Of a stretch of DNA of 64,000 nt, positions 1 to 64,000 are shown piece after piece (within the stretch, counting starts at the first letter, position 1; every line of letters starts with the position of its first letter). Origin of the DNA: Thermoplasmata archaeon (lineage in GTDB: Archaea; Thermoplasmatota; Thermoplasmata; Lutacidiplasmatales; UBA184); the NCBI GenBank assembly GCA_022750195.1, contig JAKIWE010000002.1, positions 62,001-126,000 on the forward strand. The letters run 5' to 3'. The notes beneath the pieces were generated by a model. The model was not told the origin of the DNA and did no database searches. It was given only the letters and a program-made list of their open reading frames with translations. A program made the position numbers and the translations under genes.

Positions 1-1380
1 GACTCGGAGAGCACCCCGCTCCCGGTCCCTATCGCGCGCCTCGTCCCGCGCCTGAGGAAGAGCGCCCGCCTCTTCGAGGAAGGGAAGAAGCTGATCCCCA
101 ACTCGTCGAGCTCGCTGATCCGGGTCGCGTCGTACGACCCTTGCCCCCCGTTCATCGAGAGGGGGAAGGGCGCCCGGATCTGGGACGTCGACGAGAACGA
201 GTACCTCGATTTCAACCTGGCCTACGGTTGTCTCATCAACGGGCACGCCCACCCGGAGATCGTCAAAGCCGTCCAGGCCCAGGCCGAGCTGGGCCTCCAC
301 TTCGCCGCCCCCACGCAGCTCGAGATCGACGTCGCGAAGGCGTTCCGCAAGCTCGTCCCCAACGCCGAGCGCGTCGCGTTCTGCTCCAACGGCTCCGACG
401 CGACGATGAACGCGATCCGGATCGCTCGGGCGGTCACGGGGAAGGACGGGATCCTGAAGTTCGAGGGCCACTACCACGGCCAGCACGACTACGCGCTGAT
501 CAGCGCGGAGGCGCCGCCGATCGTCGCGGGGCTCGACGAGTACCCCCGCCCGCTGCCGAACTCCGCCGGCATCCCGCCCGGGGTCACGGACTACGTGATG
601 GTCGCCGCGTACAACTCCGTCACCTCGCTCGAGCGGATGGTGCGGCGGTACCGCGACCGGCTCGCCGCGGTGATCCTCGAGCCGATCATGGCGAACGCCG
701 GGATCATCCCGCCCGCGCCGGACTATCTCAAGCGCCTGCGCGAGATCACGACGGAGAACGACCTGCTGCTGATCTTCGACGAGGTGTTCACGGGCTTCCG
801 CGTGGCGCCGGGCGGCGCCCAGCAGATGTACAAGGTCGAACCGGACATCTCCTGCTGGGCGAAGGCGCTCGGCGGCGGCGTCACGATCTCCGCGGTCTCC
901 GGCAAGGCGGAGTACATGGACCTCATCGCCCCGGGGCGGATCTCCTTCGGCGGCACCTATTTCGCCAACAGCCTGAGCCTCGCCGGGGCACTGGCCAACC
1001 TGAAGGTCCTGGCTCGAGGGGGCGACGACCTCTACGACCGATTCGGTCGGCTCACCGACAAGATGGAACGCGGGATCGAGGCAGCGGCCCGCGACACCAA
1101 GGTGAACGTCCTGGCCCAGTCGGTCAACGGGATGCTCCAGTTCTTCTTCACCCGCCGCAAGAAGATCACGAACTACCGCGAGTCGTTGCAGATCGACTGG
1201 AACCTGTTCCTGCGGCATCACCAGCTGCTGCTCGCGCGGGGGATCTACATCCACCCGGACAACTACGAGCGGCTGACGTTCTCGTCGGCGCACACCGACA
1301 AGGACGTGGAACAGTTCCTCGGTGCGATCAACGAGACGTTCGCTGAGCTGCGTACGTTGCCGCGCGACTATCTTCCCTGA
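1..1380 (+). CDS. Class III PLP aminotransferase, glutamate-1-semialdehyde aminomutase-like (5' partial)
   Basis: The frame is open from the first base of the window, so the N-terminus lies outside; about 459 codons are visible, close to a full-length enzyme of this family. Fold-type I class III features are present in order: GARIWDVDENEYLDF near residue 55, the cofactor-phosphate region CSNGSDAT near residue 130, FDEVFTGFR with the ring-stacking Asp, and the Schiff-base lysine in SCWAKALGGG. The family transfers an amino group between an omega-amine or amino acid and an oxo acid in the cytosol; GSA aminomutases are the nearest motif match, but the setting among amine-oxidising genes makes a catabolic or aminomutase role on another substrate equally possible. 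It ends convergently with the SRPBCC gene and overlaps it by 13 bp. Class assignment is sure; substrate is not. Confidence 0.88.
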   Translation, partial: DSESTPLPVPIARLVPRLRKSARLFEEGKKLIPNSSSSLIRVASYDPCPPFIERGKGARIWDVDENEYLDFNLAYGCLINGHAHPEIVKAVQAQAELGLHFAAPTQLEIDVAKAFRKLVPNAERVAFCSNGSDATMNAIRIARAVTGKDGILKFEGHYHGQHDYALISAEAPPIVAGLDEYPRPLPNSAGIPPGVTDYVMVAAYNSVTSLERMVRRYRDRLAAVILEPIMANAGIIPPAPDYLKRLREITTENDLLLIFDEVFTGFRVAPGGAQQMYKVEPDISCWAKALGGGVTISAVSGKAEYMDLIAPGRISFGGTYFANSLSLAGALANLKVLARGGDDLYDRFGRLTDKMERGIEAAARDTKVNVLAQSVNGMLQFFFTRRKKITNYRESLQIDWNLFLRHHQLLLARGIYIHPDNYERLTFSSAHTDKDVEQFLGAINETFAELRTLPRDYLP

Positions 1381-1850
1381 ACCCCGGTCGAAGGAGCTGC
1401 GCCTGCGGCGCCGGCCGCCGAACGCGCGAGCAGCTGGCGCCGGATCGCCGCTGCGAAGCTCTGGACGTCCTGGGGAAGCTGGCGCTCGACGAGGTTGTCG
1501 ATGATCGCTCGCAGCGCGCCCTGGCCGCGCATTTCGAGGAGCACCTTCAGCTCGGTCTCCTCCGGGGCCCGGGGCACCAACTCGACGGAGCCCTCCACGG
1601 TGGCTTCGGGGGCCACCGCGCGGAACCGGACGGTGCGTTCGTCCCCCGGAAGCACTTCGCCGCGGAACACCGAGGTCCGGCTCACGAAGCCGATCTTCGT
1701 GGTGACCGTCCAGTTGGCCACCGTCTCGGAGACCTTCTGCACTCCCTGAACGTGCGGGATCGCCCCGGCGAGGAAATCGAGGTCGCGGAGGAGCCCGGCG
1801 AGCTCGTGCGCGGATCCGGGGCAGACGATGGTCGCGTGAGCGGACGGCAT
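1368..1850 (-). CDS. SRPBCC-fold protein, CoxG/polyketide-cyclase-like
   Basis: This 160-residue protein has the layout of a START/SRPBCC (Bet v1-like) domain: an N-terminal strand and helix (CPGSAHELAGLLRDLDFL), then alternating beta-strands with the typical CoxG-type pattern in which a penalty term such as GDERTVRFRAVAPEATVEGS is followed by a long C-terminal helix. Members bind hydrophobic ligands or help assemble oxidoreductases such as the molybdenum CO-dehydrogenase family (CoxG). No CO-dehydrogenase genes are in view, so a ligand-binding or accessory role for the surrounding oxygenases is only an inference. It is convergent with the upstream aminotransferase and divergent from the next one, leaving 145 bp for both promoters. 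The last 15 residues are Ala/Gly rich and probably disordered. Confidence 0.7.
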   Translation of the reverse strand: MPSAHATIVCPGSAHELAGLLRDLDFLAGAIPHVQGVQKVSETVANWTVTTKIGFVSRTSVFRGEVLPGDERTVRFRAVAPEATVEGSVELVPRAPEETELKVLLEMRGQGALRAIIDNLVERQLPQDVQSFAAAIRRQLLARSAAGAAGAAPSTGVQGR

Positions 1851-1995
1851 CGCATTCGCCTCCAGCGGATCGTTCCCGACCCGTGGGGCGTCTTGACCTT
1901 CGCCCCCCGACGGGAGAGGGAGGACGACGCGTCCGTCGTGGGTGCGGCGAACGGCCTAAGGCGGCCGGGGCCTGGGGTCCGCGAGGGTCGTCAGC

Positions 1996-3372
1996 GTGAG
2001 CGAACCGTCCGGCACCTCACCGCCGGGAGACCCCCCGCCCGTCGGTCCGACGGGTCGGTCGGCGGAGTACTGGGCGCGGTACCGCGCGCTCGCGCCGAAG
2101 TACTTCTGGGCCGAGGAGACCCGTTCGGCCAGCATCGTGGTCGCCGGCGCGGAAGGCTCCACGCTGAAGGATGCCGACGGCCGGACCTACATCGACCTCA
2201 CGAGCCAGTGGTCGACGAACAACCTCGGGAACGTCCACCCTGAGGTGCTTCGAGCGAGCGTCGACGCGCTCGGCCGGTACGGGTTCCTGATCTATTTCCT
2301 CCACCCGCATCTCCCGATGATCGAGCTCTCCGAGAAGCTGCTCGAGATCCGACCGTCCCCGAACCTGACCCGGGTCTTCCTCGAGCTCTCTGGGACCGGG
2401 GCCGTCGAGGCGGCGGTGAAGCACGCGGTCCAGACCAGCCGACGACCGCTCGTGCTGAGCTTTCTCGGCCAGTACCACGGGCTCAGCATCGGCACGGGGG
2501 CGATCGGCTCGTTGAGCTCGGAGGAGCGGCGACACTGGGAGCCGTACCACGGAGGGAGCGTCCACGCGCCCTACCCGGCCCCGTACCGCCGCCCCGCGGG
2601 GATGTCCGAGACGGAGTTCGGCGAGTCGATGTTAGGGTACCTCGAAGAGCAGCTGCTCCGTTACCAGGCCGCCCCGGACAGGATCGCCGCCGCGATCCTG
2701 GAGCCGGTCGCCTGCGAGGCGGGGATATGGATCCCCCCGAAGAACTTCGTCCGGGGCCTTCGGCGACTCTGCGACGCGCACGGGTGGTACTTCATCGCGG
2801 ACGAGGTCGAGACCGGCCTCGGCCGGACGGGCTCGATGTGGGCGATCGACCACTTCGGGGTCGCTCCGGACCTTCTGACGATCGGCAAGGGGATCAGTGG
2901 AGGCCTCCTCCCGATCTCGGCCGTGCTGGGCGACGAGCGGTCGATGGGGGAGGAAGGCGTCGCCGCAGGTACGACCTTCGCCGGTCACCCGGCCGCCTGC
3001 GTCGCGGCGTCGACGACGATCGACATCCTACGCCGGGACCGTCTCCCCGAGCGCTCGGCGCGTCTCGGAGCCCACGCCCTGAAGCGGTTGCAAGAGTGGA
3101 CGGCGTGGGAGGGCATCGGGGACGTCCGCGGTCTCGGCCTTTGCCTCGGGGTCGAGCTCGTCCACAACAAGGACCCACGCCGGCCGGACCCTAAGACGAC
3201 CCGCGCCGTGTTCTTCGATTGCGTCGCCCACGGGACACTTCCGCTCTACAACTACGGGGACAACGTCCTCCGGGTCCAGCCGCCGCTCACGATCGAGGAG
3301 CCGCTCCTCGACCAGGCTCTCGACACGTTGGGAGAGGCGCTGCGAAGGCACCTGCCCAAGACGGCCAGTTAG
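1996..3372 (+). CDS. Class III omega-aminotransferase
   Basis: A 458-residue fold-type I PLP enzyme starting at GTG. Visible landmarks are the N-terminal DADGRTYIDLTSQW block, LSGTGAVEAAVKHA for cofactor binding, FIADEVETGLGRTGS with the pyridine-stacking Asp, and IGKGISGG with the Schiff-base lysine. This combination is typical of 4-aminobutyrate, ornithine/diaminobutyrate and polyamine aminotransferases, which yield an aldehyde and glutamate or alanine. Two aldehyde dehydrogenases about 18 kb downstream could take the aldehyde further. It is divergent from the SRPBCC gene and convergent with the saccharopine-dehydrogenase-like gene. It differs clearly from the other two class III enzymes in the window, so these are not recent duplicates. 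Substrate cannot be read from the sequence. Confidence 0.88.
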   Translation: MSEPSGTSPPGDPPPVGPTGRSAEYWARYRALAPKYFWAEETRSASIVVAGAEGSTLKDADGRTYIDLTSQWSTNNLGNVHPEVLRASVDALGRYGFLIYFLHPHLPMIELSEKLLEIRPSPNLTRVFLELSGTGAVEAAVKHAVQTSRRPLVLSFLGQYHGLSIGTGAIGSLSSEERRHWEPYHGGSVHAPYPAPYRRPAGMSETEFGESMLGYLEEQLLRYQAAPDRIAAAILEPVACEAGIWIPPKNFVRGLRRLCDAHGWYFIADEVETGLGRTGSMWAIDHFGVAPDLLTIGKGISGGLLPISAVLGDERSMGEEGVAAGTTFAGHPAACVAASTTIDILRRDRLPERSARLGAHALKRLQEWTAWEGIGDVRGLGLCLGVELVHNKDPRRPDPKTTRAVFFDCVAHGTLPLYNYGDNVLRVQPPLTIEEPLLDQALDTLGEALRRHLPKTAS

Positions 3373-3425
3373 ACGTTGCCGCGCAACTCTCGCCGGAGGG
3401 AGCGACCGACCCACGCCCCGCGGGT

Positions 3426-4595
3426 CTAGTTCGGGAGCGTCCGCTCGACCGTGATGCGCTCGAAGACGGGTACGCCTCTCTCCGCGAGCCGTCGCAAGAA
3501 CGGCGCCGGCGGAAGGGATTCCGGCGGGAAGAGCCCGGGTTCCTGGAAGTCGCCGTCGAGCAACAAGAGCGCGGCGGCAGCGGCCGGCGTCCCGGTCAGG
3601 TAGGAGGTCCCGGTCGTTCCGAACTGTGAGAATGCCGCAGTATGGCCTAGGGTCGTGCCGAGCACGAACGTGGTAGGGCAGCCGTCTTTCACTCCGGAGA
3701 CCTCCGCCACCAGGGCGGCGCTCCCGTCGATCCGGCCGGCCAGATCCCCCGGTCGGGGAAGGGCGGCGAGCAAGGTCCGCCTCGGGCTCGTGCCGCCGGG
3801 CGGCCCGTGCTCGAAGAGCTTGAGATCGCGGATCAGTTTCAGGGTTCGAACGCTCCCTTCGTCCAAGGCGAGCTTGAAGTCGACGTACTGGACCCCCTTG
3901 CCGATGAACCGAGGAAGGCTGTCGACCTCCTCGTGGTCGACGGAGTACACGGTCGATCGACCGACCGGAGCCGGGAAGTCGTACTCCTCGCTGGCGCCGA
4001 ACGGCGGCACATCGACGTACCGTCCTTCCTGGAAGATCCTCGAGGGGTGCAGGGTCTCCTCGATGAACGTCTCCGGGCTGAAGAGGCAGAGGAACGGGAA
4101 GTCAGGGCTCGTCGCGGAGTCGCCGTCGCGGATGCGGACCGACACGACCGAGTCGAGGGCATCGGCGGCGTGACGGACGAGGACGTTGCTCAAACCGGGA
4201 TCCTCGCCCATACCGACGACCGCCGTCAGCGAGCGACGGCGCCAGCTCTCCGAATCGGCGTACGGGTCCGTGGAGTCCGAGGCGAGGTCCATGTAGTTCG
4301 CTCCAGCATCCCAGGCGCCTTGCTGGATCGATCGATTGAACCTCGGCAGACTGGCGTTGATGATGAGCCGACAGCCGTGGGCCGCCTCGGCGACCGCAGC
4401 TGGCTCCTTGGCGTCCAGCGCGACCGCTCGCGCGGTGGAGGGGAGGGTCCGTTTCACCGCCGCGTCGGCGAGAGCGTGGTCGACGTCCGCGACGATCAGC
4501 TCTCCGACGCGGTCCGAGCGCGCCAGGTGAGTGGCGATCACTGTGCCGACGGCGCCGGCGCCGATGAGGAGGACAGGGGGAGGTTCCGGCGTCAG
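3426..4595 (-). CDS. Saccharopine dehydrogenase-like NAD(P) oxidoreductase (CTG start proposed)
   Basis: The C-terminal body matches the saccharopine dehydrogenase / lysine-ketoglutarate reductase family: after the Rossmann start come the MDLASDSTDPYAD segment and GMGEDPGLSNVLVRHAAD, a hallmark of the catalytic domain. The first usual start codon is GTG at 4541, but that start would delete the NAD(P)-binding loop: the codons just before it read LLIGAGAVGT. The open frame continues to 4697 with no ATG, GTG or TTG. A CTG at 4595, with a weak GAGGG about nine bases upstream, would give an N-terminus of 18 residues before the GTG and restore the dinucleotide fold, so I use it. The enzyme probably reduces or oxidises a secondary amine (imine chemistry), which fits the amine-catabolic setting. 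It follows the FAD oxidoreductase gene on the same strand and may be cotranscribed. Confidence 0.8.
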   Translation of the reverse strand: MTPEPPPVLLIGAGAVGTVIATHLARSDRVGELIVADVDHALADAAVKRTLPSTARAVALDAKEPAAVAEAAHGCRLIINASLPRFNRSIQQGAWDAGANYMDLASDSTDPYADSESWRRRSLTAVVGMGEDPGLSNVLVRHAADALDSVVSVRIRDGDSATSPDFPFLCLFSPETFIEETLHPSRIFQEGRYVDVPPFGASEEYDFPAPVGRSTVYSVDHEEVDSLPRFIGKGVQYVDFKLALDEGSVRTLKLIRDLKLFEHGPPGGTSPRRTLLAALPRPGDLAGRIDGSAALVAEVSGVKDGCPTTFVLGTTLGHTAAFSQFGTTGTSYLTGTPAAAAALLLLDGDFQEPGLFPPESLPPAPFLRRLAERGVPVFERITVERTLPN

Positions 4596-4662
4596 GCTAT
4601 CGACCCTCGCGGTCCTCGGGGCACGAGGCGAGCCATAAGCTCTCGGAGCCTCGGCGAGGCTC

Positions 4663-6213
4663 TCAGGTGCGGGCGGGCGCCGTGAGGTCGCGTTGGATCA
4701 CACCGGCCGCGTTGTAGCCAGGGGCGCCGGTGACCCCTCCGCCGGGGTGGGCGGCCGAACCACAGAGGTAGAGGCCGGGAACCGGCATCCGGTAGGTCGA
4801 CCAACCGGGGATAGGGCGGAGCGAGAACACCTGGTCGGGCGTGATGTCCCCCTGGTCGATGTTTCCCCCGGTCATCCCCAACGTCCGTTCCAAGTCGAGC
4901 GGGGTGACCACCTGCCAGGCACGGACCTTGCCGGGGAGGTCCGGGGCGTACTCTGCTAGGGTGTCCATGACGGTCCGGGCCACGTCCGGGCGAACGTCAT
5001 CCCAACTCCCCTCAGCCAGGTCGGTCGGGGCGTACTGGACGAACGCAGTCATCGTGTGGTGCCCCGGCGGCGCCACGCTCGGATCCAGCAAGCTCTGAAA
5101 GTAGGCGTCGACGAACGGGCGACGCGAAAAAGCCCCGTATTTCGCCTCGTCGAACGCGCGGTCAAGGTACTCGACGGACGGTGAAAGGTCGACCGCCCCC
5201 ACGAGGCGATCGGCCTCCGGTGCGGCGGTGAACTTCGGCATCGTTTCGAGGGCGGCGTTCAACTTCAGGCACGCACCGCGGGTCCGGATCTGGCCGACCC
5301 GGCGGGCGAGTTCGGCGGGCAGAGAGTCCGGAGGCAGCAGCCGTCCGAGGGTCGTCTTGGCGTCGACCGAGGAGGCGATCGCACGGGCGGTCCAGACCGT
5401 TCCGTCCTCGGTCTCCACACCGCACGCGCTCCCGTGCCGAACGAGGATCTTGCGGACCGGGGCGTTCGTGACGATCGAGGCCCCCGCGTGCTCCGCCGAC
5501 TTCGCGATCGCCTCACTGATCCGACCCATCCCGCCCCGGGAGAGCCCCCAGACCTCGCGGTGTCCGTTGAGGACCCCCAGATTGTGGTGACCGAGGATGA
5601 ACGCAGTTCCCGGGGTCGTCGGGCTTGCGAACGTTCCGATGATCGACGACGACGCGAGCGCGCCCTTCAGCTCCTCCGACTCGAACCAGTCGTCCAGCAG
5701 GTCGCTCGCACTGGTCAGGAACAGGTCTCTCAGGAGCCGTTCTCCGTCGGGGCCGAGGGAGGCAAGGAACTCGTTGATGGGCCGGGGCGCCTGCAAGAGC
5801 GCTGGTTCGAACAAAGCCATCGCCTCCGACCAGTACCGGACGTACCGCGGGTACGCCGCAGCGTCCTGGACCGAGAAGCGAGCGATCTCCTTCGCGGTCC
5901 GCGCGTCGTCCAGCCAGAACGTCAGCGAGCGCCCGTCGGGGAACGGAACGAACAGCTGCGGGTCGCAGAGGATCGGGTCGTACCCGAAGCGGCGGAGCTC
6001 GAGCTCCTCGACGATCGTCGGCCGGAGCATCCCGCACGCGTAGGAGTAGGTGTTGATCCGGAACCCGGGCCACGGCTCCTCGGTGACGCAGGCCCCTCCT
6101 ACGATGGGCCGCTGCTCCAGGACGACGACCCGCACGCCGGCCTTGGCCAGGTAGGCCGCCGTGACGAGGCCGTTGTGGCCGCCGCCGATGACGACGACGT
6201 CGGTCTCCGGCAT
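4663..6213 (-). CDS. FAD-dependent oxidoreductase, phytoene-desaturase/PYROXD2-like (copy 1)
   Basis: A 516-residue flavoprotein. The N-terminal Rossmann loop VVVIGGGHNGLVTAAYLAK and the following acidic strand end (LEQ) bind the FAD ADP moiety; the C-terminal GLYLCGSAAHPGGGVTGAPG is the second FAD contact of the amine-oxidase/phytoene-desaturase superfamily. No Cys/His redox centre and no transmembrane segment are seen, so it is probably cytosolic. Members of this bacterial/archaeal branch are annotated as NAD(P)/FAD-dependent oxidoreductases without proven substrate; desaturation or amine oxidation would fit the neighbours. A second copy with the same layout lies at 11908-13470. It is divergent from the Rieske oxygenase at 6335 and precedes the saccharopine-dehydrogenase-like gene on its own strand. 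Confidence 0.85.
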   Translation of the reverse strand: MPETDVVVIGGGHNGLVTAAYLAKAGVRVVVLEQRPIVGGACVTEEPWPGFRINTYSYACGMLRPTIVEELELRRFGYDPILCDPQLFVPFPDGRSLTFWLDDARTAKEIARFSVQDAAAYPRYVRYWSEAMALFEPALLQAPRPINEFLASLGPDGERLLRDLFLTSASDLLDDWFESEELKGALASSSIIGTFASPTTPGTAFILGHHNLGVLNGHREVWGLSRGGMGRISEAIAKSAEHAGASIVTNAPVRKILVRHGSACGVETEDGTVWTARAIASSVDAKTTLGRLLPPDSLPAELARRVGQIRTRGACLKLNAALETMPKFTAAPEADRLVGAVDLSPSVEYLDRAFDEAKYGAFSRRPFVDAYFQSLLDPSVAPPGHHTMTAFVQYAPTDLAEGSWDDVRPDVARTVMDTLAEYAPDLPGKVRAWQVVTPLDLERTLGMTGGNIDQGDITPDQVFSLRPIPGWSTYRMPVPGLYLCGSAAHPGGGVTGAPGYNAAGVIQRDLTAPART

Positions 6214-6334
6214 GACGTCAGCCGCCGCCCGAGGAGGCCCGAGTCGGAAAGTTCTTTCGAGGGCGCCGTGGGAGACGAACCGTTATGCGCGGGTCGAGGC
6301 TCCCCGAACCCCGCTCCGGCGGGGGTCGGTCCTG

Positions 6335-7510
6335 ATGGTCGGCGCGGTTCGTTCGAAGGGCTCCGGGAGGGTCGGTCGGGGCCCGATCGACCCTCTTGAG
6401 CTCCGCAAGGTCCGCCGCCCGCTCGACCGCGCGGCTACGTTGCCCGGGGGTCTCTTTTCGGACCCGACGGTCTACGAGCAAGAGCTCGAACGGCTGATCC
6501 TCTGGTCGTGGCAGTGCATCGGTCGGACGGACGAGATCGCGGCGGCCGGTGACTTCCTCACCTTCGAGATCGGGGGCTCGGGGGTGGTCATCCTTCGGGG
6601 CTCGGACGGCGAGCTCCGGGCCTTCCACAACGTCTGTCGACATCGCGGGACCCGCCTGGTCGAACCGGCGAGCGGTGGGGGACTTACCCGGATCCAATGC
6701 CCGTACCACGCCTGGACCTACGACCTCACCGGTCGCCTCCTCGGCGCCCCGCTGATGACCGGCATCAAGGAGTTCGACCGGGAGCAGTTCGGACTGTTCC
6801 CGGTGAAGCTCGAGAGCTGGCGGGGGTTCGTCTTCGTCAACCTCGACCCGAAGGCCACGCCGCTCGCCACGTACCTGGGCGGTCTCGTTCGGAGGGCCGC
6901 CCCGTACCCGCTCGAGCGGCTCCGCCGGGCGCGGCGGGTCGTGTACGACATCGCCGCCAACTGGAAGCTGATCGTCCAGAACGCGAACGAGTGCTACCAC
7001 TGCCCCGGGGTCCACCCGCAGCTCGCGCAGATCACGCCGTACCGATCGGGCGAGGAGGACCTCACCGACGGCCCGGTGTTCGGCGGCTGGATGGATTTCG
7101 TCGACGGCGCAAACACGCTCACCGCGTCCGGCACGACCCGACGCAAGCCGTTCGCGGGGCTCTCCGCCGAGGACCGGCGGCGCGTCTACTACTACGTGCT
7201 CTACCCGTCCAACTTCCTCTCGCTGCTGCCGGATTACGTCACCTTCGACTGGTTCCTTCCGTTGGGGCCGGAGCGGACCCGGCTCGTCTTCGACCTCTAC
7301 GTCGACCAGGACGAGGCCGACCCCGCCGACGACGCGATGGAGTTCTGGGAGACCACGAACCGTCAGGACTGGCACATTTGCGAGATGGCGCACCTCGGCT
7401 CACGCACCGTAGCCTACCACCAGGGACGGTACAGTTCGGACGAGGAGGTGGTCCATCTCCTCGACGAGTACTACCTCGAGCAGATGGGCCTGCTTCGGCG
7501 CGGGGGCTGA
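6335..7510 (+). CDS. Rieske non-heme iron aromatic-ring/quaternary-amine oxygenase, alpha subunit (copy A)
   Basis: About 391 residues. The N-terminal domain carries the Rieske [2Fe-2S] ligands CRHRGT and CPYHAW separated by 17 residues (C-X-H ... C-X2-H). The C-terminal catalytic domain has NANECYHCPGVHP, containing the two His of the mononuclear iron 2-His-1-carboxylate site plus the bridging acidic residue. The NECYHC form is typical of glycine-betaine, stachydrine, choline and carnitine oxygenases (GbcA/CntA type) rather than of naphthalene dioxygenases. Such enzymes oxidatively demethylate quaternary amines using O2 and electrons from a separate flavin/ferredoxin reductase, which is not visible here. 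ATG 6335 is the first start giving a sensible N-terminus; upstream codons have biased, gene-unlike composition. The start is divergent from the FAD oxidoreductase. Confidence 0.9.
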   Translation: MVGAVRSKGSGRVGRGPIDPLELRKVRRPLDRAATLPGGLFSDPTVYEQELERLILWSWQCIGRTDEIAAAGDFLTFEIGGSGVVILRGSDGELRAFHNVCRHRGTRLVEPASGGGLTRIQCPYHAWTYDLTGRLLGAPLMTGIKEFDREQFGLFPVKLESWRGFVFVNLDPKATPLATYLGGLVRRAAPYPLERLRRARRVVYDIAANWKLIVQNANECYHCPGVHPQLAQITPYRSGEEDLTDGPVFGGWMDFVDGANTLTASGTTRRKPFAGLSAEDRRRVYYYVLYPSNFLSLLPDYVTFDWFLPLGPERTRLVFDLYVDQDEADPADDAMEFWETTNRQDWHICEMAHLGSRTVAYHQGRYSSDEEVVHLLDEYYLEQMGLLRRGG

Positions 7511-7532
7511 GGGTCGCCCGGGGTCCAGGTCG

Positions 7533-8693
7533 CTACGGCGCCCGCATCTGCTCGCGGACGAAGGCGTCGAAGTCGTAGACCAGCGACTCCTGGTCACTGT
7601 ATCTTCCCCCCCGCCAGGAGCGGGAGCGGGCGCCCTGCTGGGCGAGCTCGCAGACCTTCCAGTCCTGCCGGTTGATCTCGTCCCAGAGCTCGGTGGCGTC
7701 CTTCGGGTCGAAGTCTGGCTGCTCCACGGCGGCGGGCTCGAAGAAGAAATCGCATTCGACGCGGGAGTGGTGCGGGTTGATCGGCCAGCTCCGGTGGAGC
7801 ATCAGGTAGTCCGGGTGGAGGCTGAGGAACGTGTTCGGGAACATGGTGTGGTAGTAGACGCGGGTCTTGTCGACGTCGGTCATCCCTCGGATCAGCGGAC
7901 GGCCCGTGTAGCCGGTCCGCGTCATCGACGTGTAGTCCTTGGCGAACGTCATGAACCCCCCGTTGACCTTCGAGCGCCGCTCCCCCTCGAGGAAGTGGTG
8001 GTCGTTGTCGCCGGAGAGGTAGGGGGTCAGCCGGTTCAGCTCGGGGTGCACGGGAGCGCAGTGGTAGCATTCCGAGTAGTTCTCGACCAGGATCTTCCAG
8101 TTCGCCTCGACCTCGTAGACGAAGTGCGCCCCGAGGCGCAGCTCCGCGATAGGGAACCGGGCCATCTCCGCGAAGAACGTGCCGAACTCCTCGCGCAAGC
8201 TCGGACCGCTGCCGCTCAGGTTCGCCCAGAGGAACCCTCCCCAGCGCTCGACGCGTACCGGATGGAGGCCGAACTGCTCCTTGTCGAAGTGGGTGACCTC
8301 TTGGGTGTGCGGGGCCCCGAGCAACCGGCCGTCGAGACCGTACTTCCAGGAATGGTATGGGCAGACGATGGAGCTGACCCCGGAACCTTCGGACGCCTCG
8401 AGGAGGCGGGTCCCTCGGTGGCGGCAGACGTTGTAGAAGCCGCGGGGCGTGCCGTCGGCGCCGCGTACGAAGAGGACGCTCTCGGGGCCGATCTGGCGGG
8501 TGAAGAAATCGCCCGGCTGGGCGATCTGGCTCTCGTGGCCGACGTTGAGCCAGCTGCGGTAGAACAGCCGCTCCATCTCGAGATGGAACGTCGGCTCGTC
8601 CCAGAAGATCGGGCCCGGGGGGGTGGTGGCGCCCAGGTACTCCGTCGACTCGGCTACGCCCCCCCCTTCGACCGTCCCCCCATGAGAAACCAT
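7533..8693 (-). CDS. Rieske non-heme iron oxygenase, alpha subunit (copy B)
   Basis: A 386-residue Rieske oxygenase convergent with copy A. It has the same Rieske ligands (CRHRGT and CPYHSW) and the same mononuclear iron site motif NYSECYHCAPVHP. The two proteins share architecture and several blocks (FDKEQFGL/FDREQFGL, INRQDWKVCE/TNRQDWHICE) but are clearly diverged, so they probably act on different substrates or successive demethylation steps. The protein is soluble, with a short, glycine-rich N-terminal extension. Electrons would have to come from a reductase encoded elsewhere. The gene faces away from the binding-protein gene at 8867, leaving 173 bp for two promoters. Confidence 0.9.
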   Translation of the reverse strand: MVSHGGTVEGGGVAESTEYLGATTPPGPIFWDEPTFHLEMERLFYRSWLNVGHESQIAQPGDFFTRQIGPESVLFVRGADGTPRGFYNVCRHRGTRLLEASEGSGVSSIVCPYHSWKYGLDGRLLGAPHTQEVTHFDKEQFGLHPVRVERWGGFLWANLSGSGPSLREEFGTFFAEMARFPIAELRLGAHFVYEVEANWKILVENYSECYHCAPVHPELNRLTPYLSGDNDHHFLEGERRSKVNGGFMTFAKDYTSMTRTGYTGRPLIRGMTDVDKTRVYYHTMFPNTFLSLHPDYLMLHRSWPINPHHSRVECDFFFEPAAVEQPDFDPKDATELWDEINRQDWKVCELAQQGARSRSWRGGRYSDQESLVYDFDAFVREQMRAP

Positions 8694-8866
8694 AGCAGGG
8701 AAAAGTGACCCGCTCCGGCAGATAACGGTGTTGGAAATCCGTCGTTCATCGCCGTGGGGAGTAGCGTGGGACGCGGCCGGTTCGTGCGCGTGAAACCGCG
8801 GTCCGGGCCGGCGAGCTAGCCCTTATCATACGGGCCTGCGTGGGTCACCCACCCAACAGGACCGGG

Positions 8867-10744
8867 ATGAATCCGACTTGGGTACGGGTCATCGCCATCG
8901 CCGTCGTCGTCGGGCTCGTCGCCACGGGCGTCGGGGTCTACTACTTCTACGTCAAGAAGAACGCCAACAGCTCCTGCGAGCTTCAGCAGAAGAACCCGAT
9001 CACCATCGACCAGGCGGAGCGGGTCGCCTCGATCGACCCTTCGGCCGCGTTCTCGACGCCCGAATGGGGGGCCGTGCAGCAGGCCTACCAGCCGTTGATC
9101 ATGTACAACGGCACTAGCTACACCAACTTCACGCCGATGCTGGCCCAGAACTGGAGCCACTCCGCGGACGGCTTCCATTGGAACTTCACGCTGTTCCCCG
9201 GCATCCACTTCTCGAACGGAGACCCGGTCACCGCCTGCACGCTCTGGTTCAGCTACTACCGTCTCCTCGCGATGCAGGGCGCCGACCAGTACCTCCTCGC
9301 CGAAAACTTCTGGATACCGGGGCTGACCTACTACTCCCCCGCGAGCCAGAACCAGGCGGAGTTCGCGAACTTGACCGCCCAACTGAACAGCTGGGACTTC
9401 GTGAACCCGAACGCCAGTGAGGTGGCGGCGATGGCAGCGCCGAACCAGTCGTTCCAGGCGCTGACCAACCGCACGCTCGAGCTCAACCTCGGAAGCGGCT
9501 ACCTCGCGAACGCGACGAGCGGCATCCCCTACCGGTTCCTCCTCGCGGAGATGGCGACCCCCGGTGGAGTCGCCGTCGACCCGAGGGCCGTCCAGGCGGA
9601 CGGGGGCGTCTCGAACGGAACCAACGCGTGGATGACGAGCCACGCCGTCGGCACCGGCCCGTATCTGATCAGCGCGTTCGACCCGGTCGCGGGGATGACC
9701 TTCACCCCGGACCCTCACTACTGGGGGGCCGCGGTCGCCGCGGCGCAGCCGTGGAATGTCAACCTGCAACCGGCCAAGGTCGCCATCCAGCTGAACTTCC
9801 AGGAGGATGCGGCGGTGAACGTCCAGGACCTGAAGTCGAAGTCGGTCGCCTCGGCGTCCTTCGCCTACCTCGGTCCGGATACGGTCCATCAGCTTCAATC
9901 GACGGCCTGCGTCGTCGTGCAGGCCGAGCCGCTCGTCTACGGTTCGTCGTCGGGCGCGTGGTGGGTGTACATGAACCAGTCCGTAGCCCCGTTCAACAAC
10001 CTCTCGGTCCGCGAGGCGGTCGTCCACGCGATCAACTACTCCCAGATCCTGCAGGAGGCGTTCGGGGGCTACGCTTCCCAGTGGGTGGGCCCGGTCCCCC
10101 CGTCGTACCCGGGGTACGATCCGCAGAATCTCGCACCCTACTCGTACGACCTGACGCTGGCGAAACAGGAGATGAGCCAGTCCCCGTGGCCGAACGGGTA
10201 CCCGGGGACGCTCAACTACGAGTACCTCAGCCCCGGGCCGGACTGGGCGCAGATGGCCCTCCTCCTGAAGAACGACCTGATGAAGATCGGGATCGACATC
10301 AACCCGGTCGCGATGGGGCTCGACACCTTCTACCAGGTCCAGACCATCGACCCGAGCACGGGCCAGTGCCTGTCGATGGAGAACCAGAACGGGGGACCGT
10401 TCCCGATCGGGCAGGACTTCTACGCCTCGGACTACATCTCCCCGGACGACTGGACGCAGCAGGACGCGCTCAGCTACGGGAGCGCCAACATCTGCATGTC
10501 CGGCTACGCGAACTCCACCGTCGACGGCCTCGTCGTCGCGGCCGCGGGGGAGTCGAACCCTGCGAACTTCACCAGCGACTACTCCCAGATCACGAGCGCG
10601 ATGTACTACAACTACACGGACGCCTGGCTCGTGGTGCCGACGCTGTTCGCGGTCTACAATCCCACGGTCCAAGGGATCGTCTCGACCCCGATGGGGAGCA
10701 CGCCGTTCGACACGATGGAATACAACACGATCTCGGCCACGTAG
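8867..10744 (+). CDS. ABC transporter substrate-binding protein, family 5 (dipeptide/oligopeptide), copy 1
   Basis: A 625-residue extracytoplasmic solute-binding protein of the DppA/OppA family. The N-terminus, MNPTWVRVIAIAVVVG and the following hydrophobic stretch to about residue 26, is an uncleaved signal-anchor rather than a lipobox signal. The mature part begins with TIDQAERVASIDPSAAF, the usual start of family 5 proteins, and contains the long two-lobe region with SVREAVVHAINY near the middle. The family binds di- and oligopeptides, but also opines, nickel and some quaternary compounds. ATG 8867 is preferred over GTG 8840 because its paralogue (GTG 21242) starts with the matching NPKWVRII. 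It stands alone upstream of the transporter operon, separated by the hydrolase, a FAD oxidoreductase and the TnpB-like gene. Confidence 0.9.
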   Translation: MNPTWVRVIAIAVVVGLVATGVGVYYFYVKKNANSSCELQQKNPITIDQAERVASIDPSAAFSTPEWGAVQQAYQPLIMYNGTSYTNFTPMLAQNWSHSADGFHWNFTLFPGIHFSNGDPVTACTLWFSYYRLLAMQGADQYLLAENFWIPGLTYYSPASQNQAEFANLTAQLNSWDFVNPNASEVAAMAAPNQSFQALTNRTLELNLGSGYLANATSGIPYRFLLAEMATPGGVAVDPRAVQADGGVSNGTNAWMTSHAVGTGPYLISAFDPVAGMTFTPDPHYWGAAVAAAQPWNVNLQPAKVAIQLNFQEDAAVNVQDLKSKSVASASFAYLGPDTVHQLQSTACVVVQAEPLVYGSSSGAWWVYMNQSVAPFNNLSVREAVVHAINYSQILQEAFGGYASQWVGPVPPSYPGYDPQNLAPYSYDLTLAKQEMSQSPWPNGYPGTLNYEYLSPGPDWAQMALLLKNDLMKIGIDINPVAMGLDTFYQVQTIDPSTGQCLSMENQNGGPFPIGQDFYASDYISPDDWTQQDALSYGSANICMSGYANSTVDGLVVAAAGESNPANFTSDYSQITSAMYYNYTDAWLVVPTLFAVYNPTVQGIVSTPMGSTPFDTMEYNTISAT

Positions 10745-10784
10745 GTTGGGCGGGGGAGCGCGCCCCCGCCGGAGGCCCCGGCGA

Positions 10785-11663
10785 TCAGCGGTGGGACGAG
10801 AGGAACTCCAGGATCGCTTTCTGAAACGCTGCGCGCTCCTCCCAGTTCGCGTGGTGCCCGCTCTGCTCGAAGATCTGCAACCTTGCGCCCCGGATCTTCC
10901 GGGTCAGCGCCCTCCCGAACGAAGGGGTCATCTTGTCGTGGCGGCCGACCGTGACGAGACAAGGGCACCGGAGTCGCGCCAAGCGGGACCCTACGTCCCA
11001 CGGTCGCCCTGGACCCTCGAACTGCGCCATGGACCTCAGGACCGGTCGGTGGACCCCGGGCTGGAGTCCCGCGAGACACTGAGCAAGGTCGAAGGGGACG
11101 ACCGCTCCGCGGAACTCATGGCGGCGGAAGAACTCCGCATATCCGTCGCGCCAGCGGGCCGACTCCGAGTCCCCCAGCCTCGGGTCCTTCCGGGTGATGT
11201 AGGCGTGCGCCGCCGGGGGCAGCGCTGCGACGAGGCGTTTCCATCCGAGGTAATACTCCGGGGTCCAGAGGAAAGGGCTCGAGAGGATCAGGCTGCGAAC
11301 ACTGCGGGGGGACCGAAGCGTGGATTCCACGGCGACGGCGGCCCCGTAGCTATAGCCGAGGAGATGCACCGGCCCAAGGCGCAGCGCCTTGCGCAGGGCC
11401 TCGAGCTCCTCGATGGCGCGCTGGAACGTGAGGGAGCGCCGGCTCCGCGGCCGGTCCGACCGTCCGCACCCCGCCTGGTCGTACAGCACGACACGGATGC
11501 CGTGAGGCGCGAGGTCCGCGAGGGTCCGGAGGTGCCGGTGGTCGACCCCCGGCCCTCCGTGAACCGCGAGCAGTGTTCCCGCCGTGCCGGTGCCGTACCG
11601 CTCGACGTACAGTCGCACGCCAAGGACCGGGACGAATCCGGACTCTTCGGGAGTGGACGTCAT
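10785..11663 (-). CDS. Alpha/beta hydrolase, proline-iminopeptidase-like
   Basis: A 292-residue alpha/beta-hydrolase. The oxyanion-hole motif HGGPG lies near residue 35, the nucleophile elbow GYSYGA near residue 100, the acid is probably in GRHDKM, and the catalytic His in QSGHHANWE near the C-terminus. HGGPG plus this order is characteristic of the proline iminopeptidase (S33) branch, which removes N-terminal residues from small peptides; esterases share the fold. Next to a peptide-binding protein, a peptide-trimming job is plausible. ATG 11663 is used; GTG 11684 in the same frame would add seven residues. No signal peptide is seen. It is convergent with the binding-protein gene, 40 bp from its end. 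Confidence 0.82.
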   Translation of the reverse strand: MTSTPEESGFVPVLGVRLYVERYGTGTAGTLLAVHGGPGVDHRHLRTLADLAPHGIRVVLYDQAGCGRSDRPRSRRSLTFQRAIEELEALRKALRLGPVHLLGYSYGAAVAVESTLRSPRSVRSLILSSPFLWTPEYYLGWKRLVAALPPAAHAYITRKDPRLGDSESARWRDGYAEFFRRHEFRGAVVPFDLAQCLAGLQPGVHRPVLRSMAQFEGPGRPWDVGSRLARLRCPCLVTVGRHDKMTPSFGRALTRKIRGARLQIFEQSGHHANWEERAAFQKAILEFLSSHR

Positions 11664-11907
11664 CGAACCCCCGACCTCAGCCACCGAGAGCGAGCTGTGG
11701 TCCCTGCCATATCGGTGATGCCTCGGACCCGATTACCGCACGCGCGGTCGCAGGCTTCACGCAGGCATCGGCGTACATCGACACTCCTCCACTCTCTCGC
11801 CGGAGGTTTGGCACGGGATCGCGGAGGGCCCAAGGAATCGTCACCGATAGGTCGGATCGCCGCAACAGGCAACGTCCGTCGTGGGCGGAGCTCAGGCCCA
11901 ACGGAGA

Positions 11908-13470
11908 TCAGGTCGACGATGAGGTTCGGTGGAGGTCCTCGATCAGGACCTGGGCGGCGTTGTAGCCCGGCGCCCCCACGACGCCTCCGCCGGGGTGGGC
12001 GGCCGCGCCGCAGAAGTAGAGGCCGGGGACGGGCGTGCGGTACTGGGCCCATCCCTGCATCGGACGGAAGGAGAAGATCTGGTCGGGCGTGATGTCCCCT
12101 TGGAAGATGTTCCCCCCGGACATCCCGAGCGTGCGCTCGATATCTTCCGGAGAGACGATCTGCCAGGCGCGGATGCACGAACGGATGTCGGGCGCGAACT
12201 CGGAGAAGGTGTCGAGGATGATCTCGGCGGCCTGCGGCTTGAACTCTTCCCACGTCGTGCCCACGAGCTCGCGGGGGGCGTACTGCACGAAACAGGTCAT
12301 GGTGTGCTGGCCCGGCGGGGCCATCGACGGGTCCGAGGCACTCTGGAACAACGTGTCCATGAACGGATGGTCCGAGAACCGGCCGTACTTTCCCTGGTCG
12401 AACGCTCGCTCAAGATAGTCCATCGACGGGGCGATCTCGGTCGCGCCCATGTGCGGCACGCCGGGGCGACCGGGGGAGGACGGGAACTCGGGAAGGCGGT
12501 CGAGCGCGGCGTTGAACTTCAACGCGGCCCCGCGGCTCCGGATCCGTCCCACCTGACGGCGGACCTCGGCGTCGACCGTGTCCGGAGGGAGCAGGTCCAG
12601 GAGCGTGCGGCGCGCATCGACGTTCGAGGCGACGGCGCCGGCCTCGATCGTCTCCCCGCTCTCGGTGACCACGCCTGCGACGCGACCTCCTTTCATAGCG
12701 ATCTGGCGGACCTTCACGCCCGTGCGGATCTCCACCCCGTGGTCGTGGGCCGATCTCGCGAGCGCCTCCGTGATCCGTCCCATGCCGCCGCGCGAAAAGC
12801 CCCAGACGTTGCGCTGGTCACCGAGCACGCCGATGTTGTGGTGCGCGAGCACGTAGGCGGTCCCGGGCGTGCGGGGGCCGCACATCTCGCCGATCACGGC
12901 GTTGGTCGCGAAGGAGATCTTGACCTGGTCACTCTCGAACCAGTCGTCCAGGAAATCCTGGGCGCTCATCAGGAACAGTTGGCGGACGAGCTCCTCCGCC
13001 TCCGGCCCCTGGAACATCCCGACCAGGTCCTGCAGCGCCACCGGCGGGGCGAGCAACAGCGGCTCGACGAGGTCGAGGACCTGCTCCCAGTAGGCGACGA
13101 ACTTCGGGTACGCTCGCGCGTCGGCGGCGGAGAACTTGGCGATCTCCTTGGTCGCCTTCTCCTCGTCCACCCACAGCGCGAGCGAACGCCCGTCCGGGAA
13201 CGGAACGAACGCCTGCGGGTCGTAGAGGATCGTGTCGTACCCGTACTTCCGCAGCTCGAGGTCGTCGACGATCTTCGGCCGCAAGAGGCCGGCGACATAC
13301 GCGAACGTGTTGATCCGGAACCCCGGCCAGGTCTCCTCCGTGATGCACGCCCCGCCGACGAACGAGCGCTGCTCGAGCACGAGCACCCTGGCCCCGGCTC
13401 GACCAAGGTAGCCGGCGGTGACGAGCCCGTTGTGACCCGCTCCGATCACGACGACGTCGTACCGTGCCAT
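11908..13470 (-). CDS. FAD-dependent oxidoreductase, phytoene-desaturase/PYROXD2-like (copy 2)
   Basis: A 520-residue paralogue of the product of 4663-6213. The FAD loop VVVIGAGHNGLVTAGYLG and the C-terminal FAD contact GLYFCGAAAHPGGGVVGAPG are both intact, and most internal blocks match copy 1 (for example TPGTAYVLAHHNIGVL against TPGTAFILGHHNLGVL). Like copy 1 it lacks membrane segments. Having two such enzymes beside two Rieske oxygenases and two binding proteins suggests that the region grew by duplicating functional sets. The gene is divergent from the TnpB-like gene at 13531, with 60 bp between starts. The 223-bp stretch downstream of it to the hydrolase start holds no gene I can support. 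Confidence 0.85.
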   Translation of the reverse strand: MARYDVVVIGAGHNGLVTAGYLGRAGARVLVLEQRSFVGGACITEETWPGFRINTFAYVAGLLRPKIVDDLELRKYGYDTILYDPQAFVPFPDGRSLALWVDEEKATKEIAKFSAADARAYPKFVAYWEQVLDLVEPLLLAPPVALQDLVGMFQGPEAEELVRQLFLMSAQDFLDDWFESDQVKISFATNAVIGEMCGPRTPGTAYVLAHHNIGVLGDQRNVWGFSRGGMGRITEALARSAHDHGVEIRTGVKVRQIAMKGGRVAGVVTESGETIEAGAVASNVDARRTLLDLLPPDTVDAEVRRQVGRIRSRGAALKFNAALDRLPEFPSSPGRPGVPHMGATEIAPSMDYLERAFDQGKYGRFSDHPFMDTLFQSASDPSMAPPGQHTMTCFVQYAPRELVGTTWEEFKPQAAEIILDTFSEFAPDIRSCIRAWQIVSPEDIERTLGMSGGNIFQGDITPDQIFSFRPMQGWAQYRTPVPGLYFCGAAAHPGGGVVGAPGYNAAQVLIEDLHRTSSST

Positions 13471-13530
13471 GGGAGCGAGGCCGGGACGGTCGTTCCCCCC
13501 TTATCCCTCTTTGGCGCGAAATGATACGAC

Positions 13531-14859
13531 GTGGCTTTCGGACCGTTCCACGACCTCGCCTCACGTTCCTTCACCCTCAGGTATCGTCGCGCCAGCGTGC
13601 GAGGTCGGAACGAGACGCCCGTGCTCACTGTGGTCGTCCCGTTCCGCCCGCCCTACCCTCTGCTCCGCGCCCTTCTCGACGTCCGTGCGGGCACCCAGCG
13701 ACTCCTCGCCGACTGGCGGTCGCATCCCGAGGAGAGTCGGTTCGAAGCGACGAAGCGGGTCTACCCGAGCCTGCGAGCTACCTACCCCCATCTCGCCTCC
13801 ATGTGAGTGGTGACGACGGCGAACGAAGCCTCGGCGTCCCTCCGTTCCTGGGATCGCTGGCTCCGACGGATGAAGCGGCTCGACCCGCCACGCTGGGCCC
13901 GTCTGCACGACCGGATTCCCCGACGCCGTGCGGTGAAGGCGAGCCTGCATCGGGACCTGTATCGCCTCCGCGGTCGGGTCCTCGACCTCACCCTCCACCG
14001 CGACCGCCACCTCCAGATCGACCTCGGGTTCGTCCAGAACCCCCTCTTCGAACGGTACGGAACCGCCTCGAACTGGACGTTCGGTCTCGCCGTCACCGAC
14101 CGAGCTCTGATCTTCCAGTTCCGGATCCCTCAAGCTCAGCCCGTCGTCGCCGAGAGCGCCGGAGTCGACCTCAACATGCCGTCGGCCGACCTCGCCACCT
14201 CGGACGGACATACCTGGTCCGTCGACCTTCGACCGATCACTGCCGTCCAAGGAGCGATGGCGCGGAAACGGGCCGCCATCGCTCGCCACATCTCGAAGGA
14301 CCTCCGCCACCAGCGGGCCGTGCTCCGACGGTATCGTCGGCGGGAGAGGAACCGGGTCCGACCGCTACTTCACGCCGCGGGGAACGAGCTGTTGAGGCAG
14401 GTCGGTGCTCGGAACGTCGTCTTCGAGGACCTCTCGAGCACGTCGGAGGAGTGCCAGAAGCTCACGCGTCGGGGTGACCCCGACGCCCGGCGAAGACTTT
14501 CGGCCTGGACCCACGGGGAGCTCCAGAGGATCGTGCGGTACAAGTCCACGACAGCGGTCGTTCGGGCGAACGCGAGAGGGACCTCCTCGGAGTGTCCGAA
14601 CTGCGGTGGGCCGCTGGCCCACCCCTCGTGGCGACGGGCGACATGCGGGCACTGCCAGGGGGATTGGCACCGGGACCGGGCGGCCGCGTTGGTCATCCTG
14701 GGCCGAGGTCACCACCTCCTACGGGGAGCGGCTCCTCCCCCGAGCGCGCGCAACGAGCTCTTGGAGGCGGCGCGATGGCGTCCGGACGACGATAGAAGTC
14801 CGGGCCTCGTCGGCGAGCCAATGAAGAGAGACGACGCGAAAGCGAGCGGACAAGGCTGA
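13531..14859 (+). pseudogene. tnpB: TnpB-like RuvC endonuclease (IS200/IS605 OrfB family) split by an in-frame TGA
   Basis: One frame from GTG 13531 to 14859 encodes a complete TnpB-like protein of about 442 codons, except for TGA at 13804-13806, followed at once by GTG. The first piece (91 residues) has the N-terminal TLRYRR strand typical of TnpB. The second (350 residues) carries the whole nuclease: RuvC-I Asp in GVDLNM (residue 121), RuvC-II Glu in VVFEDL (207), a zinc finger CPNC...CGHC (263-283), and RuvC-III Asp in WHRDRAA (290). TnpB is an RNA-guided DNA nuclease of IS605 elements. No TnpA transposase is nearby. The gene may be a recent nonsense mutant, or the TGA-GTG junction may allow reinitiation and a two-part protein. 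All catalytic residues remaining intact argues that decay is recent or that the protein still works. Confidence 0.75.
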
Positions 14860-15013
14860 ACGTGTCCGCTCAAAGAGGAGTAATCCCGCCGATGGAGCCC
14901 TCGGGCGAGGGCTCCGGCGAGGCGTCGTCCAGCACGTATTAGTAGCCCCCCGGGATTGAACGACGATGGTCATGGAGGACCCGCCCACGCCTCCCCCCGG
15001 GGGCTGAGACCCA
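14860..15013 (+). other. Region 3' of tnpB with hairpin; possible omega-RNA / element right end
   Basis: In IS605-type elements the guide (omega) RNA covers the end of tnpB and the right end of the element. Here a perfect 9-bp stem lies at 14894-14902 and 14907-14915 with a four-base GGGC loop, about 35 bp after the stop codon. No matching left end or transposition-site repeat could be recognised by eye. The hairpin could equally be a terminator, though no T-run follows. The next gene, the permease, starts at 15014. Confidence 0.3.
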
Positions 15014-16036
15014 GTGGGGAGGAGCCGATCCGACCTGCTGATCTTCATCCTGAAACGGCTCGCCGTCCTCCCGTTCGTCCTCCTCGGAATCATCGCGATC
15101 ACCTTCTTCTTCACGCACATCGCGGTGCGCAACCCCTGCGCCTCGTGGATCCCGCACGCCCACCCCGGAGCGCTGCAGAACTGCATCGCGTACTTCGGCC
15201 TCAACCAGCCGCTCACGACGCAGTTCGTGAAGTACCTCAGCTCGCTCATCGCCGGCAACTGGGGGATCGACCCGCTCGGCGGTCAGCCGGTGGCTCCGGT
15301 GATCCTCTCCGCGGTCCCGGAGACCGTAGAGCTGGTCCTCGCGTCGCTGTTCTTGATGGTGGTCATCGGCATCCCCCTAGGGGTCGTCGCGGCGACCAGC
15401 AACGGCCGATGGGCCGACCATCTCGTCCGAGTCTTCTACCTGAGCGGGTGGGCGACCCCGACCTACCTGGGGGCCCTCGTGCTCGCCGTGATCGTCGGAC
15501 CTGCGGTCGGTCTACCTTCGGGCGGGGCCTTCACGACGAGCACTCCTCCGTTCCCCCAGCCCACCCACATGTCGGTGATCGATGCCCTGCTGGCCGGCAA
15601 CCTCCCGGGCGTCAGCGACGCCCTCGCCCATCTCATCCTTCCCGCCACGGCGCTCGCCTTCCTCAACATGGGCATTGCCACCCGGATGACCCGTAGCTCG
15701 ATGCTCGAGGTGCTCCCGCTCGACTACGTCAAGACGGCCCGGATGAAGGGGCTCTCCGACCTGTTCGTGGTCTACAAGCACGCGCTCCGCAACTCGCTGA
15801 TCTCCACGACGACGGTCTTGGGGATCACCGCGGGGAGCCTGCTCTCCGGGACCGTGGTCATCGAGGAGATCTTCCGGTGGCCCGGCATCGGCGACTACGC
15901 GTTCAACGCCATCACCTCGTACAACTTCGCCGGCACGATCGCAACGGTCGTGATCTTCGCGCTCGGCGTCGTGATCGCGAACCTCGTCGCCGATGTCCTC
16001 TACGGCGTCCTCGACCCCCGCGTGGAGTGGCGCTAG
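15014..16036 (+). CDS. Dipeptide/oligopeptide ABC transporter permease, DppB/OppB type
   Basis: A 340-residue inner (cytoplasmic) membrane permease starting at GTG. It has the DppB layout: one N-terminal membrane segment (LAVLPFVLLGIIAITFFF), a large external loop containing FGLNQPLTTQFVKYL, then a five-segment core. The cytoplasmic EAA loop that docks the ATPase reads DYVKTARMKGLSDLFVVYKH. The C-terminus LADVLYGVLDPRVEW-like ending (VADVLYGVLDPRVEWR) is the family signature. It forms half of the transport channel with the DppC-type protein, whose ATG follows the stop codon directly. The four transporter genes 15014-19367 abut or overlap and form one operon. Specificity would be set by the two binding proteins on either side. 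Confidence 0.93.
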   Translation: MGRSRSDLLIFILKRLAVLPFVLLGIIAITFFFTHIAVRNPCASWIPHAHPGALQNCIAYFGLNQPLTTQFVKYLSSLIAGNWGIDPLGGQPVAPVILSAVPETVELVLASLFLMVVIGIPLGVVAATSNGRWADHLVRVFYLSGWATPTYLGALVLAVIVGPAVGLPSGGAFTTSTPPFPQPTHMSVIDALLAGNLPGVSDALAHLILPATALAFLNMGIATRMTRSSMLEVLPLDYVKTARMKGLSDLFVVYKHALRNSLISTTTVLGITAGSLLSGTVVIEEIFRWPGIGDYAFNAITSYNFAGTIATVVIFALGVVIANLVADVLYGVLDPRVEWR

Positions 16037-17113
16037 ATGCCGAGCGCGGACCCGTCGGCCGCCGCGGTCACGCCCCTCCCCGACCTACCGCCTCCCGTGC
16101 CCGCCCCGGCGGTCGTGCGACGGCCCCGCTCCCCGCTCCTCAGCGCCGTGGTCGGATTCCTGCGGGTGATGCGGGCGAACCCGCTGACGCTCGCCGGTTT
16201 CGTCCTCGTGGTCCTGATCTGCGTCACGGCGTTCGTCGTGGCCGTCGTCCCGCCGGTGACTCACGTGCTGCTCGGCCACGCCGTGATGGTCACCCCGTAC
16301 GACCCGAACACGCCGACCCCCGCCGTACACCAGGGACCTTCGTCGGCCCACTGGTTCGGCACCGACCCCGTCGGGCGGGACATGTTCTCGCTCGTTCTCG
16401 CCGCGCTGCCGCTCGACCTCGCCATCGGTCTCTCGGTCACCGGTTTCGCCCTGGTCGTCGGGAGCTCGCTCGGCTTGGTGGCGGGTTTCTGGGACAAGCC
16501 CCGCACGCTGGGGGGCGTGGTCTCCGTGGTGATCATGCGGGTCACCGACGTGTTCCTCGCCTTCCCCAGCCTCGTCCTCGCGCTCGCCGTAGCGGCCACG
16601 CTCGGGCGGTCGATCGTCACGACCGTCTTCGCCGTCATGATCACGTGGTGGCCGTACTACGTCCGCCTCACACGCGGGGAGGTGCTGGCCGTGAAGAACC
16701 TCCCGTACGTGACCGCGGCCCGTGCCTCCGGGGTCTCCGAGGTCAAGATCCTGTTCCGGCACGTCCTGCGGAACATCCTCGAGCCGCTCACGATCTACTA
16801 CACCCTGGATGTCGGCACCGTGCTGGTGACGTTCTCGACGCTGTCGTTCGTCGGGGTCACCGGCTCGATCACCACCGCGGAATGGGGCACCCAGGTCGAG
16901 TTCTTCCAACCGTACCTGCCGTTCTACCCCTGGACCGTCCTGGCGCCGGGGCTGGCGATCTTCGTCACCTGTCTCGCCTTCAGCCTCCTCGGGGACGGTT
17001 TGCGGGACATCCTCGACCCGAGGAGCCGTCGGGCGTTGACCCAGGCGGCCCAGCCCTCGACGATCCCGGCCTCAGCGCCGACGGCGGGGGTCGGACCCGG
17101 AGCGGGTGCGTGA
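16037..17113 (+). CDS. Dipeptide/oligopeptide ABC transporter permease, DppC/OppC type
   Basis: A 358-residue permease of the DppC family. After a Pro-rich cytoplasmic N-terminus of about 40 residues comes a first membrane segment (ANPLTLAGFVLVVLIC), then the family motif HWFGTDPVGRDMFS, which precedes the core of five membrane segments. The EAA loop is YVTAARASGVSEVKILFRHV. The end, LLGDGLRDILDPRSR, is the usual DppC terminus, followed here by an Ala/Pro-rich tail of about 30 residues. It pairs with the DppB-type product to form the channel. Its stop codon overlaps the GTG of the next ATPase gene (GTGA), so translation is probably coupled. Confidence 0.93.
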   Translation: MPSADPSAAAVTPLPDLPPPVPAPAVVRRPRSPLLSAVVGFLRVMRANPLTLAGFVLVVLICVTAFVVAVVPPVTHVLLGHAVMVTPYDPNTPTPAVHQGPSSAHWFGTDPVGRDMFSLVLAALPLDLAIGLSVTGFALVVGSSLGLVAGFWDKPRTLGGVVSVVIMRVTDVFLAFPSLVLALAVAATLGRSIVTTVFAVMITWWPYYVRLTRGEVLAVKNLPYVTAARASGVSEVKILFRHVLRNILEPLTIYYTLDVGTVLVTFSTLSFVGVTGSITTAEWGTQVEFFQPYLPFYPWTVLAPGLAIFVTCLAFSLLGDGLRDILDPRSRRALTQAAQPSTIPASAPTAGVGPGAGA

Positions 17114-18321
17114 GCGCCACCCCGTCCGCGCCTGAGCCGGTCCCTTCGACGCTGACCTCGGACCAGCCCGCGACGGGCGAGCCTCTCCTGAAGGTCGAGG
17201 ACCTCACGATCGAGTACCACGTCGGGGCCGGCGTCTTCCGGGCCGTTCAGGAGGTCTCCTTCGAACTGCATCCGGGTCGGGTGCTCGGGATCGTCGGCGA
17301 AACCGGTTGCGGCAAGAGCACCCTCGCCCACGCGATCCCCCGGCTGCTGCCCGAACCTCCCGCGAAGATCCGGTCGGGGAAGATCGTCTACCAGGGCGTC
17401 GACCTTGCCCAGGTGCCGAAGTGGCAGATCCCGCGGGTCCGCGGCACCGGGGTCGGGATGATCTTCCAGGAGCCGATCAACTCCCTCAATCCCTCCTACC
17501 GGATCTACAGCCAGATCGTCGAGGCGATCCGGGTTCGCCGGCTCCGCGATGCCGGCAAGATGCCGAGCTTCCACCCCGGCCCTCAGCCGTTCGATTACTC
17601 GCGACGGCCGAAGCTGTCGACCGCGGAGGCGATGGCCCACCCGCTCACCCCCGTGCTGCCCTCTGGGATCCGCGACCGCGGACCTACCGCGCTCCCGAAA
17701 CAACTGCGCGAAGAGGTGCTCGACTACCTGCGACTGGTCCGGATCAACGACCCGGAGACGATCCTGAGCCTGTATCCGCACGAGCTCTCCGGCGGGATGC
17801 GCCAGCGCGTGATGATCGCGATGGCGCTCAGCCAGCGCCCGACGCTGCTGATCGCGGACGAACCGACGAGCGCCCTCGACGTGACGATCCAGGCGCAGGT
17901 CCTCTCGCTGATGAAAGAGCTGATGGAGGAGGTGAAGACCTCGATCCTGTTCATCAGCCACGACCTGGGCGTCGTCGCCGAAATGGCCGACGAGGTCGGC
18001 GTGATGTACGCGGGGCACCTGGTCGAGCTCGGCCCGGTCGACGAGGTGTTCCGCCACCCCGGCCACCCGTACACCCGGGCGCTCCTCGAGTCGGTCCCGA
18101 CCCGCTACAAGGACGACGGCCCTCTCCCCTCCCTCGGCGGCTCCGTGCCGAACCTCTCCCGGCTTCCGAGCGGCTGCCCGTTCCACCCACGCTGCCCTAT
18201 CGCCGAAGCGCGGTGCGCGGTCTCGCCGGGGCCTCCGCTTGCCGTGCTGCCGGGGAAGCTCGCCGTCGCCGGCCACGCCTCGGCCTGCTACTTTCCGGAA
18301 CGGGTCGGGAGCCCACCATGA
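17110..18321 (+). CDS. Oligopeptide ABC transporter ATPase, DppD/OppD type, with an internal insertion
   Basis: A 403-residue cytoplasmic ATPase. Walker A is GETGCGKST, the signature is LSGGMRQR, Walker B is LLIADEPTSALD and the H-loop follows in FISHDLGVVAE. The C-terminus has the oligopeptide-transporter extension: HPGHPYTRALLESVP and the Cys-containing PFHPRCPIAEARC, which in some members binds an iron-sulphur cluster or metal. The protein is longer than the usual roughly 330 residues because some 60 residues (around RRLRDAGKMPSFHPGPQPF to TALPKQLREE) are inserted between the Q-loop and the signature. The start GTG overlaps the permease stop and the gene end overlaps the next start (ATGA). 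Confidence 0.92.
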   Translation: MSATPSAPEPVPSTLTSDQPATGEPLLKVEDLTIEYHVGAGVFRAVQEVSFELHPGRVLGIVGETGCGKSTLAHAIPRLLPEPPAKIRSGKIVYQGVDLAQVPKWQIPRVRGTGVGMIFQEPINSLNPSYRIYSQIVEAIRVRRLRDAGKMPSFHPGPQPFDYSRRPKLSTAEAMAHPLTPVLPSGIRDRGPTALPKQLREEVLDYLRLVRINDPETILSLYPHELSGGMRQRVMIAMALSQRPTLLIADEPTSALDVTIQAQVLSLMKELMEEVKTSILFISHDLGVVAEMADEVGVMYAGHLVELGPVDEVFRHPGHPYTRALLESVPTRYKDDGPLPSLGGSVPNLSRLPSGCPFHPRCPIAEARCAVSPGPPLAVLPGKLAVAGHASACYFPERVGSPP

Positions 18322-19367
18322 CCGACCCCCTGCTCGAGACCCGGAACGTCACCAAGCACTTTCCCCTCAGCCGGTCGCTGACCCAGTACTTTGGAGGGGA
18401 GGCCCGTCTTGCGATCCACGCCATCGATGGGGTCTCCGTTCAGGTCCACCGAGGCGAGACGCTCGGGCTGATCGGGGAGTCCGGCTCGGGGAAGACGACG
18501 CTCGGCTGGCTCATGGCCCGCCTCCACACCGCGACCTCCGGTGAGCTGTTGTTCGAGGGCCGGGATGTCTCCCGACTGCACGGGCGGGCGCTCCGCAAGT
18601 GGCGGCAGAACCTCCAGGTCGTCTTCCAGGATCCGGTCGGTTCGCTCGACCCTCGGCAACGGGTCTGGCAGATCGTGAGCGAGCCGATCCAGGCCCAGCA
18701 ACGACTCTCCCGCGGGAAACTCCGCGCCCTCGTTGCCGAACTGCTCCCCTCGGTGGGCCTCCCCCCGGACTGCCTTGACCAGTACCCGCACGAGTTCTCC
18801 GGGGGTGGAAGACAGCGCCTGTCGCTCGCCCGCGCGCTCAGCCTCCAGCCGAAGCTCGTGATCCTCGACGAACCGACGAGCGCTCTCGATGTCGCCGTTC
18901 AGGCCCAGATCCTCAACCGGTTGGTCACCCTGCAGCGTGAGTCCGGCTACTCGTACGTGCTGATCACGCACAACGTCGCGGCGGTGCGGTACGTCGCCGA
19001 CCGCGTCGCGGTGCTGTACCTAGGCAAGGTCGCGGAAGTCGGTCCCGTCCGGTCGGTCCTCGAGCACCCGGTGCACCCGTACACGAAGGCGTTGCTCGCC
19101 GCCGTGCCGGTCGCCGACGCAGGGCGGCGGCGGACGCGGTACCAGATCAAGGGGGAGATCCCCACGCTGATCCGACCGCCCCCGGGCTGCCGGTTCGCCG
19201 CCCGATGCCCGTTCGTCATCGAGCGGTGCCGGGTCGAGGAACCGTTGCTGCTCCCGGTCACCGCCGCGAACGACCACGTCGTCGCCTGCCACCGGTCGGC
19301 GGAGGTCGGCGACATCCCACCGGAGAGCCTGCTGGCGACCGTCCCGCCGCCGGCGGCTTCGGCGTAG
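18318..19367 (+). CDS. Oligopeptide ABC transporter ATPase, DppF/OppF type
   Basis: A 349-residue second ATPase of the transporter. Walker A is GESGSGKTT, the signature FSGGGRQRLSLARAL, Walker B LVILDEPTSALD and the H-loop ITHNVAAVRY. The family's C-terminal HPVHPYTKALLAAVP block and the cysteine region CRFAARCPFVIERC are both present. DppD and DppF form the heterodimer that drives import. The start ATG overlaps the preceding stop (ATGA), the last gene of the 15014-19367 operon. It is convergent with the second binding-protein gene, only 15 bp away. Confidence 0.93.
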   Translation: MTDPLLETRNVTKHFPLSRSLTQYFGGEARLAIHAIDGVSVQVHRGETLGLIGESGSGKTTLGWLMARLHTATSGELLFEGRDVSRLHGRALRKWRQNLQVVFQDPVGSLDPRQRVWQIVSEPIQAQQRLSRGKLRALVAELLPSVGLPPDCLDQYPHEFSGGGRQRLSLARALSLQPKLVILDEPTSALDVAVQAQILNRLVTLQRESGYSYVLITHNVAAVRYVADRVAVLYLGKVAEVGPVRSVLEHPVHPYTKALLAAVPVADAGRRRTRYQIKGEIPTLIRPPPGCRFAARCPFVIERCRVEEPLLLPVTAANDHVVACHRSAEVGDIPPESLLATVPPPAASA

Positions 19368-19382
19368 AGAGCGGGGCCGGAC

Positions 19383-21242
19383 CTACGACGCCGACTGCGT
19401 GTTGAAGCAGAGCGAGTACGGCTCCGCGCTCGCCATCGGGTTCTCGATGTACCCGTTCAACGCCGAGTTGTAGACCGCGAACGCGGTCGGCACGACCATC
19501 CAGATGTCGGTGTAGTTGTTGTACATGAGCTGGGTCATCTGGGTGTAATCGCCCGTCAGATTCGTTACGTTCGTGTCGCTGGCGGCGGCGTAGACGAGGT
19601 TGTTGACGGTCGCGTTGTTGTAGCCGGACATGCACAGGTTGGCGCTGCCGGAGCTGACCGCGTCGTTCTGGGTCCAATCGTCCGGCGAGATGTAGTCGGA
19701 CGTGTAGAACTCCTGGCCGATCGGGAACGGCCCACCGTTCAGGCTCTCCTGGGCCGTGCACTGCCCGGTGCTCGAATCGACGACCTGCATCTGGTAGAGC
19801 GTGGTGAGCGGGACGGCCACCAGGTTGAGGGTGATCCCGATCTGGGCGAGGTCGTTCTTGAGCAGGAGGGCCATCTGGGCCCAGTCCGGGCTCGGGGAGA
19901 TGTACTCGTAGGTGAGGGTCCCCGGGTAGCCGTTCGGCCAGGGGGACTGACTCATCTCCTGCTTCGCGAGGGCTAGATTGTAGGAGTACGGCTGGAGATT
20001 TTGGGGGTTGTAGTACGGGTACGACGGAGGGACCGGGCCGACCCATTGGGACGCGTAGCCGCCGAACGCCTCCTGGATGATCTGGTTGTAGTCGATGGCG
20101 TGCGCCACCGCCGCGCGGACCGACCAGTTGTTGAACGGGGCGGTCGATTGGTTGAGGTAGATCCACCACGATCCGCCCGTGGCCCCGTAGACGACGGGCA
20201 GCGCCTGGACGGTCACGCATCTCGTCGCCTGAAGCTCGTGGACGGTGTCCGGACCGAGGTAGGCGAACGACGCTCCTGCAGCGGCGCCGGATTTGAGGTC
20301 CTGCACCGTGACGGAGCTCTGCTGCTGGAACTGCACCTCCACCGACTCCTTGGCCGGCTGGAGAAGATTGACCGCGGGATAGGCTGCAGCTGCGGCCGAT
20401 CCCCAATAGCTCGGGTCGATCGAAAGCTGGTAGCCGGTCTGTTGGCTGTAACTGGTGAGCAGGTACGGGCCGGTCCCGACCATGTTCGTCGCCAGGAAGG
20501 TGTTCGCCTGCGCCCATACGCCGCCGTTCGCCTGGACGACCTTCGGGTCGACGGCGTAGGAGTTGGGGGCCGAGAGCGACGCAAGGAGGTAGGTGTACGG
20601 GACGACGCCCAGGTAACCGAAGCCGAGGTTGAGCTCGATCGTGAGATTGTTGATCACCTGGAACGACTGGTTCGGGGCCTCCATGAACTGAATCTGGGAG
20701 GCGCTCGGATTGTAGAAGTTGGTCGTGTTGAGGAAGTTCGCCATCGACGAAGCGGCCGCCTGATTGGCGGAGCTGTTGCTGTAGTAGGAGAGGCCGGGGT
20801 ACCAGAAGTTCTGCGTGAGGATGAACCCCGAGCCCTGCGTCATCACGATGTCCCGGTAGAGGCTGAACCATTGCACGAAGGCGTTGTAGCCGTCCCCGTT
20901 CGAGAAGTGAGCCCCCGCTCGGAGGGTGAAGTTCCAGTGGAACTGGTCGCCCGAGACGGACCAATTCGAGGCGAGGACGCCTTCGAAGGTGGTGTAGCTC
21001 GAACCGTTGTAGTTGACCATACCCTGGTAGACCTGCTGCACCGCCGCCCAGCCGGGAGTGGTGAAGGTCACCGCCGGGTCCAGGGAGTCGGGTTTCTCCG
21101 CCTGGTCTAAGATGAGGGTGGACTTCGACGACACCCCGCAGGTCGTCGATTTGTGAGTCTCGTAATAGTAGATTCCGGCCCCCGAGGCGACCACGGCGAC
21201 GACGACCACGACAGCGATGATTCTAACCCACTTCGGATTCAC
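19383..21242 (-). CDS. ABC transporter substrate-binding protein, family 5, copy 2
   Basis: A 619-residue paralogue of the binding protein at 8867-10744, with matching blocks throughout (for example FNNWSVRAAVAHAIDYNQI against FNNLSVREAVVHAINYSQI, and KQEMSQSPWPNGYPGT identical). It starts with a signal-anchor (NPKWVRIIAVVVVVAVVA). GTG 21242 is chosen over TTG 21272 because the paralogue starts at the same point and the TATA-like box at about 21288 would place the transcript start near 21262, downstream of the TTG. Both lobes of the solute-binding fold are complete. The gene is convergent with the transporter operon and has its own promoter, so the two binding proteins can be expressed separately and probably widen the substrate range of one transporter. 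Confidence 0.9.
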   Translation of the reverse strand: MNPKWVRIIAVVVVVAVVASGAGIYYYETHKSTTCGVSSKSTLILDQAEKPDSLDPAVTFTTPGWAAVQQVYQGMVNYNGSSYTTFEGVLASNWSVSGDQFHWNFTLRAGAHFSNGDGYNAFVQWFSLYRDIVMTQGSGFILTQNFWYPGLSYYSNSSANQAAASSMANFLNTTNFYNPSASQIQFMEAPNQSFQVINNLTIELNLGFGYLGVVPYTYLLASLSAPNSYAVDPKVVQANGGVWAQANTFLATNMVGTGPYLLTSYSQQTGYQLSIDPSYWGSAAAAAYPAVNLLQPAKESVEVQFQQQSSVTVQDLKSGAAAGASFAYLGPDTVHELQATRCVTVQALPVVYGATGGSWWIYLNQSTAPFNNWSVRAAVAHAIDYNQIIQEAFGGYASQWVGPVPPSYPYYNPQNLQPYSYNLALAKQEMSQSPWPNGYPGTLTYEYISPSPDWAQMALLLKNDLAQIGITLNLVAVPLTTLYQMQVVDSSTGQCTAQESLNGGPFPIGQEFYTSDYISPDDWTQNDAVSSGSANLCMSGYNNATVNNLVYAAASDTNVTNLTGDYTQMTQLMYNNYTDIWMVVPTAFAVYNSALNGYIENPMASAEPYSLCFNTQSAS

Positions 21243-21283
21243 GGCGGGAGGCCCCCCCGGTCGAGGGGGCAAAACCCCTGCAC

Positions 21284-21295
21284 CTTGATATAAGC
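21284..21295 (-). promoter_or_regulatory. TATA-like box for binding protein copy 2
   Basis: On the minus strand the sequence reads GCTTATATCAAG, a good archaeal TATA match in otherwise GC-rich DNA, about 45 bp before the chosen GTG start. Confidence 0.55.
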
Positions 21296-21400
21296 TCGGA
21301 CACGGCGCCCGGCGCTCCCCCCCGCCCGCCCCTGGAGGGAGGGCTCGCCGAACCGCGACAACATCTTCTATCCCGCGGCCTCCTCGAGGCGAGGGGCACC

Positions 21401-22897
21401 ATGGCAGCGGAGAAGATGTTCATCGGCGGCGAATGGGTGGCCGCCCACACCGAGGCGACGACGCCCGTCGTGAGCCCCTTCACCGGTGCCAAGATCGCCG
21501 ACGTCGCGCGCGGGGACCGGGAGGACACGCGCAAGGCGATCGACGCGGCGAGGGAGGCGTTCGACCGCGGACCGTGGCCCCGGATGCCGCCCCGGGCCCG
21601 CGGCGAGGTGTTCCTCAAGGCGGCGAAGATCCTCGGGGACCGGGCGACGGCGATCGCCGAGCTTGAGAGTCGGAACCAGGGCAAGACGATCAAGCAAGCC
21701 GCCGACGCCGACATTCCCTTCTCGTTGGACAACCTGATCTTCTACGCCGGAGCCTGCCGCACGCTCGACGCCCACAGCCCGCAGGAGTTCACCGGGGACG
21801 GGACGACGATCTTCCGCCGGGAACCGATCGGGGTCGTCGCGTCGATCACGCCGTGGAACTACCCGTTCATGATGGCCGTCTGGAAGCTCGGCCCGGCCCT
21901 CGTCGTCGGCAACAGCGTCGTGCTCAAGCCCGCGAGCTGGACGCCGCTCTCTACGCTCGAGCTCGCCCGGGCGTTCCACGACGCGGGCCTCCCGCCGGGG
22001 GCGCTCAACGTCGTGGTCGGTACCGGCGAGGAGGCCGGCAACGAGCTCTGCCGCAATCCGAAGGTCGACATGGTCTCGCTGACCGGTGACACCGCCACGG
22101 GCCGCAAGGTGATGGAGGCGGCGAGCGGGACCGTCAAGCGGACGCAGCTCGAGCTCGGCGGAAAGGCACCGTTCGTCGTCTTCGCCGACGCCGACGTCGC
22201 CGCGGCCGTTGAGGGGGCCATGGTCGGAGGGTTCGTCAACGGCGGGCAGGACTGCACGGCCGCGACGCGGCTCATCGTCCACGCCTCCGTGCGCGAGAAG
22301 TTCCTCCGCCACCTCCTCGACCGGGTCCACGAGATCCGCATGGGCGACCCGATGTCTCGCTCCACCGACCTGGGACCGCTCGTCCATCGGAGCCACCAGA
22401 AGAAGGTCCTCGACGCTGTCGAGCACGGGGTGAGCGAAGGTGCGAAGCTTCGGTCGGGCGGGACCGACGGCGGACCGAAGCTCAAGGACGGCGCCTTCGT
22501 GACGCCGACGGTGCTCGATGCGGTGGCCCCGGATATGGACGTCGCGCAGAAGGAAGTGTTCGGGCCCGTGCTCGACGTGATGGAGTTCACCACCTTCGAC
22601 GAGGCGATCGCGATCGCCAACGGAGTCGACTACGGGCTTGCGGGCAGCCTGTGGACGAACGACCTCCGGACCGCGCTCAAGGCGGCTCACGCGCTTCGGT
22701 TCGGGGACGTATGGATCAACGACCACCTTCCGTTGGGCTCGGAGACGCCGCACGGCGGGTTCAAACAATCCGGTTTCGGCAAGGACCTGGGGGTGGACTC
22801 GCTGTACGATTACACGGCGGTCAAGAACATCTACGTCGACCTGACCGGCGCAGTCCGCAAGAGCTGGCACTACACCGTCTACGGCGACCCGACGTAG
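21401..22897 (+). CDS. NAD(P)-dependent aldehyde dehydrogenase, betaine-aldehyde/aminoaldehyde type
   Basis: A 498-residue aldehyde dehydrogenase. The start FIGGEWV is typical, the NAD-binding loop is LTGDTATGRKVMEAA, the general-base Glu lies in LELGGKAP and the nucleophilic Cys in GGQDCTAATR. The Gln-Asp-Cys context and WNYPFMM block are closest to betaine-aldehyde, gamma-aminobutyraldehyde and gamma-glutamylaminobutyraldehyde dehydrogenases. The reaction turns an aldehyde made by amine oxidation or transamination into its acid in the cytosol. The next gene is a second, different aldehyde dehydrogenase starting within about 20 bp, so the two are probably cotranscribed. Class is certain; substrate is inferred from context and motif type. 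Confidence 0.9.
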   Translation: MAAEKMFIGGEWVAAHTEATTPVVSPFTGAKIADVARGDREDTRKAIDAAREAFDRGPWPRMPPRARGEVFLKAAKILGDRATAIAELESRNQGKTIKQAADADIPFSLDNLIFYAGACRTLDAHSPQEFTGDGTTIFRREPIGVVASITPWNYPFMMAVWKLGPALVVGNSVVLKPASWTPLSTLELARAFHDAGLPPGALNVVVGTGEEAGNELCRNPKVDMVSLTGDTATGRKVMEAASGTVKRTQLELGGKAPFVVFADADVAAAVEGAMVGGFVNGGQDCTAATRLIVHASVREKFLRHLLDRVHEIRMGDPMSRSTDLGPLVHRSHQKKVLDAVEHGVSEGAKLRSGGTDGGPKLKDGAFVTPTVLDAVAPDMDVAQKEVFGPVLDVMEFTTFDEAIAIANGVDYGLAGSLWTNDLRTALKAAHALRFGDVWINDHLPLGSETPHGGFKQSGFGKDLGVDSLYDYTAVKNIYVDLTGAVRKSWHYTVYGDPT

Positions 22898-22914
22898 GCA
22901 GGGGAGAGGCCACG

Positions 22915-24393
22915 ATCGAAGGGATACCGGAGGACGGCCGCGCGGCCCTACTGATCGGCGGCCGGTGGGTGCCTCCTTCCACCGGCACCTGGCGCCCGGT
23001 CGTCGACCCATCGACGGCCCAACCGATAGGGCAGGTCGCCGTCGGCGGCGCGGAGGACGCCCGGGCCGCGGTGGATGCCGCCAGCGAGGTCGAGGAGAGC
23101 TGGGGCGAGACCCCCGCCCACGAGCGCGCCCGGCTCCTGCGCGAAGTGGGTCGCCGTCTCACCGCCGACAGGGAGGTGTTGGCGCGTCTGATCGCGCACG
23201 AAGTCGGCAAGCCGCTCGCGGACGGCCGCATCGAGGTCGAACGCGCGGCGTTCGTCTTCGACCTTGCCGCGGATGAGACGCGCCACTTGACGGGCGAGAG
23301 CTTCCCGGCCGACGCCTTCGCGCTCCCTCCGGGCAACGAGCACCGGGTGCTGTTCACCACACGGGACCCGGTAGGGGTCGTCGTCGCGATCTCTCCGTTC
23401 AACTTCCCGCTCAACCTGTTGACCCACAAGGTCGCCCCGGCGCTGGCGGCCGGAAACCCCGTCGTCGCCAAGCCGACGAGCGCGGCCCCGTTCACCGCGT
23501 TGCGCCTCGTCCATCACATCGAGGACGCCGGCGTTCCCGCAGGAGTAATCAACGCCGTCCTCGGACCGGGGGGCGCCGTCGGCGACGCGCTCGTGGAGCA
23601 CCCGCGGACGCGCCTCGTCACCTTCACCGGCTCGACGGCGGTCGGCCTCTCGATCGCCGAGCGCGCGGCCCGCCAAGCGAAGCGCGTGATCCTCGAGATG
23701 GGCGGGCTCGACCCGCTGATCATCCTCGACGACGCCCCGCTCGACCGTTCCGTTCGCGCCGCGCTGCGCGGGGCGTTCGGCTTCTCCGGCCAGGTCTGCA
23801 CCGCGTCCAAGCGCCTCCTCGTGGCCGAGGCGGTGGCCGATCGGTTCGCCCAAGCGTTGACCGACCAGGTTCGATCGCTGCGGGTCGGCTCCGCCCTGGA
23901 CGAGGCGACCCAGGTCGGGCCGCTCGTCGACGCGGCGGCTGTCGACCATGTGCACGGCCTCATCGAGGACGCGCAGCGGCACGACGCGGAGCTGCTCACC
24001 GGCGGGCAGCGGGTGGGGAACGGACCGGGATTCTTCTACGCGCCGACCGTGCTCGACCGGGTCCCCGTGACGGCGCGGATCGCGCAGGAGGAGCCGTTCG
24101 GACCGGTGGCCCCGATCCTCCGGTTCTCGGACGAAGCCGAGGCGGCCGCGATCGCGAACGGAACGCCCTACGGGCTCCAGGCCTCGATCTATACGAACGA
24201 CCTCTCCCGGGCGTTCCGCCTGGCGCGGAAGATCCGAGCCGGCGGCGTCCATCTGAACGACCCGACGACGCTCCGCTGGGATGCGCTCCCGTTCGGGGGC
24301 GTGAAGGCGAGCGGCGTCGGTCGAGAAGGGGTGGCCAGCGCGATGCGCGAGATGACCGAAGTGAAGCTCATCTCCGTGAACTACAGCCCGTAA
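22915..24393 (+). CDS. Second aldehyde dehydrogenase; start codon non-canonical
   Basis: About 492 residues of an aldehyde dehydrogenase distinct from its upstream neighbour. It has LIGGRWVPPSTG near the N-terminus, NAD-binding FTGSTAVGLSIAERA, base Glu in LEMGGLDP and nucleophile Cys in FSGQVCTASKR, followed by EEPFGPVAPI. The GQVCTASKR form resembles lactaldehyde, glyceraldehyde and succinate-semialdehyde dehydrogenases. No ATG, GTG or TTG precedes the conserved LIGGRW block unless the start lies deep inside the previous gene. Candidates are ATC 22915 (with GGGGAG eight bases upstream, used here), ACG 22912 or CTG 22951; GTG 22969 would remove the conserved block. It likely works in series with the first enzyme on aldehydes from amine breakdown. 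Confidence 0.82.
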   Translation: MEGIPEDGRAALLIGGRWVPPSTGTWRPVVDPSTAQPIGQVAVGGAEDARAAVDAASEVEESWGETPAHERARLLREVGRRLTADREVLARLIAHEVGKPLADGRIEVERAAFVFDLAADETRHLTGESFPADAFALPPGNEHRVLFTTRDPVGVVVAISPFNFPLNLLTHKVAPALAAGNPVVAKPTSAAPFTALRLVHHIEDAGVPAGVINAVLGPGGAVGDALVEHPRTRLVTFTGSTAVGLSIAERAARQAKRVILEMGGLDPLIILDDAPLDRSVRAALRGAFGFSGQVCTASKRLLVAEAVADRFAQALTDQVRSLRVGSALDEATQVGPLVDAAAVDHVHGLIEDAQRHDAELLTGGQRVGNGPGFFYAPTVLDRVPVTARIAQEEPFGPVAPILRFSDEAEAAAIANGTPYGLQASIYTNDLSRAFRLARKIRAGGVHLNDPTTLRWDALPFGGVKASGVGREGVASAMREMTEVKLISVNYSP

Positions 24394-24422
24394 CCGAGAG
24401 AGTTCCCCCCCGGACCCGCGCG

Positions 24423-25919
24423 TCAGGGGAGTTCGCGCCCGGGGGGCGCCGGCGACGGCGCCGGGTGGATCGGCGGGACGATGCCGGAAGGGCGGACGAG
24501 GCCCGGGCCGGCCATCGGCGCGGTCGGGCGAGGGACCGGCGGCGCGCGGCCGTGGGGTACGTCCAAGGCTGCGAGCGAGGCGTCGAACACCTCGAGGCCC
24601 CGGTCGAGCAGCTCGTCCTCGATGACGAGGGGCGCCATGAACCGAAGGACGTTGTCGAACGGGCCGCACGTATGCATCAACACGCCTCGATGCAACAGCT
24701 CCCGCCGCATCGCCTTCGCCCGGTCCCCCCACGGCGTGCGACCGGGAGCATCCTTGACGAAATCGACCCCGATCATGAACCCGCGGCCCCTCACCTCGCC
24801 GATCGACAGGTGCGAAGAGGCCAGCTCTGCGAAGCGTTGCTTCGTCCTCTCACCGCGGCGTGCAGTGCGTTCCAGAAGATCGCCGCCTTTGAGGAGGCGG
24901 AGGACCTCGGTACCGGCGGCGAGCGCCAGCGGATTCGCCCGGAACGTCCCGATGTGGAAGCCGGCGGGCAGCTCCGGCACGAGGTCGTCGCGGTACGCCA
25001 CGAGGGAGAGCGGGATCCCACCGCCGATGGTCTTCGCGATGCAGACGATATCGGGGGTGACCCCCGCGTGGTCGACGGCCCACATCTTGCCGGTGCGACC
25101 GAGGCCGCTCTGGATCTCGTCGGCGATCAGCAGCAGGTCGTGGCGGTCACAGAACTCCCGCAGGGACGGCAGGAACTCCTCCGGGGGGACGACGTAGCCG
25201 CCCTCGCCGAGGATCGGTTCGACGACGACGGCGGCGAGGCCGTCCACCCCCGAGTAGGGGTCGGCGACCAGGTGCTCGAGGTATCGAAGGAGATTCGCGC
25301 AACCTCCGTCCGGGTCGAGCGTCGGCCGGTACGGGTCGGGGAAAGGAACGCGCACGACGGTCCCCCCGCGGAACGCGCTCGTCTCGTGGAACTTCCGGCC
25401 GCTCGTGAGGTTGACCGCGCCACCGTGCACGCCGTGGTAGGCGCCGGAGAAGGCGACGGTGCCCTTCCGCTTGCGAGCGAACTCGGCCAAACTGACGGCC
25501 GTCTCCACCGCGTCGCCGCCGGTGACCGTGAACAGCACCTTGGCGTGGTGGCGCAAGTGCCCGGGCAGGGAACCCACAAGCTCCTCGAGAAACTCGATGC
25601 GCGCCTCCGTCGGAAGCTCGAGGGCGTGCCAGACGCGGTTGAGCTGGCGCTCAACCGCCGCCTGGACCCGGGGGTGTCGGTGGCCGAGATTCAGTACCGA
25701 GATCCCCGAGACCCAGTCGATGTACCGGTTGCCATCGACATCCTCGACAGTGGACCCCCGGGCCTCGGCGATCGCGATCGGGAAATGCCGGGGATAGACG
25801 ACCGCATCGGTCTCGAGCTTCTGCTGCGCGGCGAGGAGCTCGCGCGAGCGGGGACCGGGCGGCGGGTGGAGAACGCGCGGGGCGTCCGGGAAGCTGAGCC
25901 ACTCCTCCGGCGCGGTCAT
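24423..25919 (-). CDS. Class III aminotransferase, 4-aminobutyrate/diaminobutyrate type
   Basis: A 498-residue fold-type I PLP enzyme. It has VDGNRYIDWVSGISVLNLGH near the start, TVTGGDAVETAV for the cofactor phosphate, LLIADEIQSGLGRTGK with the stacking Asp and CIAKTIGGG with the Schiff-base lysine. This set is that of 4-aminobutyrate and 2,4-diaminobutyrate aminotransferases (GabT/EctB branch). A Pro-rich C-terminal tail of about 50 residues is an unusual addition and probably disordered. A TTATCT box about 35 bp upstream on the minus strand is a candidate promoter. It is convergent with the aldehyde dehydrogenase pair, which could oxidise the semialdehyde it makes. Confidence 0.88.
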   Translation of the reverse strand: MTAPEEWLSFPDAPRVLHPPPGPRSRELLAAQQKLETDAVVYPRHFPIAIAEARGSTVEDVDGNRYIDWVSGISVLNLGHRHPRVQAAVERQLNRVWHALELPTEARIEFLEELVGSLPGHLRHHAKVLFTVTGGDAVETAVSLAEFARKRKGTVAFSGAYHGVHGGAVNLTSGRKFHETSAFRGGTVVRVPFPDPYRPTLDPDGGCANLLRYLEHLVADPYSGVDGLAAVVVEPILGEGGYVVPPEEFLPSLREFCDRHDLLLIADEIQSGLGRTGKMWAVDHAGVTPDIVCIAKTIGGGIPLSLVAYRDDLVPELPAGFHIGTFRANPLALAAGTEVLRLLKGGDLLERTARRGERTKQRFAELASSHLSIGEVRGRGFMIGVDFVKDAPGRTPWGDRAKAMRRELLHRGVLMHTCGPFDNVLRFMAPLVIEDELLDRGLEVFDASLAALDVPHGRAPPVPRPTAPMAGPGLVRPSGIVPPIHPAPSPAPPGRELP

Positions 25920-26011
25920 AGGAACGCTCTAACAGCTCTAGGGCCGCCCGGAGATAAGAAGCCGCCCGCGGGAGGTCGGGTTTTTCCTCCGGTCGGGATG
26001 AGGAGCGCGTC

Positions 26012-26863
26012 ATGCCCCCGAGGCTCGCCGCCGTCGATGTGCACGTCCACCTGAGCGCGTTCTGGGCGGACCGACCGAGCTCGTTCTACACGCCGGACCT
26101 CGACTTCACGGTCCCCGGACTGCTCCGGGAGCTCGACGCCCAAGGGATCGGCGAAGCGGTCCTTCTCCAGCTGGACACCGCGCCGAGCGTCGCTGCCACG
26201 TTGGAGGAGGGGGGTCGACTCAGCTCGGAGAGCCGAGGAAGGTTGCTTCGGACCTCCACGGTGAACCCGGTGGACGGCGAGCGCGTGGTCGCCGAGGCGA
26301 TCCGAGCTTGGGAACAGGTCGACGACCTCGTCGCGATCAAACTGTACCCCGGGTACTTTCCGTTCTACCCCCACGACCCCCGCCTCGAACCAGTCTACGA
26401 GTTCGCAGCGCGGCGCGGGCTGGTCGTGATGGTCCACCAGGGCGATACGCTGACGCCGAACGGCCTCGTGAAGTTCGCGCGCCCCATCGAGCTCGACGAG
26501 GTCGCGGTTCGGCATCGCGACGTCCGGTTCGTGCTCTGTCACATGGGCAACCCGTGGATCGAGGAGGCGGCCGAGCTCGTCTACAAGAACGAGAACGTCT
26601 ACGCCGACACGTCGGGTCTGGTCTGGTCGCCCCGGCTCCCGTTCTACGAGGCGATGGTGACCCGGGCGCAGCACCGGCTCGCGAACGCCATCGCCACGAT
26701 GGGCACCGCCGACCGTGTCCTCTACGGCTCCGACTGGCCGCTCGAGTCGATCGCGCTCGCGGTCCGGATGGTGGAGGGGCTCGATCTCCCGCCGGCGGCG
26801 AAGGCCCAGATCCTCGGCGGGAACGCTCGGAAACTGTTCCGACTTCCACCGCCAGCCGGCTAG
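26012..26863 (+). CDS. Amidohydrolase family 2 (metal-dependent TIM-barrel hydrolase/decarboxylase)
   Basis: A 283-residue TIM-barrel metal enzyme. The first metal-ligand pair is VDVHVHL at residues 8-14, a further His lies in VMVHQGD, another in VLCHMGNPW, and the catalytic Asp in YGSDWPLES. The C-terminal GGNARKLF is common in the amidohydrolase_2 group, which includes 2-amino-3-carboxymuconate semialdehyde decarboxylase and many hydrolases of unknown substrate. It stands between the GabT-like gene (divergent) and the MetF-like gene on the same strand, 130 bp apart, so it may be part of the same catabolic route. Fold and metal site are clear; reaction is not. Confidence 0.83.
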   Translation: MPPRLAAVDVHVHLSAFWADRPSSFYTPDLDFTVPGLLRELDAQGIGEAVLLQLDTAPSVAATLEEGGRLSSESRGRLLRTSTVNPVDGERVVAEAIRAWEQVDDLVAIKLYPGYFPFYPHDPRLEPVYEFAARRGLVVMVHQGDTLTPNGLVKFARPIELDEVAVRHRDVRFVLCHMGNPWIEEAAELVYKNENVYADTSGLVWSPRLPFYEAMVTRAQHRLANAIATMGTADRVLYGSDWPLESIALAVRMVEGLDLPPAAKAQILGGNARKLFRLPPPAG

Positions 26864-26994
26864 CGTTCGATCGGTCGGGCCGGGCTTGCTCCCTGCGTCC
26901 GGAGCTTGCGTCGGCCGCAAGCCTCGCCTCCGGCTGAAACGTCATATCGGCGGCCGTGTCGAATCCGCGCTGCCAGGCGGAGAGTCGGTCGGGG

Positions 26995-27915
26995 ATGCGA
27001 CGAACCTTCGCCGAAGCGCTGGCCGAGCGACCGCTGTTCTTCGAACCGTTGCCCCCTTCCGCCCGGTCCCCCCCCGCACGGATCCAGAGCCTCGTCGAGG
27101 AGGAGGTCCGGTTGCTCGCGGCCGTGCCCCGGCTCGATGCCGTGGACGTCCCGGAGCTTGTGGACGAGAACCACGAGGGCCGACCGTACTACCGCTCGCT
27201 CAACCCGCCGGAGTTCGCCCGGACGGTCGGCGAGCGCGCCGGGTGCGAGGCGGTGGTGAACAAGGTCGTGGCCCACCTCACGAACACCGACGCGCTCGCC
27301 GCTTGGACCCGCACTACGATCGACCAGGGAGTGAAGAACTTCGTCCTCGTCGGCGGCTCGAGCCGGTACATCCCCTACCCCGGGCCGTCCGTCGCGGAGG
27401 CGAATCGGATCTGCCATCCGTTGATCGCGGAGGCCGGCGGGCGCCTTGGCAACATCGCGATCCCGCAGCGCACCGGCGAAGCGCACCGGATGCTCGCGAA
27501 GACACGCTCCGGCGCCTCGTTCTTCACGACGCAGATTCTGTTCGACAGCGACGCGGCCCTCCGAATGATCCGGGAGTACGGGCGGCTCTGCGTCCAGGCG
27601 GGTCTGGAGCCGGCCTCCGTCCTCCTCAGCGTCGCGCCGCTCGCGGACGAAGGGGACGCCCAGTTCGTCCGCTGGCTGGGAGCGGACATTCCAGAATCGG
27701 CCGAGCGGTCGATCCTGAACGGCGATGAGAGCAGCGCCTCGGCCCGCTCCATCGCGCAGGCGCTCCGCCTTTGGCAGGAGGTGCGGCAGGGCATCGAACG
27801 CGCCCACGTCGCCGTACCGATCGGAGTGAATGTCGAACAGGTGACCCAGCGCCACCTGGCCACCGCCGCGGCGATGCTCGCGGAGTTCGCGCCCCGCCTC
27901 GACGACCACGGCTGA
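26995..27915 (+). CDS. Methylenetetrahydrofolate reductase-like protein (MetF family)
   Basis: About 306 residues in a MetF-type TIM barrel. The start FFEPLPPSARSP corresponds to the FEFFPPK block of MetF, the central FVLVGGSSRYIPYPGP to the GD.P strand, and ASFFTTQILFDSDAALRM to the strongly conserved FITQP/FD region where FAD and folate sit. The N-terminal FFEP keeps the catalytic-type Glu. It probably handles C1 units on tetrahydrofolate or tetrahydromethanopterin, a natural sink for methyl or formaldehyde groups released by the Rieske oxygenases. ATG 26995 is preferred; GTG 26956 in the same frame would add 13 residues. It is divergent in sequence from canonical MetF, so another pterin or a methyltransferase-associated role is possible. 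Confidence 0.75.
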   Translation: MRRTFAEALAERPLFFEPLPPSARSPPARIQSLVEEEVRLLAAVPRLDAVDVPELVDENHEGRPYYRSLNPPEFARTVGERAGCEAVVNKVVAHLTNTDALAAWTRTTIDQGVKNFVLVGGSSRYIPYPGPSVAEANRICHPLIAEAGGRLGNIAIPQRTGEAHRMLAKTRSGASFFTTQILFDSDAALRMIREYGRLCVQAGLEPASVLLSVAPLADEGDAQFVRWLGADIPESAERSILNGDESSASARSIAQALRLWQEVRQGIERAHVAVPIGVNVEQVTQRHLATAAAMLAEFAPRLDDHG

Positions 27916-27936
27916 CCGGGCCGCTCCGTCGGGTCC

Positions 27937-30408
27937 CTACCTCGGCCGCGACGGTGGCGGGACGTACAGGTCTGCGGGCGGGGGCACGTTCGCGTGGGGC
28001 GGCGGCACGATCGGCGGACCCCGCCGGCGGCGACGGTAGACGAGCAATCCTAGGAGCGCGCCCACGACCACGACCGCAACGATCACGCCGATCCAGAGCT
28101 CCGAAAGGCCGCTGCTCGTGGACGTCGCGGGCGCCGCGAGCACGGTGAGGGTCGCCGAACCATGGGCCCTCGCCCCGCTGCTGTCCATGACCGTGGCGTT
28201 GACCGTGAACGAGCCGACGAGGTCCGAGCGGCAGGTGAACTGGGTCCGGTTGTTGCCGGTACAGCTCGAGGGCAGCCCGAAGTACCGCAGGGTGTTGACC
28301 CCGGTCCCGCCGGTCACGCTTGCGTTCACGGTGAAGACCTGACCGAGCGTGACGGTCGTCGGGGAGAGCGTGAGGACCAGGGCGATCGCCTCGACGACGT
28401 CGACGCTCCCCGTGACGTTCTGGACCGCGTGGGCCGAGTCGGCGATCGTCACGCGGACGTTGTAGAGTCCGGGCGTCGTCGGCGAACAGCTCACCGTCGA
28501 GGCATTGCGCGAAAGACACCCGGGGGGGAGCCCGGCGTAGCTCTCCGTGTAAGGCCCGTGACCGCCGCTAGCGTTCGCATAGAAGGTGACCGCAGAGCCC
28601 AGGACCACCACGTTCGGCAGCACGGTGAGGTGGGTCACGAACGGGGCGACCGTCGTGACGGTCAGGTTCGCTTCGGCCGAGACCCCGACGGAGTCGTTCG
28701 CCCAGAGGTGGACCGAGAAGTCGCCCCCGGCGCCGTAGGTGTGCTCCGGGTTCGACCCGACCCCGATCGACCCGTCCCCGAAGACCCAAGCGAAGGTGAA
28801 CGGCGCCGTTCCGCCCGAGGTTCCGGCCGAGAAAGTGACCTGCAGCGGCACCGTTCCCGACGTCGGGGCTGCCTGAGCGGTCGCCGTCGGCCGCGGATTG
28901 ACCGCGAGCGACGTGGCGAAGGAGAGGACCACGAGACCGGCACCGTCGGTGACGTGCACGCTGACCGGGAAGCTCCCGGCCGCGTGCGGCATGCAGACGT
29001 CGATCGGCAGGTCCGCGGAGAAGCAGCCGGCTTGGGTCCCGATCCAGAGATAGTGAAGAGCGCCGACCGGGCTGCTGGCGGTGCTCGAAGCCTGGGACGA
29101 TTGCCCGACGTCGATCGGGCTGGGCAGGACGGTCGGGGTGGCCACCTGGACCTGATCCCACTGGAAGGTGTCGTTGAGCGGCGTAGCGGAGAGGCCGCCT
29201 ACCAGAAGTATGGCCGAGCCGAGCGGATCCGAGGCGCCGGTCAACGCCGAGCGCGCCGAGGGCGCGCTCGCCAGCTGCCCGGTCAGATTCACCCAGTTCC
29301 CACCGCTAAATTCCCACGTTTCGGCGCTGGGGCCCCCCGCGCATCCGTTCGACGCGCAGCCGCCAAACAGCAGGACCGAACCGTTGAGGGGGTCGAAGAC
29401 GAGCGAGGCGCCGCCCCGCGAGCTCGGCGAGGTCGCCGGGGCGAGTTGTCTCCAGGTGGTGCCGGAGAACGTCCAGGTGTCCCCCGTGCCACCGAACCCA
29501 CCGAAAAGGACGACGGACCGGCTCTGGTTGTCGAACGCCACGGCGGCCCCGCTTCGGGCCGACAAGGCCGCAGGGGTCGCGAGGAGCGACCACGAACCCG
29601 AGGCGAACTTGAACGACTGATTGGTAACACCGGTGGCGAAAGCGCTCGCCACGACCGTGCCGCCGAACATCACGGCCGAGCCGCTCGCGCGGTCGTAGGC
29701 GAGACTCGCGTCCGACCGCGGGGCGATCGGGGTCCCGGAAGCCACGCAGGCAGCGCACAGCTCCGACCAGAGGCCGGCGTGGAAGGTCCAGGTGTCGTTG
29801 AGGAACGGGTTCGGCCCTAGGGAGGCAAAGGTCGCATTCGCCCCGCCGAACAGTACCAGGTACCCATCGAGCTCGTCGTACGCCGCGGCGGCGCCCCATC
29901 GGGCCGACGGGGAATTCGTCGCCGACAACACGGTCGGAGTGAGATTGGCCCATGCGCCGTTCTTGAACGCCCAGGTATCTCGAAGCGGGCAGGGGACGGA
30001 GGCGGAGCACCCCCCGCCCACGGTGGTGTAACCTCCGAAGAGGACGAACTCCTGGTCGCCCGCATCGTAACCCATCGAGGCATCAGCCCGCGGCGCAGGG
30101 CCCCCGGAAAGGGAGGGGGAGAGGTTCACCCAGCTCGGCGGTGAGCTGTTCGTCGAGGGCCCGGCGGACGGTGCCGGCGAGGCGGCGCTCACCAGGGTGG
30201 AGGGGGAAGGGCTGGCTGCGCGAGAGGCCTCACGAATCGAGGCAGGATTGCCGAGAACGCCGGGTCCTAAGAGAACGGCACAAGTTGAGAACACGACCGC
30301 GGCCGCCGCAAGTCGGGGAAGAAGGCGTCCTTCGTTCGACCGCGCCGCTCGGAAGGGCCTGATGATGCGCACCCCGGCTCTGTTCGGAAGGGTCGGTTCC
30401 ATTAACAC
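27937..30408 (-). CDS. Membrane-anchored surface protein with kelch-type beta-propeller and PKD/Ig-like domains
   Basis: An 823-residue extracellular protein. A hydrophobic N-terminal segment (LAAAAVVFSTCAVLLGPGVL, around residue 35) is a signal peptide or anchor. Residues about 85-430 hold repeated kelch-like units marked by VLFGG followed by a TW motif (DTWAF, DTWTF, ETWEF). A PKD domain with FGDGS and HTYGAGGDFSVH lies near 510-590, followed by two Ig-like domains. A membrane segment (WIGVIVAVVVVGALLGLLVY, near 770-792) and an Arg-rich then Pro-rich cytoplasmic tail end the protein. This is the common build of Thermoplasmatota surface proteins, likely for adhesion or sugar binding. The first usable starts are GTG 30408 and ATG 30402. 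No enzymatic motif is seen. Confidence 0.85.
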   Translation of the reverse strand: MLMEPTLPNRAGVRIIRPFRAARSNEGRLLPRLAAAAVVFSTCAVLLGPGVLGNPASIREASRAASPSPSTLVSAASPAPSAGPSTNSSPPSWVNLSPSLSGGPAPRADASMGYDAGDQEFVLFGGYTTVGGGCSASVPCPLRDTWAFKNGAWANLTPTVLSATNSPSARWGAAAAYDELDGYLVLFGGANATFASLGPNPFLNDTWTFHAGLWSELCAACVASGTPIAPRSDASLAYDRASGSAVMFGGTVVASAFATGVTNQSFKFASGSWSLLATPAALSARSGAAVAFDNQSRSVVLFGGFGGTGDTWTFSGTTWRQLAPATSPSSRGGASLVFDPLNGSVLLFGGCASNGCAGGPSAETWEFSGGNWVNLTGQLASAPSARSALTGASDPLGSAILLVGGLSATPLNDTFQWDQVQVATPTVLPSPIDVGQSSQASSTASSPVGALHYLWIGTQAGCFSADLPIDVCMPHAAGSFPVSVHVTDGAGLVVLSFATSLAVNPRPTATAQAAPTSGTVPLQVTFSAGTSGGTAPFTFAWVFGDGSIGVGSNPEHTYGAGGDFSVHLWANDSVGVSAEANLTVTTVAPFVTHLTVLPNVVVLGSAVTFYANASGGHGPYTESYAGLPPGCLSRNASTVSCSPTTPGLYNVRVTIADSAHAVQNVTGSVDVVEAIALVLTLSPTTVTLGQVFTVNASVTGGTGVNTLRYFGLPSSCTGNNRTQFTCRSDLVGSFTVNATVMDSSGARAHGSATLTVLAAPATSTSSGLSELWIGVIVAVVVVGALLGLLVYRRRRRGPPIVPPPHANVPPPADLYVPPPSRPR

Positions 30409-30445
30409 TCTTCAGTCGACGTTCGCGGCGCCCCGAGCGGGGCGT

Positions 30446-30910
30446 TCAGAGTTGCATCGGCTCTGCGGTATCGCGGCGGCGGAACCGCCGTGTGAATCCC
30501 TGAAGGGGACCGAGGGTAGCTTTCGCTCCTCCTTGGCCCGAACCCGAGGCAGCCTCGGCCCGGTGGTTCGGGCGAAGGCGCGGGTACGCGAGCGTCGCGG
30601 GCTTCGGCCACCGCGTCTGGCACGACGGGCAGACGATGTGTTCGGGACGTACGCCGAGGCCGAGAGGTACCGGGAGGAGGCCCCACCTTCCGCAAACGAA
30701 GCACTGGACCGGGAATCCTTTGACCATCCGGCGACGGCGGCCGGACCCGTCCGGGGATTCTGCCCGCCCGCACGCGGTACACAACTTGATCAGTTGCGCT
30801 CCGGGTATCGGCGGCATCTCTCCCGACCGCGGGATCCGACCGCAACTGGCGCACCGGCGAACCGCTCGAACACCATGACGAATCGCACTGCGAGGTGCCC
30901 GGGCCGCCAT
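30446..30910 (-). CDS. Hypothetical zinc-ribbon protein with four Cys pairs
   Basis: A 154-residue protein I cannot assign to a family. It has four Cys-X2-Cys pairs: CASCG, CTACG, CFVCG and CPSC, between residues 20 and 98, which would form two treble-clef or zinc-ribbon sites. Between them are basic stretches (GSGRRRRMVKGF) suited to nucleic-acid contact, and the C-terminus is basic and low in complexity. An AATACGTATG box about 35 bp upstream of ATG 30910 could be its TATA element. Two other long open frames overlap it on both strands; the regular Cys spacing is the reason for choosing this one. A transcription- or RNA-related role is a guess. Confidence 0.5.
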   Translation of the reverse strand: MAARAPRSAIRHGVRAVRRCASCGRIPRSGEMPPIPGAQLIKLCTACGRAESPDGSGRRRRMVKGFPVQCFVCGRWGLLPVPLGLGVRPEHIVCPSCQTRWPKPATLAYPRLRPNHRAEAASGSGQGGAKATLGPLQGFTRRFRRRDTAEPMQL

Positions 30911-31016
30911 TCTGTGAACTTACCCACAGATGTCCCCCTTCATACGTATTCTCCCGGTTGCCGACGGCGGGGGGAGCTGGAGGGCCGATCCTAGCCCACC
31001 CGGCCGGGGGGTCGTT

Positions 31017-31379
31017 CTACTCGCCAGCGGCTCGGCGCGCTCGCTGCGTGGGGCCCTTCTCGAACGCCGAGCGGAGCGCAGCGAGGTCTCTCTCGTCGAG
31101 CCCGTACCCCCCGATGCCGTCCTTCCGCCAGAACGGCCGCCCGTCCTCGAACGCGACGATCGTGGGGACGATCTCGATTCCGAAGGTCTCCCACAGCGAG
31201 TTCGACTCCTCCGAGATGTCAGCGACGGCTAGCCGAAACCGTCCTCCCGGCTCCGCCGCCGCGAAGGTAGGGAGAAAGTCGCGGCAGAACGGGCACCAGG
31301 TCGCCAGAAAGCAGACCGCGACCGGCCCCGGGGCGGTCAGCTGGGTCCCCACGAAATCGCTGGTCGAGAACTGCTCCAA
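31017..31379 (-). CDS. Thioredoxin-family protein
   Basis: A 120-residue thioredoxin fold protein. The active site is ATWCPFC near residue 28 (W-C-P-F-C instead of W-C-G-P-C), the cis-proline is in EIVPTIVAF and the last strand carries GGYG. The length is standard. CPFC variants tend to have a redox potential and partner set different from classical thioredoxin, for example in peroxiredoxin or cytochrome maturation support. The start is TTG 31379 with GGGAG five bases upstream. There is no signal peptide, so the protein acts in the cytosol as a disulphide reductant. Neighbours on both sides are hypothetical and give no further hint. Confidence 0.88.
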   Translation of the reverse strand: MEQFSTSDFVGTQLTAPGPVAVCFLATWCPFCRDFLPTFAAAEPGGRFRLAVADISEESNSLWETFGIEIVPTIVAFEDGRPFWRKDGIGGYGLDERDLAALRSAFEKGPTQRARRAAGE

Positions 31380-31491
31380 GCTCCCGAGCCCCTGCGAGCG
31401 GCCACGCAGCCGACCGTCCGAGAAGACGAGGCTCAGTTAACCTCGCCCGATCAAGGCGGCGACGAATCCGTCGGGAGTCCCCCGGCCCCGG

Positions 31492-31827
31492 TCAGGACGG
31501 GGGGGCCGTGGGCGCCGGGCGGGGAACCTTCGGACCGGCCGTGTGCGATTTCATGAGGTCGATCGAGGCGACCGTCGCTTCGTAGGCGACGTTCACCGCG
31601 GCGACTTGGATCCTGGGCGGGAGCCCCTCGGCCTGCGCGAGTAGGGCGAGGTCGGCGGCGGCCGCGGCGAGTCCCTGGGCGGTGAGCAGTCCGAGAGGAT
31701 CCAGGGGTGGCCGACGAGGAGGCTCGCGCAGCATCTCCGCCAGCTCGACAAGCTCTTCGTGAAAGTTCGCCAGCAAAGGGCGTAGGCGTTCGGTCGTCCA
31801 GAGGTCCGGTTCTTCGATCAGGGGCAT
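31492..31827 (-). CDS. Hypothetical helical protein
   Basis: A 111-residue protein with no family I recognise. It is predicted to be mostly helical: LLANFHEELVELAEMLRE, an Ala/Leu-rich helix (GLAAAAADLALLAQAEG) and IQVAAVNVAYEATVASIDLM, ending in a Pro-rich tail. There are no cysteines and no membrane segment. It lies between the thioredoxin and RIO kinase genes on the same strand, with gaps over 100 bp on both sides, so it may be a single gene. Its acidic and hydrophobic residue balance looks more like a real protein than the alternative frames, but evidence is limited to that. Confidence 0.5.
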   Translation of the reverse strand: MPLIEEPDLWTTERLRPLLANFHEELVELAEMLREPPRRPPLDPLGLLTAQGLAAAAADLALLAQAEGLPPRIQVAAVNVAYEATVASIDLMKSHTAGPKVPRPAPTAPPS

Positions 31828-31956
31828 GGACCACTCGCGCCATCGAAGCGGGAGCGGGGGATGAAGGTGTCCTCGGCGCCTACGCGCGGTTAGCGTCGAT
31901 CTTCGGTCGTGCGGGACTCTGAGGCGAGACAGACCGGTGGCCGCCGAGGGTTCAAC

Positions 31957-32703
31957 CTACCGGGGGTCGAAGCCGCCGAACCGCTCGATCCGCTGCCCCC
32001 AACGGGCCAGCAGCTCGGACGGGTCCAAGGGTACCCCGCGGCTGCCGAAGAACCGCGCGAGGTGCCGGGCGCCGGCCGCAAGTGCTTCGCCGGCCTGGTG
32101 GACCTTGAGCCACGGGGGAGCCCCGAGGCGGTCCACCCGCAGGCATTTGCCGACGTCGATGATCCAAGGGGTCATTCGGTCGACCAGGATGTTGTAGGGG
32201 CTCAGGTCGGTGTGAACCACCCCCGCCTCGACCAGCCGTTCCACCCCGCCCACGACCCGTGGGGCCAGCGCGGCCATGTCGATGTCGACAACGTCCTTGA
32301 GGCGCGGCGCGGGCCGGTCGAGGTTGCCAAGGTACTGCATCGAGAAGGCGTGCTCCTCCCGCCGGATCGGCCGGGGCACCGGTGCGCCGTCGCTCCAAGC
32401 GTAGTGAAGGAGCTCGAACTCCCACGACGCAAGGTGGCCGATGGCGTCGAGCTTCATGGTGCGGCCGACCTGGTTCACCGTCCGGTAGGTCCGGTAGACC
32501 TTCACCGCCACCAGGCTCGAGCCGTCGCGACCGAGGTAGACGTCCGCCTCCTTGCCCGATCCGATGAGGCGGAGCACCTCCGTGGCGAGCCCGACCTCGG
32601 TGAGAAACGCCGCGACCTCGCGGTACCGGGGCTCGCGCAGGGCGACCTGGCCGCTCTGGATCCTCCAGCGTACGCTGGCGTCGAGGTACGGAGCGTTGGG
32701 CAT
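31957..32703 (-). CDS. RIO-type serine/threonine protein kinase
   Basis: A 248-residue atypical kinase. The flexible P-loop reads IGSGKEADVYLG near residue 46, the ATP-anchoring Lys is in VAVKVYR, the catalytic loop is VVHTDLSPYNILV near 165 and the metal-binding Asp is in WIIDVGKC, which replaces the DFG of ordinary kinases. This set matches the RIO family (RIO1-like). In archaea and eukaryotes RIO proteins act as ATPase switches during small-subunit ribosome maturation. It is shorter at the N-terminus than RIO2, which carries a winged-helix domain, so RIO1-like or a third archaeal type is the better call. The gene stands alone, divergent from nothing and 193 bp from the next upstream gene. 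Confidence 0.87.
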   Translation of the reverse strand: MPNAPYLDASVRWRIQSGQVALREPRYREVAAFLTEVGLATEVLRLIGSGKEADVYLGRDGSSLVAVKVYRTYRTVNQVGRTMKLDAIGHLASWEFELLHYAWSDGAPVPRPIRREEHAFSMQYLGNLDRPAPRLKDVVDIDMAALAPRVVGGVERLVEAGVVHTDLSPYNILVDRMTPWIIDVGKCLRVDRLGAPPWLKVHQAGEALAAGARHLARFFGSRGVPLDPSELLARWGQRIERFGGFDPR

Positions 32704-32896
32704 CGGAGGTTGGTGGTGGAACCTTGGTCAACGGTGGGGTCGGTCGCCGTGGGCGCCGCCGCGCCGGTCCGGAGAGCGGAGCTCAGGGGGTTCCCGGCGC
32801 ACGAGAAATCCAGTCGACCGTCATCGTTCCGAGAACCTCCCGACCCGAAGGTCGAACGGGCCGTAGACGGCGAGCTATCTAAGCTCTCGGAACGAG

Positions 32897-33865
32897 CTAC
32901 GCCCACCCGAGCCCGTGAAGCCACCACGCGAAGGCGAAGCCGCCGGCCGCCCCGGAGCTAGGACCCAAGGCCCAGCCGGCGAGCAGGTCTCGGATCGTCG
33001 TCCATCGGACCGTCGACCGGTGTCGGGCGACGCCGGCGCCGAGCATGCCCCCGACCAGCGCCTGGTTCATCGAGGTGAAGTACCCTAGAGAGACGAAGCC
33101 GAGGATCACGCCTGCCTGCGTGAGTTGCGAGGCGATCGCCATGCGCGGGTCGAGCCGGACCAGGCCGAAGGCGACCCGCTCGAGCAGCGGACGTCCCCAA
33201 GTGAACACGCCGAGCGCGAGCCCCGCGCCTCCGACCAGGGCCGCCGTCAGGAGGCCGAAGAGACCGGTCATCACGAAGGCGCCCGAGGCGTTGGCGACGT
33301 CGTTCGCCCCCATCGCAAAGGAGGCTCCGGCGCCGACCGCCACGAGGCCAGCGACGGCGACCGAGCTCAGCTTCGCTGAGGGAGCGGAGACTGGGCGGAA
33401 CCGGTCCGCGGTCCGGACGATCGCATACCCCAGCGCGAACGCCGCGACCGGGGCCGACGCCCAGACGAGGAGCAGGGTGCCGATCGTCCCCCAGTGAACG
33501 GATTCTCCGGTGGCCAAACCGGCTCCCACGGCCGAGAAGACGAGGATCTGTATCGTGGAGGTCGGGAGAGAGAGGAAGTTGTAGGCGCTCGTGAGGGCCA
33601 ACGCCACGACGACGATAGCGAGCGCGAGGCCGACGCTCACGCTGCCCCCGCCGAGGATTCCGTGGCCGACCGTTTGCTCGACGGCCCGGCTCCCTAGCGC
33701 TGCCCCCACGAACGCCAGGACGCCCATCAGCAGCAGGGCCGGAGCGACGCGAATCGCCCGCGCCGCGTACGGCATCCCCATGCACGCGCCGGTGTAGTGG
33801 GCGCCGATGCTCACCGCGAAACCGAACGCGGCGACGATCAGCAGGTCGTCCTCCGGGGCGAGCAT
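32897..33865 (-). CDS. PiT-family inorganic phosphate permease
   Basis: A 322-residue integral membrane protein with about ten hydrophobic segments. The PiT signature GANDVANASG is in the second half, and an equivalent, degenerate repeat HYTGACMGMPYAA sits near the N-terminus (usually also GANDxxN), showing the internal duplication of this family. PiT proteins import phosphate (or sulphate in some members) driven by a cation gradient. The N-terminal repeat has lost the Asn-Asp pair, which is unusual and may change ion coupling. No phosphate-regulatory PhoU gene is next to it. The upstream gene is the transposase/aminopeptidase fusion on the same strand, 41 bp away. Confidence 0.83.
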   Translation of the reverse strand: MLAPEDDLLIVAAFGFAVSIGAHYTGACMGMPYAARAIRVAPALLLMGVLAFVGAALGSRAVEQTVGHGILGGGSVSVGLALAIVVVALALTSAYNFLSLPTSTIQILVFSAVGAGLATGESVHWGTIGTLLLVWASAPVAAFALGYAIVRTADRFRPVSAPSAKLSSVAVAGLVAVGAGASFAMGANDVANASGAFVMTGLFGLLTAALVGGAGLALGVFTWGRPLLERVAFGLVRLDPRMAIASQLTQAGVILGFVSLGYFTSMNQALVGGMLGAGVARHRSTVRWTTIRDLLAGWALGPSSGAAGGFAFAWWLHGLGWA

Positions 33866-33906
33866 GTGAGAGCTTCACCCAACGGTGCCGGTAGCGCGGT
33901 GGCCGC

Positions 33907-36126
33907 TCACGGATCCAGTCGGCCGTCCGCGAGGACGGTGCGCCCGTCGATCGCGAGCCGCGCGCCCCGCAGGTTGAGCCAGGCCCACCAGCCGAGTTTG
34001 GTCGTCCCACCAACGTGGTCGTTGCGACCGATCAACAGCGTGAGCGTCCCGAGCCCCTGATCTTCGAGGAGGGGGGACATGCTGATCTTCGGATTGAGCC
34101 CGATCGAGAGGGTGCCGGGGCGGTCCCGCCCAGCCCCGGCCCGCGCGTAGCTCGGGGCGAAGAACTCCCGGCCCTCCTCGTAGGTGAACCGGGTCAAGCG
34201 GCCCTTGACGAACGTCCACCGTCCGCCCGCGAAGTCGCCGACGGTATCGGAGAGCCCCACCGAGCTGCGGACGTTGCTGCGAAAGACCCCGTCGGCGGCT
34301 CGCTCGTCGAGCGCGACGGTCACGACCCCGGCGGGGAGCGTCGCCATCGACCACGCCCGGTTCGGTGAGGCGGGGGGGACGATGCCGTCGTCGAGCGTCG
34401 GGGTTCGGCCGCGGAGGTACAGGCGAAGATCGGTCCCATTCGGATGGGTGATCTGCAGCTCACGCCCGCGTTCGAGGCGGCGCGCGAGGGCTTGGCCGAC
34501 CTGGTGCAGTTTGGTCGGGTCGACGAGAGTTCCGCCGATCAGCTCCTCCCTCCACTGCGCGAGGTCGACGCCGTACATGCGCGCGGACGCCTCCGACGCC
34601 CGCCCCACCGCCATCAGCACCGCGCGCGCCCCGCTCCGCTCGGCCGCCCGGTACATCGCGTCCTGGAACTCGCCGAGCTGGAACATCGTGTTCCGGGGCA
34701 TCGCGTGCACGCGCTCCCGGTCGCTCGGCCCGAAGAAGCTCACCAGGACGTCGGTCCGTTCGAGCGCCGCGCGCCGGTGCTCCCCGAGCCGTGCGAGGAA
34801 CTTCGGGGGCACCTCCGAGGCCGCGGCCCAGTAGGTCGGCTCGTCCTGGTACAGAAGGAGCGGCCGCGCCCCGAGACGAAGCGACTCGAGCACGAAGGCG
34901 TTCGCACTCGCGAGCGTCTCGCTCCAGCTCTCGATCGTGACGTGGTCGCCGCCCCGGACTCTCAGGCACTTGCGGAGGACCGTACGTGCGAGTTCTCGGT
35001 CCCGGCTCGTTCCTCGCGGGGGGTCACTCATGGGTTGATGGACAGGGTCGGCGGGTTTGAAGGCCGCATGGCCCGTAACGGCTAGGTCGTAGCGTAACCG
35101 GGCGGCCGCCGCGCCGGTCCGGATCTCCTGGCGACTGGCGGTCCACTCGAACGGTCGGCCTCCCTCGGGATACGACGCGACAAAGCCGGCGATCGACCTC
35201 GCACGCTCGGCGGAGCTCTCGCGACCTGGTCGCGCGGCTCGGCCGAGTTGGCGCAATTCGTCCAGCGTGCGCGCGCGCCAGCGCTCCGGCCGATGCAGCG
35301 ATTCCAGGCGTACGTTGGGATGCCGGACGCTCCAACGGGCGATCTCCGGGGCCCCCTGGAGCGACGGGCCGGCCGCGAGGACGCGGACGTCCTGGGAGGG
35401 CTCGACCCGTCGTTGCACCGCTCCGAGGAATCGTAGAAGTTCACGGCCCCCGCTTCGAGTCGTCGCGCGGTCGTTCGCATCGTCGCGAAGGTCCCGGAGC
35501 ACCTCGGTGAGGCGAGGCCTCGGCCACTCCGAGGTCGAAGGGCGGGAGCCCGGTGCCTCCCCGGAAGCGGCAGTATTGGACGGTGCAGCTGTGGGTGATC
35601 CGAGGACGAGGGCCACGGCGTAGTCCGGCGGACGAAGAAAGACCCCCGCCACCTCGGTCGCGGTCGGCGCCCCCGTGGGGTCAGGGCGGAGCGGGCGCGG
35701 CTCGAAACGGGTCGGGGCGATGCCGTACGCCTCCCAGACACGACGGACGGTCATGTGGCTCACGCCAAACCGGCGGCCCAGGGCGCGCGTGCTCTGACCG
35801 AGCCGTCCGGACGCGCCGGTCGAGACCGTGGCTCGCACGATGCGTTGCACGGTCTCCGCCGGGACGACGCCACGTCGGGGCATCCTCTCGACCTCGCCGG
35901 CGATTCCGCGGAGCCGAGCGACCGAGAACCGCTCCCGCCAGCGGGCGACGGTCAGTCGATGCATCCCGAGCTCGCGCGCGATCCGCAGGTTCTGGGCCCC
36001 GTCGGCCGCCCTCAGAGCGATCGTCGCACGCCGCGCGCGCTCCGGGGAACCCCGACGGGCCCGGCTCCATCGAAGCAGCGTCTCTCGCTCCTCAGCGCTC
36101 AGCGTCAGGCGCGGCGCAACCCTCAC
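33907..36126 (-). CDS. Single frame: inactive IS630-type transposase fused to an M29-like aminopeptidase
   Basis: One uninterrupted 739-codon frame from GTG 36126. Residues 1-150 are a textbook IS630 N-terminus with two helix-turn-helix units (ARELGMHRLTVARWRERF and RRFGVSHMTVRRVWEAYG). Residues 157-331 follow the IS630 catalytic domain colinearly (VFLRPPDYAVALVL ... RPFEWTAS), but all three catalytic acids are gone: VLCVDEK is VALVLGS, LVLDN is VLAAGPS, and the LNQVE Glu is missing. From Met 366 (35031) the frame is an aminopeptidase T (M29)-like protein of 374 residues, ending with the GLNPKI...LLIGRNDHVGGTTKLG region. Expected M29 metal ligands are partly unclear. Either a true fusion is made or the peptidase starts at ATG 35031. 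The open frame despite loss of catalysis suggests reuse of the DNA-binding part. Confidence 0.75.
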   Translation of the reverse strand: MRVAPRLTLSAEERETLLRWSRARRGSPERARRATIALRAADGAQNLRIARELGMHRLTVARWRERFSVARLRGIAGEVERMPRRGVVPAETVQRIVRATVSTGASGRLGQSTRALGRRFGVSHMTVRRVWEAYGIAPTRFEPRPLRPDPTGAPTATEVAGVFLRPPDYAVALVLGSPTAAPSNTAASGEAPGSRPSTSEWPRPRLTEVLRDLRDDANDRATTRSGGRELLRFLGAVQRRVEPSQDVRVLAAGPSLQGAPEIARWSVRHPNVRLESLHRPERWRARTLDELRQLGRAARPGRESSAERARSIAGFVASYPEGGRPFEWTASRQEIRTGAAAARLRYDLAVTGHAAFKPADPVHQPMSDPPRGTSRDRELARTVLRKCLRVRGGDHVTIESWSETLASANAFVLESLRLGARPLLLYQDEPTYWAAASEVPPKFLARLGEHRRAALERTDVLVSFFGPSDRERVHAMPRNTMFQLGEFQDAMYRAAERSGARAVLMAVGRASEASARMYGVDLAQWREELIGGTLVDPTKLHQVGQALARRLERGRELQITHPNGTDLRLYLRGRTPTLDDGIVPPASPNRAWSMATLPAGVVTVALDERAADGVFRSNVRSSVGLSDTVGDFAGGRWTFVKGRLTRFTYEEGREFFAPSYARAGAGRDRPGTLSIGLNPKISMSPLLEDQGLGTLTLLIGRNDHVGGTTKLGWWAWLNLRGARLAIDGRTVLADGRLDP

Positions 36127-36145
36127 GGACCGGTCGAACGGTGCG

Positions 36146-36158
36146 AGGGATTTAGGGG
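36146..36158 (-). promoter_or_regulatory. TATA-like box for the transposase/aminopeptidase frame
   Basis: On the minus strand the sequence is CCCCTAAATCCCT; its centre is about 26 bp before GTG 36126, so the transcript would be leaderless and would start at the transposase-like part. Confidence 0.45.
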
Positions 36159-36202
36159 GGACGGAGGAACTTACGACGAGCGCTTCGAGTTACACCTGAT
36201 CC

Positions 36203-36218
36203 TGGGGGGTATACCTCC
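36203..36218 (+). promoter_or_regulatory. TATA box inside a near-perfect palindrome upstream of the phosphatase gene
   Basis: CTGGGGGGTATACCTC... contains GGGGGGTATACCTCCC, an inverted repeat with one mismatch centred on TATA. The box lies 26 bp before ATG 36237, fitting a leaderless transcript. A symmetric arrangement over the TATA box could be an operator for a dimeric repressor. Confidence 0.45.
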
Positions 36219-36236
36219 CACGGGCGATGTCGGGTC

Positions 36237-36710
36237 ATGGGAGCCAACCCCCACCGACCTCGGTCGACGCGTAAAGCCAGTGCCGCCACCGCCTCGGAGT
36301 TCGCCCCGGGTCTCTTCGTAGGAGGATGGAAGGACGCCGAGAAGTTCTCGGGCACCCGGTTCTGTGTCCTCGACGAAGCCCCGGAGGGGATGCCGGACGG
36401 GGTGCACGTCGCGATCTACGACGGAGAGAAGGACACGCCGATCCTGGAGAACCTCGAGCGCGTCGCCGGGCTCATGCACGCCGCGGCGAGGAAGAACGAG
36501 AGAGTGCTCGTTTACTGCGGGCACGGAGTGCGCCGCTCTCCGCTGGCGGCGGCCTGGTACCTCCATCGGTTCGCAGCCCTCCCTCTCGACGAGGCGTACG
36601 CCAAAATACGCGGCGTTCGCCCGCAGGTCGAGGAGGCCAAGGAGTGGATGGAACACTGGCAGGTGCTCGAAACGGCGACGACGGCGCGCGCGGGCCGGTC
36701 CGCGCGCTGA
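36237..36710 (+). CDS. Dual-specificity protein phosphatase family protein
   Basis: A 157-residue phosphatase. The signature loop VYCGHGVRRSPLAAAWYL contains the catalytic Cys and Arg in the Cys-X5-Arg-Ser pattern; the residue before the Cys is Tyr instead of the usual His. The N-terminal LFVGGWKDAEKF block and the expected helix after the active site are typical of small archaeal dual-specificity phosphatases. The general acid Asp is probably in YDGEKD. It removes phosphate from Tyr and Ser/Thr of proteins, or possibly from RNA 5' ends or small molecules. A RIO kinase lies 4 kb away, with no direct link visible. It has its own TATA element and is divergent from the fusion gene. Confidence 0.82.
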   Translation: MGANPHRPRSTRKASAATASEFAPGLFVGGWKDAEKFSGTRFCVLDEAPEGMPDGVHVAIYDGEKDTPILENLERVAGLMHAAARKNERVLVYCGHGVRRSPLAAAWYLHRFAALPLDEAYAKIRGVRPQVEEAKEWMEHWQVLETATTARAGRSAR

Positions 36711-36743
36711 GCCCGATCCGACCTAGGCCCCTGGCCTGCCAGC

Positions 36744-37169
36744 TCAGCTCGACGACTTTCTCGGGCGCCGGGGGCCCGCGGCCGGGCCGAACGCCTCGAG
36801 CCAGTTGCCGTCCGGATCGCGCACGTACACCAGCCGGGCCTTACCTTCGGTGAAATCCGCGACGAGCTTTCCGCCCGCCTTCAGGGCCGTCCGAAGCCAG
36901 CCTCGGACATCGGGGGCATAGAAACCGAAATGGTCGAACTCCGTCCCGGCCCGGAACGGTTCCCAGAACTTGTTCGCCTTCGGGTAGTAGTTCAGCTCGA
37001 GGCGGTGGCGGCTGTGCGGATAGACGAGGTGAACCCAAGCCCCACCGTGATCCATCGTACCCCGCGCCAGGACGCGAAACCCGAGCCGACGGTAGAACCG
37101 GAGCGAGCGCTCGAGATCCCGAACTCGCAGTCCGGAATACAGGAAGCGGGCAGGTTTTGGCACAGGCAT
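36744..37169 (-). CDS. VOC-superfamily (glyoxalase/dioxygenase-fold) protein
   Basis: A 141-residue protein with two beta-alpha-beta-beta-beta modules of the VOC fold. The first module starts with FLYSGLRVRDLERSLRFYRRLGF, the usual opening of glyoxalase-like proteins; the second contains EFDHFGFYAPDV and ends with LVYVRDPDGNWLEAFGP. His and Glu positions (the DHFGF His and the LEAF Glu) fit a divalent-metal site, so lactoylglutathione-lyase-like, isomerase or resistance roles are possible. ATG 37169 is chosen because the frame upstream has no VOC similarity and a TTTAACT box on the minus strand about 21 bp before it suggests a leaderless start. It is convergent with the phosphatase gene. Confidence 0.8.
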   Translation of the reverse strand: MPVPKPARFLYSGLRVRDLERSLRFYRRLGFRVLARGTMDHGGAWVHLVYPHSRHRLELNYYPKANKFWEPFRAGTEFDHFGFYAPDVRGWLRTALKAGGKLVADFTEGKARLVYVRDPDGNWLEAFGPAAGPRRPRKSSS

Positions 37170-37260
37170 GGCGAGCGGGGCCCGGTAGTTAAACTCGGAG
37201 CCGACGTGGCACGGTCGCTCGGTCGGCGGTCCCGGCGAGAGCACTGCCCCAGGACGGCCC

Positions 37261-37310
37261 GAGGGGCGCCGAGGGGCGCCGACGAGCGCCGACGAGCGCC
37301 GACGAGCGCC
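37261..37310. repeat. Tandem decamer repeat, five units
   Basis: Five direct 10-bp copies in a row: two of GAGGGGCGCC, then three of GACGAGCGCC. The array begins at the stop codon of the DUF420-like gene and lies upstream of the VOC gene. A unit of 10 bp is close to one helical turn, so it would place any bound protein on one face of the DNA. Confidence 0.85.
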
Positions 37311-37771
37311 TAGCTCCCCGTCGCCGGCGAGAGGTACCAAACGTAGTAGGTAGAGAATCCCGCGATCAGAACACCCCACCAGAGAACGAGCTCGCTTCTC
37401 ATCCAGAGCTTGTAGCGACGAAACCGGAACCGTTCCGGGATGAGGGTCGTGCCGGCAACGAGCAGGATGTAGATGCCCAAGGCCTCGGCCGCCGCCCCCG
37501 CGACCAGCATGAGCGTTGGAACGAGGTAGAACGGTTGCCCGATCTCTCCGGGAAGCCCCGGCAGGACGTAGTCAAGGTACTGGGGCACCATCCAGGCGAG
37601 CACCACCGGGACGTTGATCAACACCATCGAACTCTGGAGGTACATGTGCAGGCGGATGCGACCGCGGCGGGCGAGGTAGCCGCCGAACAACAGGAGAGCG
37701 CCGACCGCCAGTTCGAAGACCAGCACGGCGTCCGAGACGACCGGCGCGCTCGCGCTGAAGAGGAACGTCAT
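37310..37771 (-). CDS. DUF420-like integral membrane protein
   Basis: A 153-residue protein with four predicted membrane segments: VLVFELAVGALLLFGGYLA, MVLINVPVVLAWMVP, FYLVPTLMLVAGAAAEALGI and LVLWWGVLIAGFSTYYVWYL. The loop after the first segment, RGRIRLHMYLQSSMVLIN, contains the His that is conserved in DUF420 proteins, a family found near cytochrome oxidase assembly genes and thought to aid heme or copper handling. No oxidase subunit is in this window. It lies in the cytoplasmic membrane. Its stop codon touches the decamer repeat array. Function is unknown; the family call rests on size, topology and the His-containing loop. Confidence 0.68.
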   Translation of the reverse strand: MTFLFSASAPVVSDAVLVFELAVGALLLFGGYLARRGRIRLHMYLQSSMVLINVPVVLAWMVPQYLDYVLPGLPGEIGQPFYLVPTLMLVAGAAAEALGIYILLVAGTTLIPERFRFRRYKLWMRSELVLWWGVLIAGFSTYYVWYLSPATGS

Positions 37772-37855
37772 GGACCTGCAGCGGACGGCATCGCGGGTAC
37801 GCGAGCAGCTCTCTGGTCCGCCTCAGGAAGCGCGAGCGGTGGCATCGGTGCCCGG

Positions 37856-38347
37856 TTAGAAATCGCTGGGGGGGATCAGGTCCAGGATGGTCTTCTGGAT
37901 ACTCTTGACGTGGTACTCTTCCCACAGTCGCCGCACTTCGTCCTCGGAGAGGTTGAGGGAGTAGACCGGAGAGACGAGGGGCGCAACGTGGGTGACCTCG
38001 ACGACGGCGACGGTCCGGACGCGACGAATGTCCGCGCCTTCGGACTTGTAGGTCTCGAGGATCTTCCAGTACGTGTCGCCCGATCGATGGACGCTGCCGC
38101 GACCGCGGAACCGGTATCCTTTGCGGACGAACGGGTCGACGACGTTGATCTCGGTCGCCGGGTTCGACGTAAGGTTACGGATCGTGTGAGGCGATTCGAT
38201 GTCGGCGAAGGCAAGATGCGAGTCGCCCCAGACGGTGAGCGATCCCTTCGGCGAGAGGTTCGGGGTCCCGTCCGGTGAGATCGTTGCGACGTAGCCTAGC
38301 CGCTGCTGGCGGACGAGGTGTTTCATCTCGTCGGTGAGGATCCCCAT
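37856..38347 (-). CDS. Pyridoxamine 5'-phosphate oxidase-like (PPOX) flavin-binding protein
   Basis: A 163-residue split beta-barrel protein. It opens with the standard MGILTDEMKHLVRQQRLGYVAT, followed by SPDGTPNLSPKGSLTVW, the block that contacts the flavin phosphate, and then SPHTIRNLTSNPATEINVVD. These features match PPOX-family proteins that use FMN, F420 or heme. Small single-domain members commonly reduce or sequester small molecules; true vitamin B6 oxidases are longer and carry a C-terminal RxW motif not seen here. ATG 38347 is preferred to TTG 38353. It is divergent from the sulfite-oxidase-like gene. Confidence 0.83.
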   Translation of the reverse strand: MGILTDEMKHLVRQQRLGYVATISPDGTPNLSPKGSLTVWGDSHLAFADIESPHTIRNLTSNPATEINVVDPFVRKGYRFRGRGSVHRSGDTYWKILETYKSEGADIRRVRTVAVVEVTHVAPLVSPVYSLNLSEDEVRRLWEEYHVKSIQKTILDLIPPSDF

Positions 38348-38536
38348 GCGCAACGCTGGAACGCGACCGGTTCTTGTGGCTTTGGTCCCACTTCATCGTT
38401 GGGAGCGTCCCCTCAGATCCCCCCGGGGAGCGGGGCGCGACCGTCGTCGACGCTCCGCCGCGAGGCAAGGTTAAAGCGCGCCGGGCTCCCCACTTCGTCC
38501 GCGCAGGTCGGTCGGGACCCGCGTCCAACGGGGCTT

Positions 38537-39721
38537 GTGTCCGGCGAACGAGCGCGTGCGAACCCGATCGTCGTCGAGTCGCCTGCGAAGGGCACCGTGG
38601 GGCCGCCCTCCTCGGACGAGCTCGAGGTCGTGGTCCGCGAGCCGCTCTGCGCCGAGGTGCCCCTCACCGCGCTCAACTCGTGGATCACCCCCACCCCGCG
38701 CTTCTTCGTTCGGAGCCATTTCCCCGCGCCCCACGTGGACCTCCCCTCGTACCGCCTCGCGGTGGACGGAGAGGTCGACCGGGCCTTCACGCTCTCCTAC
38801 CCCGAGCTCCGGAAGCTCCCGGATCGCACGGTCGTGGCGACGATGGAGTGCGCCGGCAACAGCCGGACCCGGGTGTATCCTCCGGCCGAAGGGGTTCCGT
38901 GGAAGCACGGAGCGCTCGGCACCGCGCGCTGGCGAGGGGTCCCGCTCGCCGATCTGCTGGCCCGCGCCGGGCTCCGACGCGGCGCCACCGAAGTGGTCCT
39001 CGAGGGAGCCGACCGCGGACGCGAGCGCGGGGTCGCCGGGGAGATCGGGTACGCGATGAGCGTCCCCGTCGACAAGGCGATGGACCCGGACACGCTCCTC
39101 GCCCTCGAGATGAACGGCGCCGACCTGGAACCACGCCACGGATTCCCGGTCCGGGCCGTCGTCCCGGGCTGGTACGGCATGGCGTCCGTGAAGTGGCTCA
39201 CGCGGATCTCCGTGATCGACCACCCGTTCCAGGGCTACTACCGCACCCGGCCCTACGTCTTCATCCACGAAGGCGACGACCCAGAGTCGTCGAAAAAGCC
39301 GGTGACCACGCTCCAGGTGAAGTCGCTGATCACCTGGCCCTCGGAGGACGCCGTGCTCTCGACCGGGTCGCACGTCGTCCGGGGGGTAGCGTGGGGGGGC
39401 AGCGGGACGATCACACGGGTGGAGGTTACCACGCTCCCGGTCGACGGCTGGGAGCCTTCGGTGCCCTGGGCGCAGGCGACCCTCCTCGAGCCGCGAGCCC
39501 GTCACGCCTGGGTTCGATGGGAGTGCCCCCTCCGGTTCGACGCTCCGGGGTACCATGTGATCCGGGTTCGGGCCGTGGACGATGCGGGGACGACGCAACC
39601 CTTGTACGCGCCCTGGAACTTTCGCGGAGTCGCGACGAACTCGATCCACGCAATCCCGGTGATCGTACGCGCGCCGGAAGGTTCTCCCGCGGACCGCCCG
39701 GCCGAGCCTCGCGACGGCTGA
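38537..39721 (+). CDS. Sulfite-oxidase-like molybdopterin oxidoreductase
   Basis: A 394-residue molybdenum enzyme. The N-terminal domain carries the molybdenum ligand Cys in TMECAGNSRTRVYPP near residue 104 and further cofactor contacts in ARWRGVPLADLL and GFPVRAVVPGWYGMASVKWL. The C-terminal half is the Mo-co dimerisation domain with VRGVAWGGSGTITRVEV and a WAQATL segment. There is no N-terminal heme b5 domain and no twin-arginine signal, so the enzyme is cytosolic or uses electrons from an unknown partner. Sulfite or another sulphoxide-type substrate is likely. GTG 38537 is the first sensible start; a TTAAAG box at 38471 lies further upstream. No sulphur-metabolism neighbours are seen. Confidence 0.87.
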   Translation: MSGERARANPIVVESPAKGTVGPPSSDELEVVVREPLCAEVPLTALNSWITPTPRFFVRSHFPAPHVDLPSYRLAVDGEVDRAFTLSYPELRKLPDRTVVATMECAGNSRTRVYPPAEGVPWKHGALGTARWRGVPLADLLARAGLRRGATEVVLEGADRGRERGVAGEIGYAMSVPVDKAMDPDTLLALEMNGADLEPRHGFPVRAVVPGWYGMASVKWLTRISVIDHPFQGYYRTRPYVFIHEGDDPESSKKPVTTLQVKSLITWPSEDAVLSTGSHVVRGVAWGGSGTITRVEVTTLPVDGWEPSVPWAQATLLEPRARHAWVRWECPLRFDAPGYHVIRVRAVDDAGTTQPLYAPWNFRGVATNSIHAIPVIVRAPEGSPADRPAEPRDG

Positions 39722-39758
39722 CGCCGGCCGGTCGCTTCGGTCGACCGGGGGCGCGGGG

Positions 39759-40277
39759 TTACTTCGCAGCCCGGCGGGGGGAGCTGCGCGCGCTTGGGTC
39801 GTTCGTCCGTGGGCCGGCCCCGGCGTGTTCGAGTTGCGCTCCACCCCTGACTTTCGCCTGGCAGTACGCGTACAGGGCGTCGTACAGAGGAAACTGAAGT
39901 CGTTGGTTCGCGAAATCGTCCGGCGCGATCGCTCGGAACCCTAGGGCCGCCGCCTCGAGACCCGCTCCTTCGACGGCATCGCCTACCCCGGCGTCGGCCT
40001 TCCGGACGATCTTGGCCAGCTCGTGGAGGGCCGGGTCCGTGAGCTGGTAGCGCCGGAGAAGGGCGTCGAAGGTGACGAACTCCTGTCCGTCCTCGAGGAA
40101 ATGGTGCAGTTCGGCGCCCGGCGTGTCGAACGGGGTCGCCCTTTCCGACCGGGCCACCTCGAGAACCCGGTCGGCCGGCACGTAAAGGAACTCCGCCGAC
40201 GGGTCGACAAACCGGAGGATCAGCCACGGACAGGCGATCCGGTCGACCTTCGCCTTGGCGCGCGTGACCCACTTCAT
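39759..40277 (-). CDS. ChrB C-terminal-domain protein (chromate-resistance-associated family)
   Basis: A 172-residue protein that begins with WVTRAKAKVDRIACPWLILRFVDPSAEFLYVP, condensed here as WVTRAKAKVDRIACPWLI and FVDPSAEFLYVP, the hallmark of the ChrB C-terminal domain. A second conserved block is FDTPGAELHHFLEDGQEFVTF. In bacteria ChrB senses chromate and controls the ChrA exporter; single-domain forms without the regulatory N-terminus, as here, are widespread and may be enzymes of sulphur or thiol metabolism. Its ATG overlaps the stop codon of the aquaporin gene (ATGA), so the two are an operon. No ChrA exporter is present in the window. Confidence 0.8.
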   Translation of the reverse strand: MKWVTRAKAKVDRIACPWLILRFVDPSAEFLYVPADRVLEVARSERATPFDTPGAELHHFLEDGQEFVTFDALLRRYQLTDPALHELAKIVRKADAGVGDAVEGAGLEAAALGFRAIAPDDFANQRLQFPLYDALYAYCQAKVRGGAQLEHAGAGPRTNDPSARSSPRRAAK

Positions 40278-41191
40278 GGGAGTCGAGCCAGGGCGCGCGG
40301 GCCGGCGCCGTTCGCCGGTCGCCCGGTGGTCTGCGAGGTCGGTCGGTCGTTGGCCGTTGGAGGCTCCGACACCCTCGTGGACTCTTTCAGGATCTCAGGA
40401 AGGCGCCCCTGCGCCGCGAGGATCGCCGGCGCGTCCCCTCCCGGTCCCCGGAGTACGAACGCGACCCCCACGGCCAGTAATCCGCCGAGAATGGGGCCCA
40501 CCACATAGACCCAGATGTGGGCAAAGCTCCCGATCGCCACCGCCGGGCCAAGCGACCGAGCGGGGTTCATCGAGGCTCCGCTAACGGGGGCCGCCCAGAA
40601 CCCGGCGAGGACGATGTACCCCCCGACGGCCAGGGCGGCCAACGGTCCAATGTTCTGGGCCCGGGAGGCGGTCCCGAGGATTGTACTGACAAGACCGACC
40701 GTGAGGAGCAACTCGATGACGAGGGCCTGACCGTCCGAGATGCCGGGCCCAGGGAGCGTCGCGCCGAGGTTGCCGACAGCCCCGAACAGCGCGCGCAACA
40801 GCAGACAGGCGAGGACCGCCCCCAGCAGCTGTGCGCCGACGTAGCCGGGGACTCTCCGCCAGGGGAAATCCCCTCGAGCGGCGAAGGCGAGGCTCACGGC
40901 GGGGTTGAGATGGGCTCCCGAGGTCGCCCCCATGAACAGGATGATCGCCATGACCATGAGACCCGGCGCCGCCACCCGAGCCGCGAGCCCCACCTGGGTC
41001 CCGGTGGCCGCCGCGACGACCCCTCCGCCAGCCCCTACCAGGACGAGGAGGAAGGTGCCGAACCCCTCCGCGAAGAGCCTTCGACCTTCGAGCGAAGGGT
41101 CGAGGAACTCCCGTCGAACCGACTCCAGCGAGGGGGCGCCCGGAAACGGCGAGTCGGGGCGCAGGACCCCGGTCGAGGGTGCTTCGCTCAA
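40274..41191 (-). CDS. MIP-family aquaporin/glycerol facilitator
   Basis: A 305-residue channel protein with six hydrophobic segments and the two half-helices carrying the Asn-Pro-Ala boxes HLNPAVS and SMNPARS. The order and spacing are those of aquaporins; the selectivity-filter Arg follows the second box directly. It passes water or small uncharged solutes such as glycerol, urea or metalloids through the cytoplasmic membrane. The N-terminal 40 residues and the C-terminal 60 are polar extensions beyond the channel core. It starts at TTG 41191 with GGAGTGAGG upstream. It is cotranscribed with the ChrB-like gene; such pairs suggest oxyanion or metalloid stress, though this is inference. Confidence 0.88.
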   Translation of the reverse strand: MSEAPSTGVLRPDSPFPGAPSLESVRREFLDPSLEGRRLFAEGFGTFLLVLVGAGGGVVAAATGTQVGLAARVAAPGLMVMAIILFMGATSGAHLNPAVSLAFAARGDFPWRRVPGYVGAQLLGAVLACLLLRALFGAVGNLGATLPGPGISDGQALVIELLLTVGLVSTILGTASRAQNIGPLAALAVGGYIVLAGFWAAPVSGASMNPARSLGPAVAIGSFAHIWVYVVGPILGGLLAVGVAFVLRGPGGDAPAILAAQGRLPEILKESTRVSEPPTANDRPTSQTTGRPANGAGPRALARLP

Positions 41192-41392
41192 TCGTTCGCC
41201 TCACTCCGGGAGGGCGGAAAGCCCTCACGCACCGGGTCGGGCCGTGGCCCACCGCCCTCCCTCGGGACGAGGACCGCACGCTGCGGAGGCGAGCGAGCGC
41301 CGGTCGGGGTTGCCCGTATCAATACATACTTCCTACAGACGACCATAATCTCGCGAGACGGCCGCTTTGTAGCGTCGGCCGCTCGCGAGGGC

Positions 41393-42649
41393 ATGCTGCC
41401 GTCACGAAGTGCCCGAACCCTGGGTTGGACTACGCTGACCGTCCTGCTCGGGGCGACCGCGATCATGCTGCTGGCTCCGGGCGCCGCCTCCGGGGCAAGC
41501 GCCCATGCGACCCACGGGGCGGGGCCCTCCTCGTTGCCGCAGTCGACCTTCGTCAGTGCGCCACCGACCGGGGCCACGGGACCCGACGATATCACGTATC
41601 TTGCGACGGCCGGGCTCGACCACGGCCGAGCGATGATCTGGACCAACTACCAGAACGGCGTGAACCCGAACGGCACCCCGGGCACGCCCGGGGGACTGAC
41701 CCACAGCACCGTGGCCGGATACGACCGCGCCACCGGCACGCTGGTCCGGACGTTCAACGTGACCGGCAAGGTCGATGGCCTCACGGCCGACCCGTGGACC
41801 GGGACGCTGCTGGCGACCGTCAACGAGGACGACAACTCAGCGTTGGCCGTCATCTACCCCGCGCTCGGAGCGGTCGCGTCGTACACCTACAGCCCGAACC
41901 CGGCGGTCTCCGGCAACGGCGGGACGGACAGCCTCGCGATCCGGGACGGGGTCGTCTACGTGGCTCACTCGAACCCGAACGACGCGACCCAGGCCACGGA
42001 CTACCGGGTCACCCTGCACCAACCGACCCTCATCGCCCAGCTCACGCCGGTCTTCTACGACGACAGCGCTGCGACCAACGCCGTCACCGGGACCGCGACG
42101 ACCCTCGCGCTGACGGACCCGGACACGAACTTCATCATGCCGGCCGCCAGCCCTCGGTTCGCCGGCACGCTCGCGACGGTGGGCCAGGCGGACGGGGAGA
42201 TCATCTTCGCCTCCCACCTGGGCGGGACCCCGCAGCTCAAGGTCCTCCCCCTGACGGACAACGTCTCGGGCAACGTGCCACCGATCGACGGTCTGGCCGT
42301 GGCGACGTGCGGCGACGGCACCTTGTACGTCGTCGATGCCAGCGCGAACACGATCGTGGCCCTGGACACGACCGGATGGGCCGGGGGGACGGTCTTCGTC
42401 AGCGAGCCCCACGACAACCACAATCCGCTCGTCGGCGCGCTCAACCTGAATACCGGAGTGATCACGCCGCTCAGCAATCACTTCGTGAGCCCGAAGGGCC
42501 TCCTGTTCGTCCCCGACTTCGGCCACTGCGGGGACGCGGACCACCCCGCGGGCGGGGACCACGATCACCATGGCGAGGGCGACGGTCATCACGGCGGCGA
42601 CGGCTCCCGGCGCGGCGAGGGGGCCGTCCGTGCCGCGATCAAGGGCTAG
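41393..42649 (+). CDS. Secreted beta-propeller-like protein with His-rich C-terminal tail
   Basis: A 418-residue exported protein. The signal peptide spans about residues 1-35 (LGWTTLTVLLGATAIMLLAP followed by AASGASA). The body has repeated strands with patterns such as GTLLATVNEDD, DSLAIRDGVVYVAHS and DGTLYVVDASANTIVALD, suggesting a six- or seven-bladed propeller like SMP-30/NHL or quinoprotein types. The last 40 residues are dominated by His, Asp and Gly (GGDHDHHGEGDGHHGGDG), a likely metal-binding tail. There is one Cys in the body and one before the tail. ATG 41393 follows an ATACAT box near 41322. Its enzymatic role, if any, is unknown. Confidence 0.75.
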   Translation: MLPSRSARTLGWTTLTVLLGATAIMLLAPGAASGASAHATHGAGPSSLPQSTFVSAPPTGATGPDDITYLATAGLDHGRAMIWTNYQNGVNPNGTPGTPGGLTHSTVAGYDRATGTLVRTFNVTGKVDGLTADPWTGTLLATVNEDDNSALAVIYPALGAVASYTYSPNPAVSGNGGTDSLAIRDGVVYVAHSNPNDATQATDYRVTLHQPTLIAQLTPVFYDDSAATNAVTGTATTLALTDPDTNFIMPAASPRFAGTLATVGQADGEIIFASHLGGTPQLKVLPLTDNVSGNVPPIDGLAVATCGDGTLYVVDASANTIVALDTTGWAGGTVFVSEPHDNHNPLVGALNLNTGVITPLSNHFVSPKGLLFVPDFGHCGDADHPAGGDHDHHGEGDGHHGGDGSRRGEGAVRAAIKG

Positions 42650-42778
42650 ATCGAAGTAGGGACTCGCCGCCTCGGGTCCGCCGCCCGAGTAGGTAGCACC
42701 GGCAAGGGGCAGGGCTCTGGTTCCCGGGGGTCTGCCTCGAGGTTCGACGGAGGTTAGGCCGCTCCTCGGCCCTACGGG

Positions 42779-45700
42779 TCAGCTTGTCGGTGGAGCGCCA
42801 CCCGGCGGGGCGGGAGTCCCGGAGGTCGGAGCGCGGGTTGGGTCCGCCCCTTTGCGCCGTCGTGACCAGAGGAACAGGAAGAGGGCGACCACCGCGAGGA
42901 TGACGACGAGGACGATCCACCAGACATAGGAGGTGGTTCCGCTGCTGGCTTTCGTACCTGGACCTACCGGGACCGGGGTGACCGTGAATCCCGCGGAAGC
43001 GTTCGCGCGATGACCGACGGCGTCGGTGGCCGTCACACCGACCGTGAAGGCACCGGTGACGCTCGGCGAGCAGCTCAAGGTCGGTTGGTTCGCCGTCGAG
43101 CACCCGGTCGGCAGGTTCGTGTAGACGAAATCGAACGGCGCCGTCCCCCCGCTCGGCGTCGCGGTGAGCGTCGTGGAGGCTCCGAGCACGACGGACGAAG
43201 GGGCCGCCTGCAGGCTGACGGAGAACACCGAGGCGTTCGCCGAAAAGGCGATCGGCTCCCCCACCGCTCGACCTTGGACCAGCGCCGAACCGGAGCCCGG
43301 ACTGGCGGTGAAGCCCGGTACGATCTCGACCGTGAACGGGTAGCTTCCGTTCGGTTCGGTGAACGCGATCGAGGTCGTCATACCGCCCCGAAGAGAGCCG
43401 CCGAGGGTGACGTACCATGCATGGCTCGCGGGGAGTCCGGTCTCGGTGAACGTTACGGGGTAGAACGAGGGGCCGGTCGCGTTAGGGCTGAAGCCGATCT
43501 CCACCGATCGAGGGGCCCCAGTGACCGCGACGGAGCCGGAGGTGACGTTCGCGGTGTAGCCAGCGATCCCGCCGACGGTGAACCCATAGGAGCCGTTGGG
43601 CACCCGGAAGCCGAGCGAGACGGCTATCGACGCGTTCGTGACCCCGGCGAACTGGACGCTCCAACGGGTAGGGTTGGGGAGGCCAGACTCCGTGAAGGTC
43701 ACCGGGAACGTGCTCGACGTGCCGATGATCGAGACGGAGTCCCCGTTGGCCTGGGTAACGTACAGCTGCTGATTCGTCGGGTCGTACTCGATACCGGTCG
43801 TGTAGTAGAACGGTCCCAGGCGGAGCGGAGAACCGGCCAACGGCTGGTAGGTCGAAGCGTTCACCGCGTCCACGAACGTCGAGAACCCTTCCGCGTTGTA
43901 GAGCGCGTTCGTCGCCGGGTCGTAGACCATCGCGCCCGGGTCGTAGAGGGTGAAGGACCCGACCCCCCGCAGCGTCGTCCCGGAGATGACCGAGACGTTG
44001 CTAGAACCGTAGTTGCCGACCAGGATCGTCCGGTTCAGAGGGTCGTAGACGACCGCGGTCGGGTTCGCCCCGACGGGGATCGTCGCGAGCTTGGTAAAAT
44101 TGGTGGCCCCGAAGACGGTGACGTTGTTCGCACCGTAGTCGGCGACGTACACCTCGTTGGTCGCCGGGTCGACGCCGACGGCGCGCAGATTCTGGTACAG
44201 GGCGACCGTTAGCGCCCCGACCACGGTGTCGGTGGCGGCGTTGATCACCGAGACGTTGCCGTCGAGGTCCTGGGCCACGTAGACAAAGTTGTTGACGCTG
44301 TCGTACGCGAGGCCGACCGGGGAGAGCCCTACCGGTATGGTGTTCAGAAGATGCCGAGAGGCGTCGAAGACGAGGACAGAATTACCCGACGGATTGATTA
44401 CGAACAACCGGTGGGACGTCGTCGCGTAGACGATCGGTGTCGCCAGGACGGTAGGCCACGGTCCCACGGAGGCGGCTCCGGCGACCCTGCTGGTCGAGGG
44501 GTCGATCCAGGACGTCAAGTTGCCGGCGTTGTCGGTGACGTAGAGCTGCCCGTCGCCCGAGTCGAACGCGATCCCTGTCGGTCGCACCTCGAGCGGGATC
44601 GAGCCCACGGAGCGATGCGTTTGCCCGTCGAGGACGGTGACGTTCGAGGTGAGCAGGTACGAGCCGGAGTTGACAATGTCGACCGTGTCCATGGCGGGAT
44701 CGTAGAGCGCTACGACGGGAAAGTTGGGGGACGAGAGGTTCGCGACCGTCCGGTCGGTCGAGGTGTTGAAGACGGTCACGTTCTGACCGCTCGTGCACGC
44801 GACGTACACTTGGAGCGTGTGCGGGTCGTAGGCGAGCGAGTACGGGGAAGCCCCGTGCCCGGTGGGGACGGATACGAGGGCCGTGTTAGTCGCCTGGTCG
44901 ATGACTGTGACGTTGTTCGACCCGCCGTTCGCGACGTACAACCGGTCGTTCGCCGCCACGAACAACGCGGCGGCGGGCGCGGCGCCGACCGGAACCGAGG
45001 TGACCGCCGTGTTCGTGCTAGGGTTCAGGACCGTCACGTTCCCCGCGGCGCCCCCTTCGTTCAGCACGTCGACGTAGTCGTCCCGGGTGTCCAGCACGAG
45101 GCCGATCGGATACGAGCCGACCGGCACGCTCGCGACGACGTGGTTGGACGTGGTGTTGATGACGGTCACGTTGCTCGACCGGTAGTTCGCGACGAACATC
45201 TCCGAGTTCCTCGCGTCGTAGAGGATCGCGGACGGGCCCGTCCCCGCCGGGAGGTTGGCGACCGTCCGGTCGGTCGCAGCGTTCACGACCGTGACGTTGG
45301 AGCCGCCGGAGTTGGCCACGTAGAACTCCCCGTTGGACGGGTCGAAGACGATACCGTACGGGCTCCCGCCTACGAAGAGCGAACCGACGACCGCGTTGGT
45401 CGTCGTGTTGACAATGCTGACGTTCCCGGCGTTGACGTTCGTGACGTACAGCTGCCCCGAGAGGGTGTCGAGCGCGATCGACGGGACCTGAACGTACAGC
45501 TGTTGGGAGATGGGCACGGGGATGTTGGCGATGTCCTGCTGGGTCGCCGGGTCCACGACGGAGAGGTCGTTGCCCAGGGCCCCTCGAACGTAGAGGCGCC
45601 CATTCTGAGCGTCGTACAGCGCGGCATCCGGCGTGTTGGGCACCGAGGGCGCGACGGCGCCGGCAAAGAGACGATTCGTGGTGAGGTCCAGGGTTCCGAG

Positions 45701-45904
45701 AACGGTCCCGATTCCGGCGCTCGGGTGGCTCATAGTTGCGATGGGAGCCACGTCGGTCGCGGAGCCGACGCGTGCGGAAACCCGGGGCCTGGCTGTCCCT
45801 CCCGTCGCCGTCACGATGACCCCGGAAAGCACCACAAGGATCGCCAAAGTCAGGGTTAGGGTCCGACGGCTGCTACGCGGTGCGACCGGACGTCGGGGGC
45901 CCAT
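42779..45904 (-). CDS. Large membrane-anchored YVTN beta-propeller surface protein
   Basis: A 1041-residue surface protein. A signal sequence at residues 12-34 (TLTLTLAILVVLSGVIVTAT) is followed by about fifteen YVTN-type repeats of roughly 42 residues, each with a core like GEFYVANSGGSNVTVVN and a tail such as VPVGSYPIGLVLD, making one or two beta-propellers (to about residue 720). Then come two VTFTESGLP domains (FPVTFTESGLPNPTRWSV and YPVTFTETGLPASHAWYV), one Ig-like domain, and a membrane anchor (YVWWIVLVVILAVVALFLFL) near 992-1013 with a basic, Pro-rich tail. ATG 45904 is chosen over GTG 45997 because a TATA-like box lies 28 bp before it. The protein probably serves in cell-surface structure or adhesion. 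Confidence 0.87.
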   Translation of the reverse strand: MGPRRPVAPRSSRRTLTLTLAILVVLSGVIVTATGGTARPRVSARVGSATDVAPIATMSHPSAGIGTVLGTLDLTTNRLFAGAVAPSVPNTPDAALYDAQNGRLYVRGALGNDLSVVDPATQQDIANIPVPISQQLYVQVPSIALDTLSGQLYVTNVNAGNVSIVNTTTNAVVGSLFVGGSPYGIVFDPSNGEFYVANSGGSNVTVVNAATDRTVANLPAGTGPSAILYDARNSEMFVANYRSSNVTVINTTSNHVVASVPVGSYPIGLVLDTRDDYVDVLNEGGAAGNVTVLNPSTNTAVTSVPVGAAPAAALFVAANDRLYVANGGSNNVTVIDQATNTALVSVPTGHGASPYSLAYDPHTLQVYVACTSGQNVTVFNTSTDRTVANLSSPNFPVVALYDPAMDTVDIVNSGSYLLTSNVTVLDGQTHRSVGSIPLEVRPTGIAFDSGDGQLYVTDNAGNLTSWIDPSTSRVAGAASVGPWPTVLATPIVYATTSHRLFVINPSGNSVLVFDASRHLLNTIPVGLSPVGLAYDSVNNFVYVAQDLDGNVSVINAATDTVVGALTVALYQNLRAVGVDPATNEVYVADYGANNVTVFGATNFTKLATIPVGANPTAVVYDPLNRTILVGNYGSSNVSVISGTTLRGVGSFTLYDPGAMVYDPATNALYNAEGFSTFVDAVNASTYQPLAGSPLRLGPFYYTTGIEYDPTNQQLYVTQANGDSVSIIGTSSTFPVTFTESGLPNPTRWSVQFAGVTNASIAVSLGFRVPNGSYGFTVGGIAGYTANVTSGSVAVTGAPRSVEIGFSPNATGPSFYPVTFTETGLPASHAWYVTLGGSLRGGMTTSIAFTEPNGSYPFTVEIVPGFTASPGSGSALVQGRAVGEPIAFSANASVFSVSLQAAPSSVVLGASTTLTATPSGGTAPFDFVYTNLPTGCSTANQPTLSCSPSVTGAFTVGVTATDAVGHRANASAGFTVTPVPVGPGTKASSGTTSYVWWIVLVVILAVVALFLFLWSRRRKGADPTRAPTSGTPAPPGGAPPTS

Positions 45905-45928
45905 CGGCGACCGACCCAGTGCGACCCA

Positions 45929-45937
45929 GATAAACTC
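45929..45937 (-). promoter_or_regulatory. TATA-like box for the YVTN surface protein
   Basis: Minus strand GAGTTTATC, centred 28 bp before ATG 45904; supports a leaderless transcript and the choice of start. Confidence 0.5.
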
Positions 45938-46249
45938 TAGTCCCTGGGTACCGCACGCGCGCATCCGAAATCGCCATCGTTCAGGCGCAGCACCCAAAGC
46001 CCGAGCGCTCGGACCGAAGGTTCAGCCGGCGAGTTGCAGGGCCCACATGGACTTGACCGCGGGCTCGAGGGTGTCCGTACGCGTTGGCCTCCGCGTCGTG
46101 CGGCCCGCGAGGGTCATCGGCCTGAAGTCTTCGGTCGCTCCGGGGCCCGAGGGGCGTGGCGGTCGCTGGGTCCCCGGAGCGGGAACCTGCCGAACCTGGG
46201 GGCGTCCGTTCGGGCCGTTCCAGGATCGAGGGAGGTGGGGCAATCCAGC
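45938..46249. other. Intergenic stretch without a supported gene
   Basis: About 310 bp between the promoter of the surface protein and the end of the first VapC gene. A 73-codon frame on the minus strand (46022-46243) exists but is Pro/Arg/Thr rich with no recognisable pattern. No RNA gene or strong repeat was seen. Confidence 0.4.
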
Positions 46250-46639
46250 TCAGTACGACTCGACGGCCAACGCGGGAATGCGGCCGAAACCAGCGTCGCC
46301 GGTGATCAGGATGGCATGATGCCGGAGAACCGTCGACGCGATCATCGCGTCGAGCATCGGCAAGGGGATCCCGCGGCTACGCAGCTCCGCGCGAAGCTGG
46401 CCCGCAATGAGGCTGCACTCCTTATCGAAAGGCACCACGTCACGCCCAGCCACCAGCTGCATGGCCTTCGCGAGGTAGGTACCGCCCGCAAAGTACGCAC
46501 CGTCCAGGAACTCGGCCAGAGCGGGTGCGGGTATCGTGACGGCCTCGGACTCGGAGTCGAGGAGCTCCGCCTTGGCGACCGCTCCGCGGTGTCCTCTGAG
46601 GACGTCGACCAAGAACGAAGTGTCGAGCGACCGAGCCAT
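46250..46639 (-). CDS. vapC: PIN-domain ribonuclease toxin, VapC family
   Basis: A 129-residue PIN-domain toxin. The four acidic residues of the metal site are in SLDTSFLVDVL (first Asp), APALAEFLDG (Glu), MLDAMIAST (Asp) and LITGDAGF (Asp). VapC toxins cleave tRNA or rRNA when released from their antitoxin. Length is normal. Its ATG follows the stop codon of the antitoxin gene with no spacer (TGAATG), so translation is coupled. The operon is antitoxin first, which is the standard order. Confidence 0.9.
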   Translation of the reverse strand: MARSLDTSFLVDVLRGHRGAVAKAELLDSESEAVTIPAPALAEFLDGAYFAGGTYLAKAMQLVAGRDVVPFDKECSLIAGQLRAELRSRGIPLPMLDAMIASTVLRHHAILITGDAGFGRIPALAVESY

Positions 46640-46885
46640 TCAGTGTCCGGGCTTCATGAGCCGCTCGAACCGCTCTTCATCGAGCTCTCGTAGGCGCTTG
46701 CGATTCGCCTGGATTTGGCGAACGGTACTCTCCGGCAGGTCCTTCCATGCTCCGGCAAAACTGGCCAACGGTCGGCGATTCTTCGCCAGACGCTTCACGA
46801 CCTGGCTGAACGACTCTCCTGGCCGCTTTTGGCTCCGCAGGAGATCGTACGCCTCCCGGTCCAGGGCCACCGAGGTGCTCTCCAT
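46640..46885 (-). CDS. vapB: VapB-type antitoxin (ribbon-helix-helix/DUF217-like)
   Basis: An 81-residue antitoxin with the typical archaeal VapB N-terminus VALDREAYDLLRSQKRPGES followed by a helix (FSQVVKRLAK). The first half forms a DNA-binding dimer that represses the operon; the C-terminal half (AWKDLPESTVRQIQANRKRL) wraps around the toxin. It resembles the short antitoxins of archaeal VapBC pairs (the former UPF0330/DUF217 group). It is the first gene of the pair and has a clear TATA box about 34 bp upstream. Confidence 0.85.
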   Translation of the reverse strand: MESTSVALDREAYDLLRSQKRPGESFSQVVKRLAKNRRPLASFAGAWKDLPESTVRQIQANRKRLRELDEERFERLMKPGH

Positions 46886-46913
46886 GGTCTACCGCTATAG
46901 GTACCATAGGTGG

Positions 46914-46925
46914 CACATATAGTCG
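46914..46925 (-). promoter_or_regulatory. TATA box of the vapBC operon
   Basis: Minus strand CGACTATATGTG, about 34 bp before ATG 46885. A second AT-rich element CCTATAG lies nearer the start and may be part of the antitoxin operator. Confidence 0.55.
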
Positions 46926-46969
46926 AGCTCGTAGGACTTGCAAATGCGAATCCCGGCGGTTGCGCCCAC

Positions 46970-46983
46970 GGGCCCGAGGGGAC
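46970..46983. repeat. 14-bp direct repeat, copy of the tRNA-Lys 3' end (attachment-site-like)
   Basis: GGGCCCGAGGGGAC occurs here and again, in the same orientation, at 47783-47796, where it is the T-arm/acceptor end of the tRNA-Lys gene. The pair brackets the second toxin-antitoxin module, as attL and attR would. Confidence 0.5.
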
Positions 46984-47051
46984 CCGTACCCGCATGCTCC
47001 CAGTACTGGGGGCCCGAAGGAGAGATGCGTCGGTACTCGAAGCCGCGTAGG

Positions 47052-47060
47052 GTATAATAG
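47052..47060 (+). promoter_or_regulatory. TATA box of the AbrB-type antitoxin/PIN toxin operon
   Basis: GTATAATAG in a GC-rich setting, about 40 bp before ATG 47097. A Shine-Dalgarno-like GGGAGGA at 47085-47091 precedes the start by five bases. Confidence 0.55.
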
Positions 47061-47096
47061 TAAGTCGCGCCCTACCTATGGGTAGGGAGGAATTGC

Positions 47097-47345
47097 ATGT
47101 CGACGGAAGTCGGTACGGTCAGCACCAAGGGACAAGTGACGATCCCGAAGGACATCCGGGATGCCCTGCGGATTCGGCCGGGCGACAAGGTTCTGTTCGA
47201 TGTGACCCAGGGAGACCGAGCGACGGTCCGGAAGGCGGAGCCTGCGCGGCTCGTCGAAATCCTGGACCGTGTTGGACCCGCGAAGGAGACGGGGGTCGAG
47301 TTCCAGAGGAGGCTGCGACGTGAGTGGTCCCGACGTGATCGTTGA
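47097..47345 (+). CDS. AbrB/MazE-type antitoxin (SpoVT-AbrB domain)
   Basis: An 82-residue antitoxin whose first 45 residues are a swapped-hairpin AbrB domain: VGTVSTKGQVTIPKDIRDAL followed by GDKVLFDV. This domain dimerises and binds the operon promoter; the C-terminal part (ARLVEILDRVGPAKETG) should bind the toxin. It is followed by a PIN-domain gene that starts 26 bp before its own stop codon, the usual overlapping order. It is unrelated in fold to the VapB antitoxin 200 bp away, so the two modules probably do not cross-neutralise. Confidence 0.88.
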   Translation: MSTEVGTVSTKGQVTIPKDIRDALRIRPGDKVLFDVTQGDRATVRKAEPARLVEILDRVGPAKETGVEFQRRLRREWSRRDR

Positions 47346-47763
47346 TACCAACGTCTTCGTTTCCGCTCGCAACCCCGGGGAAGGAGGATATGCCGCCTGT
47401 CGGGCACTGCTCGACGCCATCGATGGGCATCGGATTCGAGCCATGGTCTCCACCGTGACATTCGCCGAACTTCGAGCCGGCTTTTCTGCGGAGCAAGTTC
47501 GCACGGTCTGGAAGCCCCTCTCCGCGCACCTGCTCAGCTCGCCGGACTTCCGTGTAGAACCCGTGGATGCCGATGTGGCGGAGGCGGCCGGTGAACTTCG
47601 TCAGTCCGGTCGGCTCGCCCTTCCGGATGCCCTGATCGTGGCGACGGGTCGGCTCCGCGGAGCCCAATGCCTCGTGACCCAGGATCTCGAACTTCGCAAG
47701 GTCAAGTTGGGCCTTTCGATCAAGGGACCGACCGAGCTTCTCCGTTCGGTGTCTGACCGCTGA
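47320..47763 (+). CDS. PIN-domain ribonuclease toxin, VapC-like
   Basis: A 147-residue PIN protein starting at GTG 47320, with AGAGGAGG eight bases upstream inside the antitoxin gene. The acidic metal ligands are in VIVDTNVFVSA, VTFAELRAG, LALPDALIVAT and LVTQDLEL. This is the toxin partner of the AbrB-type antitoxin; expected activity is site-specific cleavage of tRNA or other RNA. It ends 19 bp from the 3' end of the tRNA-Lys gene, which is on the other strand. The module lies between two copies of a tRNA-derived 14-bp repeat. Confidence 0.88.
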   Translation: MSGPDVIVDTNVFVSARNPGEGGYAACRALLDAIDGHRIRAMVSTVTFAELRAGFSAEQVRTVWKPLSAHLLSSPDFRVEPVDADVAEAAGELRQSGRLALPDALIVATGRLRGAQCLVTQDLELRKVKLGLSIKGPTELLRSVSDR

Positions 47764-47781
47764 CGCGCAGCCCCGGCGACC

Positions 47782-47854
47782 CGGGCCCGAGGGGACTCGA
47801 ACCCCTGACCTTGCGGTTAAGAGCCGCCTGCTCTACCGACTGAGCTACGGGCCC
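47782..47854 (-). tRNA. tRNA-Lys, anticodon CTT
   Basis: A 73-nt cloverleaf reads from 47854 downward: acceptor GGGCCCG pairs with CGGGCCC, the D-arm stem is GCTC/GAGC, the anticodon loop is CTCTTAA with CTT at positions 34-36, and the T-arm is AGGGG-TTCGAGT-CCCCT. The discriminator base is G and no CCA is encoded. There is no intron. The pairing 27-43 at the base of the anticodon stem is G-A, the only imperfection. Confidence 0.93.
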
Positions 47855-47907
47855 ATCGTGGGCGGCTCGGGCGATTCAAGGCTCGGCAGATAAGCTCTCG
47901 CCGGAAC

Positions 47908-48852
47908 TCACCGACGGAGCCGCTCGAGCGCGGCTTCGACCATGAGGGGAAGGAGCACCGTGACGTCCCCCTCGATGGTGAGGTGCCGCGCGTTCGGCTT
48001 CACCTTGCCCCACGAGACGGCTTCGCGGGTGCGCGCCCCGGAGAGCGAGCCGTCCCATTCGACGGCGGTCGTGATGTAGAAGGCGGCGTCGAGCCCGCCG
48101 CGGAACTGGTTCCACCAGATCGTATGGTGCTTGGAGATGCCTCCCCCGAGCATGATCGCCCCCGCGCGTCGGGCCTCGAAGACGAGGTCGCTCAGCTTCT
48201 GCTCGTCGTCGAACAGGTCGAGCGTGAGCTCCCGGTGGTCCTGCCAGAAGACCCAGAGGTGACTTCCGACAGCCCCGTCCAGGATCCCGGGGACGAAGAC
48301 CGGGATCTTCCGCTCGAAGGCGGCGCGGGCGAGGCTTCCTTGCCCGCGCTTCGCGCCCAGCTCCTCGCCGAGCGCCCAGACCAGATCGCGGGTCGACAGC
48401 TTCCGGGTCCCCGACTTCCACAACCGCTCGAGCGTGCGCGTGACGAACCGCTCCACGGGAGGGCCGTAGCTCCGTTCGGGCACGACGAGGTTCCCCAACC
48501 GGTAGAGGTGGCGGCGGTGCAGGTCGACGTCGTCGAGGTTCCACGCTCCGTGGTAGTACGGAGCGAAGGAGCGCGCGATGTCGTGGTCCAGGGTACCACA
48601 CGTCGTGAGCACCGCGTCGACGTACCCCCCGCGGAGGAGCTCGTGGAGCACGCCGCGCGTGCCCGTTGCGACGATGTCCGCGGGGAACGAGAGGAACGTC
48701 GTCATCTCCTCGTCGCCGAGGATCCGGACAAGGAGGTCGACGCCGTCGGCGACCCCCTTCGCACTGAACCCGCCGCCCGCCGCCATACGGCGAAACAGCT
48801 CGTCGAGGCCGGGTCGGTCGTGCAGACGGATGTCGCGAACGATCTTGCTCAT
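47908..48852 (-). CDS. dhs: Deoxyhypusine synthase
   Basis: A 314-residue homologue of deoxyhypusine synthase, which uses spermidine and NAD to modify a lysine of translation factor aIF5A. Seen are the N-terminal GGGFSAKGVADGVDLL, the NAD-binding FLSFPADIVATGTRG, GGGISKHHTIWWNQFRGG in the middle, and near the C-terminus WGKVKPNARHLTIEGD, which contains the Lys that carries the butylamine intermediate. Size is typical. The gene is the last of a minus-strand run that includes the presenilin-like protease and aIF2-beta. Presence of this enzyme is strong support for an archaeal origin of the window. Confidence 0.93.
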   Translation of the reverse strand: MSKIVRDIRLHDRPGLDELFRRMAAGGGFSAKGVADGVDLLVRILGDEEMTTFLSFPADIVATGTRGVLHELLRGGYVDAVLTTCGTLDHDIARSFAPYYHGAWNLDDVDLHRRHLYRLGNLVVPERSYGPPVERFVTRTLERLWKSGTRKLSTRDLVWALGEELGAKRGQGSLARAAFERKIPVFVPGILDGAVGSHLWVFWQDHRELTLDLFDDEQKLSDLVFEARRAGAIMLGGGISKHHTIWWNQFRGGLDAAFYITTAVEWDGSLSGARTREAVSWGKVKPNARHLTIEGDVTVLLPLMVEAALERLRR

Positions 48853-48882
48853 CCCGGGCGGCTCCGTCGGTTCAACGGCGAC

Positions 48883-49842
48883 CTACAACCCCAGCCCCAG
48901 CCCTAGGCTGTGGAAGAGAAGGACGTAGCCGATCACGTAACCGGCGAGCGCGCCCCCGTTGAGCAAGGGGAGGCCAGCCTGGGGATTCCCTCGGGCGACG
49001 AGCCGCATGAGGAGCGCGTAGCCGACCAGCGCCCCTCCGAGCACCGCCATCGCGGCCCAGAGGTTGCTCCCGATCCCGAGCTGCGGGGTCGTGGGGAGCC
49101 AGACGAAGGCGGAGGTCACGAGCGTGCCGGGGATCACCACGTCGCCCAGCCCCATGAACACCGCCTCGCGCTCCTCGACCGGCATCGCTCGCTGGTCGGT
49201 GAGCCGACCGGAGGTCGTGTAGTCGAAGCCGGCGCTGCCCGGCATGACCATCAGGATCGGGAGCTTGAGGTCGGTGACGACGTCGGCGAGCGAGATCATG
49301 TGCTTCGTGCGATAGACCGCGATCGCGTCGTAGATGGCGAGCGCGATGAGCAGGATGAACGACGGAAGGATGCCGAAGGAGATGCCCAGGAGGGCGATGA
49401 GCGAGCCGGCGGCGAGGAACCCCACCCCGTCGACGATGTACCATTGCGGTTCGAGCAACAGCGCGAGGAGGAGGACGACGGCGACGGTGCCCGCGAGCGG
49501 GTAGGAGAGGTCGCCGACCAGCCCGACGGAGGCGGGCTGGAAGTAGAACGGGGCCGGGACGAGCAGCGAGAACGTCGCGATCATCGTGATGTAAAGTGAC
49601 CCGGCGATCGCGACGAGGATGACCGCGCGTAGCGCGGCGAGCGCCCCACCTCGCCGGGCGATGAACAGGATGACGAGGGGGGCGAGGACGACCAGGACGA
49701 TGATGAACAGCGGGTCGAGCGGGGAGTTCGGGTTCGAGGTCGTCGCCAGGCCAGCGGAACGGTAGGGGAGCGCGAGGACCAGCGCGACGATCTGCGCGCC
49801 GACGAACAACGCGAGGAGTCCGAGGGTCCGGACGCCGCGCAT
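48883..49842 (-). CDS. Presenilin / signal-peptide-peptidase-type intramembrane aspartyl protease
   Basis: A 319-residue protein with about nine membrane segments. The two catalytic aspartates are in the YD motif (ALAIYDAIAVYRTKH) and the GLGD motif (VFMGLGDVVIPG), and the conserved C-terminal PAL-like motif appears as QAGLPLLNGGALAGY. These three define the GxGD protease family, found in archaea as presenilin/SPP homologues. The protein cleaves membrane-spanning helices within the cytoplasmic membrane; its substrates in archaea are unknown. Its start is nine bases after the end of the aIF2-beta gene, and the deoxyhypusine synthase gene follows 30 bp later, so all three are probably cotranscribed. 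Confidence 0.87.
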   Translation of the reverse strand: MRGVRTLGLLALFVGAQIVALVLALPYRSAGLATTSNPNSPLDPLFIIVLVVLAPLVILFIARRGGALAALRAVILVAIAGSLYITMIATFSLLVPAPFYFQPASVGLVGDLSYPLAGTVAVVLLLALLLEPQWYIVDGVGFLAAGSLIALLGISFGILPSFILLIALAIYDAIAVYRTKHMISLADVVTDLKLPILMVMPGSAGFDYTTSGRLTDQRAMPVEEREAVFMGLGDVVIPGTLVTSAFVWLPTTPQLGIGSNLWAAMAVLGGALVGYALLMRLVARGNPQAGLPLLNGGALAGYVIGYVLLFHSLGLGLGL

Positions 49843-49851
49843 CGGGCCGGA

Positions 49852-50469
49852 CTACGGCTGCACTACAGCGTAAGCGTTGTTGCCCAGGACCTTCGTGATC
49901 CGCGCGTTGACCGTCGTGCCGCGGGTGGTCGCTCCGGTGACAAAGATGACGAACCCTTCCTTCTTCGCCACGCCGTCGCCCCGGCGTCCGATGTCCTCGA
50001 TCGTGAGGCGGTAGACCTCCCCGACCACCACGATCGCCTTCGGTCGCTCGGGCTCGACGACCCGGCGCACCGTCACCGGTCGCTGAGCGCCGCACGCCTC
50101 GCAGATGAGGAGCGTGAACCGGCCTTCCTTGTTGAGGTGGGTATCCGGCCGCTTGCACTCCGAGCAGATCACGTACTTCTCGGTGTACTCCTTGAGCCGC
50201 TGCTGGATCGTCTCCTTGGCGATCCGCGACTTGAGCATCCCCCGCGGAAGGTCGAGGACCCCGGGACAGCCGAGCTCCTTGGCGAGGATGCCGATCACGT
50301 GCTCCGGTTCGCGCCGGAGCACCTCACAGATCTCTTGGAAGTTCCGAATGACCGTGTTCTTGCCGTCCGTCATGACGTCCGGCTCGGGGACGACGAACCG
50401 CTCTCCGCTGGTCTTGACCTCGGGGAGGTTCGCACGTGCACGCTGGAGCAACGCTGCGTAATCTTGCAT
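49852..50469 (-). CDS. Translation initiation factor aIF2 subunit beta with C-terminal TRAM domain
   Basis: A 205-residue protein. Residues about 35-95 form the aIF2-beta/eIF5 central domain (NFQEICEVLRREPEHVIGIL), residues 100-140 the zinc finger with CSEC and CEAC pairs (YVICSECKRPDTH, LLICEACGAQRP), and the last 60 residues a TRAM domain (VYRLTIEDIGRRGDGVAKKE) that binds RNA. aIF2 delivers initiator tRNA to the small subunit. The TRAM addition is seen in some euryarchaeal aIF2-beta proteins and may add rRNA or tRNA contact. ATG 50469 is used; ATG 50478 in frame adds three residues. A CCTTTTGAG box about 30 bp upstream is a possible TATA element. Confidence 0.92.
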   Translation of the reverse strand: MQDYAALLQRARANLPEVKTSGERFVVPEPDVMTDGKNTVIRNFQEICEVLRREPEHVIGILAKELGCPGVLDLPRGMLKSRIAKETIQQRLKEYTEKYVICSECKRPDTHLNKEGRFTLLICEACGAQRPVTVRRVVEPERPKAIVVVGEVYRLTIEDIGRRGDGVAKKEGFVIFVTGATTRGTTVNARITKVLGNNAYAVVQP

Positions 50470-50535
50470 AGGGACCATTCCATGCCGGGGAGGGCTCAAA
50501 AGGTTGCCCGACGCTCCCACCTCGGAGGAACGCGC

Positions 50536-51198
50536 TCAGGCGCGGGCGGCTGGGCCGTCGTCGACCAGGTGCGGTAGGACCTGGGCGAGGTCCTTCTCCT
50601 CGATCACCACCGTGGCGCCGGTGCGAACCGCTTCGTCGGCCGGCTGGAAAGCGATTCCGATGCGGCAGCGCCGGAACATCCCCACGTCGATCTCCGAGTT
50701 CCCGACCGCGGCCGACTCCGCCGGGGTGACGCCGAGCTGAGCTTGGAGCTGGGCCATCGCCTCCTCCTTCTGGTGGACCGGCACTCGGATGATCCCCTCC
50801 CCGGTGAGCCGTCCCTGCTCGTCGACCCGAAGGCCGTTGGCGAGCGCCATGTCGATCCCCAGCTCCCGAGCGACCCGGTGGGCGAGCAGGTCGAGACCCC
50901 CGCTAACGATCGCCGTACGGACGCCGCGCGCACGCAAGGCCCCGATCAGCTTCGCCGCCCCGGGCATCAGGGGGACCTCCGCGAGGATCGTCTCGAGCTC
51001 GTCGACGGTGAGCTCGGGGCGATGCTTCCACCAGATCCGCACATCCGTCCGGACGAACTCGGCGTCGTCGATCTCCCCGTTCATGAAGCGGCGCAGTCCG
51101 TCCTTGTTCGAGTCGCCGAAGTGATCGTGCACCGCGCCCCACGAGCTCGCGACGTCGACGAGCGTGCCGTCCATGTCGAGGGCGACCAGTCTAAGCAC
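50536..51198 (-). CDS. HAD-family phosphatase, phosphoserine-phosphatase-like
   Basis: A 220-residue haloacid-dehalogenase-type phosphatase. Motif I is ALDMDGTLVD at the N-terminus with the nucleophile Asp, motif II is AIVSGGLDLLA, and motif III is AAVGNSEIDVGMF (GNSxxD), in the order of SerB-type enzymes. A helical cap lies between motifs I and II. Phosphoserine is the likely substrate, the last step of serine synthesis, but other small phosphomonoesters cannot be excluded. GTG 51198 is chosen because it starts just before motif I and GGAGG lies eight bases upstream; it overlaps the aldo/keto reductase stop by 8 bp. Confidence 0.85.
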   Translation of the reverse strand: MLRLVALDMDGTLVDVASSWGAVHDHFGDSNKDGLRRFMNGEIDDAEFVRTDVRIWWKHRPELTVDELETILAEVPLMPGAAKLIGALRARGVRTAIVSGGLDLLAHRVARELGIDMALANGLRVDEQGRLTGEGIIRVPVHQKEEAMAQLQAQLGVTPAESAAVGNSEIDVGMFRRCRIGIAFQPADEAVRTGATVVIEEKDLAQVLPHLVDDGPAARA

Positions 51199-52210
51199 GC
51201 CGTCCTCCGGCCAAGGTATCGGCTCGTTCCAGGACCTCGTCGGAGGGGCGCACGCCCCACGCGTGCAGGATTTCCTCGACCTGCTCCGGGCGGCTGGCGC
51301 CAAAGATCGGCGCGACGCCCCGGCAGGCGAGCCAGTGCAGGGCGATCGACGGCAGCGGGACGCCCTCGTCTTTCGCGAGCTTCCGTAGACCCCGGGCCCG
51401 CTCGAGGAGCGAGGGAAGCCGCTCGGGCCCGAAGATGTTCGGGTCCTGCCGTCGGAGCTCCGGCGAGGGGCCTTCGGAATCGAGGTAGCGACCGGCCAGC
51501 AGCCCCATCGCCAGGGGCGAGTATGCCTCGACCACGATGGAATGGTCCCGGCAGTAGCCCAGGACCGCTTCGCCGTCGTCCGGCGTGAGGAGCGAGTAGC
51601 GGACCTGATTGACCACGAGGGGCACGGACCCTAACGCAGCACGGGCCGCCTCCAGTTCGTCGACGTCGAAGTTGCTGACGCCCACGCTGCCGACGCGCCC
51701 CTCCTTCGCGAGCTGGGCCAGCTCCCCCATCGTCTCACCGATCGGAACGTGGGCGTTCGGCGCGTGCACAAGATACAGCTCGACCTTGGGAAGCGCCAGC
51801 CGTTGGAGGCTACCGAACAGCGCCGCGCGGAGGACGCCGGGGCGCAGGTGCTCCCAGGAGACCTTCGTGGTCACGAACGCCGGCGGGTTCAAGGTGCCCG
51901 CGTGGGCGAGCCCATCGCCCAGGATCCGTTCGGAGCGGCCACCGCCGTAGACTTCGGCCGTGTCGAACCAACGGATCCCTAGCTCGATCGCCCGCCCGAG
52001 GGTCGCTCGGGTTCGGCGCTCATCCTCCTGCCCCCAACGGCCCTGCGCCCACAGGCCGAGGCCGAGGGACGGATGCCGCCGATCCGTTCCGGCGAGAGGG
52101 AGCTCGTCCGGGGGCGGGGTGGGAACCGGCGAGGGGCTTGGAGCCGCCGAGCGAGGAGTTCGGGATCGCGCCACCTTCGATTTGGGCTTCGCTTTCGTCT
52201 TCGAGGTCAT
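51191..52210 (-). CDS. Aldo/keto reductase
   Basis: A 339-residue NADPH-dependent TIM-barrel reductase. The catalytic tetrad is visible: Asp and Tyr in WFDTAEVYGGG, Lys in VTTKVSWEHL and His in YLVHAPNAH. The cofactor region includes GVSNFDVDELEAA and FGASRPEQVEEI. The first 35 residues are an unusual Lys/Pro/Ser/Thr-rich extension with no signal-peptide character. The enzyme reduces aldehydes or ketones in the cytosol; its substrate is unknown. Its ATG overlaps the valS stop (ATGA) and its end overlaps the phosphatase start, so it is in the middle of a tightly packed operon. Confidence 0.9.
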   Translation of the reverse strand: MTSKTKAKPKSKVARSRTPRSAAPSPSPVPTPPPDELPLAGTDRRHPSLGLGLWAQGRWGQEDERRTRATLGRAIELGIRWFDTAEVYGGGRSERILGDGLAHAGTLNPPAFVTTKVSWEHLRPGVLRAALFGSLQRLALPKVELYLVHAPNAHVPIGETMGELAQLAKEGRVGSVGVSNFDVDELEAARAALGSVPLVVNQVRYSLLTPDDGEAVLGYCRDHSIVVEAYSPLAMGLLAGRYLDSEGPSPELRRQDPNIFGPERLPSLLERARGLRKLAKDEGVPLPSIALHWLACRGVAPIFGASRPEQVEEILHAWGVRPSDEVLERADTLAGGRRA

Positions 52211-54891
52211 GCCGCGCCCTCCGCGGTCGCGCCCCCGAGGTGTCCGTCGATGCGACGGAGCCGCTCGGTGAGCTCCGCGACCTTCGTCTCCTGCTCCCGC
52301 ACGACCTCGGGCGGGGCCCGCGAGCGGAAACCTTCGTCGCCGAGCCGGGCCCGGGTCTTCGTGAGGAGGTCGTTCAGCTTGCTCCGTTCACGGCGGAGCG
52401 CCTCGAACTCGGTCGCCGAGCGCTCCTTCGGGAGGGCGAGGAAGTACTCGCCGATCGCGATCACGGAGGTCGCCACCTCCGGCGGGCTCGGCGCCCCCGG
52501 CGCGAGGACGACCAGCTCGGCGAGCCGCGCCTGCTGGGCGACGGTGGCGCCGTGCTCGTGGAGCGCTTTGGCCGCCTCGGGCGTAGAGACCCGCGCCCAA
52601 CCGCGCAGCGGCTCGGCCGGGGCGAGGTGGTTCTCGGCCCGAAGGTTGCGGAAGACACGGATGCTCTCGAAGACAGCGTCCATCTCCGCTTCCGCGGCTC
52701 GATCGCGCGGTGCCTCGTCGGCGTGCGGCCACGGGGCGACGGCGAGGAACTCACCGGAGTGGGGCAGGCCCTGCCACAACTCCTCGGTCACGTGCGGCGC
52801 GAACGGGTGGAGCAGCCGAAGGGTCCGCTCGACCACGAAGCCGAGCGTCGCCCTCGCTTCCCGCGCCGCCTCCTCACCGTGCTCCCCGGCGAGCGTCGCC
52901 TTGACGACCTCGATGTACCGGTCGGCAAGGTCGTGCCAGAGGAAGGCGTGCAGGAGGGTGGCCGCACGGGTGAGCTCGAACCCTGCGAGGGCCGCGTCGA
53001 CCTCCTCGACCGTGGAGGCGTACCGGGAAGCGATCCACCGTTCCTCGAGCCGGGTGGACGAGGTCGTCGCGAGCCGCGCGCCCGGCGGCTCGGTCCCCGG
53101 GGGAAGGTGGCTCGCGGTGAACCGGACCACGTTCCAGAGCTTCGTGAGGAAGTGCCGCGCACCCTCGAGCGACGCCCGGCCGAACGGGCCGTCCTGGTCG
53201 GCCGGGTTCGGGTAGAGGAGCGCGAAGCGGAGCGCGTCCGCGCCTACCTCGCCGATCACCTGGAGGGGATCGGGGGAATTGCCGAGGTGCTTGGACATCC
53301 GCCGCCCCTGGTCGTCGCGGAGCATGCCGGTGTAGTAGACATCGGAGAACGGTGCCCGGTCCGTGAAGTGGTAGCCGGCCATGATCATTCGGGCGACCCA
53401 GAAGAACATGATGTCCCGACCGGTCACGAGGACCTGCGTCGGGTAGTACCGGGCGAAATCGGAGGTGGGATCGGGCCAACCGAGGCTCGCGAACGGCCAG
53501 AGCCACGAGGTGAACCACGTGTCGAGCACGTCCGACTCCTGGTTCATCGGGCCCTTCCCACAGCTCGCGCATTGGGCCGGTGCCTCGAGGGAGGCGACGA
53601 CGGCTTGGCAGCTCCCGCAGGTGTAGACCGGGATGCGGTGGCCCCAGAACACTTGGCGGGAGATGCACCAGTCCTCGAGCTTCTCCATCCACCGGAAGAA
53701 GCTCGGGGTCCATCGTTCCGGGTGGAACTTGACGTCGCCGCGCCGCACCGCCTCGACGGCACGCTCGGCGAGGGGAGCGACCTTGACGAACCACTGCGTC
53801 GACAGGCGCGGTTCGATCACCGCGTCCGACCGCTCCGACCGGCCGACGCTGTGGAGGTGGGGCTCGATCTTCTGAAGGAGTCCCGCGGTCTTTAGCGCGT
53901 CGCGGACCGCGGCGCGCGCTTTGTCCCGGTCCAGCCCTCGGAACGCCGGGGGGACCCACTCGCCCTCGAGATGCCCGGTCTCGTCGAGGACCGAGGGGGG
54001 GAGGGGAAGCGCTGGGTGCCGCTTCTGGATCTCGAAGTCGAGCAGGTCGTGGCGTGGGGTCACCTTCAGGGCGCCGGTGCCAAAGGTCGGGTCGATCCCG
54101 GGGTCGGTGATCACGGGAACTACGCGGTCGGTGAGCGGGACCCGGACGGACCGGCCGACGGCCTCGGCGTGGCGAGCGTCGTCCGGATGGACCGCGACCG
54201 CGACGTCGCCGAAGATCGTCTCGGGGCGCACCGTGGCGACCGAGATCCCCCCCGGTCGCCCGTCGGCCCACGCGTACAGGATCGTGAGCAGTTCCGTGGT
54301 CTCCTCGGTGTGGATGACCTCGAGGTCCGAGAGCGCGGACCGGAGCCGCGGGTCCCAGTTGACGATCCGTTCCCCCCGGTAGATGAGTCCCTCGTTGTAG
54401 AGCTGGACGAACACGTGGGTGGTGACCCGCTTCATCGGCTCGTCGAAGGTGTAGCGGTACCGGCTCCAATCCACGGAGAACCCCCCGCGCCGGATCTGTT
54501 CGACGATGACCGTCTCGTGCTCGCGCTTCCAGGTCTCGATCGCCTGGAGCGCCTCCTCCCGCGGCATCTCCTCGAGTCGGACCCCCTGCTTGAGCAGCTT
54601 GCGCCGCACCTCGACCTGCGTCGAGAGCCCGGCGTGGTCCACGCCCGGCAGCCAGAGCGTCCGTTCGCCCCTCATCCGATGGGAGCGGACCAGGACGTCC
54701 ATCACCGAGTCGCCGAGCATGTGGCCGAGCGTCAGCACCCCCGTAACGTTCGGAGGGGGGAGCGCGAGCGAGAAGCGGGAACCCCGATCGGTGTCCGGAG
54801 CCCGGAACAGCTGGGCCTTCTCCCAGGCCTCCTGCCAGCGCCGTTCGACGACCGCGGGGTCGAACCGGGCCGGGAGCTCCCGCTCGGTCAC
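52207..54891 (-). CDS. valS: Valyl-tRNA synthetase
   Basis: An 894-residue class I synthetase that charges tRNA-Val. The N-terminal ATP-binding motif is PPPNVTGVLTLGHML, where the usual HxGH is TLGH; the second signature is RMSKHLGNSPDP in place of KMSKS. The editing (CP1) domain with TVRPETIFGDVAVAVHP and DHAGLSTQ are in place, along with the Cys pairs CGSC and CASC of a zinc site. The C-terminal anticodon-binding helical domain and a coiled-coil arm (LNDLLTKTRARLGDEG) finish the protein. GTG 54891 overlaps the stop of the exporter permease (GTGA). The frame stays open far upstream, but that part is antisense-free shadow of the permease gene and not part of this protein. Confidence 0.93.
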   Translation of the reverse strand: MTERELPARFDPAVVERRWQEAWEKAQLFRAPDTDRGSRFSLALPPPNVTGVLTLGHMLGDSVMDVLVRSHRMRGERTLWLPGVDHAGLSTQVEVRRKLLKQGVRLEEMPREEALQAIETWKREHETVIVEQIRRGGFSVDWSRYRYTFDEPMKRVTTHVFVQLYNEGLIYRGERIVNWDPRLRSALSDLEVIHTEETTELLTILYAWADGRPGGISVATVRPETIFGDVAVAVHPDDARHAEAVGRSVRVPLTDRVVPVITDPGIDPTFGTGALKVTPRHDLLDFEIQKRHPALPLPPSVLDETGHLEGEWVPPAFRGLDRDKARAAVRDALKTAGLLQKIEPHLHSVGRSERSDAVIEPRLSTQWFVKVAPLAERAVEAVRRGDVKFHPERWTPSFFRWMEKLEDWCISRQVFWGHRIPVYTCGSCQAVVASLEAPAQCASCGKGPMNQESDVLDTWFTSWLWPFASLGWPDPTSDFARYYPTQVLVTGRDIMFFWVARMIMAGYHFTDRAPFSDVYYTGMLRDDQGRRMSKHLGNSPDPLQVIGEVGADALRFALLYPNPADQDGPFGRASLEGARHFLTKLWNVVRFTASHLPPGTEPPGARLATTSSTRLEERWIASRYASTVEEVDAALAGFELTRAATLLHAFLWHDLADRYIEVVKATLAGEHGEEAAREARATLGFVVERTLRLLHPFAPHVTEELWQGLPHSGEFLAVAPWPHADEAPRDRAAEAEMDAVFESIRVFRNLRAENHLAPAEPLRGWARVSTPEAAKALHEHGATVAQQARLAELVVLAPGAPSPPEVATSVIAIGEYFLALPKERSATEFEALRRERSKLNDLLTKTRARLGDEGFRSRAPPEVVREQETKVAELTERLRRIDGHLGGATAEGAA

Positions 54892-56567
54892 GCGGCCCTC
54901 CGGGGCCGCTCGATCCAGACGAGGAACTGAAGGGCCGCCGTGAAGGCGACGAGCGAGGCGAGCGCCATCGCCTCCAGCGCCTGAAGGTCGGAAGCTCCCT
55001 GGAGGAAGTCGAACAGCAGCAGAGGGGTGCCCGCGATGAGCAGGCCGGGGATCGAGACGACCATCGCCGACCAGGCGCTCGAGTAGAGGTTCACGATCGT
55101 CAATCCCTTGCGCTCGGAGCGCAGGACGAGGATACCGAATTCCACGATGGCGGCGCCCACGATCGCGGGCAGCTCGGCGGCGGCGAAGGCGGCGAACAGG
55201 AGGGGGGAGAACAGTCGGGCCGCGGTAAGGCCCAGGACGACCCCGGCCGCGGCGAGGTAGACGAACGTCACCAGCATCACCTTCCCGACGAGGAGCGAGC
55301 GAGGGGCGACGGGGAGCGCGCGCGTGTAGGAGTACCCGATCACTTCGATGGCGAAAAACGCAGGCCCAAAGAAGGTTGCGAGGAGCGCCGCCGTCGACAC
55401 CGCCGCGACCCCGATCCGGAAGACATCCCTCGTCACCGGCGTCGAGACGAAGGTGAAGACCCCGACCGCGAGCGCGTCGAGCAGCGGGAGAATGACGAGG
55501 AGAGCGAACGGGGGCGTGCGCGACGCGATGCGGAGGTCCTTGACCAGCACCGACATCGGCCGACTGCGCCGAACGAAGGTCGGCGGCCGCGCGAACGTGT
55601 CCACGCTCGCGGGCGCCGTCGTGAGGTAGAGGCGGCGCGGGGCGGTGGCGAGCCATCCGGTCGCGACCAGGAACAGGAACAGGTAGCCGGCGCTGCCGGC
55701 CAGGGCGACGAGGGAGCCGTAGGCATCGGAGGCGTTCACCCCGGTGATCGGGAGACCGGCGACGTACGGCGGCAGCATCGCGAACGACATCGGGAAGACG
55801 CTGAAGACCAGGTAGAGGGTACCCAGCGCCCCCTGGTTGGCGAGCCCGGAGAGCCACCCCAGGAAATCGCCCGAGAGCGCGAGGAACCCGTAGATCGAGA
55901 ACGCCGGGACCGACCAGGCGACCAGGAACACCCAGCGGGCCACGGTCTTCTGGGAGCCGCCGCCGGAGCTCTGGACCCGTTCCACGAAGAACTGCGAGGC
56001 CTTGAGCGCGAGCAGCAGCGCGAAGACGATCACCGTGAGCACGGCGGGGAGGATCGACAGTCCGGCGAGCGGGGAGCCGAGAGCGAGGCCGACCGCGAGC
56101 GGGGTGAAGATGAGGATCGTCGCCGCCTGGACGTCGAACAGCCGCAGGAACATGATCAGCGCCGCGCGGTCGAGCGTCGTCGCGTCGACCGGGAGCGTTT
56201 CGAAGCTCGTCCCGATCCCGGAGGAGAGGAACGTGGGGAGGATCTGCAGTCCCATCCACCAGAGGAGGACCATCTCGAGGAGGAGCAGCGCGCTCACGAC
56301 CGCGCCCACGTACAGCCCGCGCGGCATCCCGCCGCCGAACGCCTGCTCGACGCTCGGGCTCAGGATGAGGATCGAGCCGAGGCTGATCAGGGCAAAGACG
56401 AAGGCGACGAGCAGCTTGCTCTCGAGAACGCGGCGGCGCCCTCGGGCGACGAGCTCCTCCGGCGGGATCCCCGTCGCGAGATTCCCCTGACGGTAGGCGT
56501 AGATCGCCTGGAACGTCAGCTCCTGGTATCCGCGGGCGGCGAGCCGGCGCGCGAGCGTCCACGACAC
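54888..56567 (-). CDS. ABC-2-type transporter permease
   Basis: A 559-residue membrane protein with about twelve hydrophobic segments, starting with a cytoplasmic N-terminal region (LARRLAARGYQELTFQAIYA) and including FALLLALKASQFFV, LFLFLVATGWLATA and LLFAAFAAAELPAIVGAAIV. The large number of segments and the pairing with the ATPase gene four bases upstream define an ABC exporter. Substrate is not apparent; lipids, drugs or surface components are typical. It starts at GTG 56567 and overlaps valS by 4 bp, an odd combination of an exporter and a tRNA synthetase in one transcript. Confidence 0.85.
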   Translation of the reverse strand: MSWTLARRLAARGYQELTFQAIYAYRQGNLATGIPPEELVARGRRRVLESKLLVAFVFALISLGSILILSPSVEQAFGGGMPRGLYVGAVVSALLLLEMVLLWWMGLQILPTFLSSGIGTSFETLPVDATTLDRAALIMFLRLFDVQAATILIFTPLAVGLALGSPLAGLSILPAVLTVIVFALLLALKASQFFVERVQSSGGGSQKTVARWVFLVAWSVPAFSIYGFLALSGDFLGWLSGLANQGALGTLYLVFSVFPMSFAMLPPYVAGLPITGVNASDAYGSLVALAGSAGYLFLFLVATGWLATAPRRLYLTTAPASVDTFARPPTFVRRSRPMSVLVKDLRIASRTPPFALLVILPLLDALAVGVFTFVSTPVTRDVFRIGVAAVSTAALLATFFGPAFFAIEVIGYSYTRALPVAPRSLLVGKVMLVTFVYLAAAGVVLGLTAARLFSPLLFAAFAAAELPAIVGAAIVEFGILVLRSERKGLTIVNLYSSAWSAMVVSIPGLLIAGTPLLLFDFLQGASDLQALEAMALASLVAFTAALQFLVWIERPRRAA

Positions 56568-56571
56568 GGGT

Positions 56572-57375
56572 CTACCCCCCGCCGAGGGAACGGACCGCCT
56601 CGCGGACCCCGTCCTCCTCGTCGGTCAACCGCAGGAAGATCTCCTCGAGCGTCGCGTCGCCCCGCGCCAGGTTCGCCCGAAGGGTCGCGACGTCCCCTTC
56701 TCCCTTGAGCACGCCGTGGTCGAGGATGCCGACCCGGTGGCAGACCTGCTGGGCGACCTCCATCGTATGGGTCGAGAACAGGACGCCGCGCGGCTGGTCG
56801 CGGACGTACTGGGCGATCAGCTCCTTCATGATGCGGACCGAGCGCGGGTCGAGGTTGTTGAACGGCTCGTCGAGCACGAGGAGGGTCGGCTGGTGGAGGA
56901 AGGCGGCGATCAGTTGGAACTTCTGCTTCGTTCCCATCGACAGGGTCGCGATCGGCTGGTTCAGCTCTGCCCGGACCTGAAGCGCGTCGGCGTAGCTGAG
57001 CGCCCGCTGGGTGCCGACCGCGACGCTCAATCCGCGGACGCTCGAGACGAACTCGAGGAACTCCCACGGGGTGAGGGCGTCGAACAGGAGGGGCGTCTCC
57101 GGCACGTACCCCACGCGCTGTTTCACGGGGATGGGGTCGAGCACCGGGTCGACGCCGAAGACCCGGACGCCGCCGTGCGTTGGGCGCAACAACCCGACCA
57201 CGCACCGCATCGTGCTGGACTTGCCCGCGCCGTTCGAGCCAAGCAGTCCGTAGACCTCCCCTGCCCGGACCTGGAGGGAGAGGTTCTGGACCGCGACCTT
57301 CTCGCCGTACTGGACCCGGAGCTCTCCCACCGACAGGGGGATCTGCGCCCCCGGCGCGCCGGCGCTACCCCCCAT
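56572..57375 (-). CDS. ABC transporter ATP-binding protein (exporter type)
   Basis: A 267-residue ATPase. Walker A is LLGSNGAGKSS, the signature is TLSMGTKQKFQL (a weakened LSGGQ, as in some exporters), Walker B is LLVLDEPFNNLD and the H-loop is FSTHTMEVAQQ. It forms the motor for the neighbouring twelve-segment permease. The first gene of a minus-strand operon that continues through the permease, valS, aldo/keto reductase and HAD phosphatase, with gaps of four bases or overlaps. The promoter is the TATTAAT box at 57401, about 30 bp before ATG 57375. Confidence 0.9.
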   Translation of the reverse strand: MGGSAGAPGAQIPLSVGELRVQYGEKVAVQNLSLQVRAGEVYGLLGSNGAGKSSTMRCVVGLLRPTHGGVRVFGVDPVLDPIPVKQRVGYVPETPLLFDALTPWEFLEFVSSVRGLSVAVGTQRALSYADALQVRAELNQPIATLSMGTKQKFQLIAAFLHQPTLLVLDEPFNNLDPRSVRIMKELIAQYVRDQPRGVLFSTHTMEVAQQVCHRVGILDHGVLKGEGDVATLRANLARGDATLEEIFLRLTDEEDGVREAVRSLGGG

Positions 57376-57400
57376 CGTGGTTGCTAGAGGGCCGTGTTCG

Positions 57401-57410
57401 GTATTAATCA
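57401..57410. promoter_or_regulatory. Single TATA box usable in both directions
   Basis: GTATTAATCA lies 27 bp before ATG 57432 on the plus strand and 30 bp before ATG 57375 on the minus strand. The core ATTAAT is self-complementary, and no second AT-rich element exists in the 56-bp divergent spacer, so one box may serve both leaderless genes. Confidence 0.55.
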
Positions 57411-57431
57411 GGACGACGATGCCCGGACGGC

Positions 57432-57704
57432 ATGGACTTCTCGACCCTCACGAACGCCGCCTTCGGAGGGATCGCGGTGCTCGGGGCGGTGCTCCTCGCG
57501 CTCGCCGTCCTAGCGCTCCGCCGGGCCCCCTCCCCAAGGCTCGGTCTCGCCGCGGCCGGCTTCGCCCTGGTGGCGATCGAGGGTGCGATCGTCGGCTACG
57601 GGTTGATCGTCGGCGGATGGGACGTGGTCACCCTGTTGTTCCTGACCGCCATCTTCGAGGCCGTGGCGCTCGTCGTCCTGTTCGCGGCGACGCTCGTCCG
57701 CTAG
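57432..57704 (+). CDS. Small integral membrane protein with three membrane segments
   Basis: A 90-residue, very hydrophobic protein: GIAVLGAVLLALAVLAL, LGLAAAGFALVAIEGAIVGY and VTLLFLTAIFEAVALVVLFA would each span the membrane. There is no enzymatic motif and no cysteine. Similar small three-segment proteins are often encoded next to winged-helix regulators in archaea, as here, where the regulator gene starts 12 bp after the stop codon. A sensor or partner role for that regulator is an inference. It has its own divergent promoter 27 bp upstream of the ATG. Confidence 0.68.
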   Translation: MDFSTLTNAAFGGIAVLGAVLLALAVLALRRAPSPRLGLAAAGFALVAIEGAIVGYGLIVGGWDVVTLLFLTAIFEAVALVVLFAATLVR

Positions 57705-57716
57705 CGAGGCGGTGGA

Positions 57717-58259
57717 GTGAGCGCAGCGAGCCGGGCCGGGACGTGGGCCGAGACCCTCCTGACCTTCGTCCAGCGGTACCCGGGCGTGCACCTGCGGGAG
57801 ATCCGGCGGAGGCTCGGTATCCCGATCGGCACGCTCGACTACCACCTGTACCGGCTCGGGCGTGAGGGGCTGATCGCCGTCCGGTTCCAGGGGGGGTACA
57901 AGTGCTGCTACCCGGCGGTCTCGGACGCCGAGAAGGCCCCGATCCCTGAACCGAAGAAGCTCCTTCTCGCGCTGCTGCGCCACCCTGTCCCCCGGGCTTT
58001 GCTGCTCGAGCTGTACTTGGACGGCCCGGCGTCGCCGGTGGGCCTCGGCGAGGCGATCGCTGCGACCGGACCGAACCTCGCCTATTTCTTGCGCCGCCTC
58101 GAGGCGATGGGGGTCGTCGTGCGGGAGGGCCAAGGGTCCCAACGGTCGGTCCGGCTCTCGGACCCGAAGGCGATCCACGAGGTCCTACTGCAGTACCCGC
58201 CGCTCCCCGAGAGCGTCGTCGACCGTTTCGTTCGATTCTGGTCGGAGCTCCATCCATGA
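57717..58259 (+). CDS. Winged-helix transcriptional regulator with two HTH domains
   Basis: A 180-residue DNA-binding protein. The first winged helix (residues about 10-65) includes YPGVHLREIRRRLGIPIGTL and a wing with LIAVRFQGGYKCCYP; the second (about 85-150) includes LYLDGPASPVGLGEAIAATG and the wing VVVREGQGSQRSVRLSD. This tandem layout resembles archaeal regulators of the MarR/ArsR type that sense envelope or metal stress. Three cysteines near residue 62 could respond to redox or metal. It starts at GTG and is cotranscribed with the small membrane protein, and is followed by the secreted-protein gene. Confidence 0.83.
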   Translation: MSAASRAGTWAETLLTFVQRYPGVHLREIRRRLGIPIGTLDYHLYRLGREGLIAVRFQGGYKCCYPAVSDAEKAPIPEPKKLLLALLRHPVPRALLLELYLDGPASPVGLGEAIAATGPNLAYFLRRLEAMGVVVREGQGSQRSVRLSDPKAIHEVLLQYPPLPESVVDRFVRFWSELHP

Positions 58260-58285
58260 TCGGGCGTCAACGGCTGTTCGACAAC

Positions 58286-58294
58286 GATTATACG
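58286..58294 (+). promoter_or_regulatory. TATA-like box inside the start region of the secreted-protein gene
   Basis: GATTATACG precedes the preferred GTG start (58325) by about 35 bp, which supports the internal start over the overlapping ATG 58256. Confidence 0.4.
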
Positions 58295-58324
58295 GCCCTC
58301 CCCGGCCTGTTTGGAGCAGTCACC

Positions 58325-59407
58325 GTGGCTCGACGATCGAGGGGAGTGACCGGACTCCCGGGTGCCATCGCGATCGCCCTGACGGCGATCACCGCCAGCC
58401 TGCTGGCTGGGACGCCCACCTTCGCCTCCTCGAGTGGGTCGAGTCTTGGACCGTTCGGATCGGGGGACCGGACACCCATCTCCGCGAGCCCGCTCCTCCC
58501 GGGGCCGCTCGCCTCCTACGATACCGGCAAGGTCATCGTCGCCTTCCCGTCGACGTTGCCACGGGTCCATCTGTACCAGGACGCCAACGCTTCGATCGGA
58601 GCGACCCTCGACTTCGCCCAGGTGGTCGAGATCGGCTCGGTGGCCAGCGGCTCACCCCCACCGGTCGCTGCGGCGTTCCCCCAGACGCTCGCCGGGTTCA
58701 ACGGAAGCGGGACGCCCACCTCCCCCGGTTCGCCGTTCGTGTTCACCGCGACCCTGAGCGTCGAACCCGTTCGGGGCTCAGCGCTCGGCCCGAACGCGAG
58801 CCTGTCGGTCGCCGGCGCGCCGATCGGCGTGGCGAACGTCCGCATCGCCTACAACCTCACGGCAACGAACCCCGCGCTCGGCGGGGTCGTCGTCCACTGG
58901 TCGGTGACCGGCTGGCCGTGGGTGCACCCGAACGACCTCCTCGCGGTCGTCTTTACGCTGTCGAACAGCATGAACCACCCGTTCGTCACCTGCCCCGCCT
59001 CGATGGCGGCGGCCGCCCCTTGCGCGGCGACCCCGGTCCCGGTGGGGAGTATCAAGTGGAACTCGGGCCTTTCGGGGGTCGAGGCTCCGGCCGGCAACGA
59101 CTCGGAGGCCGAGCTCGGGGTCAATACCACCGGGAGCCCAGTTCCGAGCAGCGCGGTGAACGACGGGCTCTATGTCCCGTCGAACGGGACCGTCGAGCTG
59201 CTCATCGCGGCGCCCGCGGGGAGCGGGGGCAACGTAGGCGGGTCGATGACCTTCGCGCTCGTCACGAACTTCGGGCCCCTTCACTTGGACGTCCTGCAAG
59301 GGGTCCCGCTCGCCTACCTAGGGACGGCGGCGGTCGGGGCGGCGGTGGCGGCCGCGTCGGTCCTCGCCTACCGGCGCCGAGAGCGCCGGGTGCTCGAGGA
59401 GTTGTAG
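58325..59407 (+). CDS. Secreted or membrane-anchored hypothetical protein
   Basis: A 360-residue protein with an N-terminal signal (TGLPGAIAIALTAITASLLAG), a long beta-rich, Asn-glycosylation-rich body (many NAS/NGT/NTT sites such as GFNGSG and GNDSEAEL) and a C-terminal membrane segment (LGTAAVGAAVAAASVLAY) followed by a basic stop-transfer tail. The single-pass type I topology is common in archaeal surface proteins. I do not recognise a family. GTG 58325 is preferred because a TATA-like box lies just upstream; ATG 58256 overlaps the regulator stop (ATGA) and would add 23 residues, so coupled translation is the alternative. Confidence 0.65.
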   Translation: MARRSRGVTGLPGAIAIALTAITASLLAGTPTFASSSGSSLGPFGSGDRTPISASPLLPGPLASYDTGKVIVAFPSTLPRVHLYQDANASIGATLDFAQVVEIGSVASGSPPPVAAAFPQTLAGFNGSGTPTSPGSPFVFTATLSVEPVRGSALGPNASLSVAGAPIGVANVRIAYNLTATNPALGGVVVHWSVTGWPWVHPNDLLAVVFTLSNSMNHPFVTCPASMAAAAPCAATPVPVGSIKWNSGLSGVEAPAGNDSEAELGVNTTGSPVPSSAVNDGLYVPSNGTVELLIAAPAGSGGNVGGSMTFALVTNFGPLHLDVLQGVPLAYLGTAAVGAAVAAASVLAYRRRERRVLEEL

Positions 59408-59414
59408 CGGCGAC

Positions 59415-60905
59415 TCAAGCACGTTCCCGCACCTGCGGGAACAGGATGACGTCCTTGATCGATTCGGCACCGAGGAGCGCCATCATCAGCCGGTCGATCC
59501 CGAAGCCGAACCCCGCCGCCGGCGGCATCCCGTACTTCAGCGCCTCGACGAAGTCCGCATCGTAGGCGTACCGGTCCTCGCTCGCTCCGGCGTCGCGGGC
59601 CTGTTCGACGAACCGTGCCTCCTGTTCGACCGGGTCGTTGAGCTCGCTGTAGGCGTTGCCGAGCTCGAGCCCCCGGTAGAAGAACTCGAACCGCTCCACG
59701 CGGCCCGGCAAGCTGCGGTGGCGCTTCGCGAGCGGGGTCGTCACCGCCGGATAGTCGACCACGAAGGTAGGTCGCGCGAGCGTCGGCTCGACGTAATGCT
59801 CGAAGAGCTTGTCCAGGAACCGGCCGGCGCCCGCGGTGGGCGGCAGCGTTCCTCCGGCTTCGCGGGCGAGCTTCGCCAGGGCCTCGGAGTCCTTCTCGAG
59901 GAGTCCGGAGATGCCGCTGCGCTTCTCGAGCTCGCTCACGAAGTCGACCACCGGGAACGGGGGCCGGAACGCCTCGGCGGCGGCCTTCACGCCGGGGAGA
60001 CCGGGCCACAGCACGTACGCCCGTTGGGCGAGATGGGCGTACAGCTGCTCGGCGAGCCCGCGCATGTCGCTGTAGTCCGCGTACGCCCAGTAGAGCTCGA
60101 GCATCGTGAACTCTGGCGAATGCGTGACGTCCAGGTCCTCGTTGCGGAAGCACCGCCCGATCTCGTACACCCGCTCCAGGCCCCCGACGAGCAGGCGTTT
60201 CAGCGGCAGCTCCAGCGCGATCCGGAGCTGCAGTTCCGCGTCGAGGTAGTTCGAGTGGACGACGAACGGCTGGGCCGCGGCCCCCGAGGCGACCGGCACC
60301 AGGGTCGCGGTCTCGACCTCGAGGAATCCGTGCCCATCGAGGAACTGCCGCACTTCCCGCGTGAGGAGCGAACGGGCGACGAACCTCTGACGGGTCGTCT
60401 CCGAGGCGAGCAGGTCGATGTACCTCTGGCGGAGCCGGGTCTCGGTGTCCTTGAGACCGTGGAACTTCTCGGGGGGCGGGGCGATCGCCTTCGCGAGGAG
60501 CGTGAGCTCCTTCGCCAGCAGCGACGGCTCGCCGCGTCGGGAGACGATCGCCCCGCCGCGAGCGCCCACGAGGTCCCCGGGGTCGAGGACGGTCAACCAT
60601 CGGTCGTAGTCGGCTTCGCCGAGGTCGTTCTTTCGAAGGATCAGTTGGAGCGGGCCGCTCCGGTCGTCGAGGTCCAGGAAGGCGGTGCCCCCGTGGCTGC
60701 GGAGGGCTCGAAGCCGGCCCGCCACCCGGAACTCCTTCGGCGAGCTCTCGTCGCCCGCGGCGCGACCGGCGCACGCCGCGACGACCTCGCTGGTCGCGGC
60801 CCGGCCGGGGAACGACCACGGGTACGGCTCGACCCCGGCCGAGCGTAGCCGCTCGACCTTCGCCCGCCGTTCCCGGATCAGGTGGGACTCTTCGACCTCG
60901 GGCAC
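59415..60905 (-). CDS. lysS: Lysyl-tRNA synthetase, class II
   Basis: A 496-residue class II synthetase. An OB-fold anticodon-binding domain (FRVAGRLRALRSHGGTAFLD) fills residues 55-150, followed by the catalytic domain with motif 2 as RVYEIGRCFRNEDLD THSPEFT-like (IGRCFRNEDLDVTHSPEFTM) and motif 3 as FGFGIDRLMMAL. Many archaea use an unrelated class I LysRS; a class II enzyme indicates the bacterial/eukaryotic type, which several Thermoplasmata carry. It charges tRNA-Lys; the gene for tRNA-Lys(CTT) is 12 kb away. The start is GTG 60905 with GGTGGGGG about eight bases upstream. No genes of lysine synthesis are adjacent. Confidence 0.93.
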   Translation of the reverse strand: MPEVEESHLIRERRAKVERLRSAGVEPYPWSFPGRAATSEVVAACAGRAAGDESSPKEFRVAGRLRALRSHGGTAFLDLDDRSGPLQLILRKNDLGEADYDRWLTVLDPGDLVGARGGAIVSRRGEPSLLAKELTLLAKAIAPPPEKFHGLKDTETRLRQRYIDLLASETTRQRFVARSLLTREVRQFLDGHGFLEVETATLVPVASGAAAQPFVVHSNYLDAELQLRIALELPLKRLLVGGLERVYEIGRCFRNEDLDVTHSPEFTMLELYWAYADYSDMRGLAEQLYAHLAQRAYVLWPGLPGVKAAAEAFRPPFPVVDFVSELEKRSGISGLLEKDSEALAKLAREAGGTLPPTAGAGRFLDKLFEHYVEPTLARPTFVVDYPAVTTPLAKRHRSLPGRVERFEFFYRGLELGNAYSELNDPVEQEARFVEQARDAGASEDRYAYDADFVEALKYGMPPAAGFGFGIDRLMMALLGAESIKDVILFPQVRERA

Positions 60906-60980
60906 TGTGCGACCCCCACCGACCCGTTGGAGGAGGGTCCCGCGGAGAAAAAGGCGATGGCGGGCCGCCGAATGGCGGCG

Positions 60981-61379
60981 CTAGTTGACGACGCCCTCGA
61001 GAGGAAGCCGCTCGATGCCGGCGGGGCGGATCAGCAGGAGCTGCTCCGGCTCGGCACCCGTCGGAGCGTTCCGGTGGGGCTGGTGCATCAAGAGGAACGT
61101 GCCGAAGAAGAACTCCGCCGTCGCGTCTCCGCCGCCGATACCGTAGCTCACGAAGTCGGCAAAGTAGACGTGGACCATCCCGGAGCGGTGGCGCTTGAGG
61201 GCGTCCAGGAACCCGGAGAGCACGGTGGTCCCCTTCCGCTGGAGCTCCTCGACGATGTCACGCAGCAACGGTCGTTGGGAGAGCCCGCCCAGACCATCGT
61301 AGGCGAGGTAGATGGCCGGACGCGGGTCGAGCGTCACGACGTCCATCCGAAGGACGCCGTCGACCTGCTTGGTGCGCAT
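60981..61379 (-). CDS. Conserved-looking hypothetical protein, 132 residues
   Basis: I cannot place this protein in a family. It is soluble, with strands and helices alternating: MDVVTLDPRPAIYLAYDGLG, then LLRDIVEELQRKGTTVLSGFLDALKRHRSGMVHVYF, and a C-terminal half containing GGGDATAEFFFGTFLLMHQP and LLLIRPAG. There is no cysteine or membrane segment. A CTTTTAAGG box 27 bp before ATG 61379 points to leaderless transcription. It lies between the lysS and thermosome genes, a neighbourhood of translation and protein-folding genes, which is the only functional hint. Confidence 0.68.
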   Translation of the reverse strand: MRTKQVDGVLRMDVVTLDPRPAIYLAYDGLGGLSQRPLLRDIVEELQRKGTTVLSGFLDALKRHRSGMVHVYFADFVSYGIGGGDATAEFFFGTFLLMHQPHRNAPTGAEPEQLLLIRPAGIERLPLEGVVN

Positions 61380-61401
61380 GGGATGCGCGCTACCCAGGAC
61401 C

Positions 61402-61410
61402 CCTTAAAAG
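61402..61410 (-). promoter_or_regulatory. TATA-like box for the 132-residue hypothetical protein
   Basis: Minus strand CTTTTAAGG, 27 bp before ATG 61379, with no other AT-rich element between the two coding regions. Confidence 0.5.
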
Positions 61411-61468
61411 AGTTCGGCCGCCGGAGGGGGCGCTCCGGCGGCGGTCCGTCCGGTGGTTCCGGGCGAAC

Positions 61469-63094
61469 CTAGTGGTCGTGGCCCCCGCCGGGGGAGGGCG
61501 GGGAACCGCCGCTCTTCTTCGAGGCGATCACGTCGTCGATGCGCAGGACCATCCCGGCGACCTCGGCCGCCGAGGAGAGCGCCTGGCGTTTGACGCGGGC
61601 CGGCTCGACCACGTGGAGCTTCCACATGTCGGCGACCTTCCCGTCCGTCAGGTTCACGCCGACGTTCCGGTTGGCGCTCGGCCCGTCGTGCGCGCTCCGG
61701 AGGTCGATGAGCGTGTTGATCGTGTCGAAGCCGCCGTTCTCGGCGAGCGCCCACGGAACGACCTCGAGCGCCTGCGCGAACGCCTCGACCGCAAGCTGCT
61801 CGCGGCCGCCGACGGTCGGGGCGAAGCGCCGAAGCTTGACGGCGAGGTCGATCTCGGTCGCGCCGCCGCCGGGACAGACGACGCCGTCCTCGATGACACT
61901 GGCGACGACCTTGAGCGCGTCCTGGAGCGACCGCTCGACCTCCTGGGTCACGTGCTCGGTGCCGCCCCGGATGAGGATCGAGACCGAGCGCGGGTTCTTG
62001 CAGCCGGTGATGAAGGTCATGCTCTCGTCGCCGACCTTCTTCTCCTCGACCAGGTCCGCCGCACCGAGGTCCGCCGCGGAGAGCTCCTTGATGCCGGTGA
62101 CGATCTTCCCGCCGGTCGCACGGGCAAGCTTCTGGAGATCGCTCTCCTTGACCTGCTTGACCGCGAAGATCCCCTCCTTCGCGAGGTAGTGGAGGACGAC
62201 GTCGTCGATCCCCTTCTGGACCACGACGACGTTCGCCCCGGAGGCCTTGACGGCCTCGACCATCCGACGGTAGGTGTGGTCCTCCTCGTCGAGGAAGCTC
62301 TGGATCTGGCTAGGGTTCTTGATGTTGATCTTGCTCTCGATCTCGGTCTTCTTGATCTCGAGGGCGGAGTTGAGCAGCGCGATCTTTGCGCCCTTGACCA
62401 CCTTCGGCATCCTCGGGTGGCCGCGCTCCTTGTCGACGACGATCCCGTCGATGAGGCTGGTGTCGTGGATCGTGCCGCCGTGGCGCTTCTCGACCTTGAT
62501 CTGGTCGACGTCCGCGACGATCCGGTCGCCTCGCTTCTCAGTGATCTTCGTCACGGCCTCGACCGCGACCTTCGCGAGCTCCTCCCGGGAGCCGAAGACG
62601 CCCTTCGAGCCCATCGCGGTCATGGCGACGTCGTGCAGGATCTTCTGGTCGCCGGGGGTGACCTTCGTCCCGATCTCCTTCTCGAGGAGACGCTGGCCCT
62701 CCTCGACGGCGATCTGGTAACCGCGGACGATGACCGTCGGGTGGATGCTCTGATCGAGGAGGCCCTCGGCGCGCTTGAGGAGCTCTCCGGCGAGGACCAC
62801 GGCGGTGGTGGTCCCGTCGCCGCACTGCTGGTCCTGGGTCTTGGCGACCTCGACGATCATCTTCGCGGCGGGGTGCTCGACGTCGACCTCCTTGAGGATC
62901 GTAACGCCGTCGTTCGTGATCGTGATGTCTCCCATCGAGTCCACGAGCATCTTGTCCATCCCCCGGGGGCCAAGGGTGGTGCGGACCGCGTCGGCGATCG
63001 CGCGCGCGGCGGCGATGTTGTTGCGGGCGGCGCTGCGGCCGCGGTCGCGTTCGGTTCCTTCCTTAAGGACGATGATCTGCGTTCCCTGAAGCAT
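61469..63094 (-). CDS. Thermosome subunit (group II chaperonin)
   Basis: A 541-residue chaperonin. The N-terminal [11 protein letters not shown] and the ATPase motif [18 protein letters not shown] are diagnostic of group II (archaeal/eukaryotic) chaperonins, as is the helical-protrusion region in the apical domain ([20 protein letters not shown]); no GroES-type partner is needed. The subunits assemble into a double ring that folds proteins in the cytosol. The C-terminal tail [14 protein letters not shown] is Gly/Pro-rich as in other archaeal subunits. Only one subunit gene is in the window; a paralogue elsewhere would allow hetero-oligomers. A strong TATA box lies 33-40 bp before ATG 63094. 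Confidence 0.96.
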
Positions 63095-63126
63095 GCTGGC
63101 TCACCGCCGGCGACTAACCTGCTCTT

Positions 63127-63138
63127 CTATATAAAATC
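63127..63138 (-). promoter_or_regulatory. TATA box of the thermosome gene
   Basis: Minus strand GATTTTATATAG, the clearest TATA element in the window, about 38 bp before ATG 63094. Confidence 0.65.
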
Positions 63139-63479
63139 GACCGAATTCGGGTTCTGTCACTTTTCGGCTCGATTTCGGTATGCCTTTTCCGGGTCCCCGG
63201 AGACCAGCGCAGTACGCTTTGATTCACGACCCCTGGTCGGAGCAAGCCGGTGCTTCACACATCAGGACCCGGTCCGGGGCTCTAGCCTGCCGGGGCCGTC
63301 CCTCTGCGACCTTGCCCTCGGTCAGTTTCAGTTCTCGTTCCCTTAGAGGCCCCCTCGACTGACCCCGGTTCCGGTATCGAGGGCGGATTTTCACCCGACT
63401 TTTTCGATTTGGAACCTCGCGAGGCTCAGCTCTGGCGCAGGAACGAGACCGGGGCTCTCCCGGCTCTGAACCTGTTCTG
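63139..63479. other. AT-richer non-coding stretch
   Basis: About 340 bp with base composition clearly lower in GC than the rest of the window. Overlapping frames on both strands are short or lack protein-like character. No RNA gene was recognised. The end adjoins the promoter of the last gene. Confidence 0.4.
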
Positions 63480-63488
63480 TCTAAATAC
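63480..63488 (+). promoter_or_regulatory. TATA-like box of the partial gene at the right edge
   Basis: TCTAAATAC, centred about 29 bp before ATG 63513; this spacing matches the other leaderless genes and supports the start. Confidence 0.5.
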
Positions 63489-63512
63489 GCGCATGCTGAT
63501 TCCGCACTGCCA

Positions 63513-64000
63513 ATGTCGGGTGTCGACGGGCGCCTGCTTGAGCATGAAGCGGGGGGTCGCGGGGAGTCCGCACCCGATCCGAACACCACACAGTTGGAGA
63601 TATTCGCTGGCCAGTTCATGGCCTCGTGGGGGAAGTGCTCCCCGGTTGTCCCTCTCCGCGGAGGGGTGCCATCCCACGAAGAGGGACGCGAATGGAGGCG
63701 ACCGAATTGCACCTCAGCCGTTATGCGGGCCCTTTCCGAGATGACCCTCGCGGGAAACGAGTTTACAATCGACTGGAACCGGGAACCATTCAGGGCGACG
63801 TTGGATGTCGTCGAGCAGGGATTCCAAGCTGCCGTGGGCAATGAATTCCCTCGACAACTGGAAGACCTTGAACTTCCGACGAGAGACCAGTTCGATTCGG
63901 CATTCCGGCTCGCAAGGCGCGGGCTGTCCAAAGCCGCCGATGCTCGGATGAGTCTGAATCGTGAGATCAACCGATCGGGCTTCTTTGCAGACGTAAGCGG
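63513..64000 (+). CDS. Hypothetical protein, 3' partial, AT-richer than its neighbours
   Basis: An open frame from ATG 63513 runs off the right end with no stop (162 complete codons). The translation has protein-like composition: FAGQFMASWGKCSPVVPLRG, then MTLAGNEFTIDWNREPFRAT, LDVVEQGFQAAVGNEF and ARRGLSKAADARMSLNREIN, with helical stretches in the second half and no signal peptide. I do not recognise a family. Codons use A/T in third position far more often than the genes around, suggesting recent acquisition. The nearby TATA-like box at the leaderless distance is the best support for this start. Competing frames on both strands are interrupted or unlike proteins. Confidence 0.55.
   Translation, partial: MSGVDGRLLEHEAGGRGESAPDPNTTQLEIFAGQFMASWGKCSPVVPLRGGVPSHEEGREWRRPNCTSAVMRALSEMTLAGNEFTIDWNREPFRATLDVVEQGFQAAVGNEFPRQLEDLELPTRDQFDSAFRLARRGLSKAADARMSLNREINRSGFFADVS

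Follow-up and report, generated by a model that had tools for sequence, protein, structure and literature searches.

How does a transposase that has lost its catalytic residues keep an open reading frame, and what would hold it together with a protein domain of another fold into which this frame continues? The question is raised by a gene in the 64,000-nucleotide stretch of archaeal DNA analysed here (the window), for which an earlier note had claimed, from the letters alone, that an IS630-derived part without DDE acids is read in one frame with an M29-like aminopeptidase domain, and had offered a domesticated DNA-binding module or a new regulator-peptidase fusion as explanations. The joined frame was confirmed, and its layout is given in Table 1.

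Table 1. Layout of the fusion gene and its surroundings, in positions of the window
Feature	Positions	Strand	Remarks
Fusion ORF, 739 aa	33907..36126	-	GTG start at 36126, TGA stop
HTH unit 1, about residues 28-75	35902..36045	-	Pfam HTH_23; helices in structure model
HTH unit 2, about residues 110-136	35719..35799	-	Pfam HTH_32/HTH_50; alignment; highly conserved VSHxTVRRxW
Presumed remnant RNase H-like (DDE) domain, about residues 155-318	35173..35664	-	Colinear with intact IS630; no catalytic acids; models
Apparent fossil transposase C-terminus, residues 344-353 (LRYDLAVTGH)	35068..35097	-	Compare ...SVTAH-stop / ...SRTAH-stop in intact IS630
Possible internal start, ATG 366	35029..35031	-	42 nt outward of right element
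M29-like domain without metal ligands, residues 373-739	33910..35010	-	
Right (intragenic) element, 28 nt	35073..35100	+	CCGTAAC...GCGTAACCG; apparent place of former right inverted repeat
Left (promoter) element, 28 nt	36168..36195	-	Consensus TG[GT]AAC...C-TAT; between divergent start codons
Divergent dual-specificity-phosphatase-like gene, 157 aa	36237..36710	+	DSPc; ATG 42 nt outward of left element
PHO4/PiT-type phosphate permease	32897..33865	-	Downstream; context, outside the fusion

The first 140 residues of the protein score as IS630-type helix-turn-helix (HTH) domains in Pfam (HTH_23 above the gathering threshold, HTH_32 weaker), and both models are found in all 28 members of the set A4 at E up to 0.01. 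The window's fusion thereby carries the two N-terminal HTH units of IS630 transposases, and the order of its parts and its last transposase-like residues correspond to those of intact copies as well (VTGH vs SVTAH or SRTAH plus stop). However, the columns of the catalytic triad read G-A-L in the window's fusion vs D-D-E in seven intact copies of the genus, which bears out the claim that the transposase part is catalytically dead, and each of 11 aligned fusions retains at most one triad acid (E in L088 and L075, D in L095). The DDE_3 model matches 8 of the 28 scanned members at E up to 0.01 and has no match in the window's fusion at E up to 1. About residues 183-218 of the remnant DDE domain are predicted to be disordered in structure models, and a structure search for the RNase H fold in the N half gave no significant match. 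Like the IS630 transposases (NCBIfam NF033545; Pfam DDE_3), the fusion thus has two HTH units, a colinear domain order and the C-terminal motif, but it lacks the DDE acids, the CTAG ends and the transposase's own stop codon, and the NCBIfam IS630 model aligns only with residues 32-150 at 44.2 bits, below its cut-off of 100, vs 247 and 239 bits for two intact copies from the same genus.

The second half has the M29 fold and matches this family weakly in Pfam (20.1 vs a gathering threshold of 27; the class outgroup L064 scores 143.2). The label of an aminopeptidase could not be upheld, however: all five M29 metal ligands (E250, E316, H345, H376 and D378) are replaced in 13 of 13 fusions and in all 32 genus paralogues examined, with V601, T672, T696, W714 and W716 in their places and an invariant Trp where two of the ligands stood. 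The class outgroups L063 and L064 keep all five, and five other outgroup rows keep zero to four. With the catalytic metal site lost, the idea of a regulator fused to a working peptidase is not supported. The M29-like half might instead be an enzyme with another chemistry or metal site that the N half recruits to DNA, but with none of the canonical ligands left in any fusion or paralogue, and with a bona fide M29 enzyme abolished by single changes of the EEHYHD residues according to the data reported for it (PMC7023490), we regard this as improbable. The M29 aminopeptidases AmpT (2ayi), PepS (4icr) and AmpS (1zjc) differ from the fusion both in their ligands, which are replaced here, and in the DNA-binding part that is fused here. 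CgnE and CgnB of crocagin biosynthesis (6zsu, 6zsv) are bacterial and have no DNA-binding part in the passages of PMC10070186 that describe them, where CgnE has only two ligands changed. By its catalytic features, the fusion is a member of neither IS630 nor M29.

M29-like proteins form a large family, with matches in 76 of the 78 genus genomes and up to nine per genome (fusions included). Next to stand-alone M29-like genes, no transposase remnants were found at 16 loci with flanks of about 1.5 kb or less, while the positive controls L002 and L034 were recovered with the same queries; longer N-half alignments into stand-alone M29-like regions are taken as over-extensions. In L053 (G045, 58-369), a C-terminal piece of another M29-like gene lies just past the phosphatase, near the contig end.

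The N half has high GC2 and low GC3, and an open frame of 365 codons would arise by chance at the GC content of the window with p of about 0.002. Since long chance frames abound (36 frames of at least 500 aa in the window), the open frame alone is insufficient against chance, and the comparison with relatives decides. Complete, stop-free fusions with the same joined architecture occur in at least 14 of 103 family genomes, the window's copy included, when up to 10 candidates per genome are scored; 12 of them come from the 78 genomes of the window's genus and two from a second genus, and a fifteenth copy (G089) is split across contig ends. Outside the family, 400 genomes of the class were sampled, with mostly five candidates scored per genome, and among the N-half matches listed there no frame exceeds 394 aa. 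The carriers are high-GC Thermoplasmata, i.e., Lutacidiplasma and apparent kin, and the named relatives comprise nine Thermoplasmata MAG records, one of them called Candidatus Lutacidiplasma silvani; the description of this genus and its order reports about 69% GC and acid soils (PMC9287336).

All 12 aligned fusions start with ATG or GTG at one position and stop with TGA. In the trees, the fusion rows form one clade, with support of 100/100 for the N half and, for the C half, of 99/99 on the drawn branch and 100/100 in the group test. The same divergent phosphatase adjoins 14 of 14 complete fusions, and the PiT permease lies downstream in 11 of these 14 loci. The phosphatase keeps the CX5R motif (CGHGVRR), matches DSPc and has homologues in 34 of the 78 genus genomes; a second homologue in L101 (G063, about 2410-3161) lies with a short divergent N-half-like piece. 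Two genomes have the appearance of fusion loss: G071 retains an internally deleted remnant of both halves at the syntenic place (L099, 4037-4948) without the left element, and in G012 a stretch of 323 bp, which has no match to the fusion, separates the phosphatase from the permease.

Comparison of the window's fusion with its nearest relative gave NG86 omega values of 0.20 for the HTH part, 0.29 for the middle, 0.27 for the whole N half and 0.17 for the C half, at a dS of about 1.0-1.6 (0.7 in the short stretch 301-360). Medians over 65 of 66 pairs, in which dS is largely saturated, are 0.42, 0.67 (up to 1.1), 0.51 and 0.34, respectively. The N half thus evolves faster than the C half, and its middle, partly disordered in the models, is the least constrained. 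Both halves nevertheless appear constrained, and by these values the N half does not look like a sequence in neutral decay. A GC-rich chance frame in a decaying transposon was therefore rejected on the comparative data, i.e., on the stop-free copies and omega. Several species share the in-frame fusion, with purifying selection acting on it, as in a host-transposase fusion, and the suggestion that the upstream part is domesticated rather than decaying holds up in two of the checks proposed for it, the search for homologues and the dN/dS of the N-terminal part.

A motif search in the 13 upstream regions of the fusions returned one element, TG[GT]AAC-(about 14)-C-TAT, with a score of 370. Ten shuffled sets reached at most 203, though with fewer restarts and rounds than the real search, and because of this lesser effort we lean on leave-one-out scoring. 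By this measure, the element is found in 13 of 13 fusion loci with scores of 11.2-30.3, against a 99th percentile of 5.0 among 984 130-mers of the window, of which just one, at 23.3 and probably the window's own site, exceeds 11. At 15 of the 17 fusion-less phosphatase loci (L090 and L098 left out; one of the loci has a decayed fusion), the promoters score at most 3.1 on either strand. The strict pattern has seven sites in 13 genomes, six of them at the fusion promoter, and a model of the left element (R1) has its own promoter as the single match in 12 of 13 fusion genomes and no match in four other genomes at E up to 1. The phosphatase ATG, confirmed by translation and by BLAST, is separated from this element by 42 nt at 11 of the 13 loci and by 41 nt at the other two.

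These fixed spacings could also fit a reading in which the fusion protein leaves both elements unbound and they serve as standard promoter parts for leaderless transcripts running outward. In 12 of 13 loci, a TAT/ATA sequence lies 16-19 nt outward of the left element, some 25 nt ahead of the phosphatase ATG; the element also overlaps the fusion's own TTAT box, and both are as this reading would have it. However, the bipartite element is present almost nowhere else in the searched genomes and is missing at the 15 fusion-less promoters; it is therefore not a general promoter part, and we consider the reading rather unlikely.

A counterpart of this element lies inside the gene. When the left-element matrix was run on the reverse strand of the 2.2-kb coding sequences, 11 of the 13 loci had their best minus-strand match (scores 8.1-20.3) at the equivalent of codons 343-352 of the window's fusion, the exceptions being L056 and L059; in L057, the matrix scores higher elsewhere in the coding sequence on the plus strand (10.3 vs 8.5). 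At this place, Leu344 is encoded by TTA in 9 of 11 aligned rows, compared with 13 of 829 Leu codons overall. The real codons beat 1000 synonymous redraws in the 11 loci (p 0.001-0.028), and the two loci without the right element gave p of 1.0 and 0.34; in 455 control windows, the mean z was 0.05, with 13 at z of at least 2.5. The DNA itself is therefore kept, beyond the peptide that it encodes.

Codon 366 is a conserved ATG or GTG in 11 of 13 loci, and in every one of these 11 it lies exactly 42 nt from the right element. A short M29-only product may therefore also be made. No consistent Shine-Dalgarno sequence was seen by eye before this codon, and the only candidate for a TATA box, TTCAAR at about -30, was not convincing. 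L056 and L059 (in G084 and G017) lack the right element and also any start at codons 352-376; their M29-like domains, 63-64% identical to the window's, are therefore seemingly made only as a fusion. One might hold, with the fixed start at codon 366, the abundance of long chance frames and the faster evolution of the N half, that only the M29-like protein from this codon matters and that everything upstream is a decaying transposon kept open by GC-richness. This is very unlikely in view of the nearest-pair omega of 0.20-0.27 in the N half, the start codon and frame kept in complete copies, the two loci that retain the M29 domain with no such start, and the one decayed copy found (G071), which lost most of the gene plus the left element. 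The earlier note had set its proposal against just this combination, an M29-like gene alone from Met 366 behind a neutrally decaying upstream part: the start at codon 366 stands in 11 of 13 loci, but the decay is not apparent.

The left and right elements are inverted relative to each other and 1075-1146 bp apart. A model of both elements (R3) recovers the two together at the locus in 10 of the 13 fusion genomes, a single element in G084, G017 and G372, and one further weak site (G005) elsewhere in all 13 genomes together; at E up to 5, six of seven fusion-less genomes have no site and G042 has one weak site. As R1 and R3 were trained on these same sites (with 150 first-look candidates scored in six fusion genomes), self-matches of R3 are expected and the news lies in the absence of other sites. 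By these searches, the two elements appear almost private to the fusion locus.

Where the elements come from is suggested by the intact IS630 copies, one of which (L034) spans 1146 bp. In L034, L035, L038, L040 and L043, the transposase stop TAG is part of the right inverted repeat, which in L043 holds the last codons plus stop as GTT ACG GCC CAC TAG, so that losing the outermost bases can open the frame into downstream sequence. The fusion in L004 still reads GTT ACG GCC CAC, and the short identity GTTACGGCCCAC is common to L004 and the end of L043. CTAG is not seen at either fusion element, with the inner boxes apparently kept, and the window has no match to CTAGTGKG (1.22 expected by chance). 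A profile link between the elements and present-day IS630 ends failed in both directions at E up to 10: the model built from 12 intact ends has no match among the fusion elements, nor does the fusion-element model match any intact end. Local similarity between fusion promoters and intact ends is at chance level on average (mean z 0.48), with only the window's locus and L051 standing out. Because the end profiles do not find each other, it is place, orientation, spacing and short identities from which the two elements seem to be surviving transposon ends.

Among stand-alone IS630-derived ORFs from L034-L050, 7 of 17 have D-D-E, eight clearly do not and two (L046, L050) have D-D-D; this set leaves out L045 (partial) and L049 (broken), and L046 also lacks a middle stretch. 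The ORFs without D-D-E (L036, L039 and L041 on both strands, L044, L046, L047, L048, L050) fall in clades apart from the fusion, and the pair L036/L048 has an omega of 0.21. In L039 (G093) and L041 (G053), two different such genes are adjacent on opposite strands. Immobilised IS630 genes may be common in this archaeal family.

Dead transposases can act as dominant negatives, and the genus has intact IS630 copies that match DDE_3. The fusion might thus be a transposition repressor that sits on the ends of active IS630 elements within its genome, but its elements are nearly private to its own locus, their model does not match intact ends, and the M29 half and the fixed spacing would be left unexplained. 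We give this explanation little credence.

The comparison of genomes shows a conserved, syntenic and constrained fusion in which both active sites are lost, as well as two elements that keep fixed distances. We infer that the fusion protein binds the two elements and regulates the locus, and we lean slightly towards a domesticated DNA-binding fusion acting on its own locus as the core of the best explanation. In the history that we propose, an IS630 element would have inserted between the phosphatase and an M29-like gene, whose promoters lay back to back and both survived. It would then have lost its DDE acids, its outermost CTAG ends and its transposase stop codon, through which the transposase frame came to run into the M29-like gene. 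The two-HTH DNA-binding part, the M29-like fold and the two inverted elements at the former ends would have been kept under selection.

If the two HTH units bind the two elements, the fusion would act almost only on its own locus. Bound at the left element, it would control the phosphatase and its own promoter, and at the right element, where present, the short M29-only product from codon 366. Once bound, the two ends may pair as they do in the end complex of a transposase, which would form a loop of about 1.1 kb, and the metal-free M29 pocket may bind a peptide, small molecule or partner that sets the switch. The complete picture of a looped two-operator switch, in which a dead transposase with a pseudo-enzyme sensor tunes the phosphatase, itself and the short M29-only product, is doubtful as a whole. 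Similarly tentative is its geometry, in which the fossil ends, paired into a loop, would be operators in mirror image at about 42 nt from two outward starts, and the midpoint symmetry of the element-to-start distances may partly be coincidence.

Transposase capture as host regulators is already known from animals. Primates make both the plain protein and the CSB-PGBD3 fusion, and the latter binds to sequences that lie just inward of the old end of the element (PMC3459987). As there, a transposon was apparently captured at a host gene, and the fusion was kept long after mobility was lost. However, in CSB-PGBD3 host exons are spliced to the transposase and there are hundreds of dispersed binding sites (PMC3459987), whereas the archaeal IS630 frame reads into the next gene and its candidate sites appear confined to the locus. 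ADF-1L, described as a "cis-acting factor", is likewise transposon-derived, retains its DNA preference and controls both its own gene and the one next to it; unlike our fusion, it is an animal protein of PIF/harbinger origin that works through histone acetylation, and its abstract describes no enzyme-fold fusion (PMC11893794). By analogy, the archaeal fusion would on balance be expected to work like CSB-PGBD3 and this cis-acting factor. In a review of prokaryotic mobile-element recruitment, the main text mentions neither "IS630" nor "fusion"; its transcription-factor examples, in the passages shown, are Xre and RHH proteins (PMC8987985). No archaeal fusion of a DDE transposase to a host enzyme fold was found in titles and abstract starts of the open-licence literature. 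TnpB-derived regulators are a case of a prokaryotic mobile-element protein turned regulator, RNA-guided and not a DDE transposase, and they are not known to be fused to a host enzyme fold.

The novelty here lies in the two ends of the transposon, which seem to persist as a matching, inverted pair of DNA elements. If this is true, the locus would be an archaeal counterpart of the animal host-transposase fusions in which both inverted repeats are selected, one of them inside coding sequence. A single family would then show intact transposon relatives, a decayed copy, a fusion-less locus and selected operators side by side, and the question of how a transposon becomes a regulator would be testable with one protein and two 28-bp DNAs. 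For these acid-soil archaea, it would mean that an immobile jumping gene has long been kept as the putative DNA-binding half of a host protein, a candidate for a gene switch.
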